From the NCBI GenBank assembly GCA_022446965.1, contig JAKVBV010000008.1, positions 1 through 64,000 on the forward strand: a stretch of 64,000 nucleotides of DNA, read 5' to 3'. A program made the position numbers and the translations under genes. Shown here piece after piece: positions 1 through 64,000 of this stretch (positions are counted from its first letter, which is position 1; each line of letters opens with the position of its first letter). Source of the DNA: Phycisphaerales bacterium (lineage in GTDB: Bacteria; Planctomycetota; Phycisphaerae; Phycisphaerales; SM1A02). The notes beneath the pieces are model-generated. The model saw only the letters and a list, made by a program, of their open reading frames with translations. It searched no databases and had not been told where the DNA came from.

Positions 1-141
1 ACCACATCACCCGCCGCGACGGCAGCGCAACTGAGCATCGTCAAGATTGCTGTGCAACGAACCAAACTTCTCTCCCGAGCCATGGAAAGCACCAAGGCAC
101 CCTTCAGGCTAGGTCACAACAGGGTGACCGCCATGGGCTAA
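1..141 (+). CDS. Possible C-terminal end of an unidentified protein, cut by the window edge
   Basis: The frame ending at the TAA at 139-141 is open back to base 1, giving 46 codons with mixed, protein-like composition (it contains IVKIAVQRTKLLSRAME). It lies convergent to the AsmA-like gene, which is a normal arrangement. I do not recognise the family, and 46 open codons in high-GC DNA can arise by chance, so this is only a candidate 3' end of a gene that starts before the window. Confidence 0.3.
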   Translation, partial: TTSPAATAAQLSIVKIAVQRTKLLSRAMESTKAPFRLGHNRVTAMG

Positions 142-178
142 TCCGTCAATTTTAACAAGAAAAAGCCGCCAAAGAGGT

Positions 179-1030
179 CTAGGGCTGGGATTCAGGTGCT
201 TCGTCGCTGTGCTTGTGCCCACCAAGCACTTCTTCGGCAATCCCCCGCAGTCCATCGCCGATGGCCTTGATCCCGTCGTTCACACCGGCGTTCACATCGA
301 GCAGCGCCTTGCCAACGCCGATCTGGCGAATGCCGGGAATCTGCTCGAGTGCCGTGGCGATCGCGCCCACCGAAGCACCGCTGAGGCCTTCCACTGGATT
401 CTCCGCAATGTGCTGGAGCACGATCGACAGACTCAATGAGGCGATCTGTTCGGCGATGCGCCCATCCTTGGTGTCGGTGCCAACGTGTTTCATCTCGAAA
501 CTGGGAATCGTGGCATCCACCGTGCCACCGGCAAGATTCACCATGGACCCTCTCGCGTACAGGCGAATGTTGGTGATGCGAAGCAACCCAATGTTCAGTT
601 CGACGGCTGGACCGTCATTGGCTTTGCCCGTCTCGGTCACGGACTGCACGTGCTTCACGATGACGTCCGCATTGAGGCGGTGATCAATCTGCTCCAGGTC
701 GAGCATGAGCCCGTCAATCTCCACCAGCGGGATCTCGATGCGATCACTGACCAAGGTGGCCAGCGATGCCTCAATCATGGCCGACTCGATCTGCACGAAG
801 TGCGGGCGATCGAATCCGGAGGGGTTCTCGATCACCAAATCATGCACTGTGGTTCGCGGCTGGATGATGCCCAGCGACACCGACCGCACTGCCGTCTTCA
901 CGCCCAATGTGGCGGTGCCCTGCGTGCGCACCACGCCTGCGGCGATGCTGTCGGCGCTGATGAGGGCCAGGCCTGTCAGGCCAACCACACCCAGTGTGGT
1001 GCCCAGCATGATCTTCTTCCAACGCTTCAT
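179..1030 (-). CDS. AsmA-like (DUF748-type) membrane-anchored protein
   Basis: A 283-residue protein with a Lys/Arg-rich start and one N-terminal membrane segment (about residues 8-28). The following region reads VHDLVIENPSGF and then EIPLVEIDGLMLDLEQ. This is the beta-rich repeat style of AsmA/DUF748 proteins, which are envelope proteins linked to lipid transport or outer-membrane upkeep. The frame is open further upstream to 1093, but the ATG at 1030 is preferred. It begins the basic-then-hydrophobic anchor and has a TACACT box seven bases upstream. The C-terminus is His/Glu rich. The exact role is not known, and the family call is by sequence style only. Confidence 0.6.
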   Translation of the reverse strand: MKRWKKIMLGTTLGVVGLTGLALISADSIAAGVVRTQGTATLGVKTAVRSVSLGIIQPRTTVHDLVIENPSGFDRPHFVQIESAMIEASLATLVSDRIEIPLVEIDGLMLDLEQIDHRLNADVIVKHVQSVTETGKANDGPAVELNIGLLRITNIRLYARGSMVNLAGGTVDATIPSFEMKHVGTDTKDGRIAEQIASLSLSIVLQHIAENPVEGLSGASVGAIATALEQIPGIRQIGVGKALLDVNAGVNDGIKAIGDGLRGIAEEVLGGHKHSDEAPESQP

Positions 1031-1037
1031 GAACGGC

Positions 1038-1043
1038 AGTGTA
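1038..1043 (-). promoter_or_regulatory. -10-like TACACT box, leaderless arrangement
   Basis: On the minus strand TACACT ends seven bases before the ATG at 1030 and no Shine-Dalgarno sequence intervenes. This matches the recurrent TANNNT-N6-9-ATG arrangement of the window. Confidence 0.55.
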
Positions 1044-1101
1044 GACGGCGTCAGCGGGGCTTCGTGCACTGCGGCCTCGACTCGTCGTCGCATGGGCGGC
1101 C

Positions 1102-1266
1102 GTGCCGGTGGCCGCCAGTGACGTAAATGTCGATGGTCTGGTGAACGTGGATGACATTCTCGGCGCGATGGAGTCGTGGGGGCCGTGCGCCTGCCTGAAC
1201 AATCTCACGGGCGACGGCGTGGACTATCTGCTCAGTGTGCTGGAACACTGGTCCATCGGCGGCTGA
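1102..1266 (+). pseudogene. Dockerin-type EF-hand fragment (possible small secreted protein or remnant)
   Basis: The frame ending at TGA 1264-1266 is open back to 1045. It encodes DVNVDGLVNVDDILGAMESW, a classic dockerin calcium loop (D-x-N-x-D-G-x-V-N-x-x-D), then a Cys-containing linker (GPCAC), then a second, shortened repeat (GDGVDYLLSVLEHW). Paired EF-hand repeats of this kind are abundant at the C-termini of secreted planctomycete proteins. The second loop looks several residues short. No ATG exists in frame. A GTG at 1102 would give 54 residues with a small hydrophobic lead (PVAAS), but there is no good ribosome site. I read it as the tail of a decayed gene, though a short live ORF cannot be excluded. 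Confidence 0.5.
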
Positions 1267-1282
1267 TCATCTTCGGGCCGGT

Positions 1283-1310
1283 TTGCATCGCCGCGTCGAA
1301 TTGGTACACT
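1283..1310 (+). promoter_or_regulatory. Promoter of the tRNA-Asp gene
   Basis: TTGCAT (1283-1288), a 16-base spacer and TACACT (1305-1310) resemble a sigma-70 promoter. The -10 ends 13 bases before the mature 5' end of the tRNA. Confidence 0.6.
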
Positions 1311-1323
1311 GCCTCTCCCGATT

Positions 1324-1397
<74 letters not shown>

Positions 1398-1441
1398 CTT
1401 GAAACGGCCCTCGCAGATGCGAGGGCTGCTTTCGTTTGGGG

Positions 1442-1864
1442 TCAGACCCCGTCGGCGAGCCAGGCTTCGATTTTGCTGCGAATCAGGTCGCGGGTCGCAC
1501 GAAACGAGGCGAGCTGCTCGTCTTCGGGCCCACTCGTTTGGGGGTCATCGAACGGCCATGGCGTGACCTCGCCAACAGCATCGACCAGCACCGGGCACGA
1601 TTCAGCGGCTGCGGCACACACCGCAAAGGCATGGGCCACCGACCCACCAGCGAGGGCGGCCTCGATGGAGGTGGACTCGAGCCCCTGCGTGCACACCCCC
1701 ACTTCGTCCAGCACGCGGATTGACATTGGGTGCACGTGCGACGGGGTCGTCCCTGCCGAGCAGGCCTCGAACCGATCGCCCGCCAAATGCCGCAGCAGCG
1801 CCTCGGCCAGTTGAGACCGAGCGCTGTTGGCGGTGCACAGAAACAGGACGCGAGGACGGCTCAC
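1442..1864 (-). CDS. arsC: Arsenate reductase, thioredoxin-coupled type (low-molecular-weight phosphatase fold)
   Basis: A 140-residue cytoplasmic enzyme predicted to reduce arsenate to arsenite. The phosphatase-type P-loop is C10-TANSA-R16, the FDDP acid motif lies near residue 105, and two further cysteines at 83 and 90 are seven apart. This matches the Cys10/Cys82/Cys89 relay of thioredoxin-linked ArsC (S. aureus numbering) and argues against a plain tyrosine phosphatase. The start overlaps the end of the PhoU gene by four bases, so translation is probably coupled. Sitting last in a phosphate-uptake operon makes sense, because arsenate enters cells through phosphate carriers. No arsenite efflux pump or ArsR is seen nearby. 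Confidence 0.82.
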   Translation of the reverse strand: MSRPRVLFLCTANSARSQLAEALLRHLAGDRFEACSAGTTPSHVHPMSIRVLDEVGVCTQGLESTSIEAALAGGSVAHAFAVCAAAAESCPVLVDAVGEVTPWPFDDPQTSGPEDEQLASFRATRDLIRSKIEAWLADGV

Positions 1865-2553
1865 ACGTCGTCCGGCGTGCCGTCCTTCTTGGGCTTGCGG
1901 AAGTCGAGTTCCTCGATCTTGCCGAACACCGCCGTGGAGATGTTGGCCAAGTGCGAGGCTACACGCTTGTAATGGCGGCCCAGCAGCGAATAGGCCACGG
2001 CCTCGTGCGTGGGCACGGCGCTCTTGTCGCGAAGCAGTGACTCCTCGATGGCATCACACTCGGCGCGAATGCGATCGGCAGCCTTGATCGCGGCCTTGGC
2101 CTGCTTCACGCTCGACTCAGCGAAGGCCCGACTGACATCTGCGAACAGTGTCTGTGTGCGAGTGCGGATGTCCTCAAGCGGATCGTGGTACTGCTCGATC
2201 TGATAGTCCACCTCGTAGAAGCGGCCCACTTCAAACACGTTCTTGCAGTAGTCGCCGATGCGTTCGGCATCCTTGGCCACACTCATCAGCGCCAGACAGC
2301 CAGGGATGTCGGCGACCGGGTTCACTGTCAAGTGCGTGAGGATGTTGCCGCGCAATGACCGCAGCAGGCGGTTGATGTCCTGATCGCGAGCGTAGAGCGC
2401 CTCGCGAACATCATCGGCGGGCTTCGTGCGGCGAAGCACGTCATTGGCTTCGTCGAACATCCACGCGGCTGCATCGAGCATCTCGGCGAACTCGTTGAAG
2501 GCCGCGTCGAGTTTGTCTGACGCCTTCAGGGCTGCGATGAGTTGACTGAACAT
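1861..2553 (-). CDS. PhoU-domain protein
   Basis: A 230-residue all-helical protein of the PhoU family, which modulates phosphate transport and signalling. Typical PhoU helix signatures are visible, including CLALMSVAKDAERIGDYCKN around residues 87-107, with the E-R-I-x-D metal-binding type motif. It lacks membrane segments and is expected in the cytoplasm at the membrane face. A Shine-Dalgarno AGGAG lies 8 bases before the ATG. It follows the Na/Pi symporter gene by about 50 bases and overlaps arsC. In many bacteria this PhoU domain is fused to the C-terminus of the Na/Pi symporter; here it is a separate protein. Confidence 0.85.
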   Translation of the reverse strand: MFSQLIAALKASDKLDAAFNEFAEMLDAAAWMFDEANDVLRRTKPADDVREALYARDQDINRLLRSLRGNILTHLTVNPVADIPGCLALMSVAKDAERIGDYCKNVFEVGRFYEVDYQIEQYHDPLEDIRTRTQTLFADVSRAFAESSVKQAKAAIKAADRIRAECDAIEESLLRDKSAVPTHEAVAYSLLGRHYKRVASHLANISTAVFGKIEELDFRKPKKDGTPDDV

Positions 2554-2602
2554 GTCGGACTCCTGTGGGCATCGTAGATCTGCCCGAGCCGCTCGGGGCG
2601 GT

Positions 2603-3790
2603 TTAGAAGAAGAAGATCTCGGTGATCACCAGGCCGATGACCGGCACGATGAGGAAGACGGTGGCCAGGAAGATGAATGCGTGCTTGCGCTTCGTCGCGG
2701 CCAATGAGGACAACCACTTGGAAATTCGGATGGGGAACATCCGCAGCGGATACCACACGAGGTTGTCGGTGATGTTAAACAGCACGTGGGCGATGGCCAC
2801 GCTCACGGCCCCTGCCGTGGGGTTGGCCGTGGCGGCCAGCACACCGGTCACGGTGGTGCCGATGTTGCACCCAAGCATGTAGGGGAACACGCGGCGAAGT
2901 TTGACCGCACCGGCCCCGGCGATGGGCACCATCAAGCTGGTGCTCACCGAGCTGGATTGCACGGCGATGGTCGTCCCCAAGCCTGAAAGCCACGCAAAGA
3001 AGTCATTGCGGAAGATGACCTTGCTGAAGAGCCCTTCCATCTTGGAAAGCATGGCACCCTTGAGGTTCTTCACCAGGCCAGCGAGGCCGCAGAACAGCGT
3101 GACCAGACCGACCACGGCAATCAGCACACCACCCAGCACGGCCGCGTCTTCGGTGACCCACCCGATGACGTCCTTGACGGTGTCCACCACCGGTTTGGTG
3201 ATCACCTTCACGGGACTGGTGCCCTTGCCGATTTCACCCAGGCCAATGGCGTTGGTCAGCCACTGGGCGAGGGAGGTCAACACGCCCACACCTGGTTCGC
3301 CATTGGGCCCCTTGCCGGCAAAGACCGAGGTGGCCCATTCCAAGGGGAAGAGCAGCAGCACGGTCATCACGTTGGGGACCGCGTGCATGAGCGCGGTGCA
3401 GTACGACCGGCGGAACTGCCGGCGAATGCGCATGGTGCCCAGCGACACGATGATCCCCGTGATGCTCGTGCCGATGTTGGCGCCCATCACGGCAAACACC
3501 GCCGTGCGCACGCTCATTTCTTGAGCGGCCACGAGCGTGATGATGAGTGATGTGGTGAAGGATGACGATTGCACGATCGACGTCACCAGCACGGCGGCAA
3601 GCAGGGCCACCAGTGGGTTGTCACCCTGCGCGATGGCCGTCTGCAGCCAATCGGTGTTCTTGCCGATCACCTTCAGCCCACCGCCCATGATGTTGATGGC
3701 GCACAAGAAGAAGTAGAGGGCCACCAGCGCCCACATGGCGTGCCACCAGAAGGGGCGTTCCTTGACTGCTTTCAACGATGGCGTGGCCAT
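2603..3790 (-). CDS. Na+/phosphate symporter family protein (Na/Pi-cotransporter II, PF02690 type)
   Basis: A 395-residue inner-membrane protein with about eight or nine hydrophobic segments and the two inverted repeats typical of NptA-like sodium/phosphate carriers. The repeats are marked by NPLVALLAAVLVTSIVQSSS and, in the second half, GLGTTIAVQSSSVSTSLMVP. The QSSS motifs are the substrate-site signatures of the family. The frame is open to 3865, but the ATG at 3790 is preferred. It has a GGGAG site nine bases upstream and starts right before a Lys-rich N-terminus and the first membrane segment. It heads the symporter-phoU-arsC operon and diverges from the sulfatase gene. Confidence 0.87.
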   Translation of the reverse strand: MATPSLKAVKERPFWWHAMWALVALYFFLCAINIMGGGLKVIGKNTDWLQTAIAQGDNPLVALLAAVLVTSIVQSSSFTTSLIITLVAAQEMSVRTAVFAVMGANIGTSITGIIVSLGTMRIRRQFRRSYCTALMHAVPNVMTVLLLFPLEWATSVFAGKGPNGEPGVGVLTSLAQWLTNAIGLGEIGKGTSPVKVITKPVVDTVKDVIGWVTEDAAVLGGVLIAVVGLVTLFCGLAGLVKNLKGAMLSKMEGLFSKVIFRNDFFAWLSGLGTTIAVQSSSVSTSLMVPIAGAGAVKLRRVFPYMLGCNIGTTVTGVLAATANPTAGAVSVAIAHVLFNITDNLVWYPLRMFPIRISKWLSSLAATKRKHAFIFLATVFLIVPVIGLVITEIFFF

Positions 3791-3881
3791 GTCTCTACGC
3801 TCCCAAGCCGCCAGCCGCTCCTGGGCCGGTGGTGATGGCGAGCATGAGACCTGACAGAGGCTCAAGCACGGTTGGCGAAGT

Positions 3882-3897
3882 GTTCAGGTTATGTTCA
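3882..3897. repeat. Direct GTTCA repeat with 11-bp period in a divergent promoter region
   Basis: GTTCA occurs at 3882-3886 and again at 3893-3897, exactly 11 bases apart, between the divergent phosphate-symporter and sulfatase genes. PHO boxes of actinobacteria are built from 11-base units beginning GTTCA, so this is a candidate PhoP/PhoB-type site. Only two short units are seen, so chance is possible. Confidence 0.3.
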
Positions 3898-3972
3898 ATC
3901 CGGCTTCGGAAGATGTGCACACGAGATGTCACTCGAATCCAGCCCCTTATCGTGAAACGACTCGCCTACTCG

Positions 3973-3978
3973 TACACT
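3973..3978 (+). promoter_or_regulatory. -10-like TACACT box, leaderless arrangement
   Basis: TACACT ends six bases before the sulfatase ATG at 3985. A transcript would start on or next to the start codon. No Shine-Dalgarno sequence is present. Confidence 0.55.
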
Positions 3979-3984
3979 TGCCCC

Positions 3985-5508
3985 ATGCTGACCGCCGCCC
4001 TCACGCTTTCACTCGCCGCTGCCGCCCCGCCCAACATCGTGATCGTCATGGTCGATGATCTGGGCTGGCAAGATGTCTCCGTGCCAATGCACAGTGAAAC
4101 AACGCCGTTCAATGAGCAATGGCACACACCTGCCCTCAAACAGCTCGCAGCCCAAGGCACGGTGCTCACCAATGGGTACGCCGCAGCACCGGTGTGCACA
4201 CCCACCCGCGTGAGCTTGATGACTGGACAACTGCCCTGCCGACACAACGCCACCTACTGGACGCTCTACCACGACCGCGACAACTCCAAGAAGCGCCCCC
4301 GCATCGCCGCCCCAGATTGGGCCAAGGAAGGGCTCCAACCAAGCACGCCGACATTGGCCGCTGTGCTCAAGGCTGCCGGCTACCGCACCATCCACTGCGG
4401 CAAGGCCCACTTTGGTGCCCACGGCACTGCGGGCAGCGACCCCACCAGCCTCGGATTCGACGTGAACATCGCCGGCCACGGCTCGGGCGGACCAGCAAGC
4501 TTCTACGGCACGCACAACTTCTCTGCAGCGGGCCGCCGCGCCGCAAACTCCCCCAACGCTGATCCCGGCGGCAAGAGCGTGTGGGACATTCCAGGGCTGG
4601 AGCAGTACCACGGGCAGGACATCTTCCTCACCGACGCGCTGTGCAACGAAGCAATCGCCGCACTGGACCAAGCCGTCGCTGACGACACACCGGTGTTCCT
4701 GCACTTTGCACCATACGCGGTGCATGCACCGATCATGGCGAATCGTGCATTGCTCGATCGATACGACGGCCTGCACCCGACAGAAGCTGCCTACGGCACG
4801 ATGATCGAGTCGGTCGACAATGCACTCGGCCGAATCTTGGAACGCCTCGACCACCACGGAATTGCAGGCAACACGATCGTCGTGTTCACATCGGACAACG
4901 GCGGCCTGAGCGCGCACGCTCGTGGTGGCACGCCAAACACACACAACGCGCCGCTCAAATCCGGGAAAGGGTCAAGCTACGAAGGAGGCACACGAGTGCC
5001 GTGGGTGATTCGCTGGCCGGACGTGACCACCGCTGGCGACCGCATCGACACACCGGTCATCACACAAGATCTGGCGCCCACGCTGGCCCGGGCCGCAGGA
5101 ACTGGCTTCCCTCAAACCCACGCCATCGACGGCGCCGATCTCCGCAGCGTGCTCAACGCCGATGCCGTCCCCGCTCGCCCACTGGTGTGGCATCAACCGC
5201 ATCAATGGGGCGCTAACGGCCCTGGCATCGAGCCGTTCACCGCCATCCGCGACGGCGACTGGAAGCTGCTGCTGTACCACGACGGCCCTCGCGTGGAGCT
5301 GTACAACCTGGCAACCGACATCGGGGAAACCACTGATCTGGCGGCGTCGGAAACCGATCGTGTCACGCACTTGCTCAGGGCACTGCGGCGTGTGGCGGTG
5401 GGCACAGGCCTGCAGATGAGCCTCAACATCGCCTCTGGAGAGCCTGTGGCGATCCCAAGATCCGCCGAGACCGTGCCAGGAAGTCCGGTTGTACCGGCTG
5501 GGGGCTGA
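3985..5508 (+). CDS. Secreted arylsulfatase-type sulfatase (formylglycine family)
   Basis: A 507-residue hydrolase predicted to cleave sulfate esters, probably from polysaccharides, outside the cytoplasm. A short hydrophobic signal sequence ends near residue 14 (LAAAA), followed by the metal-site motif VMVDDLGWQD (D24, D25). The sulfatase signature CTPTR at 71-75 has Cys71 as the residue to be converted to formylglycine. Further family blocks are HCGKAHFG and VVFTSDNGG. The frame is open from 3778, but the ATG at 3985 fits the signal peptide and the TACACT box. The substrate cannot be told from sequence. No maturase gene is in view. Confidence 0.9.
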   Translation: MLTAALTLSLAAAAPPNIVIVMVDDLGWQDVSVPMHSETTPFNEQWHTPALKQLAAQGTVLTNGYAAAPVCTPTRVSLMTGQLPCRHNATYWTLYHDRDNSKKRPRIAAPDWAKEGLQPSTPTLAAVLKAAGYRTIHCGKAHFGAHGTAGSDPTSLGFDVNIAGHGSGGPASFYGTHNFSAAGRRAANSPNADPGGKSVWDIPGLEQYHGQDIFLTDALCNEAIAALDQAVADDTPVFLHFAPYAVHAPIMANRALLDRYDGLHPTEAAYGTMIESVDNALGRILERLDHHGIAGNTIVVFTSDNGGLSAHARGGTPNTHNAPLKSGKGSSYEGGTRVPWVIRWPDVTTAGDRIDTPVITQDLAPTLARAAGTGFPQTHAIDGADLRSVLNADAVPARPLVWHQPHQWGANGPGIEPFTAIRDGDWKLLLYHDGPRVELYNLATDIGETTDLAASETDRVTHLLRALRRVAVGTGLQMSLNIASGEPVAIPRSAETVPGSPVVPAGG

Positions 5509-5536
5509 ATCGCTCAAAATTCCTACAGACAGAGCC

Positions 5537-5564
5537 TTGCATCTGCTGGACGAGCGGTCATGAT
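5537..5564 (+). promoter_or_regulatory. Candidate promoter of the 5571-5893 RNA
   Basis: TTGCAT (5537-5542), the same -35 as the tRNA-Asp promoter, a 16-base spacer, then CATGAT (5559-5564, four of six matches to TATAAT). This would start a transcript near 5571. The -10 is weak. Confidence 0.3.
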
Positions 5565-5570
5565 CGAGGT

Positions 5571-5893
5571 GACCCGGGCCGTGACCACGGCCGTCCGCCC
5601 CGGCAGGCTGAGCACTCGTGTTCAGCTGGGCTCCGTGGAAGGACGCCGGTTGCCACCAGTCGATCCAACATCGCTCCTTGTGGGTGGATCGCTGGCCCGG
5701 GCAACGACAAGCAACGGGATCTCGACACCTGAGAGCCGTCGAGGATCGCAAGATCAGCACCGCATCACGCTGGAGACGTGAGCCCGTGCATCCCGCACCA
5801 AGAGAGGCGCACGCATCACCCCAGCGTGCACTACGGCGGTGGAGAGAAGGACCCAAGACGCTCGGCTGATGCAGCCGAGCGTTGCGGTTTTTT
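5571..5893 (+). ncRNA. Candidate structured RNA or long structured 3' UTR of the sulfatase mRNA
   Basis: The 397-base gap between the convergent sulfatase and polA genes has no convincing protein frame but many hairpins on the plus strand. They are GGCCGT/ACGGCC at 5577-5592 with loop GACC; an 11-bp stem with a one-base bulge at 5656-5667/5685-5695; CTCGAC/GTCGAG at 5721-5743; GATC-GCAA-GATC with a GNRA loop at 5744-5755; and CACGCTGG/CCAGCGTG (8 bp) closing 5766-5828. A strong terminator follows. I looked for the conserved cores of RNase P RNA, tmRNA and SRP RNA and saw none. It could be a new RNA, 6S-like RNA or a processed 3' UTR. The 5' end is a guess from the weak promoter. Confidence 0.4.
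5859..5893 (+). terminator. Rho-independent terminator
   Basis: A nine-base perfect stem CGCTCGGCT/AGCCGAGCG (5859-5867/5873-5881) with a five-base loop is followed by TTGCGG and a run of six T on the plus strand. On the minus strand the hairpin is not followed by T, so it serves the plus-strand transcript. Confidence 0.85.
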
Positions 5894-5905
5894 GACTGTG
5901 CCAAT

Positions 5906-8749
5906 TCACTTGGCGTCGTACCAATCTTGCGACACGGCGGCATCGACCACCAGCGGTACACGAAGATCCATCGCACCTTCCATGCTCGAGACAAGCAGAT
6001 CACGAGCAGCATCAGCCACCGCTTCTGGCACCTCGATCACGAGTTCGTCGTGCACCTGCAACACAAGCCGCGCCTCGGCATGGAGATCGGGCAGACGTGC
6101 ATGCAGGTTCAGCATGGCCAGTTTGATGAGATCAGCGGCCGACCCCTGCACCACGGAGTTGATCGCATGCCGTTCGGCAAGCGCACGCTCCTGACCATTG
6201 GAAGAGTCAATCGTGGGAATCTCACGGCGGCGGCCGGCCATGGTTTCCACGAAGCCGGTGTCTTGCGCCTGTGCCACACAGTCATCAAGAAACCGCTCGA
6301 TGCCAGGGAAACGCGCCTTGTAGTCACCGATGATCTGGCTCGCCCGCGCCACGCTGGTGCCTTCACCCAACCGACGCGACAGACCGAACGGCGTGATCCC
6401 GTACACGATGCCGAAGTTCACCATCTTGGCGGCTCCCCGCTGCTCGCTCGTCACGGCATCGGGCGATACACCAAAGACCTCGGCTGCGACCGCCCGGTGA
6501 ATGTCCTCGCCCGCTTCGAATGCGGTGATCAAGCCCTTGTCTTGCGACAGATGAGCCAACACCCGAAGCTCGACCTGCGAGTAATCAGCCGTCACCAGCA
6601 CGCAGCCCTCACGAGCGACGAAGGCTTTGCGAATGGCTCGGCCCAGGTCGGTGCGAATGGGGATGTTCTGCAGGTTGGGGTCGCTCGAACTCAGTCGCCC
6701 CGTGGCCGTGGCGATCTGGTTGAAGCGGGTATGCACGCGGCCCGTCTCAGGATTGATGCACGCCTTGAGTGCCACCAGATAGGTGCCCACCAACTTGGCC
6801 AGCTGTCGATACTCCAGCACAAGCCCGGGCAGTGGCGTGGTGACCTCCGGATCGGCGTCGAGCTTCTCGAGTACCTCGACATCGGTGGACGGCCCCGTCT
6901 TGCGACGCTTGATCACGGTCAGTCCAAGCCCGGGCACCTCGTCATCTTCAGCATTGAACAAGGCCGCCGCCAACTGCTTGGGTGAATCTGGATTCAATGG
7001 CCCGGGCGCGGCCTCGGCGATTTCCGCACGCAATGCTTCAAGCCGCCCCACCAGGCGATCACGTTGGCGATCGAGCTCGTCAGGATCCACTCGAACGCCG
7101 GTGAACTCCATGTCGGCGAGCACGGGGACCAGGGGATTCTCGAGATCGTCGAACAACGCACCAAGATTCTGTTCGTCCACCTGCGATCGAAGCGGCTCAA
7201 CCAGGCGCAACGTGATGTCGGCATCTTCCGCCGCATACGGCACGGCCGACTCCAACGCGACGGTGTCAAAGGAGGCCTGGTTCTTGCCCGTACCGATGAG
7301 CGACGTGATCGAAATGCAGTCCAGCCCCAGCAATCCCAGTGCCAGTGCGTCCATGCGGTGGCTCGAACGGGCGCCGTCCGCCACGTACGACATCACCATG
7401 GTGTCGGTGACCGTGCCGATCACTGAGATTCCGGCTCGACGCAACACCTTGAGATCGAACTTGGCGTTGTGTGCCACCATGTGCAGGTCGGGCGACTCAA
7501 GCACCGGCTTGAGAGCGGCAATCACCGTGGCCTCGTCGAGATGGGTTTCAGGTTCAGGCGACCGCACCGGGATGTACCAGCCACGTCCAGGCGTGACAGC
7601 CACGCACACGCCACAGAGTGAATCCTGCATGGGATCCAGACCGGTGGTTTCGGTGTCGATCGCCACCATGTCGGCTTCGACAATGGCGGCGACGACCTCA
7701 GTGAGTGCATCGGCGTCGAGTACCGCGGTGTAGTCGGCACTGGAGTCCGCAGGTCGCACGGTCTTTGCTTCAAGGCCGCCCCACAACGTGCCTGCGTCGG
7801 TGTCATCTCCAGCAGCAGCGGCATCGTCCCCTCCGGCGGTCGGCCCGGCAGCAGCGCGAATCAGTTTCTCCAACTGCGCGGGCGTACGGCGGAAGTCGAG
7901 GGTCTTGAACAGCGTCGATGGTGGCTCGAGTGGGAGATTCGCCAGATCAACAGCGGCATCGTCCCAATCAAAATCGAAGTCGAGATCATCCTTGAGCACC
8001 ACCAGCTCGCGATTGAGCAACAAGCGATCTTGTGCGCCCTCGAGGTTCTCACGGCGCTTGCCCTTGATCTCATCAATGTGCTGGTAGATGCCCTCAATGC
8101 TGCCGTATTGCAGGATCAACTTGGCGGCCGTCTTGGGACCAATCCCGGGCACGCCCGGGATGTTGTCCACGCTATCGCCCATCAAGCACAGCATGTCGAC
8201 CACATGATGCGCCTCCACCCCCTCGGTCTTGAACACATCGGACGGGGTTCGTACCACGTCACGCTGAGGATCGAAGATCTCCACGTGATCACCCACTATC
8301 TGCGTGAGGTCCTTGTCCGCCGAGATCACGCGCACCTGCATGTCTGGTCGAGACTCACGGGCTCGCCTGGCGATCGTCGCGATCACGTCATCGGCCTCGG
8401 CTCCTTCCACGCCCAGCAACGGAATCTGCAGCGCTTCAATCACCTCAAGGCATCGATCCACTTGCGGCCCGAAGTCGTCGGGCGCCTCTTCACGATTGGC
8501 CTTGTAGTCCGGATCGATTCCGCTGCGAAACGTGCCCGTGTCGCCTGACACATCAAGCGCCACGGCCAAGTGCGTGGGCGAACCGGCTTCGAGCAGGTTC
8601 ATGAGGATGTCGCAGAAGCCCGCGACCATTTTGGTGGGTTCGCGCGTCACGCTTGATGTCGAATACGGCCGACGCGCGTAGTACGCGCGAAAGAACTGCG
8701 AGTAGCCGTCGATCAGATAGAGCACTTCGCCGTCGGGCACGACGGTCAC
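5906..8749 (-). CDS. polA: DNA polymerase I with 5'-3' and 3'-5' exonuclease domains
   Basis: A 947-residue repair and Okazaki-processing polymerase with three domains in order. The 5' nuclease (1 to about 290) shows EADDVIATIA, SADKD and GDSVDNIPGVPGIGPKTA. An acidic Ala/Gly linker lies near 301-330. The proofreading exonuclease shows DTETTG at 365-370 and HNAKFDLKVL, and appears active. The polymerase domain shows DYSQVELRVLAHLSQD, KMVNFGIVYG and QVHDELVIEVP. The length is standard for a full PolA. The start is a GTG overlapping the stop of the glmU-like gene by four bases, so it is the last gene of the mreBCD-glmU-like-polA run. Its end faces the structured-RNA region. Confidence 0.97.
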   Translation of the reverse strand: MTVVPDGEVLYLIDGYSQFFRAYYARRPYSTSSVTREPTKMVAGFCDILMNLLEAGSPTHLAVALDVSGDTGTFRSGIDPDYKANREEAPDDFGPQVDRCLEVIEALQIPLLGVEGAEADDVIATIARRARESRPDMQVRVISADKDLTQIVGDHVEIFDPQRDVVRTPSDVFKTEGVEAHHVVDMLCLMGDSVDNIPGVPGIGPKTAAKLILQYGSIEGIYQHIDEIKGKRRENLEGAQDRLLLNRELVVLKDDLDFDFDWDDAAVDLANLPLEPPSTLFKTLDFRRTPAQLEKLIRAAAGPTAGGDDAAAAGDDTDAGTLWGGLEAKTVRPADSSADYTAVLDADALTEVVAAIVEADMVAIDTETTGLDPMQDSLCGVCVAVTPGRGWYIPVRSPEPETHLDEATVIAALKPVLESPDLHMVAHNAKFDLKVLRRAGISVIGTVTDTMVMSYVADGARSSHRMDALALGLLGLDCISITSLIGTGKNQASFDTVALESAVPYAAEDADITLRLVEPLRSQVDEQNLGALFDDLENPLVPVLADMEFTGVRVDPDELDRQRDRLVGRLEALRAEIAEAAPGPLNPDSPKQLAAALFNAEDDEVPGLGLTVIKRRKTGPSTDVEVLEKLDADPEVTTPLPGLVLEYRQLAKLVGTYLVALKACINPETGRVHTRFNQIATATGRLSSSDPNLQNIPIRTDLGRAIRKAFVAREGCVLVTADYSQVELRVLAHLSQDKGLITAFEAGEDIHRAVAAEVFGVSPDAVTSEQRGAAKMVNFGIVYGITPFGLSRRLGEGTSVARASQIIGDYKARFPGIERFLDDCVAQAQDTGFVETMAGRRREIPTIDSSNGQERALAERHAINSVVQGSAADLIKLAMLNLHARLPDLHAEARLVLQVHDELVIEVPEAVADAARDLLVSSMEGAMDLRVPLVVDAAVSQDWYDAK

Positions 8750-9930
8750 CCCTCGCCCAACGCGGTGATTCGAGCCACGAGTGCGTCGATCACATCTCGG
8801 TCACGACGTGCCATCATGGCGCCGGCGGCCTGCAGGAACTTGTCGGTACGATAGGCCCGCTCGCCGTCGTCAATGAGCCAACGCAGTGCACCGACGCATG
8901 TGGGCGGCGCGGCTGTCGTAGCCACCATGCAGCCGGTGCCGAGCACCGTGCCCGTCATCAGACGTGTGCCGATGGCCGTCTTCACATGATCTCCGATGAT
9001 CGACCCCAGGAAGGTGCGGCCAGTGCGCTCACGCGATGCGCCAGGCGACACGCGCATCGAAATCTCTCCGTAGGTATTCAACAGATTGGACGTGATCGTG
9101 CCCGCACCGAGATTCACCCACTCCCCAACATACGAATCACCCAGATAGCCGTGGTGTGCCTTGTTGCTGAACCCCTGCACGACCGAGGCCCCAATCTCGC
9201 CACCAATCTTGCAATGTGGCCCGATCACCGTGTTGGCCCGAATCACCGCACCATCGGTGACTGTTGCGCCTCGGCCCACGTGGCACGGTCCCGTGAGGAC
9301 GGCGCACGGGCGAATCGTGGCGTCGGCAGCAATGACGACCGGGCCATTGCCCGCGTCAATCACCACGCCTGGCATGACGGTCGCGGAGGGATGCACGCGG
9401 ACCGTGTTGCCCCCCACCACCTGGACATGCTTGGGGCATCCTTGCGGTGTGGACGAGGCGTGCAGGTCATCGAGAAGGCACGCGGACAGATGGGTCATCA
9501 GATCCCACGGTCGCCGCAACACCGGCACGTCGATCACCTGTGTGGCGACTCTGTCAGGCAGCTGATTCGTGGCGAGAAACGACTCGGCATCACCCTGATC
9601 GAGACACGCCGCAACCACGGTGCCGTCATCCGTACACGCCGCCTGGCAGCACTGCAGTTCGGGCAGGTCGCCCAGGCCCAGCCAGCGTCCGTTGATCAGC
9701 AGTAGATCGTCGCCGGCGGGCAGTGTGTTGACCGCTGTCTCTGTGGATGACGCCCAGAGTGATTCGATGGCTGCTGGCACCCACCATGCGGCGGGAAACT
9801 TGCCTAGGCGACGCTCGATGCGTTCCAAGGTGCGGTGGGCACCGGTACGAATGTCAAAGGCGGGCCGCAGGTCCGTCATGGGCCCGAGGCACCCACCCCC
9901 GTCGTCGTAGATCACCAGACTCGACACCAA
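8746..9930 (-). CDS. GlmU-like sugar-phosphate nucleotidyltransferase/acetyltransferase (alternative bacterial GlmU type)
   Basis: A 394-residue cytoplasmic protein that resembles the alternative GlmU family found in Bacteroidota, Chlorobiota and Planctomycetota. These proteins make UDP-GlcNAc for cell-wall and lipid precursors. The N-terminus (LVIYDDGG then LRPAFDIRTG) fits that family's divergent transferase domain. From about residue 175 a left-handed beta-helix of hexapeptide repeats is visible (VRVHPSATVMPGVVID, VIAADATIRPCAVL, VGRGATVTDGAVIRANTVIG). GFSNKAHHGYLGDS and LGAGTITSNL match the acetyltransferase active-site region. The start is TTG, directly abutting the mreD stop. Catalytic competence of the N-terminal half is not proven. 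Confidence 0.75.
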   Translation of the reverse strand: MVSSLVIYDDGGGCLGPMTDLRPAFDIRTGAHRTLERIERRLGKFPAAWWVPAAIESLWASSTETAVNTLPAGDDLLLINGRWLGLGDLPELQCCQAACTDDGTVVAACLDQGDAESFLATNQLPDRVATQVIDVPVLRRPWDLMTHLSACLLDDLHASSTPQGCPKHVQVVGGNTVRVHPSATVMPGVVIDAGNGPVVIAADATIRPCAVLTGPCHVGRGATVTDGAVIRANTVIGPHCKIGGEIGASVVQGFSNKAHHGYLGDSYVGEWVNLGAGTITSNLLNTYGEISMRVSPGASRERTGRTFLGSIIGDHVKTAIGTRLMTGTVLGTGCMVATTAAPPTCVGALRWLIDDGERAYRTDKFLQAAGAMMARRDRDVIDALVARITALGEG

Positions 9931-10515
9931 TCAACCTCCGCGTCGGCCAGCATAATCAAGCCGGCCGGGCGTCGTGTCGAATCGCCACCACCGCGATGTC
10001 ATCAACAGCACACCGCCGACGATGATGGCGAGAATGCCCGTCGCCACCGCGTCACCGCACAGGCGAAGCAGCACATCAACGGCCGGCTGCGGCACGGCCG
10101 CTTCGGTCCACGGCAGCCAGAAGCGAAGGGTGCGAATGCTGGTGACCGCCAACGCACTGGCCGCGGCCACGACACCAGCGACCGCCATCAGCGTGGGCAG
10201 CCGGGTACGGAACACTAGCCCACGGCACACCAACACGATCCACGCCGCGGCGGTCATGCCCAGCGCATGGGGCCCCAGAACGACGGCCATCGTGCCGCCA
10301 CTGCCACTGCCCGGCGCAACATCGAGCATGAGACCAGCCCACCAGCCCGCCCAAAGCGTGGCACGCGGCGACGCTTGCAGCGCGACAAACGCCACGAGGA
10401 TCGCCACCAGCGACGGCGCCGCGCCGCCCATCCACGAGATAGCGAACAGCGAACCGATACCCGCATCGAGGCCGGCGAAGATCACCAGCACCGGAAAGAA
10501 CACCAGCCACCTCAT
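9931..10515 (-). CDS. mreD: Rod-shape-determining membrane protein MreD
   Basis: A 194-residue inner-membrane protein with about five hydrophobic segments and little charged sequence between them, as in MreD. The assignment leans on position: its ATG overlaps the mreC stop by four bases, and mreB precedes mreC. MreD anchors the MreBCD elongation complex with RodA/PBP2. Sequence similarity alone would be weak, because this family diverges fast. The segment FPVLVIFAGLDAGIGSLFAI at the N-terminus resembles the first MreD helix. Confidence 0.72.
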   Translation of the reverse strand: MRWLVFFPVLVIFAGLDAGIGSLFAISWMGGAAPSLVAILVAFVALQASPRATLWAGWWAGLMLDVAPGSGSGGTMAVVLGPHALGMTAAAWIVLVCRGLVFRTRLPTLMAVAGVVAAASALAVTSIRTLRFWLPWTEAAVPQPAVDVLLRLCGDAVATGILAIIVGGVLLMTSRWWRFDTTPGRLDYAGRRGG

Positions 10516-11378
10516 TCGCCCACCTCCGAAGCCGTGGACACCACGGCCACCTGCACGATGGACTGCGGCGGCGCCGCGGGCATCACCACCACACGCTGAC
10601 GCAAAGGCGCCGCGTCGATGGGCTCGAGCGCCTGCACGTGTCCGACCACAAGGCCCTGCACGCGCGCAGGCCAGCCCGGATCGGTCAACATCAATGCATC
10701 GCCCACCTGCACGTCCACTCGTCGGTCAACGTCGGCCCGCAACGTACCCCGACCGTCAGGCTGCAGCAAAATACGGGCCAGAGGACGGGTCGTGTCGTCA
10801 GCACCACGCACCAGTGCCACTTCGATTGGGCCGGTGTCTGGATGTGCGACGGGCCGCACCAACAAACGCAGATCGGTGGCACGTTCGAGACGTCCCACCA
10901 ACCGCCGCCCCGATGCGACCACGACATCACCGACATGCAGGCGATCTTCGCCGACATCCGGCGGCTGCAGCTCGATGCGAGCCGTGGCATCACGAACTGC
11001 TCGGCCAGTCACCGCTCGGCTCAATGTTGTGGGCGGGATTGGGGCGCGAAGTGCTGAGTCCGGAAGGGACTCCAGCAGACGAACACGCGCGGCGAGTTCA
11101 TCGGCTCGAATGCGTTCTTGACGGAACAGTCGTTCCAGACGATCACGCTCAGCCTGGACAGCTTCGAGTGTGGCGGGATCCACAGGCTGCCCTTGGGCAT
11201 CTCGCCACGGACGCAGCCACCCGTTCAATGCCACGCCCATGCGAGCGAATGGCATCTGACCCACGCGGAGGATGTCGGCCACGTCATTGGACCAGCCTGA
11301 TGCCGATGGTGGCAGCAGCGCCGACACGGTGGTCAGCAGTAGCACGATCCCCAGCGCCAGACGCCGTCGCGAAAACAT
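10512..11378 (-). CDS. mreC: Rod-shape-determining protein MreC
   Basis: A 288-residue bitopic protein. A short basic N-terminus is followed by one membrane helix (RLALGIVLLLTTVSALLPP), then a coiled-coil stretch (TLEAVQAERDRLERLFRQER), then the beta-barrel domain that binds PBP2. RVRLLESLPD and GDVVVASGRRLVGRL lie within the expected MreC core. It acts in the periplasmic side of the elongasome. It starts 25 bases after mreB, with an AGGAGG site 13 bases upstream of the ATG, and overlaps mreD. Confidence 0.88.
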   Translation of the reverse strand: MFSRRRLALGIVLLLTTVSALLPPSASGWSNDVADILRVGQMPFARMGVALNGWLRPWRDAQGQPVDPATLEAVQAERDRLERLFRQERIRADELAARVRLLESLPDSALRAPIPPTTLSRAVTGRAVRDATARIELQPPDVGEDRLHVGDVVVASGRRLVGRLERATDLRLLVRPVAHPDTGPIEVALVRGADDTTRPLARILLQPDGRGTLRADVDRRVDVQVGDALMLTDPGWPARVQGLVVGHVQALEPIDAAPLRQRVVVMPAAPPQSIVQVAVVSTASEVGE

Positions 11379-11403
11379 GGGCCTGAGTCAGCCTCCTGCC
11401 GAA

Positions 11404-12456
11404 TCAGAGATCGTCGACGTCCGACTCCATGGTGGCCTTCCACATCTCGAGATTCTCGAGGTAGATGCTCGTGCCACGGGCCACACAAGTGAGCGGATCT
11501 TCAGCGATGGTCACATCCAGGCCGGTGTCGCGATTCAGCACGATGTCCAGGCCACGCAGCAGTGCGCCACCACCGACAAGGCAGATGCCGTTGTCCACGA
11601 GGTCGGCGGCCAGTTCCGGTGCGGCACGCTCGAGCGTCTGCTTCACAGCCTCGACGATGTCGCGGATTGGCTCCTGCAGTGCTTCGCGAATCTCTTCGCT
11701 GGTCACTTCGGTCTTGCGAGGCAAGCCCGAGAGATTGTCACGACCACGCACTTCCATGGTGGACTCTTCGCCGGTAGCAGCGGCGGAACCAATCTCGATC
11801 TTGATCCGCTCGGCCGTCTGCTCACCAATCGTGAGGTTGTACGTCTTCTTCATGTGACTGATGATGGCTTCGTCGAAGTCATCACCGGCCGTCCGCACCG
11901 ACTGGCACACGGCTATGTCGGCCAACGACATGATCGCCACTTCGGTCGTACCACCACCGATGTCCACCACCATCGAGGCGGTAGGTTCGGCAATCGGCAA
12001 TGCGGCACCGATGCCGGCAGCCATGGGCTCTTCAACCAGATACACCCGGCGAGCGCCAGCGCGTTCGGCGGAGTCGAGCACAGCACGCTTTTCGACAGCC
12101 GTAATGCCACTGGGCACGGCCACCACAACTCGGGGCGACACGATGCGCGCCTTGCCGGTGGCCTTGCGGATGAAGTACGACAGCATCGCCTCGGTGATCT
12201 CGAAGTCGCTGATCACGCCATCACGGAGGGGACGAATGGCGCTGATCGAGCCCGGCGTCTTGCCGAGCATCTCCTTGGCCTCCCAACCCACGGCGTTGCC
12301 GTTGTTGAGCACCCGATTGGTGCCCTTGTGTACGGCGACCACGGAGGGCTCATTCAGAATGATGCCCTCACCACGAACGGCCACGAGCGTGTTGCACGTG
12401 CCGAGATCAATACCCATGTCGACGCTGAACCAGCGCAATAGACGGTCGAAGACCAA
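11404..12456 (-). CDS. mreB: Actin-like rod-shape protein MreB
   Basis: A 350-residue bacterial actin that forms membrane-associated filaments guiding lateral wall synthesis. Actin-fold nucleotide motifs are clear: GIDLGTCNTLVAVRGEG (phosphate 1), VVDIGGGTTEVAIMSL (phosphate 2) and ICLVGGGALLRGLD (adenosine). The N-terminal RLLRWFSVD could be an amphipathic membrane helix. The start is TTG with a GGAGG site seven bases upstream and TATGAT further up. It heads the mreBCD-glmU-like-polA operon. Many planctomycetes lack mreB while phycisphaeral relatives often keep it, so its presence helps placement. Confidence 0.96.
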   Translation of the reverse strand: MVFDRLLRWFSVDMGIDLGTCNTLVAVRGEGIILNEPSVVAVHKGTNRVLNNGNAVGWEAKEMLGKTPGSISAIRPLRDGVISDFEITEAMLSYFIRKATGKARIVSPRVVVAVPSGITAVEKRAVLDSAERAGARRVYLVEEPMAAGIGAALPIAEPTASMVVDIGGGTTEVAIMSLADIAVCQSVRTAGDDFDEAIISHMKKTYNLTIGEQTAERIKIEIGSAAATGEESTMEVRGRDNLSGLPRKTEVTSEEIREALQEPIRDIVEAVKQTLERAAPELAADLVDNGICLVGGGALLRGLDIVLNRDTGLDVTIAEDPLTCVARGTSIYLENLEMWKATMESDVDDL

Positions 12457-12463
12457 AGCAGTC

Positions 12464-12488
12464 CCTCCAAGACAGACGGACCATCATA
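12464..12488 (-). promoter_or_regulatory. mreB promoter -10 and ribosome binding site
   Basis: On the minus strand TATGAT (12483-12488) is followed by GGAGG (12464-12468), which sits seven bases before the TTG start. This decides the non-ATG start of mreB and is an ordinary leadered unit. No clear -35 is seen. Confidence 0.55.
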
Positions 12489-12545
12489 GGACTTCACGGC
12501 CCACGCCGCAGGGCAGACGCATACCGGACCCGACCGGGCGTCAGG

Positions 12546-12728
12546 TCAGTTGCTGAGAATCTCGAAGGGCGTTGCGGCCTGCTGGCCTTCACTGGTGCTG
12601 CCATGTTCCATGTTGTGCAGCACCAGCCAGGTGGCACCGAGTGCCAGCACCAGCATCGCGATGGCGGACATGGCCGTGTAGACGTCCATGCCAGCCTTGG
12701 CCGTTGCCGAAGATCCGAAACGGCTCAT
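12546..12728 (-). CDS. Small single-pass membrane protein, unknown
   Basis: A 60-residue protein with one strong hydrophobic helix (about residues 17-39, MSAIAMLVLALGATWLVLHN) and short polar tails. The start codon overlaps the stop of the preceding coiled-coil membrane gene (TGATG), so the two are translationally coupled. I do not recognise the family. Its position just ahead of mreB and its coupling to a membrane coiled-coil protein suggest a partner in an envelope complex, but that is inference. Confidence 0.6.
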   Translation of the reverse strand: MSRFGSSATAKAGMDVYTAMSAIAMLVLALGATWLVLHNMEHGSTSEGQQAATPFEILSN

Positions 12729-13615
12729 CAGTTCTCGTCCTTCATCGCGTAGGCACGATGACCGGCTTCGACCAGTCCACGACCGGGATCTTCCAGTGTG
12801 AGCAGGCCTGTGGCACGGTTCAGATCAACCTTCAGCATGCGAAGCCGACCGAGGAACGTGCCCTCGTCGGCGACGGTCATGATCCAGCCTTCCTTCACGC
12901 CGTCTCGGGAACCGGCATCAATCTCCACGAGCGTGGTATCGCCGCGGGCGATGTCGATGACGTTGGCGGACAGGTTGCGGTCGGGCGCGATGCCTTCGAC
13001 CAGCGCGGCAGCGTTGTTGTCCAACGCACCGAATCGCACGGCGTAGGTTTCGAGTTGTTCCTGCAGACGCTGTTGCTCGGACTTGAGCTCGGCGTTCTCT
13101 TCCTGCAGCACACGGGTGACATCGGAGGCCACCTGCAACTGCGCTTCGGCCTGAGCAAGTTGCTCGTCGAGATCGACGCGTGCCTTTTCGGCGGTCAGCG
13201 TCTGTGCTCGTTGGCGATCAAGGTTCGCCACCAGCAGCTCGCTCAACTCGTTGCTCGTGGTCAGGCTCGTGGCCATGGCACGGGTGTTGGCTTCGCGGCT
13301 TGTGAGATTGCTGCGTGCTTCGAGCAGTTCCGCTTCCAATCTGGTGTTGGCACCAGCAAGCGTTTCAATCTGCGACACGCGTGATTGATCACGTTGACTC
13401 AGTGTTGTGACCTGCTCGTTGAGCGAGGCGATCTGCCCCTGGACTTGCGAGCGAGCCTGCTGCAGATCGTTGCGAGCGGCACGGAGCTGCGTCTGCAGTT
13501 CCAATGCGTCGGCACGCCAGTGCTCTTGGTTGAGCGTCGAGACGACAACCAGCGGCACCATGAAGATCGCCAGAAGCGAAACGAGAGTCACGAAGATCTT
13601 GGTGAGGATATGCAC
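12728..13615 (-). CDS. Membrane-anchored coiled-coil protein, unknown
   Basis: A 295-residue protein with an N-terminal membrane helix (about 5-27, FVTLVSLLAIFMVPLVVVST). It continues with roughly 150 residues of Gln/Ala/Glu/Leu heptads, probably a long coiled coil (about 35-190). A C-terminal globular part follows from about 195, containing DIARGDTTLVEIDAGSRDGV and GWIMTVADEGTFLGRLRML. The latter resembles a short beta domain of the MreC kind. The start is GTG. Downstream genes are the 60-residue membrane protein and then mreB. A scaffold role in envelope or division work is plausible but unproven. Confidence 0.65.
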   Translation of the reverse strand: MHILTKIFVTLVSLLAIFMVPLVVVSTLNQEHWRADALELQTQLRAARNDLQQARSQVQGQIASLNEQVTTLSQRDQSRVSQIETLAGANTRLEAELLEARSNLTSREANTRAMATSLTTSNELSELLVANLDRQRAQTLTAEKARVDLDEQLAQAEAQLQVASDVTRVLQEENAELKSEQQRLQEQLETYAVRFGALDNNAAALVEGIAPDRNLSANVIDIARGDTTLVEIDAGSRDGVKEGWIMTVADEGTFLGRLRMLKVDLNRATGLLTLEDPGRGLVEAGHRAYAMKDEN

Positions 13616-13693
13616 GAGTCGGATTCCGAAATGCTGTGCGAGCCCCTCCCACGGGGCACGGGCCTTCCTGACCCTTGTTCACAAGCAGGGTTT

Positions 13694-14701
13694 TTAGGGT
13701 CTGGAGGCCGTTTCGTCAATGGGGAGAGGGCGGGAAGATCGACGCTGGAGCAATGCTTTTGCAGCGGCGATCCGGACGTGGGTGTTGGTATCGGCCATGA
13801 GAGCCGCCAGAGCCTGATCTTGCCCCGGTAGATCGCCCTGCACGAGGGCCGTGGCGGCCTGGGCACGGATGTGTGGCTCCGCATTGTCGACAAAAAGAAT
13901 CGCGATTTCTGGCTGGGCTGCCTCTGGAGACAAAGCGCCGAGCGCCGCCACAGCGATCAACCGCAACTCAAGCCCCACCTTGCGTGGTCCAGAATCGAAT
14001 GCCATCTGCTCCAGGCCATGCCCCAAGCCGGTGTCCCCGAGCACGCCCGCCAGTTGTGCGGCAACGGCGATCAGTTCGGCATCGTCGGCCGAACCAAAGA
14101 AGGCGGCCCGGATTTCTTCAAGATGCGATCGCTCGCCCATCCGCACCAGCGCCTCGGCGATGGTCAGTTCCACCAGTCGCTGCTGACGCGCGTCGAGCTG
14201 CTCCAGCGGCCGGGCCAAGCTCGCACGCAGCAAACCAGCCGCCGATGGGTTCCCCAGCTTGCCAAGCACCATGGCGGCGTTGGCACGCGACACCGGATCG
14301 TCGCCCAGCACCATGGGCGCCAAGGCGCCCAGATCCGGTGACTGATCACAGCGGGCCATGGCATACATGGCTGCCGCACGCACCGAAGGCGATTGATCGT
14401 GCATCAGCGGACGGACAAGATCGATCAAGTCACACCGCTGCGCATCGCCAAGGCTCACCGCCGCCACAAAGCGCACGCCTTCGTTGGGATCAACGAGACC
14501 AAACTTGATGGCTTGCCCATGCGCCGCTTCGTCTGGCAAAAGACCTTCGATCGCGTTGGCCCTCGCCAGTGGATCGGGGCTCATCTGCGCCGCCTGCAGC
14601 ACGCTCACCGGACCGGAGCGATCTGGCGGAGGCGGCGATGTTGTTCGAGCGGTGGCGCACGCACCGCACACCAACACCACGGGCACGATCAAACATCGCA
14701 T
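13694..14701 (-). CDS. HEAT-repeat protein with export signal (possible lipoprotein)
   Basis: A 335-residue protein. It begins MRCLIVPVVLVCGACATA, a short export signal with a Cys at 15 that resembles a degenerate lipobox (CGA-C instead of the usual L-A-G-C pattern). The rest is a series of Ala/Leu-rich helical pairs of HEAT type (VRFVAAVSLGDAQRC, VRAAAMYAMARCD, SRANAAMVLGKLG, HIRAQAATALVQGD, HVRIAAAKALLQ). HEAT solenoids are protein-protein scaffolds. The frame is open to 14749, but the ATG at 14701 begins the signal. That start overlaps lnt by 13 bases, implying coupling to the lipoprotein acylation enzyme. Confidence 0.72.
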   Translation of the reverse strand: MRCLIVPVVLVCGACATARTTSPPPPDRSGPVSVLQAAQMSPDPLARANAIEGLLPDEAAHGQAIKFGLVDPNEGVRFVAAVSLGDAQRCDLIDLVRPLMHDQSPSVRAAAMYAMARCDQSPDLGALAPMVLGDDPVSRANAAMVLGKLGNPSAAGLLRASLARPLEQLDARQQRLVELTIAEALVRMGERSHLEEIRAAFFGSADDAELIAVAAQLAGVLGDTGLGHGLEQMAFDSGPRKVGLELRLIAVAALGALSPEAAQPEIAILFVDNAEPHIRAQAATALVQGDLPGQDQALAALMADTNTHVRIAAAKALLQRRSSRPLPIDETASRP

Positions 14702-16431
14702 GGTGAAGCACCTTTGGAGTGTCGTCGAGTCATGAGTGCGAGGGTCCATCCAAGCAGCGTGAGGCCGACCAGCCCTTGAGGAAAGGCATTGCCGATTTCA
14801 GCATACATCGTGGGTGGGCCGTGCGCCGTTCGTGGTTCGACGAGCATGGCACCGGCCGTTCGAGGCGCAAGCCGCTGTCGGACTTGCCCGAAGCGATTGA
14901 TGTACGACGTCACACCTGTGTTCGCCACGCGAATCATCGGCCGATCAAGTTCCACCGTTCGATACGAGGCGGCGATCTCATGCGCGCGTCGGCCGGCATC
15001 ACTCGTGCCGAACCAGCCGTCATTGCTGATGTTGATGATCAAGCGTGCATCGGTGTCGCACACGAGCTGACGCACCACGCTGGGCACGGCATCCTCAAAG
15101 CACACCGGCGTGACAAACCGCATGGGCCCACCCTGCCTGTACACCTCCCCTTGCTCGTCGAGCACGTCGTTCGTCCTCACCTGCAAGGCCTCGGGCGCCT
15201 CACCTGCCCGCAGATCGAACGCCATGCCGGCGGCCCCCACCGCCATGAGGTTTTCTTCCAACCATGGCCAGGCGCGAATCCACGGCATGGTTTCGCCAAA
15301 GGGCGTGAGGAAGATCTTGTCGTACCGGTGCACGGTGCCATCGGGCTGCAACATGACCGCGCTGTTGAAGCGTGCGTCACACTCGAGGTACCCCTCCTCC
15401 GTGACACGAATGTCCTGCCAGGTGGGCGAACCCACCAGCCAGGGCGTGCCCGATGCCATGGCCGCGTCACGCACGGCTCGAGGGAGTCGCAGCAGGTGAT
15501 CAGCGCTGGGCCCCATCGCCTCGAGATCTCGCCACGTTGTTGGGTCGAAGCCAAGCCCGGGCACCATGGTCTCGGGCCAGACGACAAGGTCTACTGGTCC
15601 CGCTTTGTGCAGCGCGTCGGCGGTTTGCTGCACGAAGGTCGCGATGGTCTCCGCCTGTTGCTGCGGCGTCGCCCGCATCTTGTTGCTCTGGGGCAGATTG
15701 GTCTGCACGCACAGCACGCGCATCGGAAGGCCCGCACGCATGCCCAACTGGCCGAACACCATGTCCAACGGCAAGAGCAACAACACGGTCAACAGCCAGA
15801 GCATGTTGGGCCGCCACCACGATCGAGTGGCCAGCGTGTGCCAAATCGCCACCGAGGCGAGCACCACGATGAAGCTCACCAACCACACGCCCGCGATCGA
15901 CGCATAGTGCATGAGCAGTACGCCATGCACACCATGGGCTGCCAGATAGAACGGCCACGCATCAAAGATCACTTCAGCCCGCAGGTACTCCATCGCGGTG
16001 TACACGACCGCCGCGAGCACTGGCAATGGCAGACACCGCCACCGCTGCAGCGCGGTGCATCCAGCGAGCAGGCGCACCAGCACGGCAAAAAGCCCAGTCC
16101 ACGCCGCGGAATACACCACCAGTGCCGGCCACCCCGCCACGGAAATCGCCTGCACCCACCACAACACGATGGCCCAGGGCACCAGGAAGCACACGAGCAA
16201 TGCCACCGCCATCACGCGGCCGTGTTCGGCGCCCAATGCAGTGCGCACCACCAACCACGGCCAACACACGCTGGCCACGATAGGCAGCACCGGAATTGCC
16301 GCACCCGTGAAGGGCATCGCGCACAACCACGCCACAACTGCCAATGCCGCAAGTGCCCACGTGCGCGCAATCCTGTCCCGCCCCACGAAGTTGCCGTGAT
16401 GCTGCGAGTGAGCGGCGCTACTTACCGGCAT
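14689..16431 (-). CDS. lnt: Apolipoprotein N-acyltransferase
   Basis: A 580-residue inner-membrane enzyme that adds the third acyl chain to lipoproteins. About seven N-terminal hydrophobic segments (to about residue 215) precede a periplasmic nitrilase-like domain. The catalytic set is visible: Glu in VVWPETMVPG, Lys in RYDKIFLTPFGETMP and Cys in VTPVCFEDAVPS. A last C-terminal hydrophobic segment is present (LVGLTLLGWTLAL). The ATG overlaps the accD end by 14 bases and the end overlaps the HEAT gene, so these are read as one unit. Confidence 0.92.
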   Translation of the reverse strand: MPVSSAAHSQHHGNFVGRDRIARTWALAALAVVAWLCAMPFTGAAIPVLPIVASVCWPWLVVRTALGAEHGRVMAVALLVCFLVPWAIVLWWVQAISVAGWPALVVYSAAWTGLFAVLVRLLAGCTALQRWRCLPLPVLAAVVYTAMEYLRAEVIFDAWPFYLAAHGVHGVLLMHYASIAGVWLVSFIVVLASVAIWHTLATRSWWRPNMLWLLTVLLLLPLDMVFGQLGMRAGLPMRVLCVQTNLPQSNKMRATPQQQAETIATFVQQTADALHKAGPVDLVVWPETMVPGLGFDPTTWRDLEAMGPSADHLLRLPRAVRDAAMASGTPWLVGSPTWQDIRVTEEGYLECDARFNSAVMLQPDGTVHRYDKIFLTPFGETMPWIRAWPWLEENLMAVGAAGMAFDLRAGEAPEALQVRTNDVLDEQGEVYRQGGPMRFVTPVCFEDAVPSVVRQLVCDTDARLIINISNDGWFGTSDAGRRAHEIAASYRTVELDRPMIRVANTGVTSYINRFGQVRQRLAPRTAGAMLVEPRTAHGPPTMYAEIGNAFPQGLVGLTLLGWTLALMTRRHSKGASPCDV

Positions 16432-17269
16432 AGTCGATGATGCTGGAGATCTCGCTACGGAGATCCTTGCGATCCACCACGCGATCCACGAATCCCCGCG
16501 TCTGCAGGAATTCCGATCGCTGGAATCCCTCGGGAAGATCCTGCCTGATCGTCTGCTTGATCACGCGCGGTCCAGCAAAGCCGATGAGGGCCTGTGGCTC
16601 GGCGAGAATGAAATCACCGAGCATCGCGAAGGACGCCGTCACACCGCCGGTGGTGGGATCGGTCAGCACGCTGATGAACAGCCCGCCGACATCATCGAGA
16701 CGCGCCAACGCCGCGGAGGTCTTGGCCATCTGCATCAGCGACAGGCCCGACTCCATCATGCGTGCGCCGCCCGAACTGGATACCACGATCAACGGCAGAT
16801 CTTCCGCAGCAGCCGCTTCGGTAGCGCGAGCGATCTTCTCACCCACCGCCGAGCCCATGGACCCACCGAGGAATCGGAAGTCCATCACCGCAAAGATCAC
16901 CTTGCGGCCCTTGACGAATCCGGTGCCGGTCTTGACCGCTTCGTTGGTGCCCGTCTTCTTGCGAGCAGCCTGCAGGCGATCGGGATACTTCTTCACATCC
17001 TCGAAGTGCAGCGGGTCGCCACCGACCACGTCGCTGTCGAATTCAACGAACGTGCCAGGATCGCACAATTGCTCGATGCGATCATCAGCGCTGATGCGGT
17101 AGTGATGACGACACTCCGGACACACGCTCAAGCTGTTCTCGAGCGTTCGCTTGAAGAGGATCGCGCTGCAGCCTGGACATTGCAGCCACAGGCCTTCGGG
17201 CACCGGCTTCTTGCGGGTGGCCGTCTGCACGTCGTCGTCGGTCCAAGATCGGGGCGGGGTGCTGGACAT
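16418..17269 (-). CDS. accD: Acetyl-CoA carboxylase carboxyltransferase subunit beta
   Basis: A 283-residue subunit of the carboxyltransferase that makes malonyl-CoA for fatty-acid synthesis. The N-terminal zinc ribbon is intact (CPGC, then 15 residues later CPEC), followed by the crotonase-fold core with DFRFLGGSMGSAVGEK, VSSSGGARMMESGLSLMQM and TDPTTGGVTASFAMLGD. The partner accA is not in the window. The frame is open to 17332, but the ATG at 17269 gives the usual spacing to the zinc ribbon. Neither start has a clear ribosome site. It lies between rpe and lnt in the same direction. Confidence 0.94.
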   Translation of the reverse strand: MSSTPPRSWTDDDVQTATRKKPVPEGLWLQCPGCSAILFKRTLENSLSVCPECRHHYRISADDRIEQLCDPGTFVEFDSDVVGGDPLHFEDVKKYPDRLQAARKKTGTNEAVKTGTGFVKGRKVIFAVMDFRFLGGSMGSAVGEKIARATEAAAAEDLPLIVVSSSGGARMMESGLSLMQMAKTSAALARLDDVGGLFISVLTDPTTGGVTASFAMLGDFILAEPQALIGFAGPRVIKQTIRQDLPEGFQRSEFLQTRGFVDRVVDRKDLRSEISSIIDYAGK

Positions 17270-17354
17270 CACTGGGGGGCATGATCGGCACCTGAGGCCA
17301 CCAGTCAAGAGGCTGGGCGACCAAATCCCCATTTCTGTGCCGCAATGGCCCTTT

Positions 17355-18032
17355 TCAGCCGCCCCGAAGGGTGTTCACCACACCCGGCATGTCGTCCGAC
17401 CCGAAGAGGGCCGACGCACTCACGAGCACAGTGCACCCGGCCGCTCGGCACGCTGCAGCCGTGGCGGGTGCCACGCCGCCGTCCATCTGGATGTGCCCAC
17501 CTGGCCCCATCGCGTCGCGTAACACACGGGTCTTCTCGAGCACTTCAGGCATGAAGGCCTGCCCGGAGAACCCAGGCACCACGCTCATGACTAGGGCCAT
17601 GTCGAAGGCGTCGATCACATCGAGCATCTGGGCGACGTCCGTGGCAGGATTGCATGCGATGCCGGCCGTGCACCCGAGATCGTGAATCGCCCCGGCGGCG
17701 GCACGTGGATCATCGAGCACTTCAACATGCACGGTGAGATGGTGCACTCCGGCCTTGGCGAACTGCTCGATCCGGTCCATCGGATTGCTGATCATCAAGT
17801 GCACATCTTGCGACACGTCAGGCATGTGGTCACGCAACGCGCTGCACACCACCGGCCCCATCGACAGATTGGGCACGAAGTGACCGTCCATCACGTCAAT
17901 GTGCAATGCATCAGCACCGGCATCGATGGCGCGGCGGGCGTCGAGCGCCAACGCGCCGAAGTCCGCAGACAGAATGGACGCGGCCACCAGAGGGGTTGCC
18001 GTCGCTTCGTCTGCGAAGATTGATCGTGCCAT
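17355..18032 (-). CDS. rpe: Ribulose-phosphate 3-epimerase
   Basis: A 225-residue TIM-barrel enzyme interconverting ribulose-5-phosphate and xylulose-5-phosphate. Family blocks are VAASILSADFGAL, LHIDVMDGHFVPN (metal-binding His and catalytic Asp), HLMISNPMDRI, VMSVVPGFSGQAF and IQMDGGV. The frame runs up to 18107, but the ATG at 18032 gives the standard short N-terminus and avoids a long overlap with the upstream gene, whose stop is 13 bases away. It fits with the neighbouring pgk in central carbon metabolism. Confidence 0.94.
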   Translation of the reverse strand: MARSIFADEATATPLVAASILSADFGALALDARRAIDAGADALHIDVMDGHFVPNLSMGPVVCSALRDHMPDVSQDVHLMISNPMDRIEQFAKAGVHHLTVHVEVLDDPRAAAGAIHDLGCTAGIACNPATDVAQMLDVIDAFDMALVMSVVPGFSGQAFMPEVLEKTRVLRDAMGPGGHIQMDGGVAPATAAACRAAGCTVLVSASALFGSDDMPGVVNTLRGG

Positions 18033-18045
18033 GATCCGCGTGTCG

Positions 18046-19146
18046 TCAGCCAGCGGTCGCCGTGGCGTCGTCACTCTCGCTGTCGCGAGGGGGAAGGCCG
18101 GCGGCACGGCGCTTCATGTCCACCCATCGTTCTTTGAACTCGGACTTGATGTTGGGTGGCGCGATGCGATACGCGGTGCGGGCGCCCGTAACGGCGATGT
18201 CATGCTTGCCCTGCTTGAAGTGCACTTCAGCAAGACGCCCCATCGCACGGGCCTTGGCTTCCGCATCAGTGGCCGCCGCGAGCGATTCCTTCGCGGCTGT
18301 CTCTGCTGCAGCGAGCGGACGCTTGTCGTCCGGAATCGTGGGATCGATCGCCAGCCGCTCGGCGAGCAGGCCGAGGAAATCGGGATCCTCGGTGGCCCGC
18401 GACTTGATGAGCGTATCGATATTGGCGAGGCCTTCGTCGTAGTTGCCTTGTTCGGTGAGCTGCGACACGATGAAGTCGAGCTGTTCGGGCGCGAAGACCT
18501 TCGGATTGATGTTGTTCAATCGATCGATGATGAGGGCGTACTGCATCCAATCGCGAGTTTCGCGATACCGCTGCAGTTGCCTGAGATAGGCCTCGCCTTC
18601 CAGCACCGACATCACATCGAATCGGCCGTTCATCAGCCGGGCGACGTAATCCTCAACTTCTGGGCTCAACGGGTTACCGATCACCTGTGCGGTGCCGTCG
18701 CCCGATGTCATCACCATGAAGAAGAACGGTTCCTTGACAGCCTTCGACCACACCTTGCCCAAGCGGTTCTTCTGCACCACGCCGACGGGGAACTTGATGC
18801 GGGGCCCCTGCTTGATGACCCACTTACGCACGTACGGCTTGTCGTCGTCGTCCTCGAGGTCTTCGATGCCCAGCCCAAGAATCAGCAGACGCTCGGTGCC
18901 CCACCGCTCCTGCAGATCGCTGAGGATGGGAAAGGCCAGACGCGAAAGACCGAAGGACGGCTCCCAAAAGAAGTAGATCTTGACCTGATCGCCCTGGAGA
19001 TCCGGATCTTCGCCGATCCAGACTGTTTCGGGCATCTGCGGAATGGCCTTACCAGTGGCCAGCTCTTCTTGATCCTGTGCCACGGCGGCAGGAACCCCGA
19101 TCGAGGCGAGCAGGACGGTAGTGATGAGAACTCTCACGAAGGACAT
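18046..19146 (-). CDS. Secreted thioredoxin-fold plus helical-repeat protein lacking the redox CXXC
   Basis: A 366-residue protein with a signal peptide (MSFVRVLITTVLLASIGVPA, cleavage near AVAQ). The section around residues 45-150 looks like a thioredoxin-fold domain (VKIYFFWEPSFGLSRLAFPI, LLILGLGIED, FPVGVVQKNRLGKVW). Where the CXXC should stand it reads W-E-P-S-F-G, so it is not a thiol redox enzyme. The second half is Ala-rich TPR-like helices (YDEGLANIDTLIK, EAKARAMGRLAEVHFKQG). It has an AGGAG site eight bases from the ATG and a TATACT box upstream. The function is unknown. Confidence 0.7.
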   Translation of the reverse strand: MSFVRVLITTVLLASIGVPAAVAQDQEELATGKAIPQMPETVWIGEDPDLQGDQVKIYFFWEPSFGLSRLAFPILSDLQERWGTERLLILGLGIEDLEDDDDKPYVRKWVIKQGPRIKFPVGVVQKNRLGKVWSKAVKEPFFFMVMTSGDGTAQVIGNPLSPEVEDYVARLMNGRFDVMSVLEGEAYLRQLQRYRETRDWMQYALIIDRLNNINPKVFAPEQLDFIVSQLTEQGNYDEGLANIDTLIKSRATEDPDFLGLLAERLAIDPTIPDDKRPLAAAETAAKESLAAATDAEAKARAMGRLAEVHFKQGKHDIAVTGARTAYRIAPPNIKSEFKERWVDMKRRAAGLPPRDSESDDATATAG

Positions 19147-19154
19147 GTGACGCA

Positions 19155-19188
19155 CTCCTGGCAGGTCGAAATCCGGGCCGTGAGTATA
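19155..19188 (-). promoter_or_regulatory. -10 box and ribosome binding site of the thioredoxin-fold gene
   Basis: On the minus strand TATACT (19183-19188) and AGGAG (19155-19159) precede the ATG at 19146, giving a leader of about 30 bases. This places an internal promoter in the pgk-to-rpe run and decides the start. Confidence 0.5.
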
Positions 19189-19219
19189 GGCCGATCGTGG
19201 CAGGTCGGGCTCGTGTCTT

Positions 19220-20431
19220 TCAGGACCGATCCAGGCAAATGACGCTTTGGAAAGGCGCCCCTTCAAGCATTCGCAAGCTGGCGCCACCACCCGTGGACAC
19301 GTGTGACAACGCCCCGGCGACCCCGGCCGCCTCCACGGCCGCGGCGGTTTCGCCACCACCGACGATGGTGACGGCGTCGTTTTCAGCACTGGCCTTGGCG
19401 AGTGCCGCGCCCACGGCCATGGTGCCTGCGTCAAACGGCGGCACCTCAAACACGCCCATGGGCCCATTCCACACCACAGTTCCAGCAGCATGCAGTGCAT
19501 TCGACCATGCGGTGCGGGTGGCCGGGCCGATGTCGAGTCCCATCCATCCTTCGGGCACCGTGTCGGCGGTACGGGTGTCCACATCCGGGCCGATCGACTG
19601 CGCACAGACATGATCCACGGGCAGGTGAATCACCTTGCCGGCTGTGGCCGCTACCGCGAGCAGCCCAGCGGCCGTGTCCACCATGTTGTCTTCCAGCAGG
19701 CTGTCGCCGATGGGCATGCCTTGTGCAGCGAGGAAAGTGTACGCCATGCCACCACCGACGAAGATCGCGTCGACTCTGGGCAGAAGGTGCTCGATGGCGC
19801 CGAGCTTGTCCGACACCTTTGCCCCACCTAGCACCGCCACGAAGGGATGCCTGGGTTCGGCGATGGCATGATCGAGAAACCGCAACTCTTGCTGCAGCAG
19901 GTCGCCAGCGACACATGGCCGATCGCCCATGGCGCGAGGCACGGCCACCATCGAGGCGTGTTCGCGATGTGCAGTGCCGAAGGCGTCGTTCACGTAGGCA
20001 TCGGCCAACGCGGCGAGATCGCCGGCGAGCACGTCACAGCCTGATTTTTCACCAGCGTCAAAGCGGAGATTGTCCAGCAGCACGACATCGCCCGGCTGCG
20101 CCGCTGCGACAACATTCACCACCGCCTCGCCACGACACTGCTCCGAGACGAAGTGCACGCGGTGGTCTTCGCCCAGCAGCGTCTGCAGACACACCGCCAC
20201 GGGAGCAAGGGTGAACTGTGCCTCATAGCCCGTACCGCCTGGCCGACCGAGGTGGCTCATGCAGATGGCAATGCCACCACCATCGAGCACACGCTTGATC
20301 GTGGGCAACGCCATGCGAACCCGACGATCGTCGAGCACCGTGCCGTCGTCACGCAAGGGCACGTTGAAGTCGACGCGAATGAGCACGCGCTTGCCCTGAA
20401 CATCAAGGTGATCGATGGTGTGAACCGACAT
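19220..20431 (-). CDS. pgk: Phosphoglycerate kinase
   Basis: A 403-residue glycolytic enzyme that transfers the acyl phosphate of 1,3-bisphosphoglycerate to ADP. It has the N-terminal signature RVLIRVDFNVPL, MSHLGRPGG, the hinge block AVLGGAKVSDKLGAI, GGGMAYTFLAA, and the nucleotide loop VWNGPMGVFEVPPFD. GGGETAAAVEAAG is followed by HVSTGGGASLRMLEG at the C-terminus. The length is normal. A GGAG site lies about 10 bases before the ATG. It diverges from miaA across only 59 bases and is first in the minus-strand pgk-to-HEAT set. Confidence 0.97.
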   Translation of the reverse strand: MSVHTIDHLDVQGKRVLIRVDFNVPLRDDGTVLDDRRVRMALPTIKRVLDGGGIAICMSHLGRPGGTGYEAQFTLAPVAVCLQTLLGEDHRVHFVSEQCRGEAVVNVVAAAQPGDVVLLDNLRFDAGEKSGCDVLAGDLAALADAYVNDAFGTAHREHASMVAVPRAMGDRPCVAGDLLQQELRFLDHAIAEPRHPFVAVLGGAKVSDKLGAIEHLLPRVDAIFVGGGMAYTFLAAQGMPIGDSLLEDNMVDTAAGLLAVAATAGKVIHLPVDHVCAQSIGPDVDTRTADTVPEGWMGLDIGPATRTAWSNALHAAGTVVWNGPMGVFEVPPFDAGTMAVGAALAKASAENDAVTIVGGGETAAAVEAAGVAGALSHVSTGGGASLRMLEGAPFQSVICLDRS

Positions 20432-20478
20432 CGTGTCGAAGCTCCGGTGACCGAAGGGGGAGGACAGATTGAGTACGG

Positions 20479-20484
20479 TAGCGT
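20479..20484 (+). promoter_or_regulatory. -10-like TAGCGT box, leaderless arrangement
   Basis: TAGCGT ends six bases before the miaA ATG at 20491. A second hexamer, TACGGT, overlaps it at 20474-20479. There is no Shine-Dalgarno sequence. Confidence 0.45.
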
Positions 20485-20490
20485 GGAACC

Positions 20491-21435
20491 ATGTCCACGA
20501 CCGAACATGACGTCGTCGTGATCGTCGGTCCCACCGCCGGTGGAAAGACCGCGCTCTCCGTCGCCCTCGCCAAGGCCCTCCCGGGTGGTGGCGAGTGCGT
20601 CAATGCCGACTCCATGCAGGTGTACCGGGGCATGGACATCGGAACAGCCAAACCCAATGCAGAAGAACGCAAGGGCGTCCCGCACCACCTGATGGACATC
20701 GTCGATCCCGACACCCCCTTCACGCTGGACGACTGGCTCGCACAGGCCACCGATGTCATCGCCGACATCCGCAGCCGGGGCAAGTGGCCCATTCTTGTCG
20801 GCGGCACCAATCTCTACGTGCAGGCGTTCTATTGGGGCCTGATCGACGCACCAGGGCCCGACCCAGCCTTGCGTGCCACACTGGATGCCCTGCTGCCAGA
20901 GGACCTGCGGGCCCGGCTTGAGGCCGCCGATCCGCAGGCCGCTCAGCGAATTCACCCCAACGATCGCCGCCGCACGATTCGTGCGTTGGAAGTGGCCGCC
21001 AGCGGTGCATCCATCTCCAGCATGCAGGGGCAGTGGACCCAGCCCCATCGCAGCGATGCCCGTCTGGTGGGCCTGCAGTGGCCCACCGAGGTCATCAATG
21101 CACGAATCAACGCCCGGGTCAAGCAGATGGCGCAGGCCGGATTGGAAGCGGAAGTGCGTCGTCTCGCCCCCACATTGGGGCCGCAAGCGGCCGAAGCCCT
21201 CGGCTACAAGCAGCTCCTGCCCGTCCTTGCCGGGCAGTGCTCGCTCGACGATGCCCTCGAGCAGGTCAAGATCGGCTCTCGCCGACTGGCCAAACAGCAG
21301 CGAACGTGGCTGCGGCGGTTCGGCGTGATCAATCCTGCCCTGTGGATTGAACCTGCCCAAAAAGACCCTGAAATGCTTGTCCAGAAAGCATTTACATGGA
21401 TCTTGGGCGAATCTGCATCTAACAAAAAGGCCTGA
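20491..21435 (+). CDS. miaA: tRNA dimethylallyltransferase
   Basis: A 314-residue enzyme that prenylates A37 of tRNAs reading UNN codons, using dimethylallyl diphosphate. It shows the P-loop IVGPTAGGKTALSVAL, the substrate motif ADSMQVYRGMDIGTAKP and GVPHHLMDIVDP. It also has PILVGGTNLYVQAFYWGL and the C-terminal ALGYKQLL and TRRLAKQQ-like stretch (SRRLAKQQRTWLRRF). It stands alone upstream of topA on the plus strand. Its substrate comes from the MEP pathway, of which ispG and dxs are close by. Confidence 0.95.
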   Translation: MSTTEHDVVVIVGPTAGGKTALSVALAKALPGGGECVNADSMQVYRGMDIGTAKPNAEERKGVPHHLMDIVDPDTPFTLDDWLAQATDVIADIRSRGKWPILVGGTNLYVQAFYWGLIDAPGPDPALRATLDALLPEDLRARLEAADPQAAQRIHPNDRRRTIRALEVAASGASISSMQGQWTQPHRSDARLVGLQWPTEVINARINARVKQMAQAGLEAEVRRLAPTLGPQAAEALGYKQLLPVLAGQCSLDDALEQVKIGSRRLAKQQRTWLRRFGVINPALWIEPAQKDPEMLVQKAFTWILGESASNKKA

Positions 21436-21498
21436 ACTGCCCCTTGCATGGGCCGATAGATGCACTCTATATAGCCGCGTTCGAAGGTCATTCCCCCC

Positions 21499-24090
21499 GT
21501 GACATCTGCACTCGTCATTGTTGAATCCCCGGCCAAGGCCAAGACGGTCCAGCGCTATCTCGGCGACGGATTCGTAGTCAAGGCGTCGGTGGGCCATATC
21601 CGCGACCTGCTCAAGCGAGAGAAGGGCAATCCCACGCCCGGCGTGGATCTCAACAACGACTTCACCCCCACATACGAGGTGTCACCGGACTCCAAGAAGG
21701 TGGTGTCCGAACTGCGCAAGCTGGCCAAGGCCGCTGACGAAGTGTGGTTCGCGACCGACCTCGACCGTGAAGGGGAAGCGATCGCCTGGCATCTCGCCGA
21801 GGTGCTGAAGATCGATCCGGAAACCGCCAAGCGCGTCACCTTCAACGCCATCACCAAGGCGGCGATCGGCAAGGCCTTTGAACAGCCCCGCCCGATCGAC
21901 ATGGACCACGTCAACGCGCAACAGACTCGTCGCATTCTCGATCGCATCGTGGGCTATCAAGTCTCACCGCTGTTGTGGAAGCGGGTCGCCGGTGGCATCA
22001 GTGCCGGACGTGTGCAGTCAGTTGCCGTGCGATTAGTGGTTGAACGTGAACGTGAGATTCGCGCTCATGTGCCCGACGAATCGTGGCATGTGATCGGTCG
22101 CTTCATTCCGTCGAGCGGTGACGGCACCGCAATGGCCAAGGCCTGGAACGAAGAGTGTGCCTCCCATGCCGACGGCATGACACGCAAGGCGCGATTCGCC
22201 TGGATGGCCGACCGGGGCGGGGTCGGCTCGACGCTCGTCGAGTTGAACGCCAGCCGCATGGATCTCTCGCTCAAGGCGGAAGACTGGTCCATTGACGCAC
22301 CAGAAGAAGCCACACACCGCAACCGACTCGTCGCCATGGGCGACGCCATCGGCCTGCAGCAGGTGACCATCAACGTCACCGACGATCCCGACGGCAAGGG
22401 GCCGGCCAAGCGCACGCTTGAGCTGAGCGGCGAATTGAATCCCGACGTGCGATACACGGTGGAATCGATCACGCAAAAGCAGTCGCGGTCACGCCCCCAC
22501 GCCCCGTTCATCACCAGCAGCCTGCAGGCGTCGGCCGCCAACGTGCTCGGCTTCACGGCCAAACGCACCATGGGCGCCGCCCAGAAGCTGTACCAAGGCA
22601 TCGAAGTTCGTGGCGAAGGCCAGACAGCCCTCATCACCTACATGCGAACCGACTCCACGCACATCTCACCGGAAGCGCTCAAGGCTGCACGGACCTACAT
22701 CAAGGACCGTCACGGCGATGACTACCTCCCGGACAAGGCCAACGTGTACGCGTCGGCCAACAAGGATGCCCAGGAGGCGCACGAGGCGATTCGCCCCACC
22801 GACGTGTCGCGTCACCCCGACGAGCTGCCTGCATCGATCGACGAAGACTTGCGTCGGCTCTATCGCCTGATCTGGAACCGCTTCGTGTCCAGTCAGATGA
22901 CGCCCGCTGTGTGGGACCGCACCGAAGTCATGATGCGCCGCAGCGACACCGATAGCGGTGCCGCATTCCGATCCACCGGACGTGTGCTGCGATTCGACGG
23001 GTTCTATCGCGTGGCGGGCATCCCCTCCACCGACACGGAACAGACCCTCCCCGACCTCAAGGAAGGCCAGGAGATGTCGCCCTTCAGCTTCGAGCCTGAG
23101 CAGCGATTCAGTCCGCCACCGCAGCGGTACACCGAGGCGAGCCTGGTGAAGAATCTGGAGAAGGAAGGCATCGGCCGCCCGTCGACCTACGCCTCCATCA
23201 TCGACACCATTCAGCGCCGGCGATACGTGGAGAAGATGGAACGAAACTTCCGCGCCACCTATCTGGGTGAGAAGGTCACCGACAGACTGATCGAAGCATT
23301 CCCCAAGCTCATGGACATCGGATACACCCGATACATGGAAGGCGAGCTTGATCGCATCGCCACGGGTGAACTCGACTGGGTCAAGGAACTGCACGAGTTC
23401 TACGTGGACTTCTCCAAGGACCTGGAAACCGCTGAAGAGAACATGACGCACGCCAAGGCCGAAACCGAACCGGCCGACTGGAAGTGCCCCGAATGCGGCT
23501 CAAGAATGCACTATCGACTTGGTCGCAACGGCCGGTTCCTCACGTGCAGCGCGTATCCCGACTGCACGTTCGGCTGCAGCGTTGACCGCGACGGCAAGCC
23601 GCAACTCGTGCAGCGCGTGGACATCAAGGACCCGAACACCGGCGAGCCCATGGTGCTTCGCAAAGGACGCTTCGGCGCCTTCATCGCCACGCAGGACTAC
23701 AGCAAGGGAGACTTCGTCCTGAACGTGGACAAGAAGTCCGGCGGCCTCAAGTTCCCGTCCATTCCCCCGCTGACCACTGAACTCACCTGTAACAAGTGTG
23801 ATTCCCCGTTGAATCTGCGCAACGGCAAGCGTGGTCCCTGGTTGGGCTGTTCCAAGTTCCCCAAGTGTCGCGGTCGAGGCAAGTGGAGCGAGTTGCCCGA
23901 AGATCAGCAGGACGCGTTGGAGAAGGCACTGACAGCGCACGAAGCAGCGCATCCCCGCCCTGCGGTGTACCGACTCGACGGCACGACCGAGGTGGTTGAA
24001 GGTGAACCAGTCGAGGGCCTTCTGGTGTCCAGCGATTCGGACGTGCTGGAACTGCATCCGGACGCCATCGCGGAAAAGTCGGCCACCTGA
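21499..24090 (+). CDS. topA: DNA topoisomerase I (type IA)
   Basis: An 863-residue enzyme that relaxes negative supercoils. The TOPRIM domain carries ALVIVESPAKAKTVQRYLG and FATDLDREGEAIAWHL. The transesterification tyrosine is in LITYMRTDSTHIS (Tyr381). The late core shows EGIGRPSTYASII. From about residue 660 there are zinc-ribbon repeats, CPECG...CSAYPDC and CNKCD...CSKFPKC, around one Cys-poor repeat. The start is GTG at 21499, which places the TOPRIM motif directly at the N-terminus; no ribosome site is evident. The C-terminal tail after about 820 is acidic and unrecognised. Confidence 0.96.
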   Translation: MTSALVIVESPAKAKTVQRYLGDGFVVKASVGHIRDLLKREKGNPTPGVDLNNDFTPTYEVSPDSKKVVSELRKLAKAADEVWFATDLDREGEAIAWHLAEVLKIDPETAKRVTFNAITKAAIGKAFEQPRPIDMDHVNAQQTRRILDRIVGYQVSPLLWKRVAGGISAGRVQSVAVRLVVEREREIRAHVPDESWHVIGRFIPSSGDGTAMAKAWNEECASHADGMTRKARFAWMADRGGVGSTLVELNASRMDLSLKAEDWSIDAPEEATHRNRLVAMGDAIGLQQVTINVTDDPDGKGPAKRTLELSGELNPDVRYTVESITQKQSRSRPHAPFITSSLQASAANVLGFTAKRTMGAAQKLYQGIEVRGEGQTALITYMRTDSTHISPEALKAARTYIKDRHGDDYLPDKANVYASANKDAQEAHEAIRPTDVSRHPDELPASIDEDLRRLYRLIWNRFVSSQMTPAVWDRTEVMMRRSDTDSGAAFRSTGRVLRFDGFYRVAGIPSTDTEQTLPDLKEGQEMSPFSFEPEQRFSPPPQRYTEASLVKNLEKEGIGRPSTYASIIDTIQRRRYVEKMERNFRATYLGEKVTDRLIEAFPKLMDIGYTRYMEGELDRIATGELDWVKELHEFYVDFSKDLETAEENMTHAKAETEPADWKCPECGSRMHYRLGRNGRFLTCSAYPDCTFGCSVDRDGKPQLVQRVDIKDPNTGEPMVLRKGRFGAFIATQDYSKGDFVLNVDKKSGGLKFPSIPPLTTELTCNKCDSPLNLRNGKRGPWLGCSKFPKCRGRGKWSELPEDQQDALEKALTAHEAAHPRPAVYRLDGTTEVVEGEPVEGLLVSSDSDVLELHPDAIAEKSAT

Positions 24091-24118
24091 CCCGGTTCAG
24101 CCCGTGCGGGACAGCAGA

Positions 24119-24124
24119 TACGAT
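24119..24124 (+). promoter_or_regulatory. -10-like TACGAT box, leaderless arrangement
   Basis: TACGAT ends six bases before the ispG ATG at 24131 and no ribosome site is present. The same hexamer and spacing recur before purD. Confidence 0.55.
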
Positions 24125-24130
24125 GTGTCG

Positions 24131-25396
24131 ATGCAGCGCCGCCCCACACGACAGATCAGCGTAGGCGACGATCGCACGGGCATCGTGCGCATCGGCGGCG
24201 ATGCCCCGGTGTCGGTGCAGACAATGACCGCGGGCTTCACCCACGACATCGACGCCTGCGTGGCCGAGATCAATCGAATGGCCGAGGCCGGCGCGGACAT
24301 CGTTCGCGTTGCGGTGCCCGAGCGCAAGGACACCGAATCGCTGCCGGAGATTCTCTCCCAGACCCGCGTACCAATCGTGGCCGACGTGCACTTTCACTAC
24401 AAGCGAGCCTTGGAAGCCATCGAGGCTGGCGTGCACAAGATCCGCCTCAATCCGGGCAACATCACCGACCGTGACCAAGTGAACGCCGTGATCGACGGCT
24501 GCGCCGAGCGAGGCATTCCAATTCGCGTAGGCGTGAATGAAGGCTCGATCATCGAACGTAAGGACAAGCAGGCACGCGCCAAGGAACTCGGTGCCTTCTT
24601 CGCCGATCGCCGCGGCGGTCATCTGATCGCGCTGATGATCGCCAAGCTCGAGGAGTACATAGACATCTTCACCGAGCGGAACTTTCACGACGTGGCGATC
24701 AGCGCCAAGTCGATGGATCCGCGACTGGTGATCGATGTGTACACCGAGATCGCCGACCGGTTCGACTACCCCCTCCATCTTGGTGTGACACACGCGGGCC
24801 CCAAAGAAACCGGCGCCATTCGTTCGGTGGTTGCACTGGGCACGCTGCTCGCCAACGGCATCGGTGACACCATCCGAATCTCCTACGCGAGCGACCCGGT
24901 GCTCGAAGTCGAAGACGGCCTCGAAATGCTGTACTGCCTTGGGCTGCGTGAACGTCGCGGTGCCGAACTGATCGCCTGTCCCACATGCGGCCGCATTCAG
25001 GTTGACCTGTTCTCACTGGTGCAGGACGTCCGCCGCAAACTGGCTGACGACATTGAACTTCCGATCAAGGTGGCTGTGATGGGCTGCGTGGTCAATGGGC
25101 CCGGCGAAGCCGAAGGCGCCGATGTCGCCGTGTTCGCCGGTGATCGCCGCGGCATCATCTACGTGCAGGGCGAACGTGTCGCCAACGTACCGGAGGAAGA
25201 GATTCTCGATCGGCTGCTCGAAGAGTGCCGTCGATTCCAACAGGCTGTTCGCGACGGCACCGCCACCATCGGCGACAAGAAGGTGGAGATCGTGCCGCCG
25301 GACCCCATCGGCGAACTGGGCAGCGGTGTGGAGAAGATCCAGGCTGGACAGGTCGAACGCATCACCGTGGACGGCCGCAACACCGACTGCAACTGA
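24131..25396 (+). CDS. ispG: 4-hydroxy-3-methylbut-2-en-1-yl diphosphate synthase (flavodoxin)
   Basis: A 421-residue [4Fe-4S] enzyme of the MEP isoprenoid pathway. N-terminal TIM-barrel blocks include VSVQTMTAGFTHDIDA, AGADIVRVAVPE, VADVHFHYKRALEAI and HKIRLNPGNI. The C-terminal cluster-binding cysteines are in ACPTCGRIQVDL and MGCVVNGPGEA. The frame is open from 23996, inside topA, but the ATG at 24131 gives the normal N-terminus and lies six bases from a TACGAT box. Only one base separates its stop from the stop of the convergent TraB-like gene. Confidence 0.96.
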   Translation: MQRRPTRQISVGDDRTGIVRIGGDAPVSVQTMTAGFTHDIDACVAEINRMAEAGADIVRVAVPERKDTESLPEILSQTRVPIVADVHFHYKRALEAIEAGVHKIRLNPGNITDRDQVNAVIDGCAERGIPIRVGVNEGSIIERKDKQARAKELGAFFADRRGGHLIALMIAKLEEYIDIFTERNFHDVAISAKSMDPRLVIDVYTEIADRFDYPLHLGVTHAGPKETGAIRSVVALGTLLANGIGDTIRISYASDPVLEVEDGLEMLYCLGLRERRGAELIACPTCGRIQVDLFSLVQDVRRKLADDIELPIKVAVMGCVVNGPGEAEGADVAVFAGDRRGIIYVQGERVANVPEEEILDRLLEECRRFQQAVRDGTATIGDKKVEIVPPDPIGELGSGVEKIQAGQVERITVDGRNTDCN

Positions 25397-25397
25397 A

Positions 25398-26585
25398 TCA
25401 GCCGCCGAACATCGAGCCGGCCATGTCGGTCCATCCCTTGATGGCCTGAATGTCTTCCGGCGTGAGGGCGGATGCTTCCAGATCCACGGAGATGGCGGGC
25501 AGCCATCGTGTTTCGACCGGCTGCCATCCCTTGGCGCGCAGGCCTGCGTCGATCCCTGGCAGGTGGGCCGCGCCGTAGAGCACGGCGATGGCGTCATCCT
25601 CCGATGCCTCGGCGGCATGGTGGAATGTGTACTCCAGGGCGACGTCGTTGCGATCGTGCAGGATCACCTGCTCGAACTGCTCGCCGTAGATGGTGAGCCC
25701 CTGATCCAACAATTGCTCGTTGGAGAGCGTCTCGATCATCATGAGACGAAGGCCGTCGATCGCTCGTCCACCCGACACCCGATCAATCGCCGGCAGCATG
25801 CGAATCAAGCCCACCGCGAACTGCCCCGTGGTACTCGTACCGGTGAGCATGCCGCCAAGCCCTTGATCACTGCCGCCTTCGACATGGTCACCAACCAGTC
25901 GGCGCTGTACCTCTTCGGCCGACATGTCGCCGGGTACCCAATGCGGGTCTTCGTACGGAAGATTGTGCAGCTGGAACTCCATGCGGAGTGCTTCTGCAAG
26001 TTCTCGCTGCAACGTACCCCCGTCGGCCCCTGCTTCATCGGGCACGCGCACGTCGATGTCTGCGGCCGCACCGTCGCCGCCGGGTTGGCCATCGCTGCCC
26101 AGTGAACGGACAACCACACCGTCGCCGTTCTTCACGAAGGCGACAGGTGTCCCCCAGGCGTCGTTGCTCAAACCACGGATCACATTCACAGAGGGGCGAT
26201 GAGACGGACGCTGCGCCAAGGCTAGTGCCTCCACGCTTTCGGGCATCGGTCCGCCTGCAGCCATGGCGGCAAGCACTCGAAGCGAGTTGGTGGTGGATGC
26301 GATGCGTTCGTCGTCCGTGCTGCCCGACGGTGGCACGGCACCTTCAGGCATGACCGCCTCAAACACCACGACATCGGATGCACTGAGCAGCACTTCGAGT
26401 GCATCGTAGTACTGTGTGTCGCCCAGATGCGCCACGCCCACGGCCCAGATGTCGCAGTGCCCTGGTCGTTCATACCGACGCGCGGCAGTGTGCAGCGACG
26501 AGTGGGTGTCGGACGACGCTGCACCAAGCCAGTGCAGATCTCCTGAAAGGGGCGCCGCCATGGACAACATCAACGCGGTGATCAT
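25398..26585 (-). CDS. TraB/GumN-like (TIKI-fold) protein
   Basis: A 395-residue protein with a short hydrophobic N-terminus. It has the two landmark regions of the TraB/GumN (TIKI) group: AVGVAHLGDTQYYDALEVLL with a G-x-x-H motif followed by an E (VVVFEAVMPEG), and near the C-terminus AVLYGAAHLPGI with a second G-x-x-H. Animal TIKI members are metalloproteases, while bacterial roles are poorly known. Long Gly/Asp-rich stretches in the middle look like loops. Its start overlaps the ExbB-like gene by four bases, so they may act together at the envelope. Confidence 0.62.
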   Translation of the reverse strand: MITALMLSMAAPLSGDLHWLGAASSDTHSSLHTAARRYERPGHCDIWAVGVAHLGDTQYYDALEVLLSASDVVVFEAVMPEGAVPPSGSTDDERIASTTNSLRVLAAMAAGGPMPESVEALALAQRPSHRPSVNVIRGLSNDAWGTPVAFVKNGDGVVVRSLGSDGQPGGDGAAADIDVRVPDEAGADGGTLQRELAEALRMEFQLHNLPYEDPHWVPGDMSAEEVQRRLVGDHVEGGSDQGLGGMLTGTSTTGQFAVGLIRMLPAIDRVSGGRAIDGLRLMMIETLSNEQLLDQGLTIYGEQFEQVILHDRNDVALEYTFHHAAEASEDDAIAVLYGAAHLPGIDAGLRAKGWQPVETRWLPAISVDLEASALTPEDIQAIKGWTDMAGSMFGG

Positions 26586-27253
26586 GCCAACACCCCCTCC
26601 AGTTGTGTCTTCGGTGCGGTAGAGGCCCGCACGGCCTCGTCGGGTACACCAAGGCCCTGCTGCGCCGCAGCCACGATCGACTCGATGCGGCCGAGCGATT
26701 GTCCAACCTGACCACGAAATGCCATGTAGGGAAACAGCGTCACCAACGCGATCATCAAGCCGAACGCCGTAGTCAACAAGGCCGCAGCGATTCCCCCGGC
26801 AACCGCGGTTGGATCGGTCAAGGTAGACGTGCCCCCGAGCAGCTCGAAGCTCTGAATGATCCCGAGCACCGTGCCGAGGATGCCCAGCAGCGGCGCCGCG
26901 GTGATGATGGTGCTCAAGGTCACCATGAATCGGCCCAGCCGCCGGCGTTCATCTTCAATCGCTTCCACCGCGACGGCGTCTGACGCGCCCTGCTCCAGCA
27001 TTCGACGAGCGAGGCAGGCGTACGGTGAACGGCTCTTCGATGTCAGCGACTCTACGGCCCCTCGGTCGCCGGTCCGCAGCGCCCGGTTCAAGGCCGCGAT
27101 GCCACGCTGTCGGTTTCGACCGTGCACCGACATCCAGAACACGGTGCGCTCGATCACCAACGTGACACTGACAAACGACAGCACCACGAGTGGAATCATC
27201 ACGTACCCGCCACGCACCATCACATCGCCAAGAACATCGAGGAACTGAGTCAT
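26582..27253 (-). CDS. MotA/TolQ/ExbB-type proton channel protein
   Basis: A 223-residue inner-membrane protein with three helices in the ExbB/TolQ pattern. The first is near 15-35 (VMIPLVVLSFVSVTLVIER). Two more lie after a cytoplasmic stretch (LSTIITAAPLLGILGTVLGI and GIAAALLTTAFGLMIALVTL). The GTVxGI and TTAxGL motifs are diagnostic of this proton channel family. The usual ExbD/TolR and TonB/TolA partners are not adjacent. Instead the next gene is TraB-like, overlapping by four bases. TACCAT lies eight bases before the ATG. Confidence 0.87.
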   Translation of the reverse strand: MTQFLDVLGDVMVRGGYVMIPLVVLSFVSVTLVIERTVFWMSVHGRNRQRGIAALNRALRTGDRGAVESLTSKSRSPYACLARRMLEQGASDAVAVEAIEDERRRLGRFMVTLSTIITAAPLLGILGTVLGIIQSFELLGGTSTLTDPTAVAGGIAAALLTTAFGLMIALVTLFPYMAFRGQVGQSLGRIESIVAAAQQGLGVPDEAVRASTAPKTQLEGVLA

Positions 27254-27261
27254 CTGCGGCT

Positions 27262-27267
27262 ATGGTA
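27262..27267 (-). promoter_or_regulatory. -10-like TACCAT box, near-leaderless arrangement
   Basis: On the minus strand TACCAT ends eight bases before the ExbB-like ATG at 27253, with no ribosome site between. Confidence 0.5.
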
Positions 27268-27289
27268 CGCCCTTGACGCATCACCGACG

Positions 27290-28204
27290 ATGCCCTCCCC
27301 ACTGATGACTGCCGCAGACACCACCTACGCCACGACCCACGCACAGCTGGCCGAATCCGCCGCTGCGGTGGAGGCGTGGCTTGATGCATGGCCGGGATGG
27401 AACACGCTTCCGGACAATCTCGCACAGGCAGCGCGGCATGGCGTGTTGGGCGGCGGCAAACGGCTTCGCCCATACCTGGTGCGCTTGGCCACCGAAGCAT
27501 GCGGAGGCAAGGCGATCGATGCCCTTCCCGCCGCCGCGGCTGTGGAGCTTGTGCACTGCTTCAGCCTCGTGCACGACGATCTTCCTGCACTGGACAACGA
27601 TGCCCTCCGGCGGGGCGCCCCCACCGTGCACGTGGAACATGGCGAAGCCATGGCGATTCTCGCAGGCGATCTGCTGCTGGCCCAGTCGTTTCAAGTGCTC
27701 GCTTCGGCGGACTGGCCCGACGAGGTCCGCGCCAAAGCCGTGGCGCGATTGTCACAGGCCACCTGCACCATGGTGGTCGGACAGATTCATGACACGCTCG
27801 GTGGCGTGCCGGAAGGGCTCGACCCTGAAGCGACACTCACCCTGATCCACGCCGCGAAGACCGGCGCCCTCATGCAGTGTGCCCTGGGTCTTGGCGCCGA
27901 CGTCGCCGGGGCCGATGCGGCCACCCATGACGCACTGCAGGCCTATGGCGAGCAGATCGGGATCATGTTCCAGATCGTCGATGACCTGCTCGACGTCACG
28001 CAAAGTGAAGCGCATGTCGGGAAAGCCGTCCGCAAAGATGCCGACAAGGGCCGGCCGAGTTGGCCCGATCTGTTGGGCATCGAAACGGCGATCGAGCAGG
28101 TGCAGGTGCATCTCGATGCCGCCATCACGGCCTTGGCACCACTTGGCGATGCCGGCGCCGCTTTGAGCGAACTTGCCCGGGCACTGGCCGTAAGGACTCG
28201 GTGA
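27290..28204 (+). CDS. Polyprenyl (geranyl/farnesyl-type) diphosphate synthase
   Basis: A 304-residue short-chain prenyl transferase that condenses isopentenyl diphosphate with allylic diphosphates. It has GGGKRLRPYLVRLA, the first aspartate-rich motif HDDLPALDND, AGDLLLAQSFQVL and the second motif QIVDDLLDVT. The DD-x4-D form of the first motif matches bacterial IspA. The frame is open further upstream, but the ATG at 27290 (or the one at 27305) gives the standard N-terminus. It stands before dxs in the same direction, a common pairing of isoprenoid genes. Confidence 0.92.
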   Translation: MPSPLMTAADTTYATTHAQLAESAAAVEAWLDAWPGWNTLPDNLAQAARHGVLGGGKRLRPYLVRLATEACGGKAIDALPAAAAVELVHCFSLVHDDLPALDNDALRRGAPTVHVEHGEAMAILAGDLLLAQSFQVLASADWPDEVRAKAVARLSQATCTMVVGQIHDTLGGVPEGLDPEATLTLIHAAKTGALMQCALGLGADVAGADAATHDALQAYGEQIGIMFQIVDDLLDVTQSEAHVGKAVRKDADKGRPSWPDLLGIETAIEQVQVHLDAAITALAPLGDAGAALSELARALAVRTR

Positions 28205-28311
28205 ACCGCCGTTTGCAGCGGTGCAGGCACAAGAGGCTGGACGAGACGGACACACCCTGCGACACTGCGACCTTCCCCGCTCTTGTCCCCCCGAGCGGGC
28301 CGGAACACGCC

Positions 28312-30255
28312 ATGGACCTTTCCCTGCTGGAACGAGTGCATTCTCCCGCCGATTTGAAGGCGGTGCCCCTGGAGCAGCTCCCAGATCTTGCCGCCCAGAT
28401 GCGGCATGCCATCTGTGAACAGATCAAAAAGACCGGCGGCCACTTCGCACCGAACCTCGGCGTGATCGAACTGACGATCGCGCTGCACCGCGTGTTTGAC
28501 TTCGGCCACGACCGGCTGCTCTTCGACGTGGGCCATCAGTGCTACCCGCACAAGCTGATCACCGGTCGCTTTTCCCTGCTGGACAAACTCCGCCAGCGTG
28601 ACGGCATGGCCGGCTTCCCCGACCCACGTGAATCCGACTACGACCTCTTCGCGGTTGGCCACGCCGGGACGGCGATTTCGACCGCTGTGGGCATGGCTCG
28701 CGGCGACACGCTTCGTGGCGAAGCGGTCACCGCCAACAACCCGGCCGGCCGACATGTGGTCGCGCTCGTGGGCGATGCCAGCATCGTGAACGGCGTGGCC
28801 ATGGAAGGGCTCAACAACGCCGGCACACTCGATCGCCAGTTTCTGGTTGTCCTCAACGACAACGGCATGAGCATCGCGCACCCCCAAGGTGCAGTCGCGG
28901 GCTACTTCGACCGCCTCCGTGTGAGCGACACCTATCGTTCCATGAAGAAGGCCGCCAAAGGCGCACTCAAAAAACTGCCCGGCGGCGGTGTGATCGAAGA
29001 CTTCGGCCACCGCATGGGTGAGATCGCCAAGGATGCCCTGCTCGACGACGCCTGGTTCGAACACTTCGGCCTGGTCACGGTCGGACCGATCGACGGCCAC
29101 GACATTCCGCATCTCGTTGAGATGCTCACCGCGGTGAAAGATGTCGATCGTCCGATGGTGCTGCACGTGCATACGGTCAAGGGCAAGGGCTTCGACTTCA
29201 GTGAAGGTGACGCCACGGCGTTCCACTCCCCCAAGCCATTTACCGTACGCCCCGACGGCGTTGATCTCGCCTCGGGCGGTCGCTCGTTCACTGCAGCCTT
29301 TGGTGACGCCCTCTGCGACATGATGGCGCAGGATGACGCCGTCGTCACATGCACTGCCGCCATGCCTGATGGCACCGGCGTCAAGAAGGCCATCGACCGG
29401 TTTCCCGATCGCGCCTTTGATTCGGGCATCTGCGAATCACATGCCATGGACATGATGGCCGGCATGGCGAAGACCGGCCTGCGGCCCTTCTTCGCGGTGT
29501 ACTCCACGTTCCTGCAACGCGCCTTCGATCAGGCCTTCCAGGAAGTCGCCCTACAAGGGCTGCCTGTACGCCTGTGTCTGGATCGTGCCGGACTCGTGGG
29601 TGGCGACGGCGCGGTGCATCATGGGTTCTGCGATGTGTCGATCCTCCGCGCTCTGCCCGGGGCCACGTTGTGTGCCGCCATCGACGAGCCGAGCCTGCGA
29701 GAAGCCCTCAACTTCATGCGCACGTGGGATGCCGGCCTGTCGGCCGTGCGATACCCGCGTGATGAAGTCTCCCGTCGGCTGCGTGATGAGCCCTGTCCGC
29801 CCTTCGCCCACGGCAAGGCGCGATGCCTTCGCCCGAGTGCAGCACCCGACGCCATCGTGCTGGCCTACGGCACGCCTGCCATCGACGTCCTCGCCGCCGC
29901 GGACCGACTCGCAAGCGAACTCGATGTCGAAGTGTGGGATGCACGCTTCGCCAAGCCCATCGATCGCGACATGCTTCGCCGTGCCCTCGAATCCGGCGTG
30001 GGCGTGCTCACGGTGGAAGACCATTCCGTGGTGGGCGGCTTTGGCGCCGCTTGTCTGGAAGACGCACAGGTGCTGGGCCTCGATGCATCTCACCTGCATC
30101 GGGCAGGCCTGCCCGACGGATGGATCTACCAAGGCGCTCGCAGCGAGCAGTTGAGTGAAGCGGGCATCGACACCGACAGCCTGATCACCGCCATCCGCGC
30201 CATGTGCCGCACGCCGCGGACCGACGCCGCAGCAGTGCCCACCCCCGCACACTGA
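28312..30255 (+). CDS. dxs: 1-deoxy-D-xylulose-5-phosphate synthase
   Basis: A 647-residue thiamine-diphosphate enzyme that starts the MEP pathway from pyruvate and glyceraldehyde-3-phosphate. It has FDVGHQCYPHKLITGR, RDGMAGFPDPRESDYD, the ThDP motif VGDASIVNGVAMEGLNN (GDA for the usual GDG) and GPIDGHDIPHLVEML. The central transketolase domain has CESHAMDMMAGMAKTGLRPF, and the C-terminal domain VLTVEDHSVVGGFG. The ATG at 28312 gives the normal N-terminus, about 107 bases after the prenyl synthase stop. It is a somewhat divergent member. Its end lies only eight bases from the convergent amidotransferase. Confidence 0.9.
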   Translation: MDLSLLERVHSPADLKAVPLEQLPDLAAQMRHAICEQIKKTGGHFAPNLGVIELTIALHRVFDFGHDRLLFDVGHQCYPHKLITGRFSLLDKLRQRDGMAGFPDPRESDYDLFAVGHAGTAISTAVGMARGDTLRGEAVTANNPAGRHVVALVGDASIVNGVAMEGLNNAGTLDRQFLVVLNDNGMSIAHPQGAVAGYFDRLRVSDTYRSMKKAAKGALKKLPGGGVIEDFGHRMGEIAKDALLDDAWFEHFGLVTVGPIDGHDIPHLVEMLTAVKDVDRPMVLHVHTVKGKGFDFSEGDATAFHSPKPFTVRPDGVDLASGGRSFTAAFGDALCDMMAQDDAVVTCTAAMPDGTGVKKAIDRFPDRAFDSGICESHAMDMMAGMAKTGLRPFFAVYSTFLQRAFDQAFQEVALQGLPVRLCLDRAGLVGGDGAVHHGFCDVSILRALPGATLCAAIDEPSLREALNFMRTWDAGLSAVRYPRDEVSRRLRDEPCPPFAHGKARCLRPSAAPDAIVLAYGTPAIDVLAAADRLASELDVEVWDARFAKPIDRDMLRRALESGVGVLTVEDHSVVGGFGAACLEDAQVLGLDASHLHRAGLPDGWIYQGARSEQLSEAGIDTDSLITAIRAMCRTPRTDAAAVPTPAH

Positions 30256-30263
30256 CCAGCCCT

Positions 30264-31010
30264 TCAGTGCTTCAGATCACGAACCGTGTCAAGCATGCGC
30301 TGATCCAGCGGCATGAGCAACATGGCAATGCTCTCAAAGAGCCGCTCCGTCAGACGCTCGTAGGTGGGCCACATGTCGGCTACCTCGGCGGCGACATCCT
30401 CACCACGGCGACCAGCTTCGACCAGATCGGGACGATCTTCGTCGATGATCGCGTTGATCGTGTCCGGTGACATCTCCGGATGGAATTGGAACGCGTAGGT
30501 CCGAACGCCCAGTCGCCACACCTGCGGATCACCGGCTTCACCGGTGGCGAGCAGCGCGGCATCTTCCGGAAGTTCGGTGGCGACATCGTGATTCCAGTGC
30601 AGGCACGCCATTGTCCATGGCAGGCCGTTGAGCAAGGCGTCGTCGCGGCCGGCGGGTGTCAGCGTGACATCATGCACACCGACACGCACGCCCGATTCGA
30701 GAGGTCCCACCGTGCCGCCAAATGCGGTGGCGAGAATCTGAGCACCAAAGCAGATGCCCAGCACGGGCAGGCCTCGATCGTGGGCATCGCGGGCCAGAGC
30801 CTGCTCCGGACCGATGAACGACACGCTTGCATCGTTCACCCGCGCCGGTGAACCCATGATGATGAGACCGTCGTGCCCGGCCATGTTGGCAGGCAGGGCA
30901 TCACCAAGGTGCATGCGCCGCGTGTCAAATCGCAGCCCATAGCGAACCAAGGTTGCGCCGAGGCGGTTGGCTTTGGACGTTCCACTGTGTTCGATGACAA
31001 GGATGGCCAT
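30264..31010 (-). CDS. Class I glutamine amidotransferase (GMP-synthase-like)
   Basis: A 248-residue stand-alone amidotransferase domain. The nucleophile elbow is GICFGAQILATAFGG with its Cys, and the His-Glu pair is in FQFHPEMS. MGSPARVNDASVSFI and LHWNHDVATELPEDA fit the YfeJ/GuaA-like clan that includes free-standing GATase proteins acting on gamma-glutamyl substrates. The partner or substrate is unknown. A GTG two codons earlier (31016) is possible, but the TAGACT box six bases before the ATG at 31010 favours that start. Confidence 0.82.
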   Translation of the reverse strand: MAILVIEHSGTSKANRLGATLVRYGLRFDTRRMHLGDALPANMAGHDGLIIMGSPARVNDASVSFIGPEQALARDAHDRGLPVLGICFGAQILATAFGGTVGPLESGVRVGVHDVTLTPAGRDDALLNGLPWTMACLHWNHDVATELPEDAALLATGEAGDPQVWRLGVRTYAFQFHPEMSPDTINAIIDEDRPDLVEAGRRGEDVAAEVADMWPTYERLTERLFESIAMLLMPLDQRMLDTVRDLKH

Positions 31011-31016
31011 CGGCAC

Positions 31017-31022
31017 AGTCTA
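31017..31022 (-). promoter_or_regulatory. -10-like TAGACT box, leaderless arrangement
   Basis: On the minus strand TAGACT ends six bases before the ATG at 31010. Its first bases are the end of the 15-bp tandem repeat (31021-31050), so repeat and promoter touch. Confidence 0.5.
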
Positions 31023-31050
31023 GAGGCTCTTTGGCTAGAGGCTCTTTGGC
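31021..31050. repeat. Perfect 15-bp tandem duplication
   Basis: TAGAGGCTCTTTGGC occurs twice head to tail (31021-31035 and 31036-31050). It lies directly upstream of the amidotransferase -10 box, in the 212-base gap before the plus-strand gene at 31223. It could be a recent slippage duplication or a two-unit operator in the -35 region. Confidence 0.9.
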
Positions 31051-31222
31051 CTGAGCACGCGGATCGACTTCGCCTCCCACCTAGCGTGTGGACATGCTGC
31101 TTCCCCTCACCGCGTGCTGCACGCCCTCACGGGCCGCCCAGCGTGGGACGTGCATGGATTGACACCAGAAAGTACCCGATTGCTCTTGGCACATGTACCG
31201 ATGATGAGCAAGGATATCGCCC

Positions 31223-31684
31223 ATGGCCGATCGCCGCATCTCGCCCTACCGCATCGTGCCGTGGACACTGGCTGCAGCAGTCCTTGCTGGTGTGGCTCTG
31301 GCGATCGCGATCGTGCCCAATCGCGATCAACACCAGGCACTGTGGGGCATCGCCTCGATCGACCCGGAGATCCGAGCGCAGTCGTGGCTCTGGCTCAGTG
31401 TCATTCCCCCTGGCGGGCATCGGCCGCGGCTCGTGGTCATGCAGGGACACGACCCATCGTGTCTTCACGATCCAGTGCAGGCGGCAGGCGGACCAGCTCG
31501 GCGCGACGCCGCCGTCGCACTTATCGGCGTGGATCAACTCGATCTCGCAACAATCCCTTCGGCGACGGTCATGATGCTGATCGAAGCGCTCCAAGCAGGC
31601 TCACCCGATGAGCAACGACTGGCGGCCTTGATGGAGGCGTCCCATTTGCGTCTGCGGGGCAACGACGTCACCATGCAGCCGTGA
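31223..31684 (+). CDS. Hypothetical membrane-anchored protein
   Basis: A 153-residue protein with one N-terminal membrane helix (about residues 12-32, IVPWTLAAAVLAGVALAIAI), then a soluble part with DPEIRAQSWLWLSVIPPGGH and a helical C-terminal end. I do not recognise the family. A real gene is supported by an AAGGAT ribosome site before the ATG and by a four-base overlap (GTGA) with the thioesterase that follows. It starts a plus-strand run toward purN. Confidence 0.6.
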   Translation: MADRRISPYRIVPWTLAAAVLAGVALAIAIVPNRDQHQALWGIASIDPEIRAQSWLWLSVIPPGGHRPRLVVMQGHDPSCLHDPVQAAGGPARRDAAVALIGVDQLDLATIPSATVMMLIEALQAGSPDEQRLAALMEASHLRLRGNDVTMQP

Positions 31685-32085
31685 CGACTGAAGAACATCT
31701 CGCGCTGCGCGTGCACATGATGCCCCGCCATGCCAATTGGCTCGGCACGGTGTTCGGCGGCACCATCCTGTCGCTCATCGACCAGGCGGGCTTCCACGAA
31801 GCCACCGAACATGGCCGACATCGCTGGGTGACCGCTTCGATGGATGCCGTGGATTTTTCAGCCCCGGTGTACATCGGTGACATGGTCACGCTGTACACGC
31901 GGACGGTGTCGTCAGGCACGTCATCGGTCACCGTTGGGGTGCGAGTGGTGGCCTCTCGCGTACAGACTGGCGAGGATGTCGAAGTCACCACGGCGCAGTT
32001 GACCATGGTGTCCGTCGATCCCAGCGGCAAGCCGTTGCCGTTCAGCACGCCCCCAACCGCCGGATACGACGCCAGCCATGGGTGA
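31681..32085 (+). CDS. Acyl-CoA thioesterase, hotdog fold (YciA-like)
   Basis: A 134-residue single-hotdog enzyme predicted to hydrolyse acyl-CoA. The family block NWLGTVFGGTILSLIDQAG contains the Asn/Asp catalytic region, followed by VTASMDAVDFSAPVYIGD and VGVRVVASRV. It starts with GTG overlapping the previous stop and ends overlapping purN by eight bases. Substrate chain length cannot be told. The operon context with purN gives no functional hint. Confidence 0.85.
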   Translation: MTTEEHLALRVHMMPRHANWLGTVFGGTILSLIDQAGFHEATEHGRHRWVTASMDAVDFSAPVYIGDMVTLYTRTVSSGTSSVTVGVRVVASRVQTGEDVEVTTAQLTMVSVDPSGKPLPFSTPPTAGYDASHG

Positions 32086-32722
32086 CGCATTGCGAGTGCT
32101 CGCACTGGCCAGCGGTGGCGGGCGCACCATCTTGAATCTGGCGGGCCGCAGCATGGCGGGCGAATTGCCCGGCATCGATCTGCAGCACGTGGGCGTGTCC
32201 AATTCGCACTGCGCCGCCATCGAGCGGTGTCGGCAGTCGGGCCTAGACGTGCACGTGCCCGATGGCGATCCAGATGCCATGGTGGCCGACCTGTTCGAAT
32301 CAGTGCAGCCCGACATGGTGCTGCTGTGTGGCTATCTGAGGCATCTACAGATTCCCGAAGCGCTGCGACATCGCGTGATGAACATTCATCCCTCACTGTT
32401 GCCAGCCTTCGGAGGCAAGGGCATGTACGGCGACCATGTGCATGCCGCCGTGATCGACTCGAGTGAGGCCAACAGCGGCTGCACCGTGCATCTTGTTGAT
32501 GAGGTGTACGACAACGGACCGATCGTGCTGCAAAAGCAGTGCGCCGTGTACACCGATGACACCAAGGACACGCTCGCAGATCGTGTGTTCGCCTTGGAGT
32601 GCGAGGCGCTTCCCGAAGCGGTACTTCTGGCCGCTGAAGGCCGACTTCGACTGGACGACAACCAAGTGTGCATTGCCGAACAGGGCGAGACATGGTCTGA
32701 CGCACTGTTTTCGCGGCGCTAA
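32078..32722 (+). CDS. purN: Phosphoribosylglycinamide formyltransferase
   Basis: A 214-residue enzyme of purine synthesis that transfers formyl from 10-formyl-THF to GAR. Near the N-terminus LALASGGGRTILNLAG is the phosphate loop. PDMVLLCGYLRHLQIP leads to the catalytic block NIHPSLLPAFGGKGMYGDHV, and then SGCTVHLVDEVYDNGPIV carries the Asp. The loop reads SGGGRT instead of the usual SGNGSN. It overlaps the thioesterase gene. purD lies elsewhere in the window at its right end. Confidence 0.88.
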   Translation: MGDALRVLALASGGGRTILNLAGRSMAGELPGIDLQHVGVSNSHCAAIERCRQSGLDVHVPDGDPDAMVADLFESVQPDMVLLCGYLRHLQIPEALRHRVMNIHPSLLPAFGGKGMYGDHVHAAVIDSSEANSGCTVHLVDEVYDNGPIVLQKQCAVYTDDTKDTLADRVFALECEALPEAVLLAAEGRLRLDDNQVCIAEQGETWSDALFSRR

Positions 32723-32732
32723 ATCCGCCTGA

Positions 32733-32738
32733 TACACT
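32733..32738 (+). promoter_or_regulatory. -10-like TACACT box, near-leaderless arrangement
   Basis: TACACT ends nine bases before the DUF502 ATG at 32748. GAGGG follows at once and ends four bases from the ATG, so either a very short leader or a leaderless start is possible. Confidence 0.45.
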
Positions 32739-32747
32739 GAGGGATAC

Positions 32748-33614
32748 ATGGACAAGACCAAGAGCCGCCGCGGCAATTTTCGCCGCTTCTTTCTCCGGGG
32801 TTTGGCGGTGGTCCTTCCGGCCACGCTGACGCTCTGGGTACTGGTGCAGGCCTATCTCTGGGTTGACTCCTCCATCGCCCAACCGATCAACGCCGGCGTC
32901 CGCCAGAGCCTCGTCGAGATGTTCACGCATGTCCCGGCCACAGCCGAGATGTTCGGCATCGAACCCACCGAAGATGTGTTGCAGCAAGGTCGTGCGGATC
33001 GTGCGCTTCGGATCGATGACACGAGCGATGACCACGCGATCACGGATGCCTACTACCACACGCTGGTGGCCACGTGGTGGGAGACCTTCCTGCCCCTGCG
33101 GCTCATCGGCCTGATCATCGCCGCCATCGGCGTGTATCTGGCCGGCCGATTGGTCGGTGGCTGGCTCGGCCGAGCTGTGTATCGCTGGCTGGAGCGGCTC
33201 ATCTCATCACTGCCCGTGGTCCGCAAGGTGTACTCGTGGATCAAGCAAGTGGTCGACTTCCTCTTCCGGGCCCAGGAGGATGGCCCAGCCATCAAGTTCA
33301 GTCGAGTGGTCGCCGTCCAGTACCCCCGCGTGGGCATCTGGTCGGTCGGCTTTCAAACAGGTTCCGTGATGAAGTCCATGGCCCACAAGGCCAGTGAAGA
33401 TGCCATCACGGTGTTCATCCCGTCATCGCCCACGCCCTTCACCGGCTACACGATCACGGTGCCCCGTTCGGACACCATCGATCTGCCACTGACGGTCGAA
33501 GAAGCGATCGGATTCACAATCAGTGGTGGTGTGTTGCGCCCGGACAGCGAACTGCTGACCGCGACCACGCCCCCTGCATCACATTCACAACCCGACAAGG
33601 AGGAAGCATCATGA
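32748..33614 (+). CDS. DUF502 family membrane protein
   Basis: A 288-residue inner-membrane protein of the DUF502 family, whose function is not established. A basic N-terminus is followed by a first helix (about 15-40, LAVVLPATLTLWVLVQAYLW) and a second after a loop (LRLIGLIIAAIGVYLAGRLV). The family blocks SLPVVRKVYSWIKQVVDF and VFIPSSPTPFTGYTITVPRS are present. The loop between the helices (about 50-115) is longer than I would expect. The last codons overlap the hpf ATG (ATGA), tying it to the ribosome-hibernation factor and PTS genes. Confidence 0.85.
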   Translation: MDKTKSRRGNFRRFFLRGLAVVLPATLTLWVLVQAYLWVDSSIAQPINAGVRQSLVEMFTHVPATAEMFGIEPTEDVLQQGRADRALRIDDTSDDHAITDAYYHTLVATWWETFLPLRLIGLIIAAIGVYLAGRLVGGWLGRAVYRWLERLISSLPVVRKVYSWIKQVVDFLFRAQEDGPAIKFSRVVAVQYPRVGIWSVGFQTGSVMKSMAHKASEDAITVFIPSSPTPFTGYTITVPRSDTIDLPLTVEEAIGFTISGGVLRPDSELLTATTPPASHSQPDKEEAS

Positions 33615-33907
33615 ACACAACGATCACGTGTCGTCATGGCGATCGAACGCCTGCCATCGAGGAGTATGTGCAGAAGAAAATCGCACGCCTTCCTCGGTTC
33701 TATGATCAGATCTCCGCGATCGAGGTTGTGCTCGACCACCAGAAATCGTCGTTCCGCACCGAGATGATCATCTCGGTCAATCACGGCGATGCCATGGTCT
33801 GCCATGCAGACGATCTGGACCTCTACGCGGCGATTGACCACTGCACGGACCGTGCGGTTCGGCAATTGAGCGATCTGAAGAGTAGGATCAGGGACGATCA
33901 TCACTGA
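33611..33907 (+). CDS. hpf: Ribosome hibernation-promoting factor, short form
   Basis: A 98-residue protein of the HPF/YfiA family that binds the 30S decoding region in stationary phase. ITCRHGDRTPAIEEYVQKKI and the later VNHGDAMVCHADDLDLYAAI with the DRAVRQL helix fit the family. It is the short form without the C-terminal dimerisation domain of long HPF. In proteobacteria hpf sits beside ptsN; the same adjacency is seen here, with PTS IIA starting 21 bases downstream. Confidence 0.9.
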   Translation: MNTTITCRHGDRTPAIEEYVQKKIARLPRFYDQISAIEVVLDHQKSSFRTEMIISVNHGDAMVCHADDLDLYAAIDHCTDRAVRQLSDLKSRIRDDHH

Positions 33908-33928
33908 AGAAGGCAGGAGACCCTTCCC

Positions 33929-34405
33929 ATGAAGCTGCTCGACATCATCAACCGCGACGCCATCGACTCGGCCCTCGAAGCAGGAACACGCGACGCTGCC
34001 ATCGGCAACCTCGTCGATCTCCTCGTGAAGACCGGTTCGATTCCAGCCGACAGACGCGACGAATGCGTCAAGTCGGTGGTCAAGCGTGAAAAGCGAGGCT
34101 CCACTGGTTTCGGACATGGCGTCGCCGTGCCTCATGCCAAGATGCCCGGCCTCGAACAAGCGGTCGCCGCCCTTGGAAATGTGCCCGCGGGTGTCGACTT
34201 CAACGCATTGGATCGCGGTGATGTGCACTCGATCGTGCTGCTGCTGAGCCCTGAGGATCAACCCGAGTCGCACCTCGAGGCGATGGAAGTGATCTTCGGC
34301 AGTCTCAGCCAGGAGACATTCCGCAAGTTCCTGCAGCAGGCGGACTCGAACGAGCAGATCTTCACGCTTCTTGAGGAGGCCGACGCGAGCCAGCTCAACA
34401 CCTGA
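33929..34405 (+). CDS. PTS EIIA component, fructose/nitrogen (PtsN) type
   Basis: A 158-residue phosphocarrier domain. The active-site block is GSTGFGHGVAVPHAKMPGL with phospho-accepting His69. NALDRGDVHSIVLLLSPEDQPESHLEAM is typical of the EIIA(Fru/Ntr) fold. AGGAG precedes the ATG. No EIIB or EIIC sugar permease lies beside it, and hpf precedes it, which favours a regulatory PtsN-like role over sugar uptake. The HPr gene starts 34 bases after its stop. Confidence 0.88.
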   Translation: MKLLDIINRDAIDSALEAGTRDAAIGNLVDLLVKTGSIPADRRDECVKSVVKREKRGSTGFGHGVAVPHAKMPGLEQAVAALGNVPAGVDFNALDRGDVHSIVLLLSPEDQPESHLEAMEVIFGSLSQETFRKFLQQADSNEQIFTLLEEADASQLNT

Positions 34406-34439
34406 TCTCGCCCACAGGCTTCCATCGAAGGCTCCATCC

Positions 34440-34724
34440 GTGTCAGACACCGCCAGCGCTAGTGTCCGTGTGACCAACAGGCTCGGCCTGCATGCGCGTC
34501 CGGCCATGCTCTTTGCAGAGCGTGCCCAACGCCATCAGGCTGATGTGCGCGTTCGTCGTCAAGAAGACGCCGACACTGTGGACGGCAAGTCGATCATGCA
34601 TCTCATGATGCTCGCGGCCACCAAGGGCACCGATCTGCACATCGAAGCGCAGGGCGCAGACGCCGCAGACGCAGTGCAGTCCTTGTGCGCCCTGGTTGAA
34701 AGCGGATTCGAAGAGTCGGACTAG
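34440..34724 (+). CDS. Phosphocarrier protein HPr
   Basis: A 94-residue HPr. His18 in NRLGLHARPAMLF is the PEP-dependent phosphorylation site. VDGKSIMHLMMLAA carries Ser51, equivalent to the regulatory Ser46, so an HPr kinase may act on it. The start is GTG at 34440, which gives the usual HPr length; a longer frame reaches back into the EIIA gene. The end overlaps the convergent gpsA end by four bases. Enzyme I is not in the window. Confidence 0.9.
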   Translation: MSDTASASVRVTNRLGLHARPAMLFAERAQRHQADVRVRRQEDADTVDGKSIMHLMMLAATKGTDLHIEAQGADAADAVQSLCALVESGFEESD

Positions 34725-35728
34725 GTCGTCGACCACTCGGCGCCTTGATCACGCGCCATCAACGCATCGAACGCTTCCTGAACCTGCATGCCCTCCTCGA
34801 GCACGGCATGCACCGCTGCTGCAATGGGCATTTCCACGCCGCACGTGTCAGCCAGGGCCATGATCGCGTGTGACGTGGCGATGCCCTCCACGGTGAGCCC
34901 TGTGCGGTGCAGGAATGCGTCGGGTGATTCGCCCTGCCCCAGCGCCGCACCGAAGGTGCGATTGCGACCGTGCGGACTGAAGCACGTCGTGGCCAGATCA
35001 CCCACGCCTGCGACACCGAAGAACGTTTCGGCCTGTGCCCCCATGGACACGCCGAGTCGAGTGATTTCAGCCAGACCGCGTGCGAGCACGGCAGACTTGG
35101 CATTGTCGCCCAACCCCAGCCCGTCGCACATGCCCGCGGCGATTGCGATCACATTCTTCGCGGCGCCGGCGAGCTCCACTCCGACCACGTCATTGGATGA
35201 GTACAGCCGCAGCCACGGCGCATGCAGCGCCTGCTGCAAGCGTGCAGCGACAGCGGCATCCGCGCTCGCTGCCACCATCACGGCCGGTTGCCGCCTGGCC
35301 AACTCCGTGGCGATCGTGGGCCCCGAGACCACAGCGGGTACGATGGGTGTGTCGATCGCCTCTTGCATCACCACGGTGGGCAGCCGCCCGGATCCAACTT
35401 CGATGCCCTTCGCCGTGGAGGCCAACACGGTACCGGCGGCCACATGGTCGCCCAGTTGAGTCCACACCTCGCTGGTCACCTGGACTGGAATGGCATGAAT
35501 CACGATGGTGGCATCGGCCAGAGCCTCAGCCGGGTCATCCGTCACCGTGACCTGCTCGGGCACGGTGAAGCCCGGGAGTTTGTCCGGATTGGTGCCCGTG
35601 GCCTGCAACGTGGCCACAGCGTCACCAGGGGGCCCCCACACACGAACTGGGCCACAGCCTGCCGCGCGGGCGGCGTCGGCCATCACGAGGCCCATTTGGC
35701 CGCATCCAACGATGGTGATTCGCTCCAT
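34721..35728 (-). CDS. gpsA: Glycerol-3-phosphate dehydrogenase [NAD(P)+]
   Basis: A 335-residue enzyme that reduces dihydroxyacetone phosphate to sn-glycerol-3-phosphate for phospholipids. The Rossmann start is ITIVGCGQMGLVMADAA. Other blocks are VLASTAKGIEVGSG, VVSGPTIATELARR, the catalytic-Lys region GVELAGAAKNVIAIAAGMCD and FFGVAGVGDLATTCFSPHGRN. The length is standard. It diverges from the metal ATPase and pairs functionally with the PlsC at 58887. Confidence 0.95.
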   Translation of the reverse strand: MERITIVGCGQMGLVMADAARAAGCGPVRVWGPPGDAVATLQATGTNPDKLPGFTVPEQVTVTDDPAEALADATIVIHAIPVQVTSEVWTQLGDHVAAGTVLASTAKGIEVGSGRLPTVVMQEAIDTPIVPAVVSGPTIATELARRQPAVMVAASADAAVAARLQQALHAPWLRLYSSNDVVGVELAGAAKNVIAIAAGMCDGLGLGDNAKSAVLARGLAEITRLGVSMGAQAETFFGVAGVGDLATTCFSPHGRNRTFGAALGQGESPDAFLHRTGLTVEGIATSHAIMALADTCGVEMPIAAAVHAVLEEGMQVQEAFDALMARDQGAEWSTT

Positions 35729-35845
35729 GGATCGCCATTGGACACCCTGAGCCGCTCAAACGCAATGTGGGGTGAACATCCCTCGCCACGGGGGCGTAGA
35801 GCCGGTCTCACCGCCGTACTGCGGGCTGCAGGTGGCATGCGCAGC

Positions 35846-35860
35846 TACACTGCCCCCCCC
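35846..35860 (+). promoter_or_regulatory. TACACT box followed by an eight-C run upstream of the metal ATPase
   Basis: TACACT (35846-35851) resembles the -10 boxes of the window and is followed by C8 (35853-35860). It would give an ATPase leader of about 85 bases ending in the AGAGGAG ribosome site before the ATG at 35945. The C run could vary in length by slippage at the transcript start. No -35 is evident. Confidence 0.35.
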
Positions 35861-35944
35861 TTCGGTGCAGCACGAGGGTGTGCCACCAATGGCCGTTCAC
35901 CCGATTCTGGGTGCCGCGGCCCCGCCAGAGGAGTGCGTCACGCA

Positions 35945-37996
35945 ATGACCGACACAGCAACCATAGCCAGTGCAGCCGTCGCCCCAGTGGCGGATGACCT
36001 GCAATCCGCAGCCGGCCTTGAACGACGATTGCTCGTGGCCCTTGGCGGCGGCGTGTTGTTGGCGGCCTCGTGGATCGGCTCAATGATGGGTGTGGACGCG
36101 GGCATCAGCCAGTTGCCGGCCTTCATCGGCGCACTGGTGTTGGTGATTCCATTGCTGATGGGCGCCTGGAAAGAACTCTCCGACGGCCGACCCGGCGGTG
36201 ACGCGCTTGCCTCCCTCGCCGTGCTGGCCGCAATGTCCTCCGAAAACTATCTGGCCGCAGGCTTCCTGGCCTTGTTCCTGTGGATGGCCAATCTCATCCT
36301 TAGTCGAACAGCATGGGGTGCCCAGCGTGCCATTCGCGATCTGGTCCGTCTGACGCCAGACATTGCACGCCGCATCGGTGCCGACGGCAACGAATCGGAA
36401 GTGCGTCTCAAAGATCTCGCGCTGGGCGACATCGTCCGTGTACTGCCCGGTGAGAACCTGCCCGTGGACGGCACCGTGCATGCAGGTCAGTCGAGCATCA
36501 ATCAGGCATCACTCACCGGTGAAGCTGTCCCGATTGAAGTGCAGCCGGGTAAAGCCGTGTACGCCGGTACCACCAACATCACCGGTCGCCTCGACATCGA
36601 AGTCACCGCCGTGGCCGGTGAAACCACCATCGGCAAGGTTGAACAACTCATCCGTGAAGCCGAAGGCTCACGCACGTACCGTCAGGAAGTAATCGAACAA
36701 CTGGCGGGCTACTACTTCTGGGTGGTCATCATGGTGGCGGCCCTGGTGTGGTTCTTCACCACACGCAGTGCCGACGAAGCCATCCGATCGCAAGCATCTA
36801 TCCGCGCCATCACCGTGCTGGTGGTCACCTGCCCCGGCGGCCTGCTGATCTCCCACCCCACCGCCATGGTCGCGGCCTTCGCCGCAGCCGCCCGGTTGGG
36901 CATCATGATCAAGCAGACCCGCACGCTCGAAGCCGCCGCGACCGTGGACACGGTCGTGATGGACAAGACGGGCACGCTCACCACTGGCGTGTTCGAAGTG
37001 GCGCGGCTGGCACCTGCCGAAGGCGTCGAAGGCGCCGATCTCCTGCAGGCCGCCGCTGACGCGGAGCAATCGTCCAATCACCCATTGGCCCGGTCGATTC
37101 TCGACACGGCCCGGAAGGCCCGGATCAAACCCAAGGACACCGATGCTTACGAAGAGGTGCATGGTCGAGGCGTGATCGCCACCATCGGCACTGATCGGAT
37201 CGAGGCAGGCCGAGCTGCCTGGCTGCGCGAGCTGCATCCCGATGCGGTGGACGCCATCAATGCCGTGGAAGAGCGCATCGCCGGCATGTCGGGTGTGCAT
37301 GTCATGCAGGGCGACCGATACCTGGGCGCCGTGGGCTTGGAAGACAAACTCCGCCACAACGCCGCCGATGCGGTGGGCGAACTTCGTGAACTTGGTTGTC
37401 GCCGACTGGCAATCTTCACCGGTGACCGCCTCAGCGTGGCCCGCCGGGTGGGCACCGCCGTGGGCGTAGACACCATCGAGGCCGAATGCCTGCCCGAAGA
37501 AAAGCACGAGGAGCTCAAGCACCTCATGCGACAAGGCCACCGCACGCTAGTGGTGGGCGACGGCATCAACGACGGTCCGATTCTGGCGACCGCCGATGTC
37601 GGCGTGGCGATGGGCCTGTCGGGGTCTGACATCGCGACCAACTCGGCCGGTGTTGCACTGATGAATGATGACCTGCGAAACATCCCCTTCCTGTTGTCAC
37701 TGGCACGGCGTGCACGTCGGGTGATCTCGCAGAACATCGCCATGTCATTGTTGTTGGCAGTAATCGGCCTGGCCCTTGCGGCCACCGGCACCCTGCTGAA
37801 CCTGTGGCTGGCACCCTTCTACTACGCACTTGGCTACGTGGTGGTCATCGCCAACTCCCTGCGTCTTGTTCGCTTCGGCGAAGATCATGCCGAGGCCGAG
37901 CAGAGCCGCGCCGCCGATGCAGCTGCCAAGGTGCAGCGTGAACAGGCCGGTGAAGCGCGACGTCGTCGCATTGAAGGCACAGCCGCCGCGTCGTGA
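35945..37996 (+). CDS. P1B-type metal-transporting ATPase with CPG motif
   Basis: A 683-residue ion pump. It carries the phosphorylation loop VVMDKTGTLTTG (Asp340), the actuator motif LTGEAVP, the P1B-specific HP pair in SSNHPLARSIL, VVGDGINDGPIL and a C-terminal NSLRLVRFG helix. There is no N-terminal Cys-rich metal-binding domain. The transmembrane metal site reads TCPGGLLISHP (Cys296), so the usual CPC/CPH/SPC triplet is CPG. The ion specificity therefore cannot be assigned. The frame is open far upstream into the gpsA region, but the ATG at 35945 has an AGAGGAG site. The last 30 residues are charged and Ala-rich. Confidence 0.88.
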   Translation: MTDTATIASAAVAPVADDLQSAAGLERRLLVALGGGVLLAASWIGSMMGVDAGISQLPAFIGALVLVIPLLMGAWKELSDGRPGGDALASLAVLAAMSSENYLAAGFLALFLWMANLILSRTAWGAQRAIRDLVRLTPDIARRIGADGNESEVRLKDLALGDIVRVLPGENLPVDGTVHAGQSSINQASLTGEAVPIEVQPGKAVYAGTTNITGRLDIEVTAVAGETTIGKVEQLIREAEGSRTYRQEVIEQLAGYYFWVVIMVAALVWFFTTRSADEAIRSQASIRAITVLVVTCPGGLLISHPTAMVAAFAAAARLGIMIKQTRTLEAAATVDTVVMDKTGTLTTGVFEVARLAPAEGVEGADLLQAAADAEQSSNHPLARSILDTARKARIKPKDTDAYEEVHGRGVIATIGTDRIEAGRAAWLRELHPDAVDAINAVEERIAGMSGVHVMQGDRYLGAVGLEDKLRHNAADAVGELRELGCRRLAIFTGDRLSVARRVGTAVGVDTIEAECLPEEKHEELKHLMRQGHRTLVVGDGINDGPILATADVGVAMGLSGSDIATNSAGVALMNDDLRNIPFLLSLARRARRVISQNIAMSLLLAVIGLALAATGTLLNLWLAPFYYALGYVVVIANSLRLVRFGEDHAEAEQSRAADAAAKVQREQAGEARRRRIEGTAAAS

Positions 37997-38010
37997 TCCA
38001 CACGCACACG

Positions 38011-38025
38011 CGCCCGTCCCGGGCG
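38011..38025. promoter_or_regulatory. Perfect inverted repeat just upstream of the aldolase -10 box
   Basis: CGCCCG-TCC-CGGGCG forms a six-base stem directly before the TAGAAT box at 38029. It lacks a T run, so it is either an operator-like dyad in the -35 region or a weak end hairpin of the ATPase mRNA. Confidence 0.35.
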
Positions 38026-38028
38026 AGA

Positions 38029-38034
38029 TAGAAT
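38029..38034 (+). promoter_or_regulatory. -10-like TAGAAT box, leaderless arrangement
   Basis: TAGAAT ends six bases before the aldolase ATG at 38041. There is no ribosome site between the box and the start. Confidence 0.55.
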
Positions 38035-38040
38035 GCACCC

Positions 38041-39099
38041 ATGAGCACCGTCACCGAACTGCTGGGCGCCGACGCCGATTCCCTCCTCGGGCACACCTGT
38101 GCCATCAACAAGGACCAACTGCATCTGCCCGGTGGCGATGTGGTGAACCGTATCTTCACGCCGTCTGATCGCAACCCACAGGTGCTGCGATCGCTGGAAC
38201 AGATCTACGGTCATGGCCGCCTCGGTGGCAGCGGCTACATGAGCATTCTGCCGGTGGATCAAGGCATCGAACACTCCGCCGCGGCGTCGTTCACTCGGAA
38301 TCCCGTGTGCTTCGACCCCGCCGGTATTGTCGATCTCGCCATCGAAGGCGGATGCAATGCGGTCGCCAGCACGTTCGGTGTACTGGGCATGCTCAGTCGC
38401 AGCCATGCCCACCGCATTCCGTTCATCGTGAAGATCAACCACAATGAACTGCTCACGTCGCCCAACACCTACGACCAAGTCATGTTCGGCACCATCGATC
38501 AGGCGTGGAACATGGGTGCGGTTGGTGTTGGTGCCACGATCTACTTCGGTTCGCCTGAGAGCCGCCGACAGATCATCGAAGTCGCCGAAGCCTTCGCCTA
38601 CGCCCACGAGCGCGGGCTGGCCACCATCCTCTGGTGCTACCTCCGCAACAGCGATTTCAAGACCGGCGGCACCGACTACCACACCGCCGCCGACCTCACC
38701 GGCCAGGCCAACCACCTCGGCGTGACCATTCAGGCCGACATCATCAAGCAGAAGCAGCCCGAAGTGAACGGTGGCTACGTCGCACTCAACGACGGCGCAT
38801 CGTGGGGCAAGTACGACCCGGACATGTACGAGATGGGCGGCGGTGATCATCCAATCGACATGTGTCGCTGGCAGGTGGTCAACTGCTACATGGGCCGCGC
38901 CGGACTCATCAATTCAGGCGGTGGTTCGGGCGACAATGACCTCACCCAGGCTGTTCGCACCGCGGTCATCAACAAGCGTGCCGGCGGCAGTGGCCTGATC
39001 TCGGGCCGCAAGGCCTTCCAGAAGCCCATGAAGGAAGGCGTCGAACTGCTCCACGCCATCCAGGACGTCTATCTGGACGACTCCATCACGATCGCCTGA
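38041..39099 (+). CDS. Class I fructose-bisphosphate aldolase (DhnA/FbaB type)
   Basis: A 352-residue TIM-barrel aldolase that splits fructose-1,6-bisphosphate by Schiff-base chemistry. [17 protein letters not shown] at the N-terminus, [14 protein letters not shown], and [20 protein letters not shown] place it in the archaeal-type FbaB/DhnA group. [20 protein letters not shown] and [20 protein letters not shown] form the phosphate-binding and C-terminal region. It is unrelated to class II aldolases. Together with pgk and rpe it points to a complete central carbon route. Confidence 0.9.
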
Positions 39100-39122
39100 G
39101 CCTGTCTGACGGCTGAGCCAAT

Positions 39123-39128
39123 TACCAT
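39123..39128 (+). promoter_or_regulatory. -10-like TACCAT box, leaderless arrangement
   Basis: TACCAT ends seven bases before the ATG at 39136. It overlaps the upstream ATG at 39127, which argues that translation starts at 39136. Confidence 0.45.
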
Positions 39129-39135
39129 GCACCGC

Positions 39136-40263
39136 ATGTCCGAAGCCCCTGCCAAGGGCGAACGGGTGCTCGTTGCCATGTCTGGCGGCGTGGACTCCAC
39201 CGTCGCCGCCGCCATGCTGCTCGATCAGGGCCTCGACCTGATCGGGTGCTTCATGCGTCTTGGTGAAACCGGCGAGGACGTCCACGAGGCGGGCAGCAAT
39301 GTGAAGCTGCACCACCGCGGCTGCTGTTCCATCAGCGATGCCGGCGATGCCCGCCGGGTGTGCGACATGCTGGGCATCCCCTTTTACGCCGTGAACTTCA
39401 AGGAAGACTTCGGCCGCATCGTGTCGTACTTCGAACGTGAGTACCACGCCGGCCGCACGCCCAACCCGTGCGTGCGATGCAATGACTGGCTCAAATTCGG
39501 CCGGTTGTTCGAATACGCCAAGGCGATGGGCGCATCTTGGGTGGCCACCGGTCATCACGCCCGTGTCGAACACGTGGATGGTCGACCGCGGCTTCGCCGT
39601 GGCCATGACCTGCCCAAGGATCAGTCGTACGTGTTGTTTGGCCAGTCGAGCGAACGGCTGTCCCGCATGCTGCTGCCCGTGGGCGGTATCACCAAGGACG
39701 AGGTCCGCCAGCGGGCCAATGATCTGGGCATGCCCACGGCCAACAAACCCGACTCCATGGAAATCTGCTTCGTTCCCGACACTGATTACGCCGGCATGTT
39801 GCGCAAGCGACAACCTGAGCAATTCACCTCGGGCGACATCGTCGACGAGCACGGCAACCGGGTCGGTACACACGAGGGCCACCAACACTTCACGATCGGC
39901 CAACGTCGCGGGCTGAATATCGCCTTTGGTGAGCCACGCTACGTGACCGCCAAAGATCCCTCTGCCAACACGATCACCATCGGACCCAAGTCGCATCTCC
40001 TCGCTGGTGGATGCACCGCCGCGGAATCAACATGGCACGTGCCGCAAGACTCGGACTGGATCCCCTGCCGGGCGCAGATCCGTGCCCATGGTGAGCCGCT
40101 GCCCGCCCGTGTTCGAGCGACGAGCGACACCACGATTGATGTGGAGTTTGCCACGCCGCAAGAGGCAGTCGCCACTGGTCAGGCGGTCGTGTGCTATCAC
40201 GGCGAACACGTCGTGTGTGGCGGATGGATCGACGCGACGACATCGGCGGACACGGCCTCATGA
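39136..40263 (+). CDS. mnmA: tRNA-specific 2-thiouridylase
   Basis: A 375-residue enzyme that thiolates U34 of tRNA-Glu, -Gln and -Lys. The ATP-binding PP-loop is [15 protein letters not shown]. The first catalytic Cys is in [15 protein letters not shown] and the second in [20 protein letters not shown] and [16 protein letters not shown] mark the remaining domain. [20 protein letters not shown] holds a short insert after the PP-loop region. An ATG three codons earlier (39127) is possible, but 39136 fits the promoter box. The end overlaps ggt (ATGA). Confidence 0.93.
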
Positions 40264-41837
40264 ACTTCGATCTGCCTTGGGGTGTCACACGCGAGCCGGT
40301 CATCGGCCGCGCCGTAGTGGCCACCTCGCAGCCCTTGGCGACACAAGCGGGCATGGACATGCTCGCCCGCGGCGGCACCGCAATCGATGCCGCCATTGCG
40401 ACCGCAGCAACACTCACCGTGGTGGAACCCACGAGCAATGGGCTGGGCAGTGATGCCTTCGCCATGTGGTGGGATGGGCAGTCGCTGCACGGCCTCAACG
40501 CCTCGGGGCGGTCACCGGCGGGCCTCGACCATGAACGACTCCTGCACGGCGACGCCATGGTGCGTCTGGGTTGGGATGCCGTCACAGTGCCCGGAGCCGT
40601 GTCGGCCTGGATCGATCTGTGGCGTGCAGGGGGCACTCTGGATCTGACCACGTTGCTTGCACCTGCCATCGGACACGCACGCGATGGCTTCTTGGTGTCG
40701 CCACAAACGGCTCGAGGCTGGCAGCGGGCCGTAGATCGCTACACATCCTTCGACGCCTGGATGGCCACGTTCGCGCCCAACGGCACCGGCCCGGCCATCG
40801 GCGAGCATGTCCGGCTCCCTGATCACGCCGACACGCTGGAAGCGATCGCCGCCAGTGAAGGCGAGGCCTTCTATCGAGGTCACCTCGCCCAAGCGATGGA
40901 AGATGCCGCCATCGCTGCAGACGCCGCCCTGCGCACCGACGACCTCGCAGCACATGCGGTTGAACGCGTCACGCCCATGTCCACGCACTATGGTGGCATC
41001 GACCTGCACGAGTTGCCGCCCAACGGGCAAGGCATCGCCGCACTGACCGCCGCCAGCGTGGTGCAGCAGCTCGATTGTGCCGCAGCCGACCCTGATGATC
41101 CGGCCATCATGCACCTGCAGATCGAGGCCATGAAACTGGGCTTCGCCGATGCCGCCACACACGTGGCCGACCCAGCGCGTCTCATCGTCGAGCCCACGGC
41201 CTTGCTCGCCCCCGAGCGCATCGCCGAACTCGTGCAGCGTCTGGACCGCACTGTGGCCCAACCGTTGTGCGCCAATGTGCCACAGTGGAGCAGCACGGTG
41301 TATCTGGCCACGGCCGATGCAGACGGCCGCGCCGTGTCATTCATCCAGAGCAATTACGAGGGCTTTGGTTCGGGCATCGTGATTCCTGGCACCGGCATCG
41401 CCCTGCAGAATCGCGGCGCGGGATTCGTGCTCGATCCGAACCACCCCAATGCTGTACGTGGCGGTGCCCGGCCATACCACACCATCATTCCCGGCTTCAC
41501 CACGGTCGACGGACAGCCGCACATGGCCTTCGGCGTGATGGGCGGTCCCATGCAGCCGCAGGGACATCTCCAAGTCCTCGCCCGCATCGCGCACGGCTGG
41601 AATCCTCAAGCTGCACTCGATGCCCCGCGCTGGCGGTTTGAAGGCGGCCTCCGCGTGGCAGTGGAACCACAGATGCCCGAGTCGACCATCGAATCACTTC
41701 GGGCCATGGGCCACGACATCACGGTGGCCCCACAGCGTGATGTGTCCTTTGGCGGTGGCCAGGCGGCCATGCGTCACGGCACCGGCTGGATTGGTGCCAG
41801 CGATTGCCGTCGCGACGGCTGTGCCGCGGCCCGCTGA
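40260..41837 (+). CDS. ggt: Gamma-glutamyltransferase family protein
   Basis: A 525-residue Ntn-hydrolase that self-cleaves into two chains. ATSQPLATQAGMDMLARGG and EPTSNGLGSDAFAMW mark the large chain. The predicted nucleophile of the small chain is Thr346 in QWSSTVYLATADADG. SNYEGFGSGIVIPGTGIALQ and YHTIIPGF follow. The block is looser than the classic DTTHFSV form, and no signal peptide is seen, so it may be a cytoplasmic member with a different gamma-glutamyl or acyl substrate. It overlaps mnmA by four bases. Confidence 0.83.
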   Translation: MNFDLPWGVTREPVIGRAVVATSQPLATQAGMDMLARGGTAIDAAIATAATLTVVEPTSNGLGSDAFAMWWDGQSLHGLNASGRSPAGLDHERLLHGDAMVRLGWDAVTVPGAVSAWIDLWRAGGTLDLTTLLAPAIGHARDGFLVSPQTARGWQRAVDRYTSFDAWMATFAPNGTGPAIGEHVRLPDHADTLEAIAASEGEAFYRGHLAQAMEDAAIAADAALRTDDLAAHAVERVTPMSTHYGGIDLHELPPNGQGIAALTAASVVQQLDCAAADPDDPAIMHLQIEAMKLGFADAATHVADPARLIVEPTALLAPERIAELVQRLDRTVAQPLCANVPQWSSTVYLATADADGRAVSFIQSNYEGFGSGIVIPGTGIALQNRGAGFVLDPNHPNAVRGGARPYHTIIPGFTTVDGQPHMAFGVMGGPMQPQGHLQVLARIAHGWNPQAALDAPRWRFEGGLRVAVEPQMPESTIESLRAMGHDITVAPQRDVSFGGGQAAMRHGTGWIGASDCRRDGCAAAR

Positions 41838-41884
41838 CGCACAGCTGCGCGGCAGCACGAACACGGGCACACGCGCAAAGGCCC

Positions 41885-41890
41885 TAGGAT
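41885..41890 (+). promoter_or_regulatory. -10-like TAGGAT box, leaderless arrangement
   Basis: TAGGAT ends six bases before the ATG at 41897, with GCGGCC between and no ribosome site. Confidence 0.5.
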
Positions 41891-41896
41891 GCGGCC

Positions 41897-42871
41897 ATGC
41901 TCTATGGCGGCGTTGACGAAGCTGGCTACGGACCGATGCTCGGCCCCCTGTGTGTTGGCGCCACGTGCTTCGATGTTCCGCATACGGGCACGGGCCGCCC
42001 ATGCTTGTGGTCGGTGCTCGACGCCGCCGTGTGCCCTGCAGGGCGCGACAAGGCCCGTAGGATCGCGATCGACGACTCCAAGAAGCTCAAGGGTGCCAAG
42101 TCTGGCAAGGCACATCCGCTGGCCAATCTTGAGCGTGGCGTGCTGTGCATGCTCGCGAGCATGCATGACGACCGCACCTGGCTCGACAACGCCACCGATG
42201 TCGACGTGCTCCACCACCTCGGTGTCGACCTCCCTGATGAACCGTGGTTCGGTGGGCCACCTGTTGCGGTCCCGTTGGGAAGCGACGCGGCCTCGATGCG
42301 CATTGATGCCGCCCGTTTGGCCCGGGCCATGCACGACGCCAACGTTTCGCTGACACACTGCAGCGTGCGGGCGATGTCGGTGCCCGAGTTCAATGCCCGC
42401 GTGGCCAGCGCCGGGTCCAAGAGTTGGGTGAATTTTGAATTGGCCACCCAACGCATCGAGACCATGTGGTCGGGCCACGACGGTGCGCTGCACGTGGTGA
42501 TGGACCGACACGGGGGCCGAACCGCGTACCAGCGTGAATTGCACACGGCCTGGCCGCAGTCTCACATCGAGGTGACGCGGCAAGATGCCCAAGGGTCCGA
42601 CTACACGCTTGCCCGCAACTCAAGCAGCCTGTTTCTGCACATTCGGTCCAAGGCGGACAGCACACACCTGCCCGTGGCGCTAGCGTCCATGGCCGCCAAG
42701 TTGGTGCGGGAACTGCTGATGCATCGCCTCAACCGATACTTCTCGGACCACCTGCCTGCGGTGGCCCCGACCGCCGGCTACGTGCAGGATGGCAGGCGAT
42801 GGCTCAAGGACGTCCAACCGGTGCTGGAATCGCAGGGTGTGGCCCGCGAAACCCTCGTTCGGGCCCGCTAG
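41897..42871 (+). CDS. Divergent RNase HII-like nuclease
   Basis: A 324-residue protein that aligns by eye with RNase HII. VDEAGYGPMLGPL (Asp7, Glu8), DDSKKL (59-64), VVMDRHGG (Asp203) and ADSTHLPVALASMAAKLVRE (Asp254) give the full D-E-D-D metal set in the right order, and a GY pair follows near residue 295. It is about 100 residues longer than usual, mainly between DDSKKL and Asp203. The GRG motif that reads the ribose 2'-OH is GYG. It may therefore be an RNase H with altered specificity. RNase HII proper could be elsewhere in the genome. Confidence 0.68.
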   Translation: MLYGGVDEAGYGPMLGPLCVGATCFDVPHTGTGRPCLWSVLDAAVCPAGRDKARRIAIDDSKKLKGAKSGKAHPLANLERGVLCMLASMHDDRTWLDNATDVDVLHHLGVDLPDEPWFGGPPVAVPLGSDAASMRIDAARLARAMHDANVSLTHCSVRAMSVPEFNARVASAGSKSWVNFELATQRIETMWSGHDGALHVVMDRHGGRTAYQRELHTAWPQSHIEVTRQDAQGSDYTLARNSSSLFLHIRSKADSTHLPVALASMAAKLVRELLMHRLNRYFSDHLPAVAPTAGYVQDGRRWLKDVQPVLESQGVARETLVRAR

Positions 42872-42889
42872 GAATCCGTTCCTTGACCG

Positions 42890-42917
42890 TTGACCCGGCC
42901 CGGAGGGCGGGTATCAT
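42890..42917 (+). promoter_or_regulatory. Strong sigma-70-type promoter of the fusA leader
   Basis: TTGACC (42890-42895), a 16-base spacer and TATCAT (42912-42917) form the best promoter of the window. A second TTGACC lies at 42883. The start would be near 42924, giving a leader of roughly 255 bases before fusA. Confidence 0.7.
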
Positions 42918-42963
42918 GTCCCCTTTCCACGAGTTTGCCGGCTGGTCCGGCGGAGAAACGACA

Positions 42964-43002
42964 ATGCACAGCGACGAGGACAACGACTTCCGGTCACGCT
43001 GA
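42964..43002 (+). CDS. Short upstream ORF in the fusA leader (12 residues)
   Basis: ATG at 42964 has a GGAG site eight bases upstream and encodes MHSDEDNDFRSR before TGA at 43000-43002. It lies inside the predicted fusA leader and is followed nine bases later by a hairpin. The layout resembles a leader peptide or translation-linked control, but no codon run points to a particular amino acid. It may also be incidental. Confidence 0.4.
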   Translation: MHSDEDNDFRSR

Positions 43003-43011
43003 CGCGGCTCC

Positions 43012-43031
43012 TGCCCGGCGTGAATCGGGCA
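43012..43031 (+). promoter_or_regulatory. Hairpin after the upstream ORF in the fusA leader
   Basis: TGCCCG (43012-43017) pairs with CGGGCA (43026-43031) across an eight-base loop. No T run follows, so it is not an intrinsic terminator. Another small stem, GCCGG/CCGGC, precedes the upstream ORF near 42937-42951. Confidence 0.4.
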
Positions 43032-43180
43032 ACTCGACTCTCGACATTTCAAGAATCGACCACGGCCATCAACAGGGCCTGATGCGATCTTTACACCAGA
43101 CGCGGACTGCTTCCCGCACGCCGCACGATGACGTTTCAGACTCTTTCGTTCACCTCTTCTTCCTGATCAGACCAAACGCT

Positions 43181-45295
43181 ATGTCCACCGACCTCACCAA
43201 CGTCCGAAACATCGGCATCTGTGCCCATATCGACGCCGGCAAGACCACCGTCACAGAGCGGATCCTGTATTACACCGGCAAGTCCTACAAGATGGGCGAA
43301 GTGCATGAAGGCACGGCCACCATGGACTTCCTCGAGGAAGAGCAGCAGCGCGGCATCACCATTCAGAGTGCTGCCACCACCTGCCCCTGGGAGAAGGACG
43401 GCGTCACCTACACCGTGAACCTGATCGACACCCCCGGCCACGTCGACTTCACCATCGAAGTGGAACGGTCCATGCGTGTGCTCGACGGTGCTGTGGCCGT
43501 GTTTGACGGCAAGGAAGGCGTTGAAGCGCAATCCGAAACCGTGTGGCGACAGGCCGAACGCTACGGCGTGCCCCGCATGTGCTTCATCAACAAGATGGAC
43601 AAGATCGGTGCCGACTTCGAGTTCTCGTTCAACTCGATCAAGGAACGCCTGGGCGCCAACCCCATCCCGCTGCAGATTCCGATCGGTGCCGGCAATGAGC
43701 TGAGTGGCCTGATCGACCTGCTCGAGATGCGTGCCTACTACTTCGATTCGGGCGAACTCGGTGCTGTTGTGACCGAGAAGGACATCCCCGAAGACATGCA
43801 GGAGATGGCCGAACTGTGGCACCACGACATGATCGAGCGTGCCGCCGAGATCGACGACGCCCTCATGGAGAAGTTTCTCGAGGACGAGTCATCCGTCACG
43901 ATTCCCGAAGTGAAGGCCGCCATCCGCAAGGGCACCCTTGCTGAAGCCTGCACCCCGGTCCTGTGTGGCGCCGCGTTGCAGAACATCGGCGTGCAGCGTC
44001 TGCTCAACGCCATCATCGACTTCCTGCCCAACCCCACGGAAGTCCCCGACGTGCAGGGCGTGAACCCCTCCGACGATGAAGAAAAGATGTCCCGTCCGTC
44101 CGACAAGGAGGCCCCCTTCTCCGCCCTCGTGTTCAAGGTGGTCTCCGACACCCACGGCGACCTCACCTACGCTCGTGTGTACTCGGGCACGCTCAAGAAG
44201 GGCTCCCGTGTGCTCAACCCGGGCAACGGCCGCAAGGAGAACATCTCCCGCATCTACGAGATGCACGCGAAGGACCGCGAGGCCAAGGACGAAGTCTACG
44301 CAGGCCAGATCGTGGCCCTCATCGGACTGAAGAACTCGGTCACGGGCGACACGCTCTGCGACACCGACAACCCGATCATCCTCGAGCGCATGGAATTCCC
44401 CGAACCGGTGATCTCCATGGCCATCGAGCCTGCCACGCAGGATGACAAAAAGAAGCTCGGCGAGGCCCTCACAACGCTGCACCGCGAAGACCCCTCCTTC
44501 CGCTCGCAGTACAACGAGGAGACCGGCGAAACCATCATCTCGGGCATGGGTGAGCTGCACCTGGAGATTGTCCAGAACAAGCTCATTCGCGACATGAACA
44601 TCAACGTGAACGTGGGCAAGCCTCGCGTGTCGTACCGCGAGACCATCACCGGCACCGCCGAAGATGTTCGCGGCAAGTTCGTCAAGCAGTCTGGTGGCCG
44701 CGGTCAGTACGGCGATGCCGTGGTGACGGTCGAGCCCTACACCGCTGCCCAGGCCGAAGAAGACGGCCTTGAGTTCAAGGACGGCGTGGTCTTCGTGGAC
44801 GGCATCTCACAGGGTGTCATCCCCCGCGAGTACATCCCTTCCGTGGCCACTGGCTGTCGCCATGCATCCCTTTCGGGCATCCTCGGTGGCTACCCCATGG
44901 TCAACGTGAAGGTCACGCTCACCTTCGGTTCGTACCACGACGTGGACTCCTCACAGGTCGCCTTTGAACAGGCTGGTGCACTGGCATTCCGTCAGGCCTG
45001 CACCCAGGCCGGTCTGGCCCTGCTCGAGCCCATCATGAAGGTCACCATCCTGACCCCCGAAGAGTTCTTCGGCACCGTCTCGGGTGACCTCGCCAGCCGT
45101 CGTGGCCAGATCAACGAATCTGAACTGCGTGGCAACGTCCGTGTGATCACGGCCGATGTGCCGCTGTCGGAAATGTTCGGCTACACCACCGTGCTTCGTG
45201 GCATGACGCAAGGTCGCGCCAGCAGCTCGATGGAGCCCGCGGAGTACCGCATCATGCCGCCGAACCTGTCCAAGGAAGTGCTGACAGGCTCGTGA
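43181..45295 (+). CDS. fusA: Elongation factor G
   Basis: A 704-residue translocase GTPase. The GTPase motifs are AHIDAGKTTVTERI (G1), RGITIQSAATT (G2), LIDTPGHVDF (G3) and INKMDKIG (G4). Domains II to V follow, with ISGMGELHLEIVQNKL in III and SGGRGQYGDAVV in IV. The C-terminus is FGYTTVLRGMTQGRAS. The frame is open upstream to 42890, but the ATG at 43181 gives the standard N-terminus. No Shine-Dalgarno sequence precedes it; the stretch before it is pyrimidine rich. ribD overlaps its stop. The usual rpsL-rpsG-fusA-tuf neighbours are missing. Confidence 0.97.
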   Translation: MSTDLTNVRNIGICAHIDAGKTTVTERILYYTGKSYKMGEVHEGTATMDFLEEEQQRGITIQSAATTCPWEKDGVTYTVNLIDTPGHVDFTIEVERSMRVLDGAVAVFDGKEGVEAQSETVWRQAERYGVPRMCFINKMDKIGADFEFSFNSIKERLGANPIPLQIPIGAGNELSGLIDLLEMRAYYFDSGELGAVVTEKDIPEDMQEMAELWHHDMIERAAEIDDALMEKFLEDESSVTIPEVKAAIRKGTLAEACTPVLCGAALQNIGVQRLLNAIIDFLPNPTEVPDVQGVNPSDDEEKMSRPSDKEAPFSALVFKVVSDTHGDLTYARVYSGTLKKGSRVLNPGNGRKENISRIYEMHAKDREAKDEVYAGQIVALIGLKNSVTGDTLCDTDNPIILERMEFPEPVISMAIEPATQDDKKKLGEALTTLHREDPSFRSQYNEETGETIISGMGELHLEIVQNKLIRDMNINVNVGKPRVSYRETITGTAEDVRGKFVKQSGGRGQYGDAVVTVEPYTAAQAEEDGLEFKDGVVFVDGISQGVIPREYIPSVATGCRHASLSGILGGYPMVNVKVTLTFGSYHDVDSSQVAFEQAGALAFRQACTQAGLALLEPIMKVTILTPEEFFGTVSGDLASRRGQINESELRGNVRVITADVPLSEMFGYTTVLRGMTQGRASSSMEPAEYRIMPPNLSKEVLTGS

Positions 45296-46392
45296 GCCTC
45301 GCTGCAGACCTGCGCTGGTTGGACCTCGCCGCGACCACCGCGGCGCGAGGGCATGGCTTGGTGGCGCCCAACCCCCCCGTGGGGTGCGCCATCGTGTCGC
45401 CTGAGGGGTCGTGCATCGCGCTGGCACATCACAGACGCTGCGGCGATCTCCATGCCGAAGCAGCGGCGCTGCAACAGGCCGGTGACGTCACCGGCGCCAC
45501 GGCATACGTCACACTCGAACCATGCACACACACCGGCCGCACCGGTCCGTGTTCGAGTGCATTGATCGATGCGGGCATCGCACGGGTCGTGATCGGGTGC
45601 CTCGATCCCAATCCCGAAGCGGGCGGTGGCGTGGATGCCTTGCAGCACGCCGGTATCCGCGTTGACATCATCGACCATACCACGAGCAGAGACCTGTGCG
45701 CACCGCACCGTCGACGCTGCGTGGACGGCCGCCCCTGGGTGCGGTGCAAGTGGGCCCAGACCATTGACGGATACCTCGCTACTCGCACCGGCCACAGCCA
45801 GTGGATTAGCAACGCGACGTCGCGGCGACAGGTGCACCGCGAACGCGGCCGTGTGGACGCCTTGCTCACTGGCATCGGCACCGTGCTTCAGGATGACTGC
45901 CGCCTCACCGTCCGCGATGTACCCGCGCGTCGTACTCCGATGCGCATCGTGATCGATCGCGATCTCCGCACACCCATCGATTCCCAACTGGTCGCCACGA
46001 TCGACCAGGCCACGCTGCTACTCATCACCCGATCCAGCGCCGATGCGAATCGTCGTTCTGCACTGATCGAGGCCGGGGCACAGATCGCAGATTTCCCGGT
46101 GCATGCTGATGGCCGATTCGACCTCGATGCCGTACTTCGCCATCTGTGGACGCAGCACGACGTGGCCGAACTCATGGTGGAAGCGGGCCCGAAGCTGATG
46201 GGCGCCCTGCTCCGAGATCAGCTGATCGACGAAGCCGCCGTGTACATCGCCCCGCACATGCTCGGTGATGGCGCCGCCATGCCACCGTTGACCGGCATGG
46301 AGAGCAACCGACTCGATCAATCGCCACGGTTCAGGCTGTTGGGCACGCACCAGAAAGCTGGCGACGTGCTGGTGCGCTACATCCTCGACTGA
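45292..46392 (+). CDS. ribD: Bifunctional riboflavin biosynthesis deaminase/reductase
   Basis: A 366-residue enzyme for the second and third steps of riboflavin synthesis. The N-terminal deaminase has VAPNPPVGCAIV, the zinc His in LHAEAAALQQ, and the Cys pair in LEPCTHTGRTGPCSSALI. The C-terminal reductase shows WVRCKWAQTIDGYLATRTG, QWISNATSRRQVH, DALLTGIGTVLQDDCRLTVR and LMVEAGPKLMGALL. It starts with GTG overlapping the fusA stop by four bases, an unusual partner. Its end lies three bases from the convergent DUF4340 gene. Confidence 0.94.
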   Translation: MSLAADLRWLDLAATTAARGHGLVAPNPPVGCAIVSPEGSCIALAHHRRCGDLHAEAAALQQAGDVTGATAYVTLEPCTHTGRTGPCSSALIDAGIARVVIGCLDPNPEAGGGVDALQHAGIRVDIIDHTTSRDLCAPHRRRCVDGRPWVRCKWAQTIDGYLATRTGHSQWISNATSRRQVHRERGRVDALLTGIGTVLQDDCRLTVRDVPARRTPMRIVIDRDLRTPIDSQLVATIDQATLLLITRSSADANRRSALIEAGAQIADFPVHADGRFDLDAVLRHLWTQHDVAELMVEAGPKLMGALLRDQLIDEAAVYIAPHMLGDGAAMPPLTGMESNRLDQSPRFRLLGTHQKAGDVLVRYILD

Positions 46393-46395
46393 GGG

Positions 46396-47727
46396 TCACA
46401 CACCCAGAGCGGATCGCGACACCGGCACACTGGTGCCCGCTGGCAGAATGCGCAGCACACCATCGCCGTTGTCCAACCCCCATCGGCCCTGACCATGCGG
46501 CGGCGGTGGCTCCTGCAGCACCTTGACCGTGTCCAGCGGACGACGCCCGGCCCCTTCCAGGACCACGGTGCCGACGACGAGCGCTTCGGGATACGAAGAG
46601 ACCAGTTCAACATCCGGGGCCGGTTCATTGAGCAGCGCATCGAGCAGTGCCTCCGCACGGCCGGCCCGCACCATGTCGCCATCCACCAGTCGCCAGCGAT
46701 CGAGCGACCGCTCCAGGCGCAGTTCACCGTCGCCAAGCAGCACGCGGATGGACTGCACGTCCGCCGCGGCCACACCACTGCCGGTGCGATCCACGATCGT
46801 GACGGGATCCACCAGCACCGCCTCGACGGTGGCTGCCGGCATGCGCACGACGGACGGCACGCCGTCAACCATGGCGTAGCGATCTCCGGTAGAACCACTC
46901 ACGCGATCGCCGATGTGCAGCACCGAGCCACCGGTGTCGAGCTTGATCGACGCGAACGGCGGGTCGAGCCCGAAGGCTCCCACGTCCACCGGGGCATCCA
47001 GCAGTACGGCGCTGAATGTGGCGCTGGCCAGTGCACCGAGGTGATTCTGTACAGCGCTGGTGTCCGCTCGTGTCGTGATGGGTGTCGTGAATCGCCATCG
47101 GCCGTCAGCCTGTTCCCACGTGACCACTTCGTCACCGAGCGTTCGACTGATCGATGCCGTCGTGGTGGTGACATCAGGGAAGAGCCGTGCATCACGCCAA
47201 GTTTGCGGTGCTTCGTCCAGGGTGATGGCGTGCAGCGATGCGTCAACGGCCATCGCCGTGGGCGCATCGTCAATCCTGATCCAACCACGGCCTCCGATGC
47301 CCCGTCGACCCAGCAGCAGCACCATGGGTTCGCCATCGTTGATGTCGAACACAAGGCGGGCCAGCGATGCGCCGCCCTCGCTTGGATGCGTCACACCCAG
47401 AGTGGCAGCCCGCTGGGCATCGATGTCCACCTGCCGCACGGCACGCAGCGCAGCGGCCGTCTCGACCATGGTCATCAACGCTGCGGTGTCCATGCGGTGA
47501 CGGAATGGTTCAACCTGCCACCAGCGTCCGTCCTCGTCACGTTCGAATCGCCATGTGTCATCACCTCGGTCGAGCTCAATGGCCTTGACCGATGCAGTGG
47601 TGGGCGCATCCGTGAGCACCGGAGCGTCGATCGTCGCCGACGCATCGCCAGATCGAGACACTGCCACGGCGATGCCCACTAGGACAACGGCCACACCCCA
47701 GATGATGCCGATGCGTCGAGGCGTCAT
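46396..47727 (-). CDS. DUF4340 domain protein, partner of a Gld-type ABC transporter
   Basis: A 443-residue protein with one N-terminal membrane helix (IGIIWGVAVVLVGIAVAVS). Repeated beta-rich DUF4340 units follow, in which a W-R-F/W-W-Q-V-E-P pattern is seen (DTWRFERDEDGRWWQVEPF, then TWEQADGRWRFTTP). These proteins regularly sit beside GldG-like ABC permeases, and their function is unknown. The ATG at 47727 overlaps the permease stop by four bases. It is the last gene of the three-gene unit. Confidence 0.78.
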   Translation of the reverse strand: MTPRRIGIIWGVAVVLVGIAVAVSRSGDASATIDAPVLTDAPTTASVKAIELDRGDDTWRFERDEDGRWWQVEPFRHRMDTAALMTMVETAAALRAVRQVDIDAQRAATLGVTHPSEGGASLARLVFDINDGEPMVLLLGRRGIGGRGWIRIDDAPTAMAVDASLHAITLDEAPQTWRDARLFPDVTTTTASISRTLGDEVVTWEQADGRWRFTTPITTRADTSAVQNHLGALASATFSAVLLDAPVDVGAFGLDPPFASIKLDTGGSVLHIGDRVSGSTGDRYAMVDGVPSVVRMPAATVEAVLVDPVTIVDRTGSGVAAADVQSIRVLLGDGELRLERSLDRWRLVDGDMVRAGRAEALLDALLNEPAPDVELVSSYPEALVVGTVVLEGAGRRPLDTVKVLQEPPPPHGQGRWGLDNGDGVLRILPAGTSVPVSRSALGV

Positions 47728-50465
47728 GCGTCGCGCCTCCGAATCGTGATCGTGATGCCAGTGACGAGCAGGCTCACGGGCATCACGCCCAGAAGAATCC
47801 AGCTCCACAACGCATGCGTGGTGGCTGACACGGCGCCAAGGCGGGCCACGTCTTGACTGAGCGGCCCGGCGGCGATGCGATCATCGAGATGGCTCAGCCA
47901 TGACGCACCAGCCAACAACAACTCGTGATTGCCCGGATGGGCCAGGGCGATTCGTCCCCCACCTGCGGACACGGCCTGATCGGCCACACCACTGCGAAGC
48001 CAACCGCCACTGCCAACCACCAGGAGCCGCTGTGGTCCATCGGGGCCGGTCCATTCTGTTGCGGCGATCAACGGCACCGCACCCTCGGGCTGCTGCGCCG
48101 CGTCGAAACGAGGCATGCGATGTGCTGGCACGCCTCGGCCCATGGTGAGGGCTCGCCAATCGTCCTCCATCCACACCCCTTCGCCAGCACGATGCAGACC
48201 CAACTCAACGGCGGTGTCGCCACCATCGGCCGCGGCCACCGCCACGGGCATGGGCAAGACGAGATCTTGACCGTGCAGTGCTTGTGCGATGGGATGATCC
48301 ACAGGGAAGTCGGCCAGTTGCGCCGACGTCGTGAGGCTCGTGCCGCCATCAGCGGTTGGTACAGCCTGCAGCAGCACCCGACCGGTATCAGCCGCGATGC
48401 CGTGATCTGACACCAACGCGGCCCATGGGTCACGTTGGCCGTAGCGTGGCAGCAGGCTCGGATGCAGATTGACCATTACATTCTGGCCCCGTGCAAGCAG
48501 CATTTCGGCCGCGCTGAGCAAGGCCTGCTCGTCGTCCGAGGGCTTCAGCCCTCCACCTGTCAGGGGCGGCACGATGATCCACGCCGTTGGACCGTGCGAC
48601 CACGCTTCCACCGGCGTTCCGCTGGCCGCGTGCCATGCCTCGACCTTGATGCGTGACGCACTGAGCATGGCCGCCGGACCAGATAGATCCGTCTGCGACG
48701 AACGACCGCCCAGCGGATCGGTGTCTTCCACGTGCACGAATACGACCCGGGGCGTGATGCCATCTTGCAGCGATCCGATCGCGGCCGCGAGCACTTGATC
48801 ACCGCGGAAGCGTTGGTCAACCGCCACACCCGACCCGGCTCCACCGAGTGAACTGGGCAAGAGTTGGGCGGCTGGCACGACAGCGGCGCCGTCGGGGCCG
48901 ATCACCACCGCCGCCTCTCCTTGGGCAAGCAGCGTGCCCATCGATGCGAGTTCCGACGGCGGCAATCGGCGCAGCACATCTGCAACCGACGCCATCTCGG
49001 CGCCTTGTGCACGCCACAGGGCGGCGTCTTCGCCAGCGTCCGGTCGCACCACGGCCAGAAGCCGCCCGATGGCGTCGAGTTCCTCGGCCCATCGACTGAG
49101 TACGTCCAATTGGATCGCCAGCGCAGCCCCTCGATCGGCCAGTGGGTTGGCGGGAGACGCCGCCCGCGCTTGGGCCACTGCATCAAGCAGCCGCATGCCT
49201 TCGGCAGCAAGCAGTGCCATGGCACCCGCCCGCACCTGCATCGCTTCACGCAACTGTTCATCTTCGATGTCCTGCGCCACGGCCCGCAGCGGACCGGCGT
49301 GCGTTTGCGCGAACAGCACCAGTTGGTGCATGGCGCTGTCGCCCTGATCGAGGGCGGCATCCCATGCGGCGGTGTCTTCAGCAAAGCTCGAACGCAGATC
49401 GTGCAGCAGCGATTCAAAGGCAAGCACCGACGACGGATCGGTCGGGTCGATGCGTTGCACCGTGATGGCGTCGGTGGCGGCTTGGTAGCGATCAAGCACC
49501 TCGTCAACCTGCTGCAGCACGGCCGGGTCGGCCCGTGACTCCACCAGCAGGACGGCCAGTGTCCACTCGCCTTGAAGATTTTCCAGCAACGCCGCCGTCC
49601 GCGGGCTCAAGGAATACCGACGCGACTTGGTGGCATCTACCCGCCACTGCACCGCTCCGGCGATCACCACGACCGCGGCAACGGCGACCACCAGTCCGCC
49701 TAGCGCGGCGACATCGAGGCGTCGCCGTCCGGGCCGCGCCATCACGGTGGCCCCGGTCAGAAAGAAGATGATCAATCCGACGAAGTACGCCACATTAGCC
49801 ACGTCAAACAAACCCAACGTGAAGGCTTGCAGCCGCTGCAGTGGATCCACCGCGGCGATCATGGAAGCCCAGTCAGGCGAAATGACCGAAGGCAATGCCA
49901 TCTCAAGCACCACGACGGCAAGCACCCACGACAACGCGGTGATGAGAAACGCGGTGGTGGCCCCACCGGTCATGGCGCTGGCCAGCAGACCACTGGCCAT
50001 GACGGCCAACATCAGCAGATACACACCGGCAAGGCCGCACCACACTTCGCCCAGGTCTGGTCGGCCGAAACCCTCCAGCAACAGAATCTGCATGACGGAC
50101 GGCACCACCAGCAGAATCATGCCGATCGCGGCGGCCCCGATGAACTTGCCCCCTACCAATGCCCACGTGGGCACTGGCGCTGATCGCAGCAGGGCCCACA
50201 CACCCTGACGCCGTTCTTCGCCGATCGCGGCCATGGTCACGGCTGGAGCGGCGAGCATCAGGAAGAGTGCATCAAACTCAAGCACGAACCGCAACGACGC
50301 CGGACGCCCTGATTGCAGCACGCCCAGCAGGAAGACCAGGTTCGACCCGAAGGCGAACAGCGCTGTCACGACCCACCCGGCAGGCGACACGAAGAATGCG
50401 CCAAGCTCTCGCGTGGCAATTGCCCGCATCACGGGCCACATGCGAGGTGTCTGTGCGCCGCTCAT
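47724..50465 (-). CDS. GldF-GldG fusion: ABC-2 permease joined to GldG-like domain
   Basis: A 913-residue membrane protein. The first 250 residues are an ABC-2 permease with about six helices (ATRELGAFFVSPAGWVVTAL, APAVTMAAIGEERRQGVW). A further helix near 255-275 leads into a long periplasmic GldG-like part (SRRYSLSPRTAALLENL and on). It closes with a C-terminal helix (LWSWILLGVMPVSLLVTGIT) and a basic tail. GldF and GldG are separate in gliding Bacteroidota and fused here. It overlaps the ATPase and DUF4340 genes. The substrate is unknown. Confidence 0.82.
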   Translation of the reverse strand: MSGAQTPRMWPVMRAIATRELGAFFVSPAGWVVTALFAFGSNLVFLLGVLQSGRPASLRFVLEFDALFLMLAAPAVTMAAIGEERRQGVWALLRSAPVPTWALVGGKFIGAAAIGMILLVVPSVMQILLLEGFGRPDLGEVWCGLAGVYLLMLAVMASGLLASAMTGGATTAFLITALSWVLAVVVLEMALPSVISPDWASMIAAVDPLQRLQAFTLGLFDVANVAYFVGLIIFFLTGATVMARPGRRRLDVAALGGLVVAVAAVVVIAGAVQWRVDATKSRRYSLSPRTAALLENLQGEWTLAVLLVESRADPAVLQQVDEVLDRYQAATDAITVQRIDPTDPSSVLAFESLLHDLRSSFAEDTAAWDAALDQGDSAMHQLVLFAQTHAGPLRAVAQDIEDEQLREAMQVRAGAMALLAAEGMRLLDAVAQARAASPANPLADRGAALAIQLDVLSRWAEELDAIGRLLAVVRPDAGEDAALWRAQGAEMASVADVLRRLPPSELASMGTLLAQGEAAVVIGPDGAAVVPAAQLLPSSLGGAGSGVAVDQRFRGDQVLAAAIGSLQDGITPRVVFVHVEDTDPLGGRSSQTDLSGPAAMLSASRIKVEAWHAASGTPVEAWSHGPTAWIIVPPLTGGGLKPSDDEQALLSAAEMLLARGQNVMVNLHPSLLPRYGQRDPWAALVSDHGIAADTGRVLLQAVPTADGGTSLTTSAQLADFPVDHPIAQALHGQDLVLPMPVAVAAADGGDTAVELGLHRAGEGVWMEDDWRALTMGRGVPAHRMPRFDAAQQPEGAVPLIAATEWTGPDGPQRLLVVGSGGWLRSGVADQAVSAGGGRIALAHPGNHELLLAGASWLSHLDDRIAAGPLSQDVARLGAVSATTHALWSWILLGVMPVSLLVTGITITIRRRDA

Positions 50466-51379
50466 GAGGCCGGCTCCGACAGATGCGCATCGACCAGCGC
50501 ATCGAGCGGCGCTTCATCACGGACGAGACTGCGCCAGTCGAGTCCCGCATGCGTCACCGCAGCGGCGATCGCCTCGCGGAGATCGGCTTCGCTGGACGCA
50601 GGCGTGATCCGTGTCTGTACCCAGCCGTCTTCAAGCGGTGACGTGTCGACCGCGGCCACGCCGTCAAGCGATGCGATGTGGGACGTGGGATCGCTGCGGG
50701 TTTCCAAGATCAGCGTGCCGGTGGACGCGGCCTGCTGCAACGCTCCGATCGGCCCCGCCTTCACCACACGACCGGCGGCGATCATGACGAGATCGTCGCA
50801 CATGGCCTGGGCGTCGGCGAGTTGGTGCGTGGACAGCAACACAGCGCGGTCCTCCGCCAACGTGGCGATCAAGGCTCGGAACGCCTGTTGCTGAATCGGG
50901 TCCAGCCCGGTGCCAGGTTCATCAAGCACCAGCACAGCGGGGTCGTGCACCAGTGCAGCGGCAAGTGCCACGCGCTGCCGGAACCCGCGGGACAGATTGC
51001 CGATCAGTCGATGTCGAACATCCTGCAATGCACAGGCCTCGAGCACCGTGTCCATGCGATCGGCACCATGGCCATGCAGCGTGGCATGCAGGTCGATCCA
51101 CTGGGTCACCCGCATCTCCCCCCACGCCGGAGCTGCATCCGGCAGCCACCCCATCGCCGCCTTGGCCTGCTGCGGGTGGACATCCATGCGGACACCGTCT
51201 ACCTCCACCGTCCCAGCATCGGGCTGCAGGACGCCGCAGAGCATGCGCAAGGTGGTGGTCTTGCCTGCACCGTTTGGACCAAGCATGCCGGTGACACGGC
51301 CACGGGACACGGTCAGATCCAGTGCATCCACCGCAACGAGGGAACCAAATCGCTTTGTCAGGCCGTGTGCCGAGAGCAT
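50462..51379 (-). CDS. ABC transporter ATPase, GldA/CcmA type
   Basis: A 305-residue ATPase that energises the GldFG permease. Walker A is MLGPNGAGKTTTLRML, the ABC signature is NLSRGFRQRVALAAALVHDP, Walker B is AVLVLDEPGTGLDP, and the switch His is in LLSTHQLADA. The Q-loop zone reads GWLPDAAPAWGEMRV, with no glutamine at the usual place, as in other DrrA-like members. The ATG at 51379 starts MLSAHGLTKRFGSL, the normal N-terminus. It diverges from the GAF-receiver gene. Confidence 0.92.
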   Translation of the reverse strand: MLSAHGLTKRFGSLVAVDALDLTVSRGRVTGMLGPNGAGKTTTLRMLCGVLQPDAGTVEVDGVRMDVHPQQAKAAMGWLPDAAPAWGEMRVTQWIDLHATLHGHGADRMDTVLEACALQDVRHRLIGNLSRGFRQRVALAAALVHDPAVLVLDEPGTGLDPIQQQAFRALIATLAEDRAVLLSTHQLADAQAMCDDLVMIAAGRVVKAGPIGALQQAASTGTLILETRSDPTSHIASLDGVAAVDTSPLEDGWVQTRITPASSEADLREAIAAAVTHAGLDWRSLVRDEAPLDALVDAHLSEPAS

Positions 51380-51442
51380 TCTTGAGGGAACGGTACCGCC
51401 CCGGCTGGTGCCGGGTCCAACGATCCTGTGAGGAAAGACAGG

Positions 51443-51470
51443 TTGTCCTTGGCGTAAGAGGGTGTACCCT
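51443..51470 (+). promoter_or_regulatory. Candidate promoter of the GAF-receiver gene
   Basis: TTGTCC (51443-51448), a 16-base spacer and TACCCT (51465-51470) are followed by a GGAGG-type site and the ATG at 51501, giving a leader of about 24 bases. Confidence 0.45.
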
Positions 51471-51500
51471 TCCGATGGGGAGGAGTGGAGGCAGACGCCC

Positions 51501-53057
51501 ATGAAGGGAAAGAAGCCATCCATCCACGTGGTTATTCCGCCCGCGCTCGTGGGAAGCGATAGCTGCGAACACGCTGCAGACCTCAAACCGGTGGAAGATC
51601 TCGCCCAGGCGATTCGCGATTCCGCCCCTGGCGACTGCATCGCCGATGCGGGGGCCAGCATGCTGCTTCGTGGCCTGGGCACGGCTGCCGCGATGGTGAA
51701 TCACTCCGGCGAGGTGTCATGGGCCGACGATCGCTTCAACGCCCTGCCAGAAGCTGTACGAGACGAAATGTGCCGCCAGGTGGCCGATCGCCGCTCACCT
51801 CGTATTCGCTTCGAGCTCGAAGAACGACTGTGGGAATTGCACATCGCCGACTGCAATCAGGAGAGCATCGGCATTCTGTTGGTGGACGCCTCCGCCGCGG
51901 CTGAGCTCATCCGGCGCCGCGCCGCCATCGACGCTGCGGGCATGTCCCTGCTGCGTCTTGATCGGCAGGCTGTCGCCCAATTGTCGGTCGCAGATCGGCT
52001 TCAACGGCTCGATGTCGCCATCACCGAAGCGGTGCACGCGAACCTCGATTTCGACCACTTCGAGATTCGACTGCTGAGCCCCGACACCAATCGTCTGGAG
52101 CTGGTGATCTCCGAAGCCATCTCGCCGATGCGCGTGGGCGAAGTGCTGTATGCCGAAGCCAAGGGCAACGGCATCAGTGGATGGGTCGCCGCAACGGGCC
52201 GTCCTTATCTCTGCCGCGATGTCCGCACGGATCCGCTCTACGAAGAAGGGCTCGACGAAGCGATGTGCTCGCTCACCGTTCCCCTGAAGGTGGGCGACCG
52301 CGTGATCGGTGTGTTCAACATCGAGTGCGACACGGCCGGTGTTCTGGACGAAACCGATCTGGAGTTGAGCATCCGCTTCGGTGAATACGTCGCCAGTGCA
52401 TTGCATCTGCTCGACCTCCTGGTCGTGGAACGCATCACCACCAGCGAAGCCACCGCCAATCGACTCACGGAAACCATGGCCGCCCCCCTCAAGGCGCTCC
52501 GTGCATTGCAGTCGGAATTGGTTGACGCCGGACACGAGGCGCAGGCCGGCACCCTGCAGCAAGCGGTGGATGCCATCAATGCCTGCGTGGACATGTGCGC
52601 CGCGGGGCCACGCAGCGTGATCGATGCCGAACAGGACATGCGCACCTTGCAGGCTGAGCCTGCACTGCAGGGGCGATCAGTGGTTGTTGTTGAGGATGAA
52701 GAGCGCATCCGTGACGAAGTGACGCGCATCATGACCCAGCTGGGGTGTACGGTCGCCGCCTTCCCCACCGGTGGTGCATTCTTCGGCGCCCTGAAGGATG
52801 GTCTGATTCCGGAGCTGGTGCTGAGCGACATTCGTCTGGGCGATTCCAGTGGATATGAAGTGCTCACTGCGGCTCGCGAAGCCGCCCAAGACGTCCCCGT
52901 GGTCTTGATGACCGGATTCGGGTACGACCCCAATCACACCATTGTGCGAGCCAGTGCCGAAGGCGTGCAGGGCGTGCTGCTCAAGCCCTTCCGCGTGCAT
53001 CAACTCGTTGACGCGATGCGCGCAGCGATCACTGGTGAGACGGCCAATCGCCGTTGA
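51501..53057 (+). CDS. GAF-domain protein with C-terminal response-regulator receiver
   Basis: A 518-residue cytoplasmic signalling protein. An N-terminal part of unclear type (1 to about 150) is followed by a GAF sensor domain (about 165-320) with GNGISGWVAATGRPYLCRDV and SLTVPLKVGDRVIGVFNIEC. A helical linker follows. The receiver domain (about 395-515) has VVVVEDEERIRDEV, the phospho-acceptor in LVLSDIRLGDSSG, and the Lys in VLLKPFRVHQL. There is no histidine kinase or DNA-binding domain, so output is probably by protein contact. GGAGG precedes the ATG. The 3' end overlaps the convergent prmC by 29 bases. Confidence 0.83.
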   Translation: MKGKKPSIHVVIPPALVGSDSCEHAADLKPVEDLAQAIRDSAPGDCIADAGASMLLRGLGTAAAMVNHSGEVSWADDRFNALPEAVRDEMCRQVADRRSPRIRFELEERLWELHIADCNQESIGILLVDASAAAELIRRRAAIDAAGMSLLRLDRQAVAQLSVADRLQRLDVAITEAVHANLDFDHFEIRLLSPDTNRLELVISEAISPMRVGEVLYAEAKGNGISGWVAATGRPYLCRDVRTDPLYEEGLDEAMCSLTVPLKVGDRVIGVFNIECDTAGVLDETDLELSIRFGEYVASALHLLDLLVVERITTSEATANRLTETMAAPLKALRALQSELVDAGHEAQAGTLQQAVDAINACVDMCAAGPRSVIDAEQDMRTLQAEPALQGRSVVVVEDEERIRDEVTRIMTQLGCTVAAFPTGGAFFGALKDGLIPELVLSDIRLGDSSGYEVLTAAREAAQDVPVVLMTGFGYDPNHTIVRASAEGVQGVLLKPFRVHQLVDAMRAAITGETANRR

Positions 53058-53928
53058 GCGCGGTCACGATTCGTTCGTCGCCCCAGGCATCACGCAACAC
53101 CTTGATCGATGACAACCCCGCCTGCGTGCACAACTCGGCGACGGCCGCGGCGTGGGTGGTGCACACTTCCATCGCCAGAAGGCCACCTTCCAGCAGTCGC
53201 GCGGGCGCTGCCGCCACAAGCGGTCGGATGACATCCAAACCGTCGGCACCGCCACGCAGCGCCAGTGCCGGTTCGTGATCCTTCACGGTGGCGTCGAGCG
53301 CCTCGAAATCGGCATCGTTGATGTACGGGGGATTCGACACAATCACGTGGACCTGTTGCGTGAGCGGCTCGAGCAGAAGGCCTTCCGTCACCACGACACG
53401 ATCGCCCAACTCGTGGGCGTCGACATTGCTCTGCGCAACGGCCGCCGCCGCCGGACAGCAGTCCACCGCCATGACCCAGGCCGCAGGGATGTCCGCCGCC
53501 AAGGTGACGGCGATGCACCCGGTTCCCGTGCCGATGTCGGCCACGAGCAGTGGATCAGGTCGAGCATCCTGATCCAGACCTCGGTGCCAGGTCTGCACGG
53601 CCTGCACCAGTGACTCGGTGGCGTCGCGCGGGGCGAGCACATCTTTGGTCACCTTGAAGTCTCGGAATGAGAAGGTGGCCCGGCCCAGCAGCTGCTGCAA
53701 TGGTGCCCCTGCCGCAGCCTGTGCCACCAATGTGCGCAGGCGGCCCAGCTCATCCTGATCCGCTGGCCTGTGGGCATCGGTGAACAGGTCCATCACGTCA
53801 CACCCGATCGCCTCGGCCGTCAGATGCCTGGCATACACGCGGGGTGATTCCACCCCCTTAGCCTGCAGGTGAGGCTCGATCCATGCCAGCAGATCGGCGG
53901 TGGTCCAGACGCGAGCGGTATCGGCCAT
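53029..53928 (-). CDS. prmC: Release factor glutamine methyltransferase
   Basis: A 299-residue enzyme that methylates the GGQ glutamine of RF1 and RF2. The N-terminal helical domain is followed by PLQQLLGRATFSFRDFKV, the SAM motif VADIGTGTGCIAVTLA and the diagnostic VSNPPYIND. HEPALALRGGADGLDVIRPL and GGLLAMEV complete the family set. The frame is open to 54159, but the ATG at 53928 gives the usual N-terminus and has a TACCAT box six bases upstream. No prfA neighbour is present. Confidence 0.94.
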   Translation of the reverse strand: MADTARVWTTADLLAWIEPHLQAKGVESPRVYARHLTAEAIGCDVMDLFTDAHRPADQDELGRLRTLVAQAAAGAPLQQLLGRATFSFRDFKVTKDVLAPRDATESLVQAVQTWHRGLDQDARPDPLLVADIGTGTGCIAVTLAADIPAAWVMAVDCCPAAAAVAQSNVDAHELGDRVVVTEGLLLEPLTQQVHVIVSNPPYINDADFEALDATVKDHEPALALRGGADGLDVIRPLVAAAPARLLEGGLLAMEVCTTHAAAVAELCTQAGLSSIKVLRDAWGDERIVTALNGDWPSHQ

Positions 53929-53934
53929 GTAGGC

Positions 53935-53940
53935 ATGGTA
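53935..53940 (-). promoter_or_regulatory. -10-like TACCAT box, leaderless arrangement
   Basis: On the minus strand TACCAT ends six bases before the prmC ATG at 53928, with GCCTAC between and no ribosome site. Confidence 0.5.
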
Positions 53941-53992
53941 AAGCCCGTACGTGGACAGCGACAGTGACCTGCCCAAGGGTGACGTGCAGCCG

Positions 53993-53998
53993 TATACT
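53993..53998 (+). promoter_or_regulatory. -10 box of putA
   Basis: TATACT is the nearest match to a consensus -10 before putA and would give a leader of about 50 bases containing the GGAG site. No good -35 is seen. Confidence 0.4.
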
Positions 53999-54054
53999 GC
54001 CCCGCTTGGCCATCGATGACCCCATCGCCTGACCCCTTCTGGAGCAGTGTGTTC

Positions 54055-57000
54055 ATGCCCTTCTTTCGCAAGACCAAGCGACGTGACTACACCTCGACGT
54101 CGGCCAACGTGATCTCGTCGGCCAGCCCGTTTGAGGGCGCCATTGAGGCGGCGATTCATCGCATCGGCAATTCGCTGCTGGACGATGCACAGGCCGCCAA
54201 GGGTGGCATGCTGTCATCCGCATTCTGGTCCGACAAGCTCATGGATTGGGCCATGAAGGACGAGGCGTTCAAGGTGCAGCTGTTCCGCTACGTGGACTGC
54301 TTCCCCACCTTGCGCACGCCGCAGGTGGCCCACGATCATCTCGTGGACTACCTCACGCAACCAGGCGTCACGCTGCCACCAGGTCTGGGCCTGGGGCTCA
54401 AGGCCGGCGGCCTGATGAAGGGCACGATGAGCAAGACCGTGGCCAGCCGCATCGAGGGCATGGCCAAGCGCTTCATCGCCGGCGAAGACGCTCGCTCGGC
54501 CACGCCGATGTTGGAGTCGCTGTGGACCAAGGGCATCGCCTTCTCGGTGGATCTGCTCGGTGAAGCCTGCGTCAGCAACGAAGAGGCTGCGGCCTATCAG
54601 CGCCGCTATCTCGACCTCGTCGACACGCTGCCAGAAACTACTGCCCATTGGCCAGACAACCCAATGCTGGAGTCGGACCATCTCGGACCGATTCCCCGCA
54701 CCAATGTGTCGATCAAGATTTCGTCACTGCACGCCCAGACTGATCCGATCGACACCGAAGGTTCGATCAAGGGCCTGATGGTGGGCTTGGCGCCCATCCT
54801 TGAGCGGGCCGCCGAGCGCAATGTGCTGGTGAACTTCGACATGGAGCACCACGCCTTCAAGGACCTCACGCTGGAGCTGTTCCAGCGGTGCTGCGAGAAG
54901 TGGGACTTCCCCGCGGGCCTCGCCATGCAGGCCTACCTCCGCAGCGGTGACGACGACGCCCGTCGGATGGTCGAGTGGGCCCAACGCACCGGACGGCAGG
55001 TGACCATTCGCCTGGTCAAGGGTGCGTATTGGGATCAGGAAACCATCGAAGCAGAGATGGAAGGCTGGCCGGTGCCCGTGTGGTCCCGCAAGCAGGACAC
55101 TGATGCGTGCTTCGAGCGCATGACCAAGATCTTCGTGGACGGCATTCCCACGAGCACCGACATGGGCGGCACGAAACTGGCATTGGGCTCGCACAACGTG
55201 CGTTCCATCGCCACCGCGCTGGCCCTGCTGGAAGATCGTGGCCTTCCCCTCAACGCGCTGGAGTTGCAGATGCTCCATGGCATGGCCGACCAGCTCAAGG
55301 CGATGGCCGTGAAGCGTAGTATGCGGCTGCGTGAGTATGTCCCCGTGGGCGAGATGATCCCGGGCATGGCGTATCTCGTGCGGCGTCTGCTGGAGAACAC
55401 CAGCAACGAATCGTGGCTGCGGGGTGAGTCGATGGGCACCACCTCGGCCAGCGAACTGCTGCAATCGCCCCACGGCCTAAGCGCCGACGATGATCCGGGT
55501 ATCGCCCGCATCGCACAGGGGCCCGAACGACACGCCTTGTCCGATGCCGACCCGGAAGTTGGCGATGGTCGCCCGTTCTTCACCGAACCGATGCGAGACT
55601 TCGCCGACACCAACCAACGCACCACGTTCGGGTCCGACATCTCCAATGTGCAGATGCCGGCTGTCGAGATCAACGCCACGATCGACGATGCAGAGCGTGC
55701 CATGGCCACGGCCACCGCTGCCTTCCCCACCTGGCGCGACACGCCGGTACGCCAACGTGCCGCTGTGCTCACACGATGCGCTTCGCTCATGCGTGATCGT
55801 CGCAATGCGTTGTCCGGTGTCATCATTCGCGAATCCGGCAAGACTTGGCGTGAGGCCGACGCCGACGTGTGCGAAGCGATCGACTTCTGCGAGTACTACG
55901 CCCGAGAAGCCGTGGGCATGTTCGAACCACGACGCCTCGGTGTGTTCGTCGGTGAACTGGACACCGAGTTCCACGAACCTCGCGGCGTGGCCGTGGTGAT
56001 TTCGCCGTGGAACTTCCCGCTGGCGATCTGCTGTGGCATGACCGCCGCGGCATTGGTCACCGGCAACACGGTTGTGGTGAAGCCCGCCGAACAAACGCCT
56101 GGTATCGCCAAATTGCTCATCGACATGCTGTACGAAGCGGGCGCCCCCAAGGACGTGCTGCAGTTCGTCCCCGGCCAGGGCGAAACCGTGGGGGCACACT
56201 TGGTGCGTGATCCGCGCACCGCGTTGGTCGCGTTCACCGGCTCACGAGCAGTGGGGTTGGACATCGTGCAGGCCTGTGGACATACGCCCGATGGACAAGG
56301 CTGGGTCAAGCGCGTGGTCTGTGAGATGGGCGGCAAGAACGCCATCATCATCGATGCGTCGGCCGATCTCGATGAGGCGGTTCTCGGTGTCCGACAGAGT
56401 GCCTTCGCCTTCCAAGGACAGAAGTGCTCCGCGTGCAGCCGCGCCATCGTGGTGGACAGTGCGTACGACGCCTTCGTCGATCGACTCGTGCCCAGCGTGC
56501 AGACGCTGGTCATCGGCGACCCGCTCAATCCCGGCACGGATGTGGGCCCCGTGATCGATGAAGACGCCGCCGCCAAGGTGCGTGAATACTGTGCCATCGG
56601 CGATGCAGAAGGCACCTGCGCCGTGGCCATGGATCTGCCAGATGGTCTCACCCACGCCCACGGCCTGCCCTTCGTCGCACCGCACGTGTTCACCGACATC
56701 ACGCCCGACGATCGCCTCGCTCAAGAAGAAATCTTCGGCCCGGTGCTCGGTGTGATTCGCGTGCCTGACTTCGAGACCGCGCTCAAGGTGGCCAATGGCA
56801 CCGAGTACAGCCTCACGGGCGGTGTCTACAGTCGCCGGCCGCACCATCTGGAACTGGCCAAGCAGCAGTACCGCGTGGGCAATCTCTATCTCAATCGACC
56901 ATGCACCGGCGCGCTCGTTGGGCGACAGCCCTTTGGCGGATTCGCCATGTCGGGCGTGGGGTCCAAAGCTGGTGGTCGCGATTACCTCTCGCAATTCACC

Positions 57001-57057
57001 GTGCCCCGTGCCGTGTGCGAAAACACCATGCGACGCGGCTTCGCTCCCGGGCTGTGA
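54055..57057 (+). CDS. putA: Bifunctional proline dehydrogenase / L-glutamate gamma-semialdehyde dehydrogenase
   Basis: A 1000-residue enzyme oxidising proline to glutamate. The proline dehydrogenase half (about 70-470) has NVSIKISSLHAQ, VNFDMEHHAFKDLTLELF, VTIRLVKGAYWDQETIEAE and GSHNVRSIATALA. The aldehyde dehydrogenase half (about 530-1000) has VVISPWNFPLAI, VVVKPAEQTPGIA, VCEMGGKNAIII with the Glu, and FAFQGQKCSACSRAIV with the nucleophile Cys. There is no DNA-binding RHH domain, so it is the simple PutA type. GGAG lies 10 bases before the ATG at 54055. An ATG at 54016 has no site. Confidence 0.95.
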   Translation: MPFFRKTKRRDYTSTSANVISSASPFEGAIEAAIHRIGNSLLDDAQAAKGGMLSSAFWSDKLMDWAMKDEAFKVQLFRYVDCFPTLRTPQVAHDHLVDYLTQPGVTLPPGLGLGLKAGGLMKGTMSKTVASRIEGMAKRFIAGEDARSATPMLESLWTKGIAFSVDLLGEACVSNEEAAAYQRRYLDLVDTLPETTAHWPDNPMLESDHLGPIPRTNVSIKISSLHAQTDPIDTEGSIKGLMVGLAPILERAAERNVLVNFDMEHHAFKDLTLELFQRCCEKWDFPAGLAMQAYLRSGDDDARRMVEWAQRTGRQVTIRLVKGAYWDQETIEAEMEGWPVPVWSRKQDTDACFERMTKIFVDGIPTSTDMGGTKLALGSHNVRSIATALALLEDRGLPLNALELQMLHGMADQLKAMAVKRSMRLREYVPVGEMIPGMAYLVRRLLENTSNESWLRGESMGTTSASELLQSPHGLSADDDPGIARIAQGPERHALSDADPEVGDGRPFFTEPMRDFADTNQRTTFGSDISNVQMPAVEINATIDDAERAMATATAAFPTWRDTPVRQRAAVLTRCASLMRDRRNALSGVIIRESGKTWREADADVCEAIDFCEYYAREAVGMFEPRRLGVFVGELDTEFHEPRGVAVVISPWNFPLAICCGMTAAALVTGNTVVVKPAEQTPGIAKLLIDMLYEAGAPKDVLQFVPGQGETVGAHLVRDPRTALVAFTGSRAVGLDIVQACGHTPDGQGWVKRVVCEMGGKNAIIIDASADLDEAVLGVRQSAFAFQGQKCSACSRAIVVDSAYDAFVDRLVPSVQTLVIGDPLNPGTDVGPVIDEDAAAKVREYCAIGDAEGTCAVAMDLPDGLTHAHGLPFVAPHVFTDITPDDRLAQEEIFGPVLGVIRVPDFETALKVANGTEYSLTGGVYSRRPHHLELAKQQYRVGNLYLNRPCTGALVGRQPFGGFAMSGVGSKAGGRDYLSQFTVPRAVCENTMRRGFAPGL

Positions 57058-57060
57058 TCG

Positions 57061-57192
57061 TCACACCCGCTTGAGATCGAGCATTCGATACTGCTCCGCT
57101 TCAGCGGCGTGATGCATGTGGACCTCGGGAGACCCGTCGAGGTCGGCCACCGTTCTGCCCACGCGACGCAGCCGATCCCACGTCCCGTCGAC
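57061..57192 (-). pseudogene. Remnant of a comM/yifB-type Mg-chelatase-like gene (C-terminal end only)
   Basis: Reading the minus strand after the antiporter stop, in the same frame, 43 codons remain open to TGA at 57061-57063. They read DRLRRVGRTVADLDGSPEV then HHAAEAEQYRMLDLKRV. This is the closing region of ComM/YifB proteins, where a V-A-R-T-I-A-D-L helix is followed by H-x-x-E-A-x-x-Y-R-x-L-D. There is no start codon or room for the ATPase part, which should be about 450 residues longer. It is best read as the tail left by a deletion that joined the antiporter gene to the comM end. Confidence 0.7.
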
Positions 57193-58890
57193 TCAGAACA
57201 GCGGTCTGGCACCCAGGCGGTCGACGACTTCGTGCCCCAACTGGTCGCCCACCTGGTCTTCTTCGTTGACGACCAGATCGGCACCGGCCTGTGTCAGCAG
57301 GGCGGCGTGCCTGTTGTATCGGCCTCGAGCGATGACCAGCATGGAGGGGGCACAAGTACGCACGGTTTCGATCACTCGGACGGCACTGATCGGGTCGGGC
57401 AACGTCACCAACACGGCTGCAGCCGTGCCGATCGACACTTCGTACAACAGCTCGCGGCGAGTGGCGTCGCCGATCACAGCACCCTGACCGAGACTTTCGA
57501 CCACATCAGCGGTGTGCGGGTTCATGTCCACCACCACCGCCTCGAGCCCGTGATCCAGCAACACCTGCAACGCCATGCGACCTGCAGGGCCACCGCCGAC
57601 GATGACCACATGGCCTTCACGCACGGGGGCTGATTCACCATTGGCTGTGGCTGCTGCACCACGCACGGGCGCGATCGCCTCGCCCAGAGGACGTGCACAC
57701 GCACCGAGCAGCGGCACCGCCAACAAGGTGAAGAGGCTCGCCGAGGTGAGCACCTGGAAGGTGTCCGCATCGAGCACGCCGACATCCATGCCCACAGCGC
57801 CAAGGACGAAGGAGAATTCGCCGATCTCAGCCACGCACAGGCCCGCACCAATGGCCACGGCCAGCGGCGCTCCGGACAGACGGCCGGCGATGGCGGCACA
57901 GGTGGCCTTGCCCACCACGATGGCGAGGGCCACACCGATCACGAGCAGCAGGTTGCCACCTTCCATGAGCCAACTCGGATCAGCCAGTGTGCCGATGCTC
58001 GCAAAGAACAGCGTGAGGAAGATGCCCTTGAGCACCGACACGTCGCTGCGAATCTGACGGGCGAAGGGCGAGTCGGCCAGCGCCAACCCGGCAACAAAGG
58101 CGCCCATGGCCGGCGACAGCCCGATTTGATGACACAGCATCGCGGCCATCATGCCAACCACCACGGCCAGCACCACTGGGAGATCGTGATTCCCACTGGT
58201 ATTGCTGCCACGCAACAACCGTGGCAGCACCCACAGCCCGACCAGCAGAATGACGACCACCGCAGCGAGCATTGCCACGGCGGTGACACCAAGCGTCGCC
58301 ACCACCTGCTGTGTGTCGTCTGACGACCCCATGAATATCACCACCAGCACGAGCGGTACCAGCGCGACGTCTTGCAGAATCAACATGCCCAGCGCCAGCC
58401 GCCCATGCGGAGAATCCGCTTCGCCGCGGTCGCGCAGCATGCCGGCCACGGCCGCTGTGGAACTCAGCGCGATGATGGCACCCACCGTCACGCTGGTCTT
58501 GACGCCCAGCCCACACCACATGGCGGTCAAGTAGGCGACACCACCGGTCGCGGTGATCTGCAGCACACCGGCCACCACCGCCCCACCACCGAAGCTTCGC
58601 AATGTGGCCCGCGTGATTTCCAATCCGATCGTGAACAGGAGCAGCGCCACACCGGTCTCGGCGATGGTCGACAGGACGGCGAGGTTGTCATCCCCGCCGA
58701 CAAATCCCAGCACGCCTGGTCCCACGAGCACGCCAGCCAACATGGCACCCACGATGCCGCTGAGTCCGATGCGTTCGCAGATCAGGCCCAGCAGCGCCGC
58801 CACACCCAGCAGCACCACCACATTGCCCATGACGGACCAAGTGAAGGCGACCACATCGCCCGATTCAACGCTCGCCAGAAGCAGGCTCAT
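57193..58890 (-). CDS. CPA2-family cation:proton antiporter with RCK/TrkA-N domain (KefB-like)
   Basis: A 565-residue inner-membrane protein. About twelve hydrophobic segments occupy residues 1-390, with GLSPAMGAFVAGLALADSPF and FASIGTLADPSWL typical of the Kef/CPA2 fold. A cytoplasmic nucleotide-binding domain follows (HVVIVGGGPAGRMALQVLL, VVDMNPHTADVVESLGQGAV). It ends soon after this domain at GARPLF, with no TrkA-C part. The stop is followed in frame by the comM remnant, so the C-terminus may have been trimmed. The ion carried cannot be told. The start is four bases inside the plsC end. Confidence 0.88.
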   Translation of the reverse strand: MSLLLASVESGDVVAFTWSVMGNVVVLLGVAALLGLICERIGLSGIVGAMLAGVLVGPGVLGFVGGDDNLAVLSTIAETGVALLLFTIGLEITRATLRSFGGGAVVAGVLQITATGGVAYLTAMWCGLGVKTSVTVGAIIALSSTAAVAGMLRDRGEADSPHGRLALGMLILQDVALVPLVLVVIFMGSSDDTQQVVATLGVTAVAMLAAVVVILLVGLWVLPRLLRGSNTSGNHDLPVVLAVVVGMMAAMLCHQIGLSPAMGAFVAGLALADSPFARQIRSDVSVLKGIFLTLFFASIGTLADPSWLMEGGNLLLVIGVALAIVVGKATCAAIAGRLSGAPLAVAIGAGLCVAEIGEFSFVLGAVGMDVGVLDADTFQVLTSASLFTLLAVPLLGACARPLGEAIAPVRGAAATANGESAPVREGHVVIVGGGPAGRMALQVLLDHGLEAVVVDMNPHTADVVESLGQGAVIGDATRRELLYEVSIGTAAAVLVTLPDPISAVRVIETVRTCAPSMLVIARGRYNRHAALLTQAGADLVVNEEDQVGDQLGHEVVDRLGARPLF

Positions 58891-59564
58891 CGTGCTGCAC
58901 TCTGTTCAACAAGCGCGGACACCTTGGCATGCAGCATGCCCAAGGCGTCAACCTCGCCCGCATCAAGCAGCACTGTTGGATCGATTGGCTCACCGAAGGT
59001 CACGGTGATCTTCGGACCGAGGACCGGCCGAGAGGCTCCTGGCGGCCAGGCGGCACCAGACCCGGAAATCCCAACCGGAATCACCGGCACCTTGCCACGT
59101 TTGATGAGCAGCCACACCCCACGTTTGAACTTGTGCACGGTGCCGTCGTTGAAGCGCTGCCCTTCTGGGTAGATCAAGATGCCTCGACCGGCCTTCATCT
59201 CCGCGAACATGGCCCGCATGCCCCCGGGATCATCTTTCCCGCGATCGACCGGGATGGATCCATAGGCCCTTCCGATGAGCCACCCTGCCGGCCCGTTGCC
59301 TTCGATCAACGATCGTCGGGCGAGTGATCGGGGCGCCCGATCGGCCATGATCGACCCCAGCACCATGGGATCAAAGTGTGACTGATGATTGGCCACCACG
59401 AGAAACGGGCCTTGGGCAGGGACATGATGCAGACCTCGAACCCGCAACCCCCAGAGGATCCGGATGGTGATGCGGGTCAGTGCCGCCACACAATCCCACC
59501 AGAACAACAGGTGCAGCGGCGAGAAGCCGTCGTTGCGTCGTTTGAACTGGAATCGCTTCAGCAT
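58887..59564 (-). CDS. plsC: 1-acyl-sn-glycerol-3-phosphate acyltransferase family protein
   Basis: A 225-residue acyltransferase that makes phosphatidic acid. The catalytic box is VVANHQSHFDPMVLGSI (NHxxxxD, with Q-S as the middle residues). The glycerol-phosphate site is GILIYPEGQRFNDG, and VPVIPVGISGSG follows. A hydrophobic stretch near 20-40 may attach it to the membrane. It overlaps the antiporter by four bases and the cmk end by seven. The cmk-plsC pairing is common and often includes rpsA, which is not here. Confidence 0.9.
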   Translation of the reverse strand: MLKRFQFKRRNDGFSPLHLLFWWDCVAALTRITIRILWGLRVRGLHHVPAQGPFLVVANHQSHFDPMVLGSIMADRAPRSLARRSLIEGNGPAGWLIGRAYGSIPVDRGKDDPGGMRAMFAEMKAGRGILIYPEGQRFNDGTVHKFKRGVWLLIKRGKVPVIPVGISGSGAAWPPGASRPVLGPKITVTFGEPIDPTVLLDAGEVDALGMLHAKVSALVEQSAAR

Positions 59565-60256
59565 GCGGAGCCGACCGTCTCGCGCACGGTGCGTTCGAGG
59601 GCGTCGATCACGTCGTCAATGGACATGCCGGTGGTGTCCACTTCCACCGCACCATCGGGGCACCGCAGCGGCGAGGTGTCTCGCCCCGCATCGAGTGCGT
59701 CGCGATGGTCGATTTCGGCGGCCACCTTGGCTGCATCCACCGATGCACCGTCCGCCTCCAGCTGCGCCACTCGTCGGCGCACCCGTTCGTTCGGGTCTGC
59801 GGTGAGATAGAACCGCACCTGTGCATCGGGGAAGACCACGGACCCTTGGTCCCGGCCTTCAGACACCAGGCGTGGATGCGCTCTGGCTGTGGCCTGCTGC
59901 ATATGCACCATGGCCCGCCGAATCTCAGGCACCGCGGCGATCTCCGACACCACCTCTCCGATTCTCGCCGAGCGAATGTGCGGTTCGACGTCTTCGCCAT
60001 CGAGCGACATTACCGGTGGGTCTACCGTGCAGTCGAAGTACAACTCGTGAGCTGCAAGGGCAGCGAGCAACGCCGGTGTGTCGGCGGGGTCGATCTGCGC
60101 ACGAACAGCGATCAACGCCACCGTGCGATACATGGCCCCGGTGTCCAGCCGCGCCAGCCCCAACCGCCGAGCCAACCCGGCGGCCACTGTGGATTTGCCG
60201 GTACCAGCTGGACCGTCGATGGTGATGATGAGGGCGTCAGACACTGTCGTCGGCAT
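59558..60256 (-). CDS. cmk: Cytidylate kinase
   Basis: A 232-residue nucleotide kinase that phosphorylates CMP and dCMP. It has the P-loop ITIDGPAGTGKSTVAAGLA, ARLDTGAMYRTVALIA, the substrate-site block LVSEGRDQGSVVFPDAQV (Gln where Ile is usual) and FYLTADPNERVRRR. VEVDTTGMSIDDVIDAL is at the end. The frame is open to 60526, but the ATG at 60256 gives the normal start. It overlaps the end of the isomerase-like gene by 20 bases. Confidence 0.94.
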   Translation of the reverse strand: MPTTVSDALIITIDGPAGTGKSTVAAGLARRLGLARLDTGAMYRTVALIAVRAQIDPADTPALLAALAAHELYFDCTVDPPVMSLDGEDVEPHIRSARIGEVVSEIAAVPEIRRAMVHMQQATARAHPRLVSEGRDQGSVVFPDAQVRFYLTADPNERVRRRVAQLEADGASVDAAKVAAEIDHRDALDAGRDTSPLRCPDGAVEVDTTGMSIDDVIDALERTVRETVGSAC

Positions 60257-61025
60257 CGATGGCCGCTTGCAGCAGATCGCGGGCCTGCTCGATCGATGCC
60301 TCAGCCTTGGACGGCCCTGTGAATTCGATCGCGATGGTGCTCTGGTAGCCCACTCGCTTGAGCGTGCGCACCCCTTCGGCCAGGTCGGCACCCTTGTGGG
60401 CCCCCGATCCGGCGAAGCCCTCCACGCGCATGTGGATCGCACCGGCATAGGGCGCCAGTTGACGCAGATGGTCGACAGGGTCATCGCCGTCGCCATACAC
60501 GGGCAGCACGCCGATGCGGAAGCCACCCACTTGCTTGACCAGACTGATGAGCCCCTCTGCTGTTGCAGACAAGCCTTCCCCCACCGCCAACAGGAGATTC
60601 AACTCTCGCGTCTCGACGGCGGTCATGGCGGCTCGCAGTTGTTCGACAGCCCGGCCCTGGGCGAGTTCGTCGTCGGCACTCACGCTCGGTGTGATCGAAA
60701 TGGCATTGCAGCCAAGACGATCCGCGGCTGCGGCAAGCCGGAGGATGCGTTCTGCACTGGCTTGGGATGCCGCTTCATCGTTTCCGAAGGGCAACACAGT
60801 GCGGTCCACAAGCACGAGGCATGGGCACGCCGCCTTGTCAGCACGGTCACGCAGTCCGTCAAGATCTGCCCGATCCCATCCGCTCAACTGAGCCGCGTCG
60901 ATGTTCAGCCCCCGAAGGCCCAGCCGTTCCATGGCCATGGCCGGCACGGTGTGCAGTGCAGAGGGGGCATCGCCGTCAAGCAGCGACGAAACGGAACCAG
61001 TGGTCAAGGTCAGCAGCAGTGTCAT
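60237..61025 (-). CDS. Sugar-phosphate isomerase/epimerase-like TIM-barrel protein
   Basis: A 262-residue protein resembling the xylose-isomerase-like TIM-barrel superfamily (AP endonuclease family 2). RLGLRGLNIDAAQL, AADRLGCNAISITPSV, LLLAVGEGLSAT, HLRQLAPYAGAIHMRVEG and VGYQSTIAIEFTGP follow the strand order of that fold. Several metal-binding positions seem changed, so it may be catalytically divergent. A GTG at 61046 is an alternative to the ATG at 61025. The substrate is unknown. It precedes cmk, plsC and the antiporter in one run. Confidence 0.6.
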   Translation of the reverse strand: MTLLLTLTTGSVSSLLDGDAPSALHTVPAMAMERLGLRGLNIDAAQLSGWDRADLDGLRDRADKAACPCLVLVDRTVLPFGNDEAASQASAERILRLAAAADRLGCNAISITPSVSADDELAQGRAVEQLRAAMTAVETRELNLLLAVGEGLSATAEGLISLVKQVGGFRIGVLPVYGDGDDPVDHLRQLAPYAGAIHMRVEGFAGSGAHKGADLAEGVRTLKRVGYQSTIAIEFTGPSKAEASIEQARDLLQAAIDADDSV

Positions 61026-61061
61026 GGTGAAGTCAGGGCATCCCACCCGAATGATGGATGG

Positions 61062-61067
61062 AGGATA
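61062..61067 (-). promoter_or_regulatory. -10-like TATCCT box for the isomerase-cmk-plsC run
   Basis: On the minus strand TATCCT lies 36 bases before the ATG at 61025, in the divergent region shared with gcvH. No -35 is evident. Confidence 0.3.
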
Positions 61068-61113
61068 GCGAATCCACGTCCGCGCAGCCCCGACGCGAGG
61101 GACCGTGGAGCAC

Positions 61114-61119
61114 TACCAT
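61114..61119 (+). promoter_or_regulatory. -10-like TACCAT box of gcvH
   Basis: TACCAT lies 47 bases before the gcvH ATG. A GGAGG site at 61158-61162 sits in the leader, so this is an ordinary leadered unit using the same -10 hexamer as mnmA and prmC. Confidence 0.35.
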
Positions 61120-61166
61120 GCCCCGCTGAACAAGCGAGGCCGGAGGGCCCGCAGTGTGGAGGCAGC

Positions 61167-61544
61167 ATGAGCACCGACAGACGATTCTCCGACAGTCACG
61201 AGTGGTTCGACATTGATGGCGACACCGTCACCATCGGACTCACCCAGTACGCGGTCAATGAACTGACCGATGTGACCTACGTTGAGCTGCGTCCCGTGGG
61301 CACCGCGTTGTCGGCGGGCGATTCGGTGGGCGAAGTGGAATCGGTGAAGACCACCAGCGACGTCTACTCGGCCGTGGCCGGTGAGATCGTGGACGTCAAT
61401 CAAGGTGCGATCGATGATCCAGCCGTGCTCAACCGCGATGCCGCGGGTGAGGGGTGGTTGGTGAAGATCCGCACCGATGACGCCGGTCCGCTGGGTGATC
61501 TTCTCGATGCCGCTGCCTACGAAGAGCGGTACCCCACCGACTGA
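61167..61544 (+). CDS. gcvH: Glycine cleavage system H protein
   Basis: A 125-residue lipoyl carrier of the glycine cleavage system. The lipoylation site is Lys61 in GEVESVKTTSDVYS. SDSHEWFDIDGDTVTIGLTQ and NELTDVTYVELRPVG make the N-terminal half, and LNRDAAGEGWLVKIR the C-terminal half. GGAGG lies four bases before the ATG. The partners gcvT and gcvP are not in the window, and uvrB follows 24 bases later. Confidence 0.96.
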   Translation: MSTDRRFSDSHEWFDIDGDTVTIGLTQYAVNELTDVTYVELRPVGTALSAGDSVGEVESVKTTSDVYSAVAGEIVDVNQGAIDDPAVLNRDAAGEGWLVKIRTDDAGPLGDLLDAAAYEERYPTD

Positions 61545-61568
61545 GTATCGTGGCATCCGAGGTTCTCG

Positions 61569-63644
61569 ATGCCCTTCAAGATTCAAGCCGACTATGTGCC
61601 CACCGGTGATCAACCGGCGGCGATCGATGCGCTTGTCAAGGGTGTCCAGGCCGGCAATCAATGGCAGACTCTGCTCGGCGCCACCGGCACCGGCAAGACC
61701 TTCACGATGGCCAATGTCATCGAGTCGATGAACCGCCCCGCGCTCGTGCTGAGTCACAACAAGACGCTCGCCGCACAGCTCTACGAGGAATTCAAGGCGC
61801 TCTTTCCCGACAACGCGGTGAGCTACTTCGTCAGTTACTACGACTATTACCAGCCCGAGGCGTACATCCCGGCCCGCGACATCTACATCGAGAAGGACGC
61901 CGCCCGCAACGACGAACTCGACCGGCTTCGTCTGTCGGCCACCAGCAGCCTGCTGTCACGCAGCGACGTGATCATCGTGGCCAGTGTGAGTTCGATCTTC
62001 GGCCTGGGGTCTCCCGAAACATACGGCGACCGTGTGCTCGCGCTGCGTGAGGGCGGCACCATCGATCGCAGCACGCTGCTGGGCGCCCTGACCGACATGC
62101 AGTACGACCGCGGCGATCTTGAGTTTTCCCGCGGTCGCTTCCGTGTCCGGGGCGATGTGGTCGAGGTGTATCCGGCGTATGAACAGCATGCCGTGCGTAT
62201 CGAGTGCTTCGGCGACACGATCGAGCGTCTCGAGTTGATCCACCCGGTATCGGGCGAGCCACTGGCTCGAGAGCGTGAACTCTTCATCTTCCCCGCCGTG
62301 CACTATGTCATGCCCGAAGAACGGCTAGACGCAGCCATGGCGGACATCAAGGCTGAATGCACCACATGTGTGGCCAATCTGCATCGCGATGGCAAGTTGC
62401 TGGAGGCCCAACGGCTCAAGGCACGCACGCAGTACGACATGGAGATGATGAAGGAGACGGGCTACTGCCCTGGCGTGGAGAATTACGCCCGCCATCTTGA
62501 GGGCCGCCCGGAAGGCTCACGCCCCTTCACCTTGCTGGACTACTTCAAGCATGTCCCTGGCATTTCACCTGACGAATGGCTGGTGTTCATCGACGAATCT
62601 CACGTGACGATCCCTCAGATCCGTGCCATGTACAACGGTGATCGTGCCCGCAAGCAGGTGCTGGTGGACCACGGATTCCGTCTGCCCTCATGCCTCGACA
62701 ATCGCCCGCTCACCTTTGACGAGTTCGTGAATCTCGTGCCCTTCGCCGTGAACGTGTCGGCCACGCCCGGGCCGTGGGAGCTGGAGCAGTCCAAGGGTGT
62801 GAGCGCCGAGCAGGTGATTCGCCCCACCGGCCTGCTTGATCCTGAGGTTGAGGTGCGACCAGCCACGAATCAGGTGCCCGACTTGATTGAGGCATGCGCT
62901 CACGCCGCCGAGCAGGGGCACCGCTGCATCGCCACCGTGTTGACCAAACGCATGGCGGAAGACCTCACGTCCTTCCTCGACGATCGTGGGCTGCGCGTGC
63001 GCTGGCTGCACAGCGACATCGACACGCTCGAACGGCTGGAGATTCTGACTGATCTGCGCACCGGCGACTTCGACGTGCTCGTGGGTGTGAATCTGCTCCG
63101 CGAAGGGCTCGACCTTCCCGAGGTTGCCCTCGTGTGCGTGCTCGATGCCGACAAACAGGGCTTCCTGCGGAGTGAGACAAGCCTTGTGCAGACCATCGGC
63201 CGGGCGGCGCGAAATGTGCACGCCAGATGCATCCTGTACGGCGACGTTGTAACGCCACAGATGCAAGCGGCGATTGACGAAACCGCCCGCCGCCGCACCA
63301 AGCAAGAGGCCTACAACACCGCCCACGGCATCACGCCCAGGACAATCGAGAAGTCGATCCGGCGTGGCATTGAGCGAGAACTCGAAGGCCGCCGCACGGC
63401 ACACGCGGCGATCTCCGACGGTCAGGCCTCCCAACAGGACGTCCTAGCCCTGATCGAGGCCCTTGAACAAGAGATGCTGCGATCGGCCGACGCCCTGGCG
63501 TTTGAACGAGCCGCTGCCCTGCGTGATCGCATCAAGGCGTTACGCAATGGCGAACCAGATCCCGGCAACGAACCACGCCGCCGGGCTGGACGCGCTCGAT
63601 CACGAGCCGGGATCACACCGCCCAAACGCCGCGGACGATCGTGA
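61569..63644 (+). CDS. uvrB: Excinuclease ABC subunit B
   Basis: A 691-residue helicase-like damage-verification subunit of nucleotide excision repair. It has Walker A LLGATGTGKTFTMANV (37-44 core), the beta-hairpin region SYYDYYQPEAYIPARDIYIE and the DEAD-like FIDESHVTIPQIRAMYNGD. The helicase motifs VLVGVNLLREGLDLPEV and LVQTIGRAARNVHARCI follow. A UvrC-binding UVR motif lies near 625-660 (QQDVLALIEALEQEM). The tail is basic (RRRAGRARSRAGITPPKRRG). purD starts 18 bases after the stop. Confidence 0.98.
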   Translation: MPFKIQADYVPTGDQPAAIDALVKGVQAGNQWQTLLGATGTGKTFTMANVIESMNRPALVLSHNKTLAAQLYEEFKALFPDNAVSYFVSYYDYYQPEAYIPARDIYIEKDAARNDELDRLRLSATSSLLSRSDVIIVASVSSIFGLGSPETYGDRVLALREGGTIDRSTLLGALTDMQYDRGDLEFSRGRFRVRGDVVEVYPAYEQHAVRIECFGDTIERLELIHPVSGEPLARERELFIFPAVHYVMPEERLDAAMADIKAECTTCVANLHRDGKLLEAQRLKARTQYDMEMMKETGYCPGVENYARHLEGRPEGSRPFTLLDYFKHVPGISPDEWLVFIDESHVTIPQIRAMYNGDRARKQVLVDHGFRLPSCLDNRPLTFDEFVNLVPFAVNVSATPGPWELEQSKGVSAEQVIRPTGLLDPEVEVRPATNQVPDLIEACAHAAEQGHRCIATVLTKRMAEDLTSFLDDRGLRVRWLHSDIDTLERLEILTDLRTGDFDVLVGVNLLREGLDLPEVALVCVLDADKQGFLRSETSLVQTIGRAARNVHARCILYGDVVTPQMQAAIDETARRRTKQEAYNTAHGITPRTIEKSIRRGIERELEGRRTAHAAISDGQASQQDVLALIEALEQEMLRSADALAFERAAALRDRIKALRNGEPDPGNEPRRRAGRARSRAGITPPKRRGRS

Positions 63645-63650
63645 TCCGGA

Positions 63651-63656
63651 TACGAT
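63651..63656 (+). promoter_or_regulatory. -10-like TACGAT box, leaderless arrangement
   Basis: TACGAT ends six bases before the purD ATG at 63663, the same hexamer and distance as for ispG. No ribosome site is present. Confidence 0.55.
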
Positions 63657-63662
63657 GCACGG

Positions 63663-64000
63663 ATGGCCACATCTGCCCGTCAATCTGTACCCGACACCTG
63701 CAACATCCTCCTCGTGGGCGGCGGCGGTCGTGAGCACGCCCTCGCGTGGAAACTGAAGGAATCTGATCGCTGTGGCATGTTGTGGGCGACTGATCCGGGC
63801 AATGGCGGCCTCGCCGGGTTGGTGAAGCCCTGCCCACACCAATGGAATGCCGCCAGCACTTTCGAGTTGACAAACTGGTGTGACAAGAACGACATCCATC
63901 TGGTTGTCGTCGGCCCTGAAGTGCCCTTGTCCGAAGGCATCGCCGACACTCTGGCCACCGAAGGCCGCCTGGTCTTCGGCCCAGGCAAGGAAGGTGCCCA
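63663..64000 (+). CDS. purD: Phosphoribosylamine-glycine ligase, N-terminal part (cut by window end)
   Basis: The first 112 codons of a GAR synthetase. After a 14-residue lead, NILLVGGGGREHALAWKL is the family's N-terminal phosphate-binding signature. WATDPGNGGLAGLV, DKNDIHLVVVGPEVPLSEGI and FGPGKEGA follow in register with PurD. The frame stays open to the window end. The ATG at 63663 is 18 bases after uvrB and carries its own TACGAT box. Cysteines at three places in this region are unusual for the family but harmless. Confidence 0.9.
   Translation, partial: MATSARQSVPDTCNILLVGGGGREHALAWKLKESDRCGMLWATDPGNGGLAGLVKPCPHQWNAASTFELTNWCDKNDIHLVVVGPEVPLSEGIADTLATEGRLVFGPGKEGA

Follow-up and report, generated by a model that had tools for sequence, protein, structure and literature searches.

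A polA-side structured small RNA of Phycisphaerales and its predicted pairing with a widespread second, putative small RNA

The studied window, a 64,000-nt stretch of a Phycisphaerales bacterium genome (G000; 2.24 Mb, 112 contigs), contains a 397-base gap (5509-5905) between a sulfatase gene, whose stop is at 5508, and the minus-strand polA gene, whose stop is at 5906. As judged from comparison with related genomes, this gap encodes an independent structured RNA gene, here named RNA1, with its own promoter and intrinsic terminator. Comparative data define the RNA1 family, a second, putative small RNA family (RNA2) and a complementarity between the two in all ten genomes that carry RNA1, which makes RNA1 a candidate sponge of RNA2. 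The presence of a structured RNA in the gap had been proposed in an earlier note on this DNA, and is borne out by homologues at the same place and by the conservation of the promoter, loops and terminator.

The RNA1 gene and its boundaries

The features of the RNA1 locus are collected in Table 1. The 5′ end of RNA1 was set from the promoter (approximately ±3 nt), and the 3′ end was taken from the terminator.

Table 1. Features of the RNA1 locus in the window
Feature	Positions	Strand	Remarks
Sulfatase gene (PF00884)	3778-5508	+	Upstream neighbour of RNA1
RNA1 -35 element TTGCAT	5537-5542	+	G000, G001 and G002 each have one TTGCATC-N13-GTCAT; spacing constant
RNA1 -10 element CATGAT	5559-5564	+	Kept in all RNA1-bearing genomes
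RNA1, predicted structured small RNA	5569-5893	+	Homologues; covariance models R1 and R2
Hairpin GGCCGU-GACC-ACGGCC	5577-5592	+	Identical in G001; GGAGUGCACUCC instead in G002
5′ domain GUCCGCCC ... GGGCUCCGYGGAAGGAC	5593-5644	+	Encloses a species-variable hairpin; absent in G002
Arm GUUGCC (5649-5654) / GGCAAC (5700-5705)	5649-5705	+	Presents the RNA2-complementary loop
Loop GCUCCUUGUGGG	5673-5684	+	Invariant; exact complement of the RNA2 core
3′ multibranch domain	5715-5795	+	Closed by CGGGAU (5715-5720) / AUCCCG (5790-5795)
Hairpin CUCGAC-ACCUGAGAGCC-GUCGAG	5721-5743	+	Conserved UGAGA loop
GNRA-capped hairpin GAUC-GCAA-GAUC	5744-5755	+	Compared with counterparts in relatives
Hairpin UCACG-CUGGAGA-CGUGA	5765-5781	+	GGAGA loop kept; stem wholly rewritten in G001 and G002
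Hairpin GCACGC-AUCACCCCA-GCGUGC	5809-5829	+	GCACAGC/GCUGUGC in G002
Purine-rich single strand GGUGGAGAGAAGGACC	5838-5853	+	Precedes the terminator; common to short g35-type RNA1
RNA1 intrinsic terminator	5857-5893	+	Terminator scan; retained in relatives with an altered stem
polA (PF00476 and exonuclease domains)	5906-8749	-	Convergent neighbour; constant landmark of the RNA1 locus

The promoter named in the earlier note is present, with a 16-nt spacer between its two elements, and is conserved in relatives. It takes the form CTTGCATC-N13-GTCATKGTG (also written TTGCATC-N13-GTCATKGT), with small departures, in front of both the long and the short forms of RNA1 described below. The distance between the -35 and -10 elements is identical in the members of the window's genus and in the homologues of the g35 type, the letters of the spacer vary, and the -10 element reads CATTGT or CATGGT in relatives. 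The promoter matches the sigma-70 consensus at 8 of 12 positions only, and in a simple promoter scan of the window it fell below threshold and was unreported. The strong intrinsic terminator with a T6 tail was also recovered, its measured stem comprising 12 pairs (5857-5883) followed by GCGGTTTTTT; terminator-like matches numbered 3, compared with 0.3 expected in shuffles.

In the window's genus RNA1 lies downstream of the sulfatase gene on the same strand, as would be expected if its structure were part of a decaying sulfatase-mRNA 3′ UTR; a processed 3′ UTR was also among the readings offered in the earlier note. We give this explanation almost no credence, since RNA1 has a conserved promoter of its own with unvarying spacing and, in g35 (the second genus), the upstream gene encodes a gamma-glutamyltranspeptidase on the opposite strand and is transcribed away from RNA1, which therefore cannot be the 3′ UTR of that gene.

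Distribution and conserved structure of RNA1

Homologues of RNA1 were found at the same locus in nine other genomes (10 genomes in all), and all members are convergent to the 3′ end of polA. The long form, approximately 270-295 nt, is present at the same place in both other genomes of the window's genus, G001 and G002, the RNA1 region of the former being 71% identical to that of the window. The short form, approximately 155 nt, occurs in six g35 genomes and in one genome labelled g5 (G130), where the DNA at the contig edge identified the end of polA. The homologues in G002 and in the g35 genome G036 were found by reading downstream of polA in relatives, whereas the five further g35 members and G130 came from a BLAST search of 181 family genomes with the G036 RNA1. 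The named records with short RNA1 are Phycisphaerales or Planctomycetota MAGs. A short-form pattern search of contigs gave nine matches, two of which (L108 and L112) are due to chance.

Two covariance models were used, R1 for the long form and R2 built from the short forms only. R2 detects the RNA1 of the window genome-wide at an E-value of 7e-5, and high R1 scores are confined to the three members of the genus. A search of 400 genomes of the order gave no further convincing member, no RNA1 match was found in the plasmids searched, and the viral contigs searched had no match to the short-form motif. Weak R1 matches of 16-26 bits elsewhere in the family were taken as chance, as were the R2 matches in G097 and G164, which are confined to the terminator; short BLAST matches at query positions 55-115 in other genomes proved to be coding or chance at the inspected loci. 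Across the genomes compared, RNA1 thus occurs in two or three genera only, all within one family. The Rfam scan suggested in the earlier note gave nothing credible for the window RNA1 or for two short-form loci in Rfam 15, at either gathering or relaxed thresholds; matches to xerDC and SNORD48 were dropped as below threshold and in the wrong setting. With no family above the gathering threshold, RNA1 is not recognised as RNase P RNA, tmRNA or SRP RNA, in agreement with the earlier note, whose suggestion of an undescribed lineage-specific RNA also holds. Its alternative of a divergent 6S RNA is disfavoured by the lack of an Rfam 6S match and by the multi-hairpin layout. The sole Rfam match at threshold within the 64-kb window is a tRNA gene at 1324-1397 (+).

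Comparison of relatives, which the earlier note had named as a check, revealed compensating stem changes in both forms of RNA1. In the long-form helices, combining the 5′ arm from one species with the 3′ arm from a second mostly gives no pairing. The arm around CUCCUUGUGGG has changed in step in three species (GUUGCC/GGCAAC, GCCGAGC/GCUCGGC and UUGCUG/CAGCAA), and its cross-species combinations do not pair. This arm is the nearest counterpart of the 8-bp stem that was said to close a 63-base domain, a stem not identified exactly as described. Conservation in the long form is highest in the loop GCUCCUUGUGGG, which has remained unchanged among the genus members while its supporting stem has been rewritten. 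The previously described stem CCAGUCGAUCC/GGAUCGCUGG is present, starting at 5656, as is the GNRA-capped stem, whose counterparts are UGAUC-UGAA-GAUCA in G001 and UGUC-AGC-GACA in G002. The closing helix of the 3′ domain covaries with GGAAC/GUUCC of G002, the stems below the GGAGA loop read UCACG/CGUGA, GGAACCA/UGGUUCC and AGAGUCA/UGACUCU in the three long forms, and the hairpin at 5809-5829 gains one base pair in G002, inserted on both sides.

The folding energy of the window sequence has a z-score of -3.3 when the terminator is included and -1.7 when it is left out, so that the single sequence is weak evidence; the corresponding values for relatives are -5.2 (G002) and -3.3 (G001). When the seven short forms are aligned, pairing holds in 92% of cells and 7 pairs have changed on both sides; the covariation score was reached by none of 500 shuffles and is destroyed by sliding the partner. 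No reading frame through RNA1 is conserved across the three genus members, the indels are not in threes, and the best two-way frame match reaches 47% amino-acid identity against 71% identity of the underlying DNA. Within the short RNA1 (L070-L076, downstream of polA in g35 and G130), the block GGCUCCUGCGGAGGGGAGAA is also invariant, and three stretches rich in purines, GGAAGAGAAGAG, GAAGGAGAGA and GGGGAGAAGGA, are conserved.

The conserved loops raise the question of CsrA binding. A GGAGA(G) hairpin loop is kept in both RNA1 forms while its stem covaries, and CsrA is encoded in all 16 genomes searched, with two copies in most; in GGA-bearing hairpin loops and a CsrA-containing host RNA1 resembles CsrB, CsrC, RsmY and RsmZ, and it might titrate CsrA through GGA loop motifs as they do. 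We nonetheless regard such a function as very unlikely: GGA triplets are no more frequent in RNA1 than in shuffles and so are not enriched, several of the conserved purine stretches are GAGAG rather than GGA, one csrA lies beside fliW, the CUCCUUGUGGG loop is left unexplained, and no Rfam match links RNA1 to these RNAs. In other bacteria, the FliW protein is known to antagonise CsrA. In G000, fliW is located directly upstream of csrA (L117 8207-8924), and the second csrA is elsewhere (L118 7968-8180).

RNA2 and its complementarity to RNA1

RNA2 was found by searching the three genomes of the genus for the complement of GCUCCUUGUGGG. Among the exact 11-mer sites obtained, one is orthologous in G000, G001 and G002; it reads CCCCCCCACAAGGAGCUCG, directly precedes a second terminator and is located between the genes for uracil-DNA glycosylase (PF03167) and D-Tyr-tRNA deacylase (PF02580). 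In G000 this RNA2 lies outside the window, at C31:6052-6127 on the minus strand (locus L150); the core of RNA2 reads CCCCCCCACAAGGAGCYYG. A model of the element (R3) identified RNA2 in 106 of the 181 family genomes, representing 34 of 45 genera, nearly always as a single copy; two tandem copies approximately 60 nt apart were observed in G011 (L210 501-580, 643-713). The core is C-rich, contains AAGGAG and carries the Shine-Dalgarno-like ACAAGGAG, and its consensus CCCAC[AG]AGGAGCYYG is intact in 57 of the 68 sequences read. The terminator stem of RNA2 demonstrates strong covariation in an alignment fitted to the model. RNA2, with a predicted length of approximately 70-130 nt, gave no Rfam match.

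Upstream of RNA2, the element GGAACY-N15-17-CGAA, also written GGAACC-N16-CGAA, occurs in 36 of 68 loci versus 0.2 expected. The -35 box of RpoE-type ECF factors is GGAACTT (PMC8103513), and given the resemblance of the GGAAC-type element to this box, RNA2 is probably an ECF-sigma-driven sRNA where the promoter is recognisable. It is similar to the E. coli sigma-E sRNAs MicA, RybB and MicL (PMC8103513) in being short, terminator-ended and preceded by a GGAAC-type ECF-like promoter, and differs from them in its core of a C-run with ACAAGGAG and in having no Rfam match. Since RNA2 is family-wide and RNA1 is present in only two or three genera, the regulator RNA2 is probably the older of the two, with RNA1 as a later partner.

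The number of contiguous Watson-Crick pairs between RNA1 and the RNA2 core is 12 in the window genome, 13 in G001 and 14 in G002, and when each of the three RNA1s was shuffled 1000 times, no run of 12-14 nt arose. In the window pair, the base beside the 12-mer (C in RNA1, U in RNA2) is unpaired. The RNA1 of g35 meets the same RNA2 core with a different invariant block, CAGGCUCCUGCGGAGGGG, in an interrupted duplex. For the short forms, the duplex energy has a shuffle P of at most 0.005 in six of the seven genomes, G130 (labelled g5) fitting RNA2 more weakly (P of 0.028), and short-form RNA1 reaches -31.5 kcal/mol with the RNA2 of its own genus compared with -24.8 to -26.9 kcal/mol with others. 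The test was restricted to the RNA2 core because long GC-rich RNAs always find partners, which makes full-length duplex energies uninformative. When sites in the 64-kb window are ordered by pairing energy to the RNA2 core, that of RNA1 comes third, energy alone not being specific because the C-rich core pairs well with many G-rich sites. Within a genus the paired bases do not vary, which leaves a single contrast between genera as intermolecular covariation, and the ten genomes with both RNAs are not independent of one another. Conserved complementarity to another sRNA beyond chance, which is expected of a sponge, was thus found, with the caveat of the C-rich core.

The loop GCUCCUUGUGGG also contains an anti-Shine-Dalgarno-like CUCCUU. 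RNA1 might therefore be a trans-acting sRNA that represses mRNAs by pairing of this loop with Shine-Dalgarno AAGGAG sequences, the match to RNA2 arising from the ACAAGGAG stretch of the latter. We consider this unlikely, as the complementarity extends past the Shine-Dalgarno core into UGUGGG/CCCACA, which is invariant in both RNAs within the genus, and of the exact 11-nt complements listed for the three genomes, the RNA2 site alone recurs as an ortholog; few of the other complements precede a possible start codon, and no other complement recurs. Large conserved parts of RNA1 play no role in the RNA2 duplex and the locus always adjoins polA, features that would suit another function (protein-binding, RNA-polymerase-binding or polA-linked) with a coincidental RNA2 match. 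Such a coincidence is quite improbable in our judgement, given the shuffle results for the three long forms and the fit of a second, different block to the same RNA2 core in the sister clade.

Two further features of the RNA1 loci touch on RNA2. The first purine-rich stretch of the short RNA1 could pair with the RNA2 U-tail. In G002 (L012), approximately six near-identical TTGCCCCCCGTTC repeats occupy the region between the RNA1 terminator (approximately 1398) and polA, and their C-runs resemble the RNA2 core.

Proposed mechanism and comparison with known systems

The earlier note put forward no function for the RNA. We hold, with modest confidence, that RNA1 acts as a sponge (anti-sRNA) of RNA2. 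RNA1 would be transcribed alone from its housekeeping-type promoter and ended by its own terminator, and its loop would base-pair with the single-stranded, C-rich, AAGGAG-containing core of RNA2, through 12-14 contiguous pairs in the window's genus and an interrupted duplex in the second genus. Such pairing would block the RNA2 core and/or lead to degradation of RNA2, and RNA1 would thereby set a threshold on the RNA2/ECF response. We infer that both RNAs are made and pair in the cell and that RNA2 regulates mRNAs; the assignment of RNA1 as the antagonist and RNA2 as the regulator is suggested by the much wider distribution of RNA2. A search of 16 family genomes detected no Hfq, and the mechanism would therefore need to work without it. 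More tentatively, and with confidence somewhat short of even, we propose that the family-wide, ECF-driven sRNA and a later-arising polA-side sponge form an Hfq-independent circuit in Planctomycetota, in which the two clades would use different RNA1 blocks to contact a common RNA2 core. The UGAGA, GGAGA and GAGAGAGG elements of RNA1 are conserved and not explained by RNA2, and they may point to further partners of RNA1.

Structured sRNAs that sponge other sRNAs are known from other phyla, and the comparison set for RNA1 includes RbsZ and 3′ETS-leuZ, which act on RybB, SroC and AgvB, which act on GcvB, and ChiZ (PMC8383071). In E. coli, RbsZ and 3′ETS-leuZ neutralise the sigma-E-dependent RybB (PMC8383071; PMC8103513). 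Like these sponges, RNA1 bears a segment complementary to the core of a second, putative small RNA, and some of them also have their own promoters (PMC8383071). Unlike them, RNA1 is long (270-325 nt, or approximately 155 nt), highly structured and alone beside polA, belongs to Planctomycetota of a family with no Hfq detected in the 16 genomes searched, and has no sequence relation in Rfam. The RNA1 and RNA2 families, their setting and the pair itself are new, and no description of either RNA surfaced in literature searches.

A second small RNA gene with a polA neighbour is that of Spot 42 RNA (spf), which adjoins polA in E. coli in the same orientation as polA. RNA1 resembles it in lying immediately beside polA and differs in being convergent to polA and in having no Rfam match; the likeness is likely a coincidence.

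Descriptions of regulatory RNAs in Planctomycetota are few; across the whole PVC group, a 2022 survey listed 8 distinct annotated sRNA families, versus 345 for Proteobacteria (PMC9029176). RNA1 and RNA2 add two testable families, one of them nearly family-wide, and for bacteria in which the search detected no Hfq they give a predicted RNA-RNA contact resolved to single base pairs. If true, the model would place a sponge architecture outside the Hfq world and provide a handle on an ECF sigma regulon.
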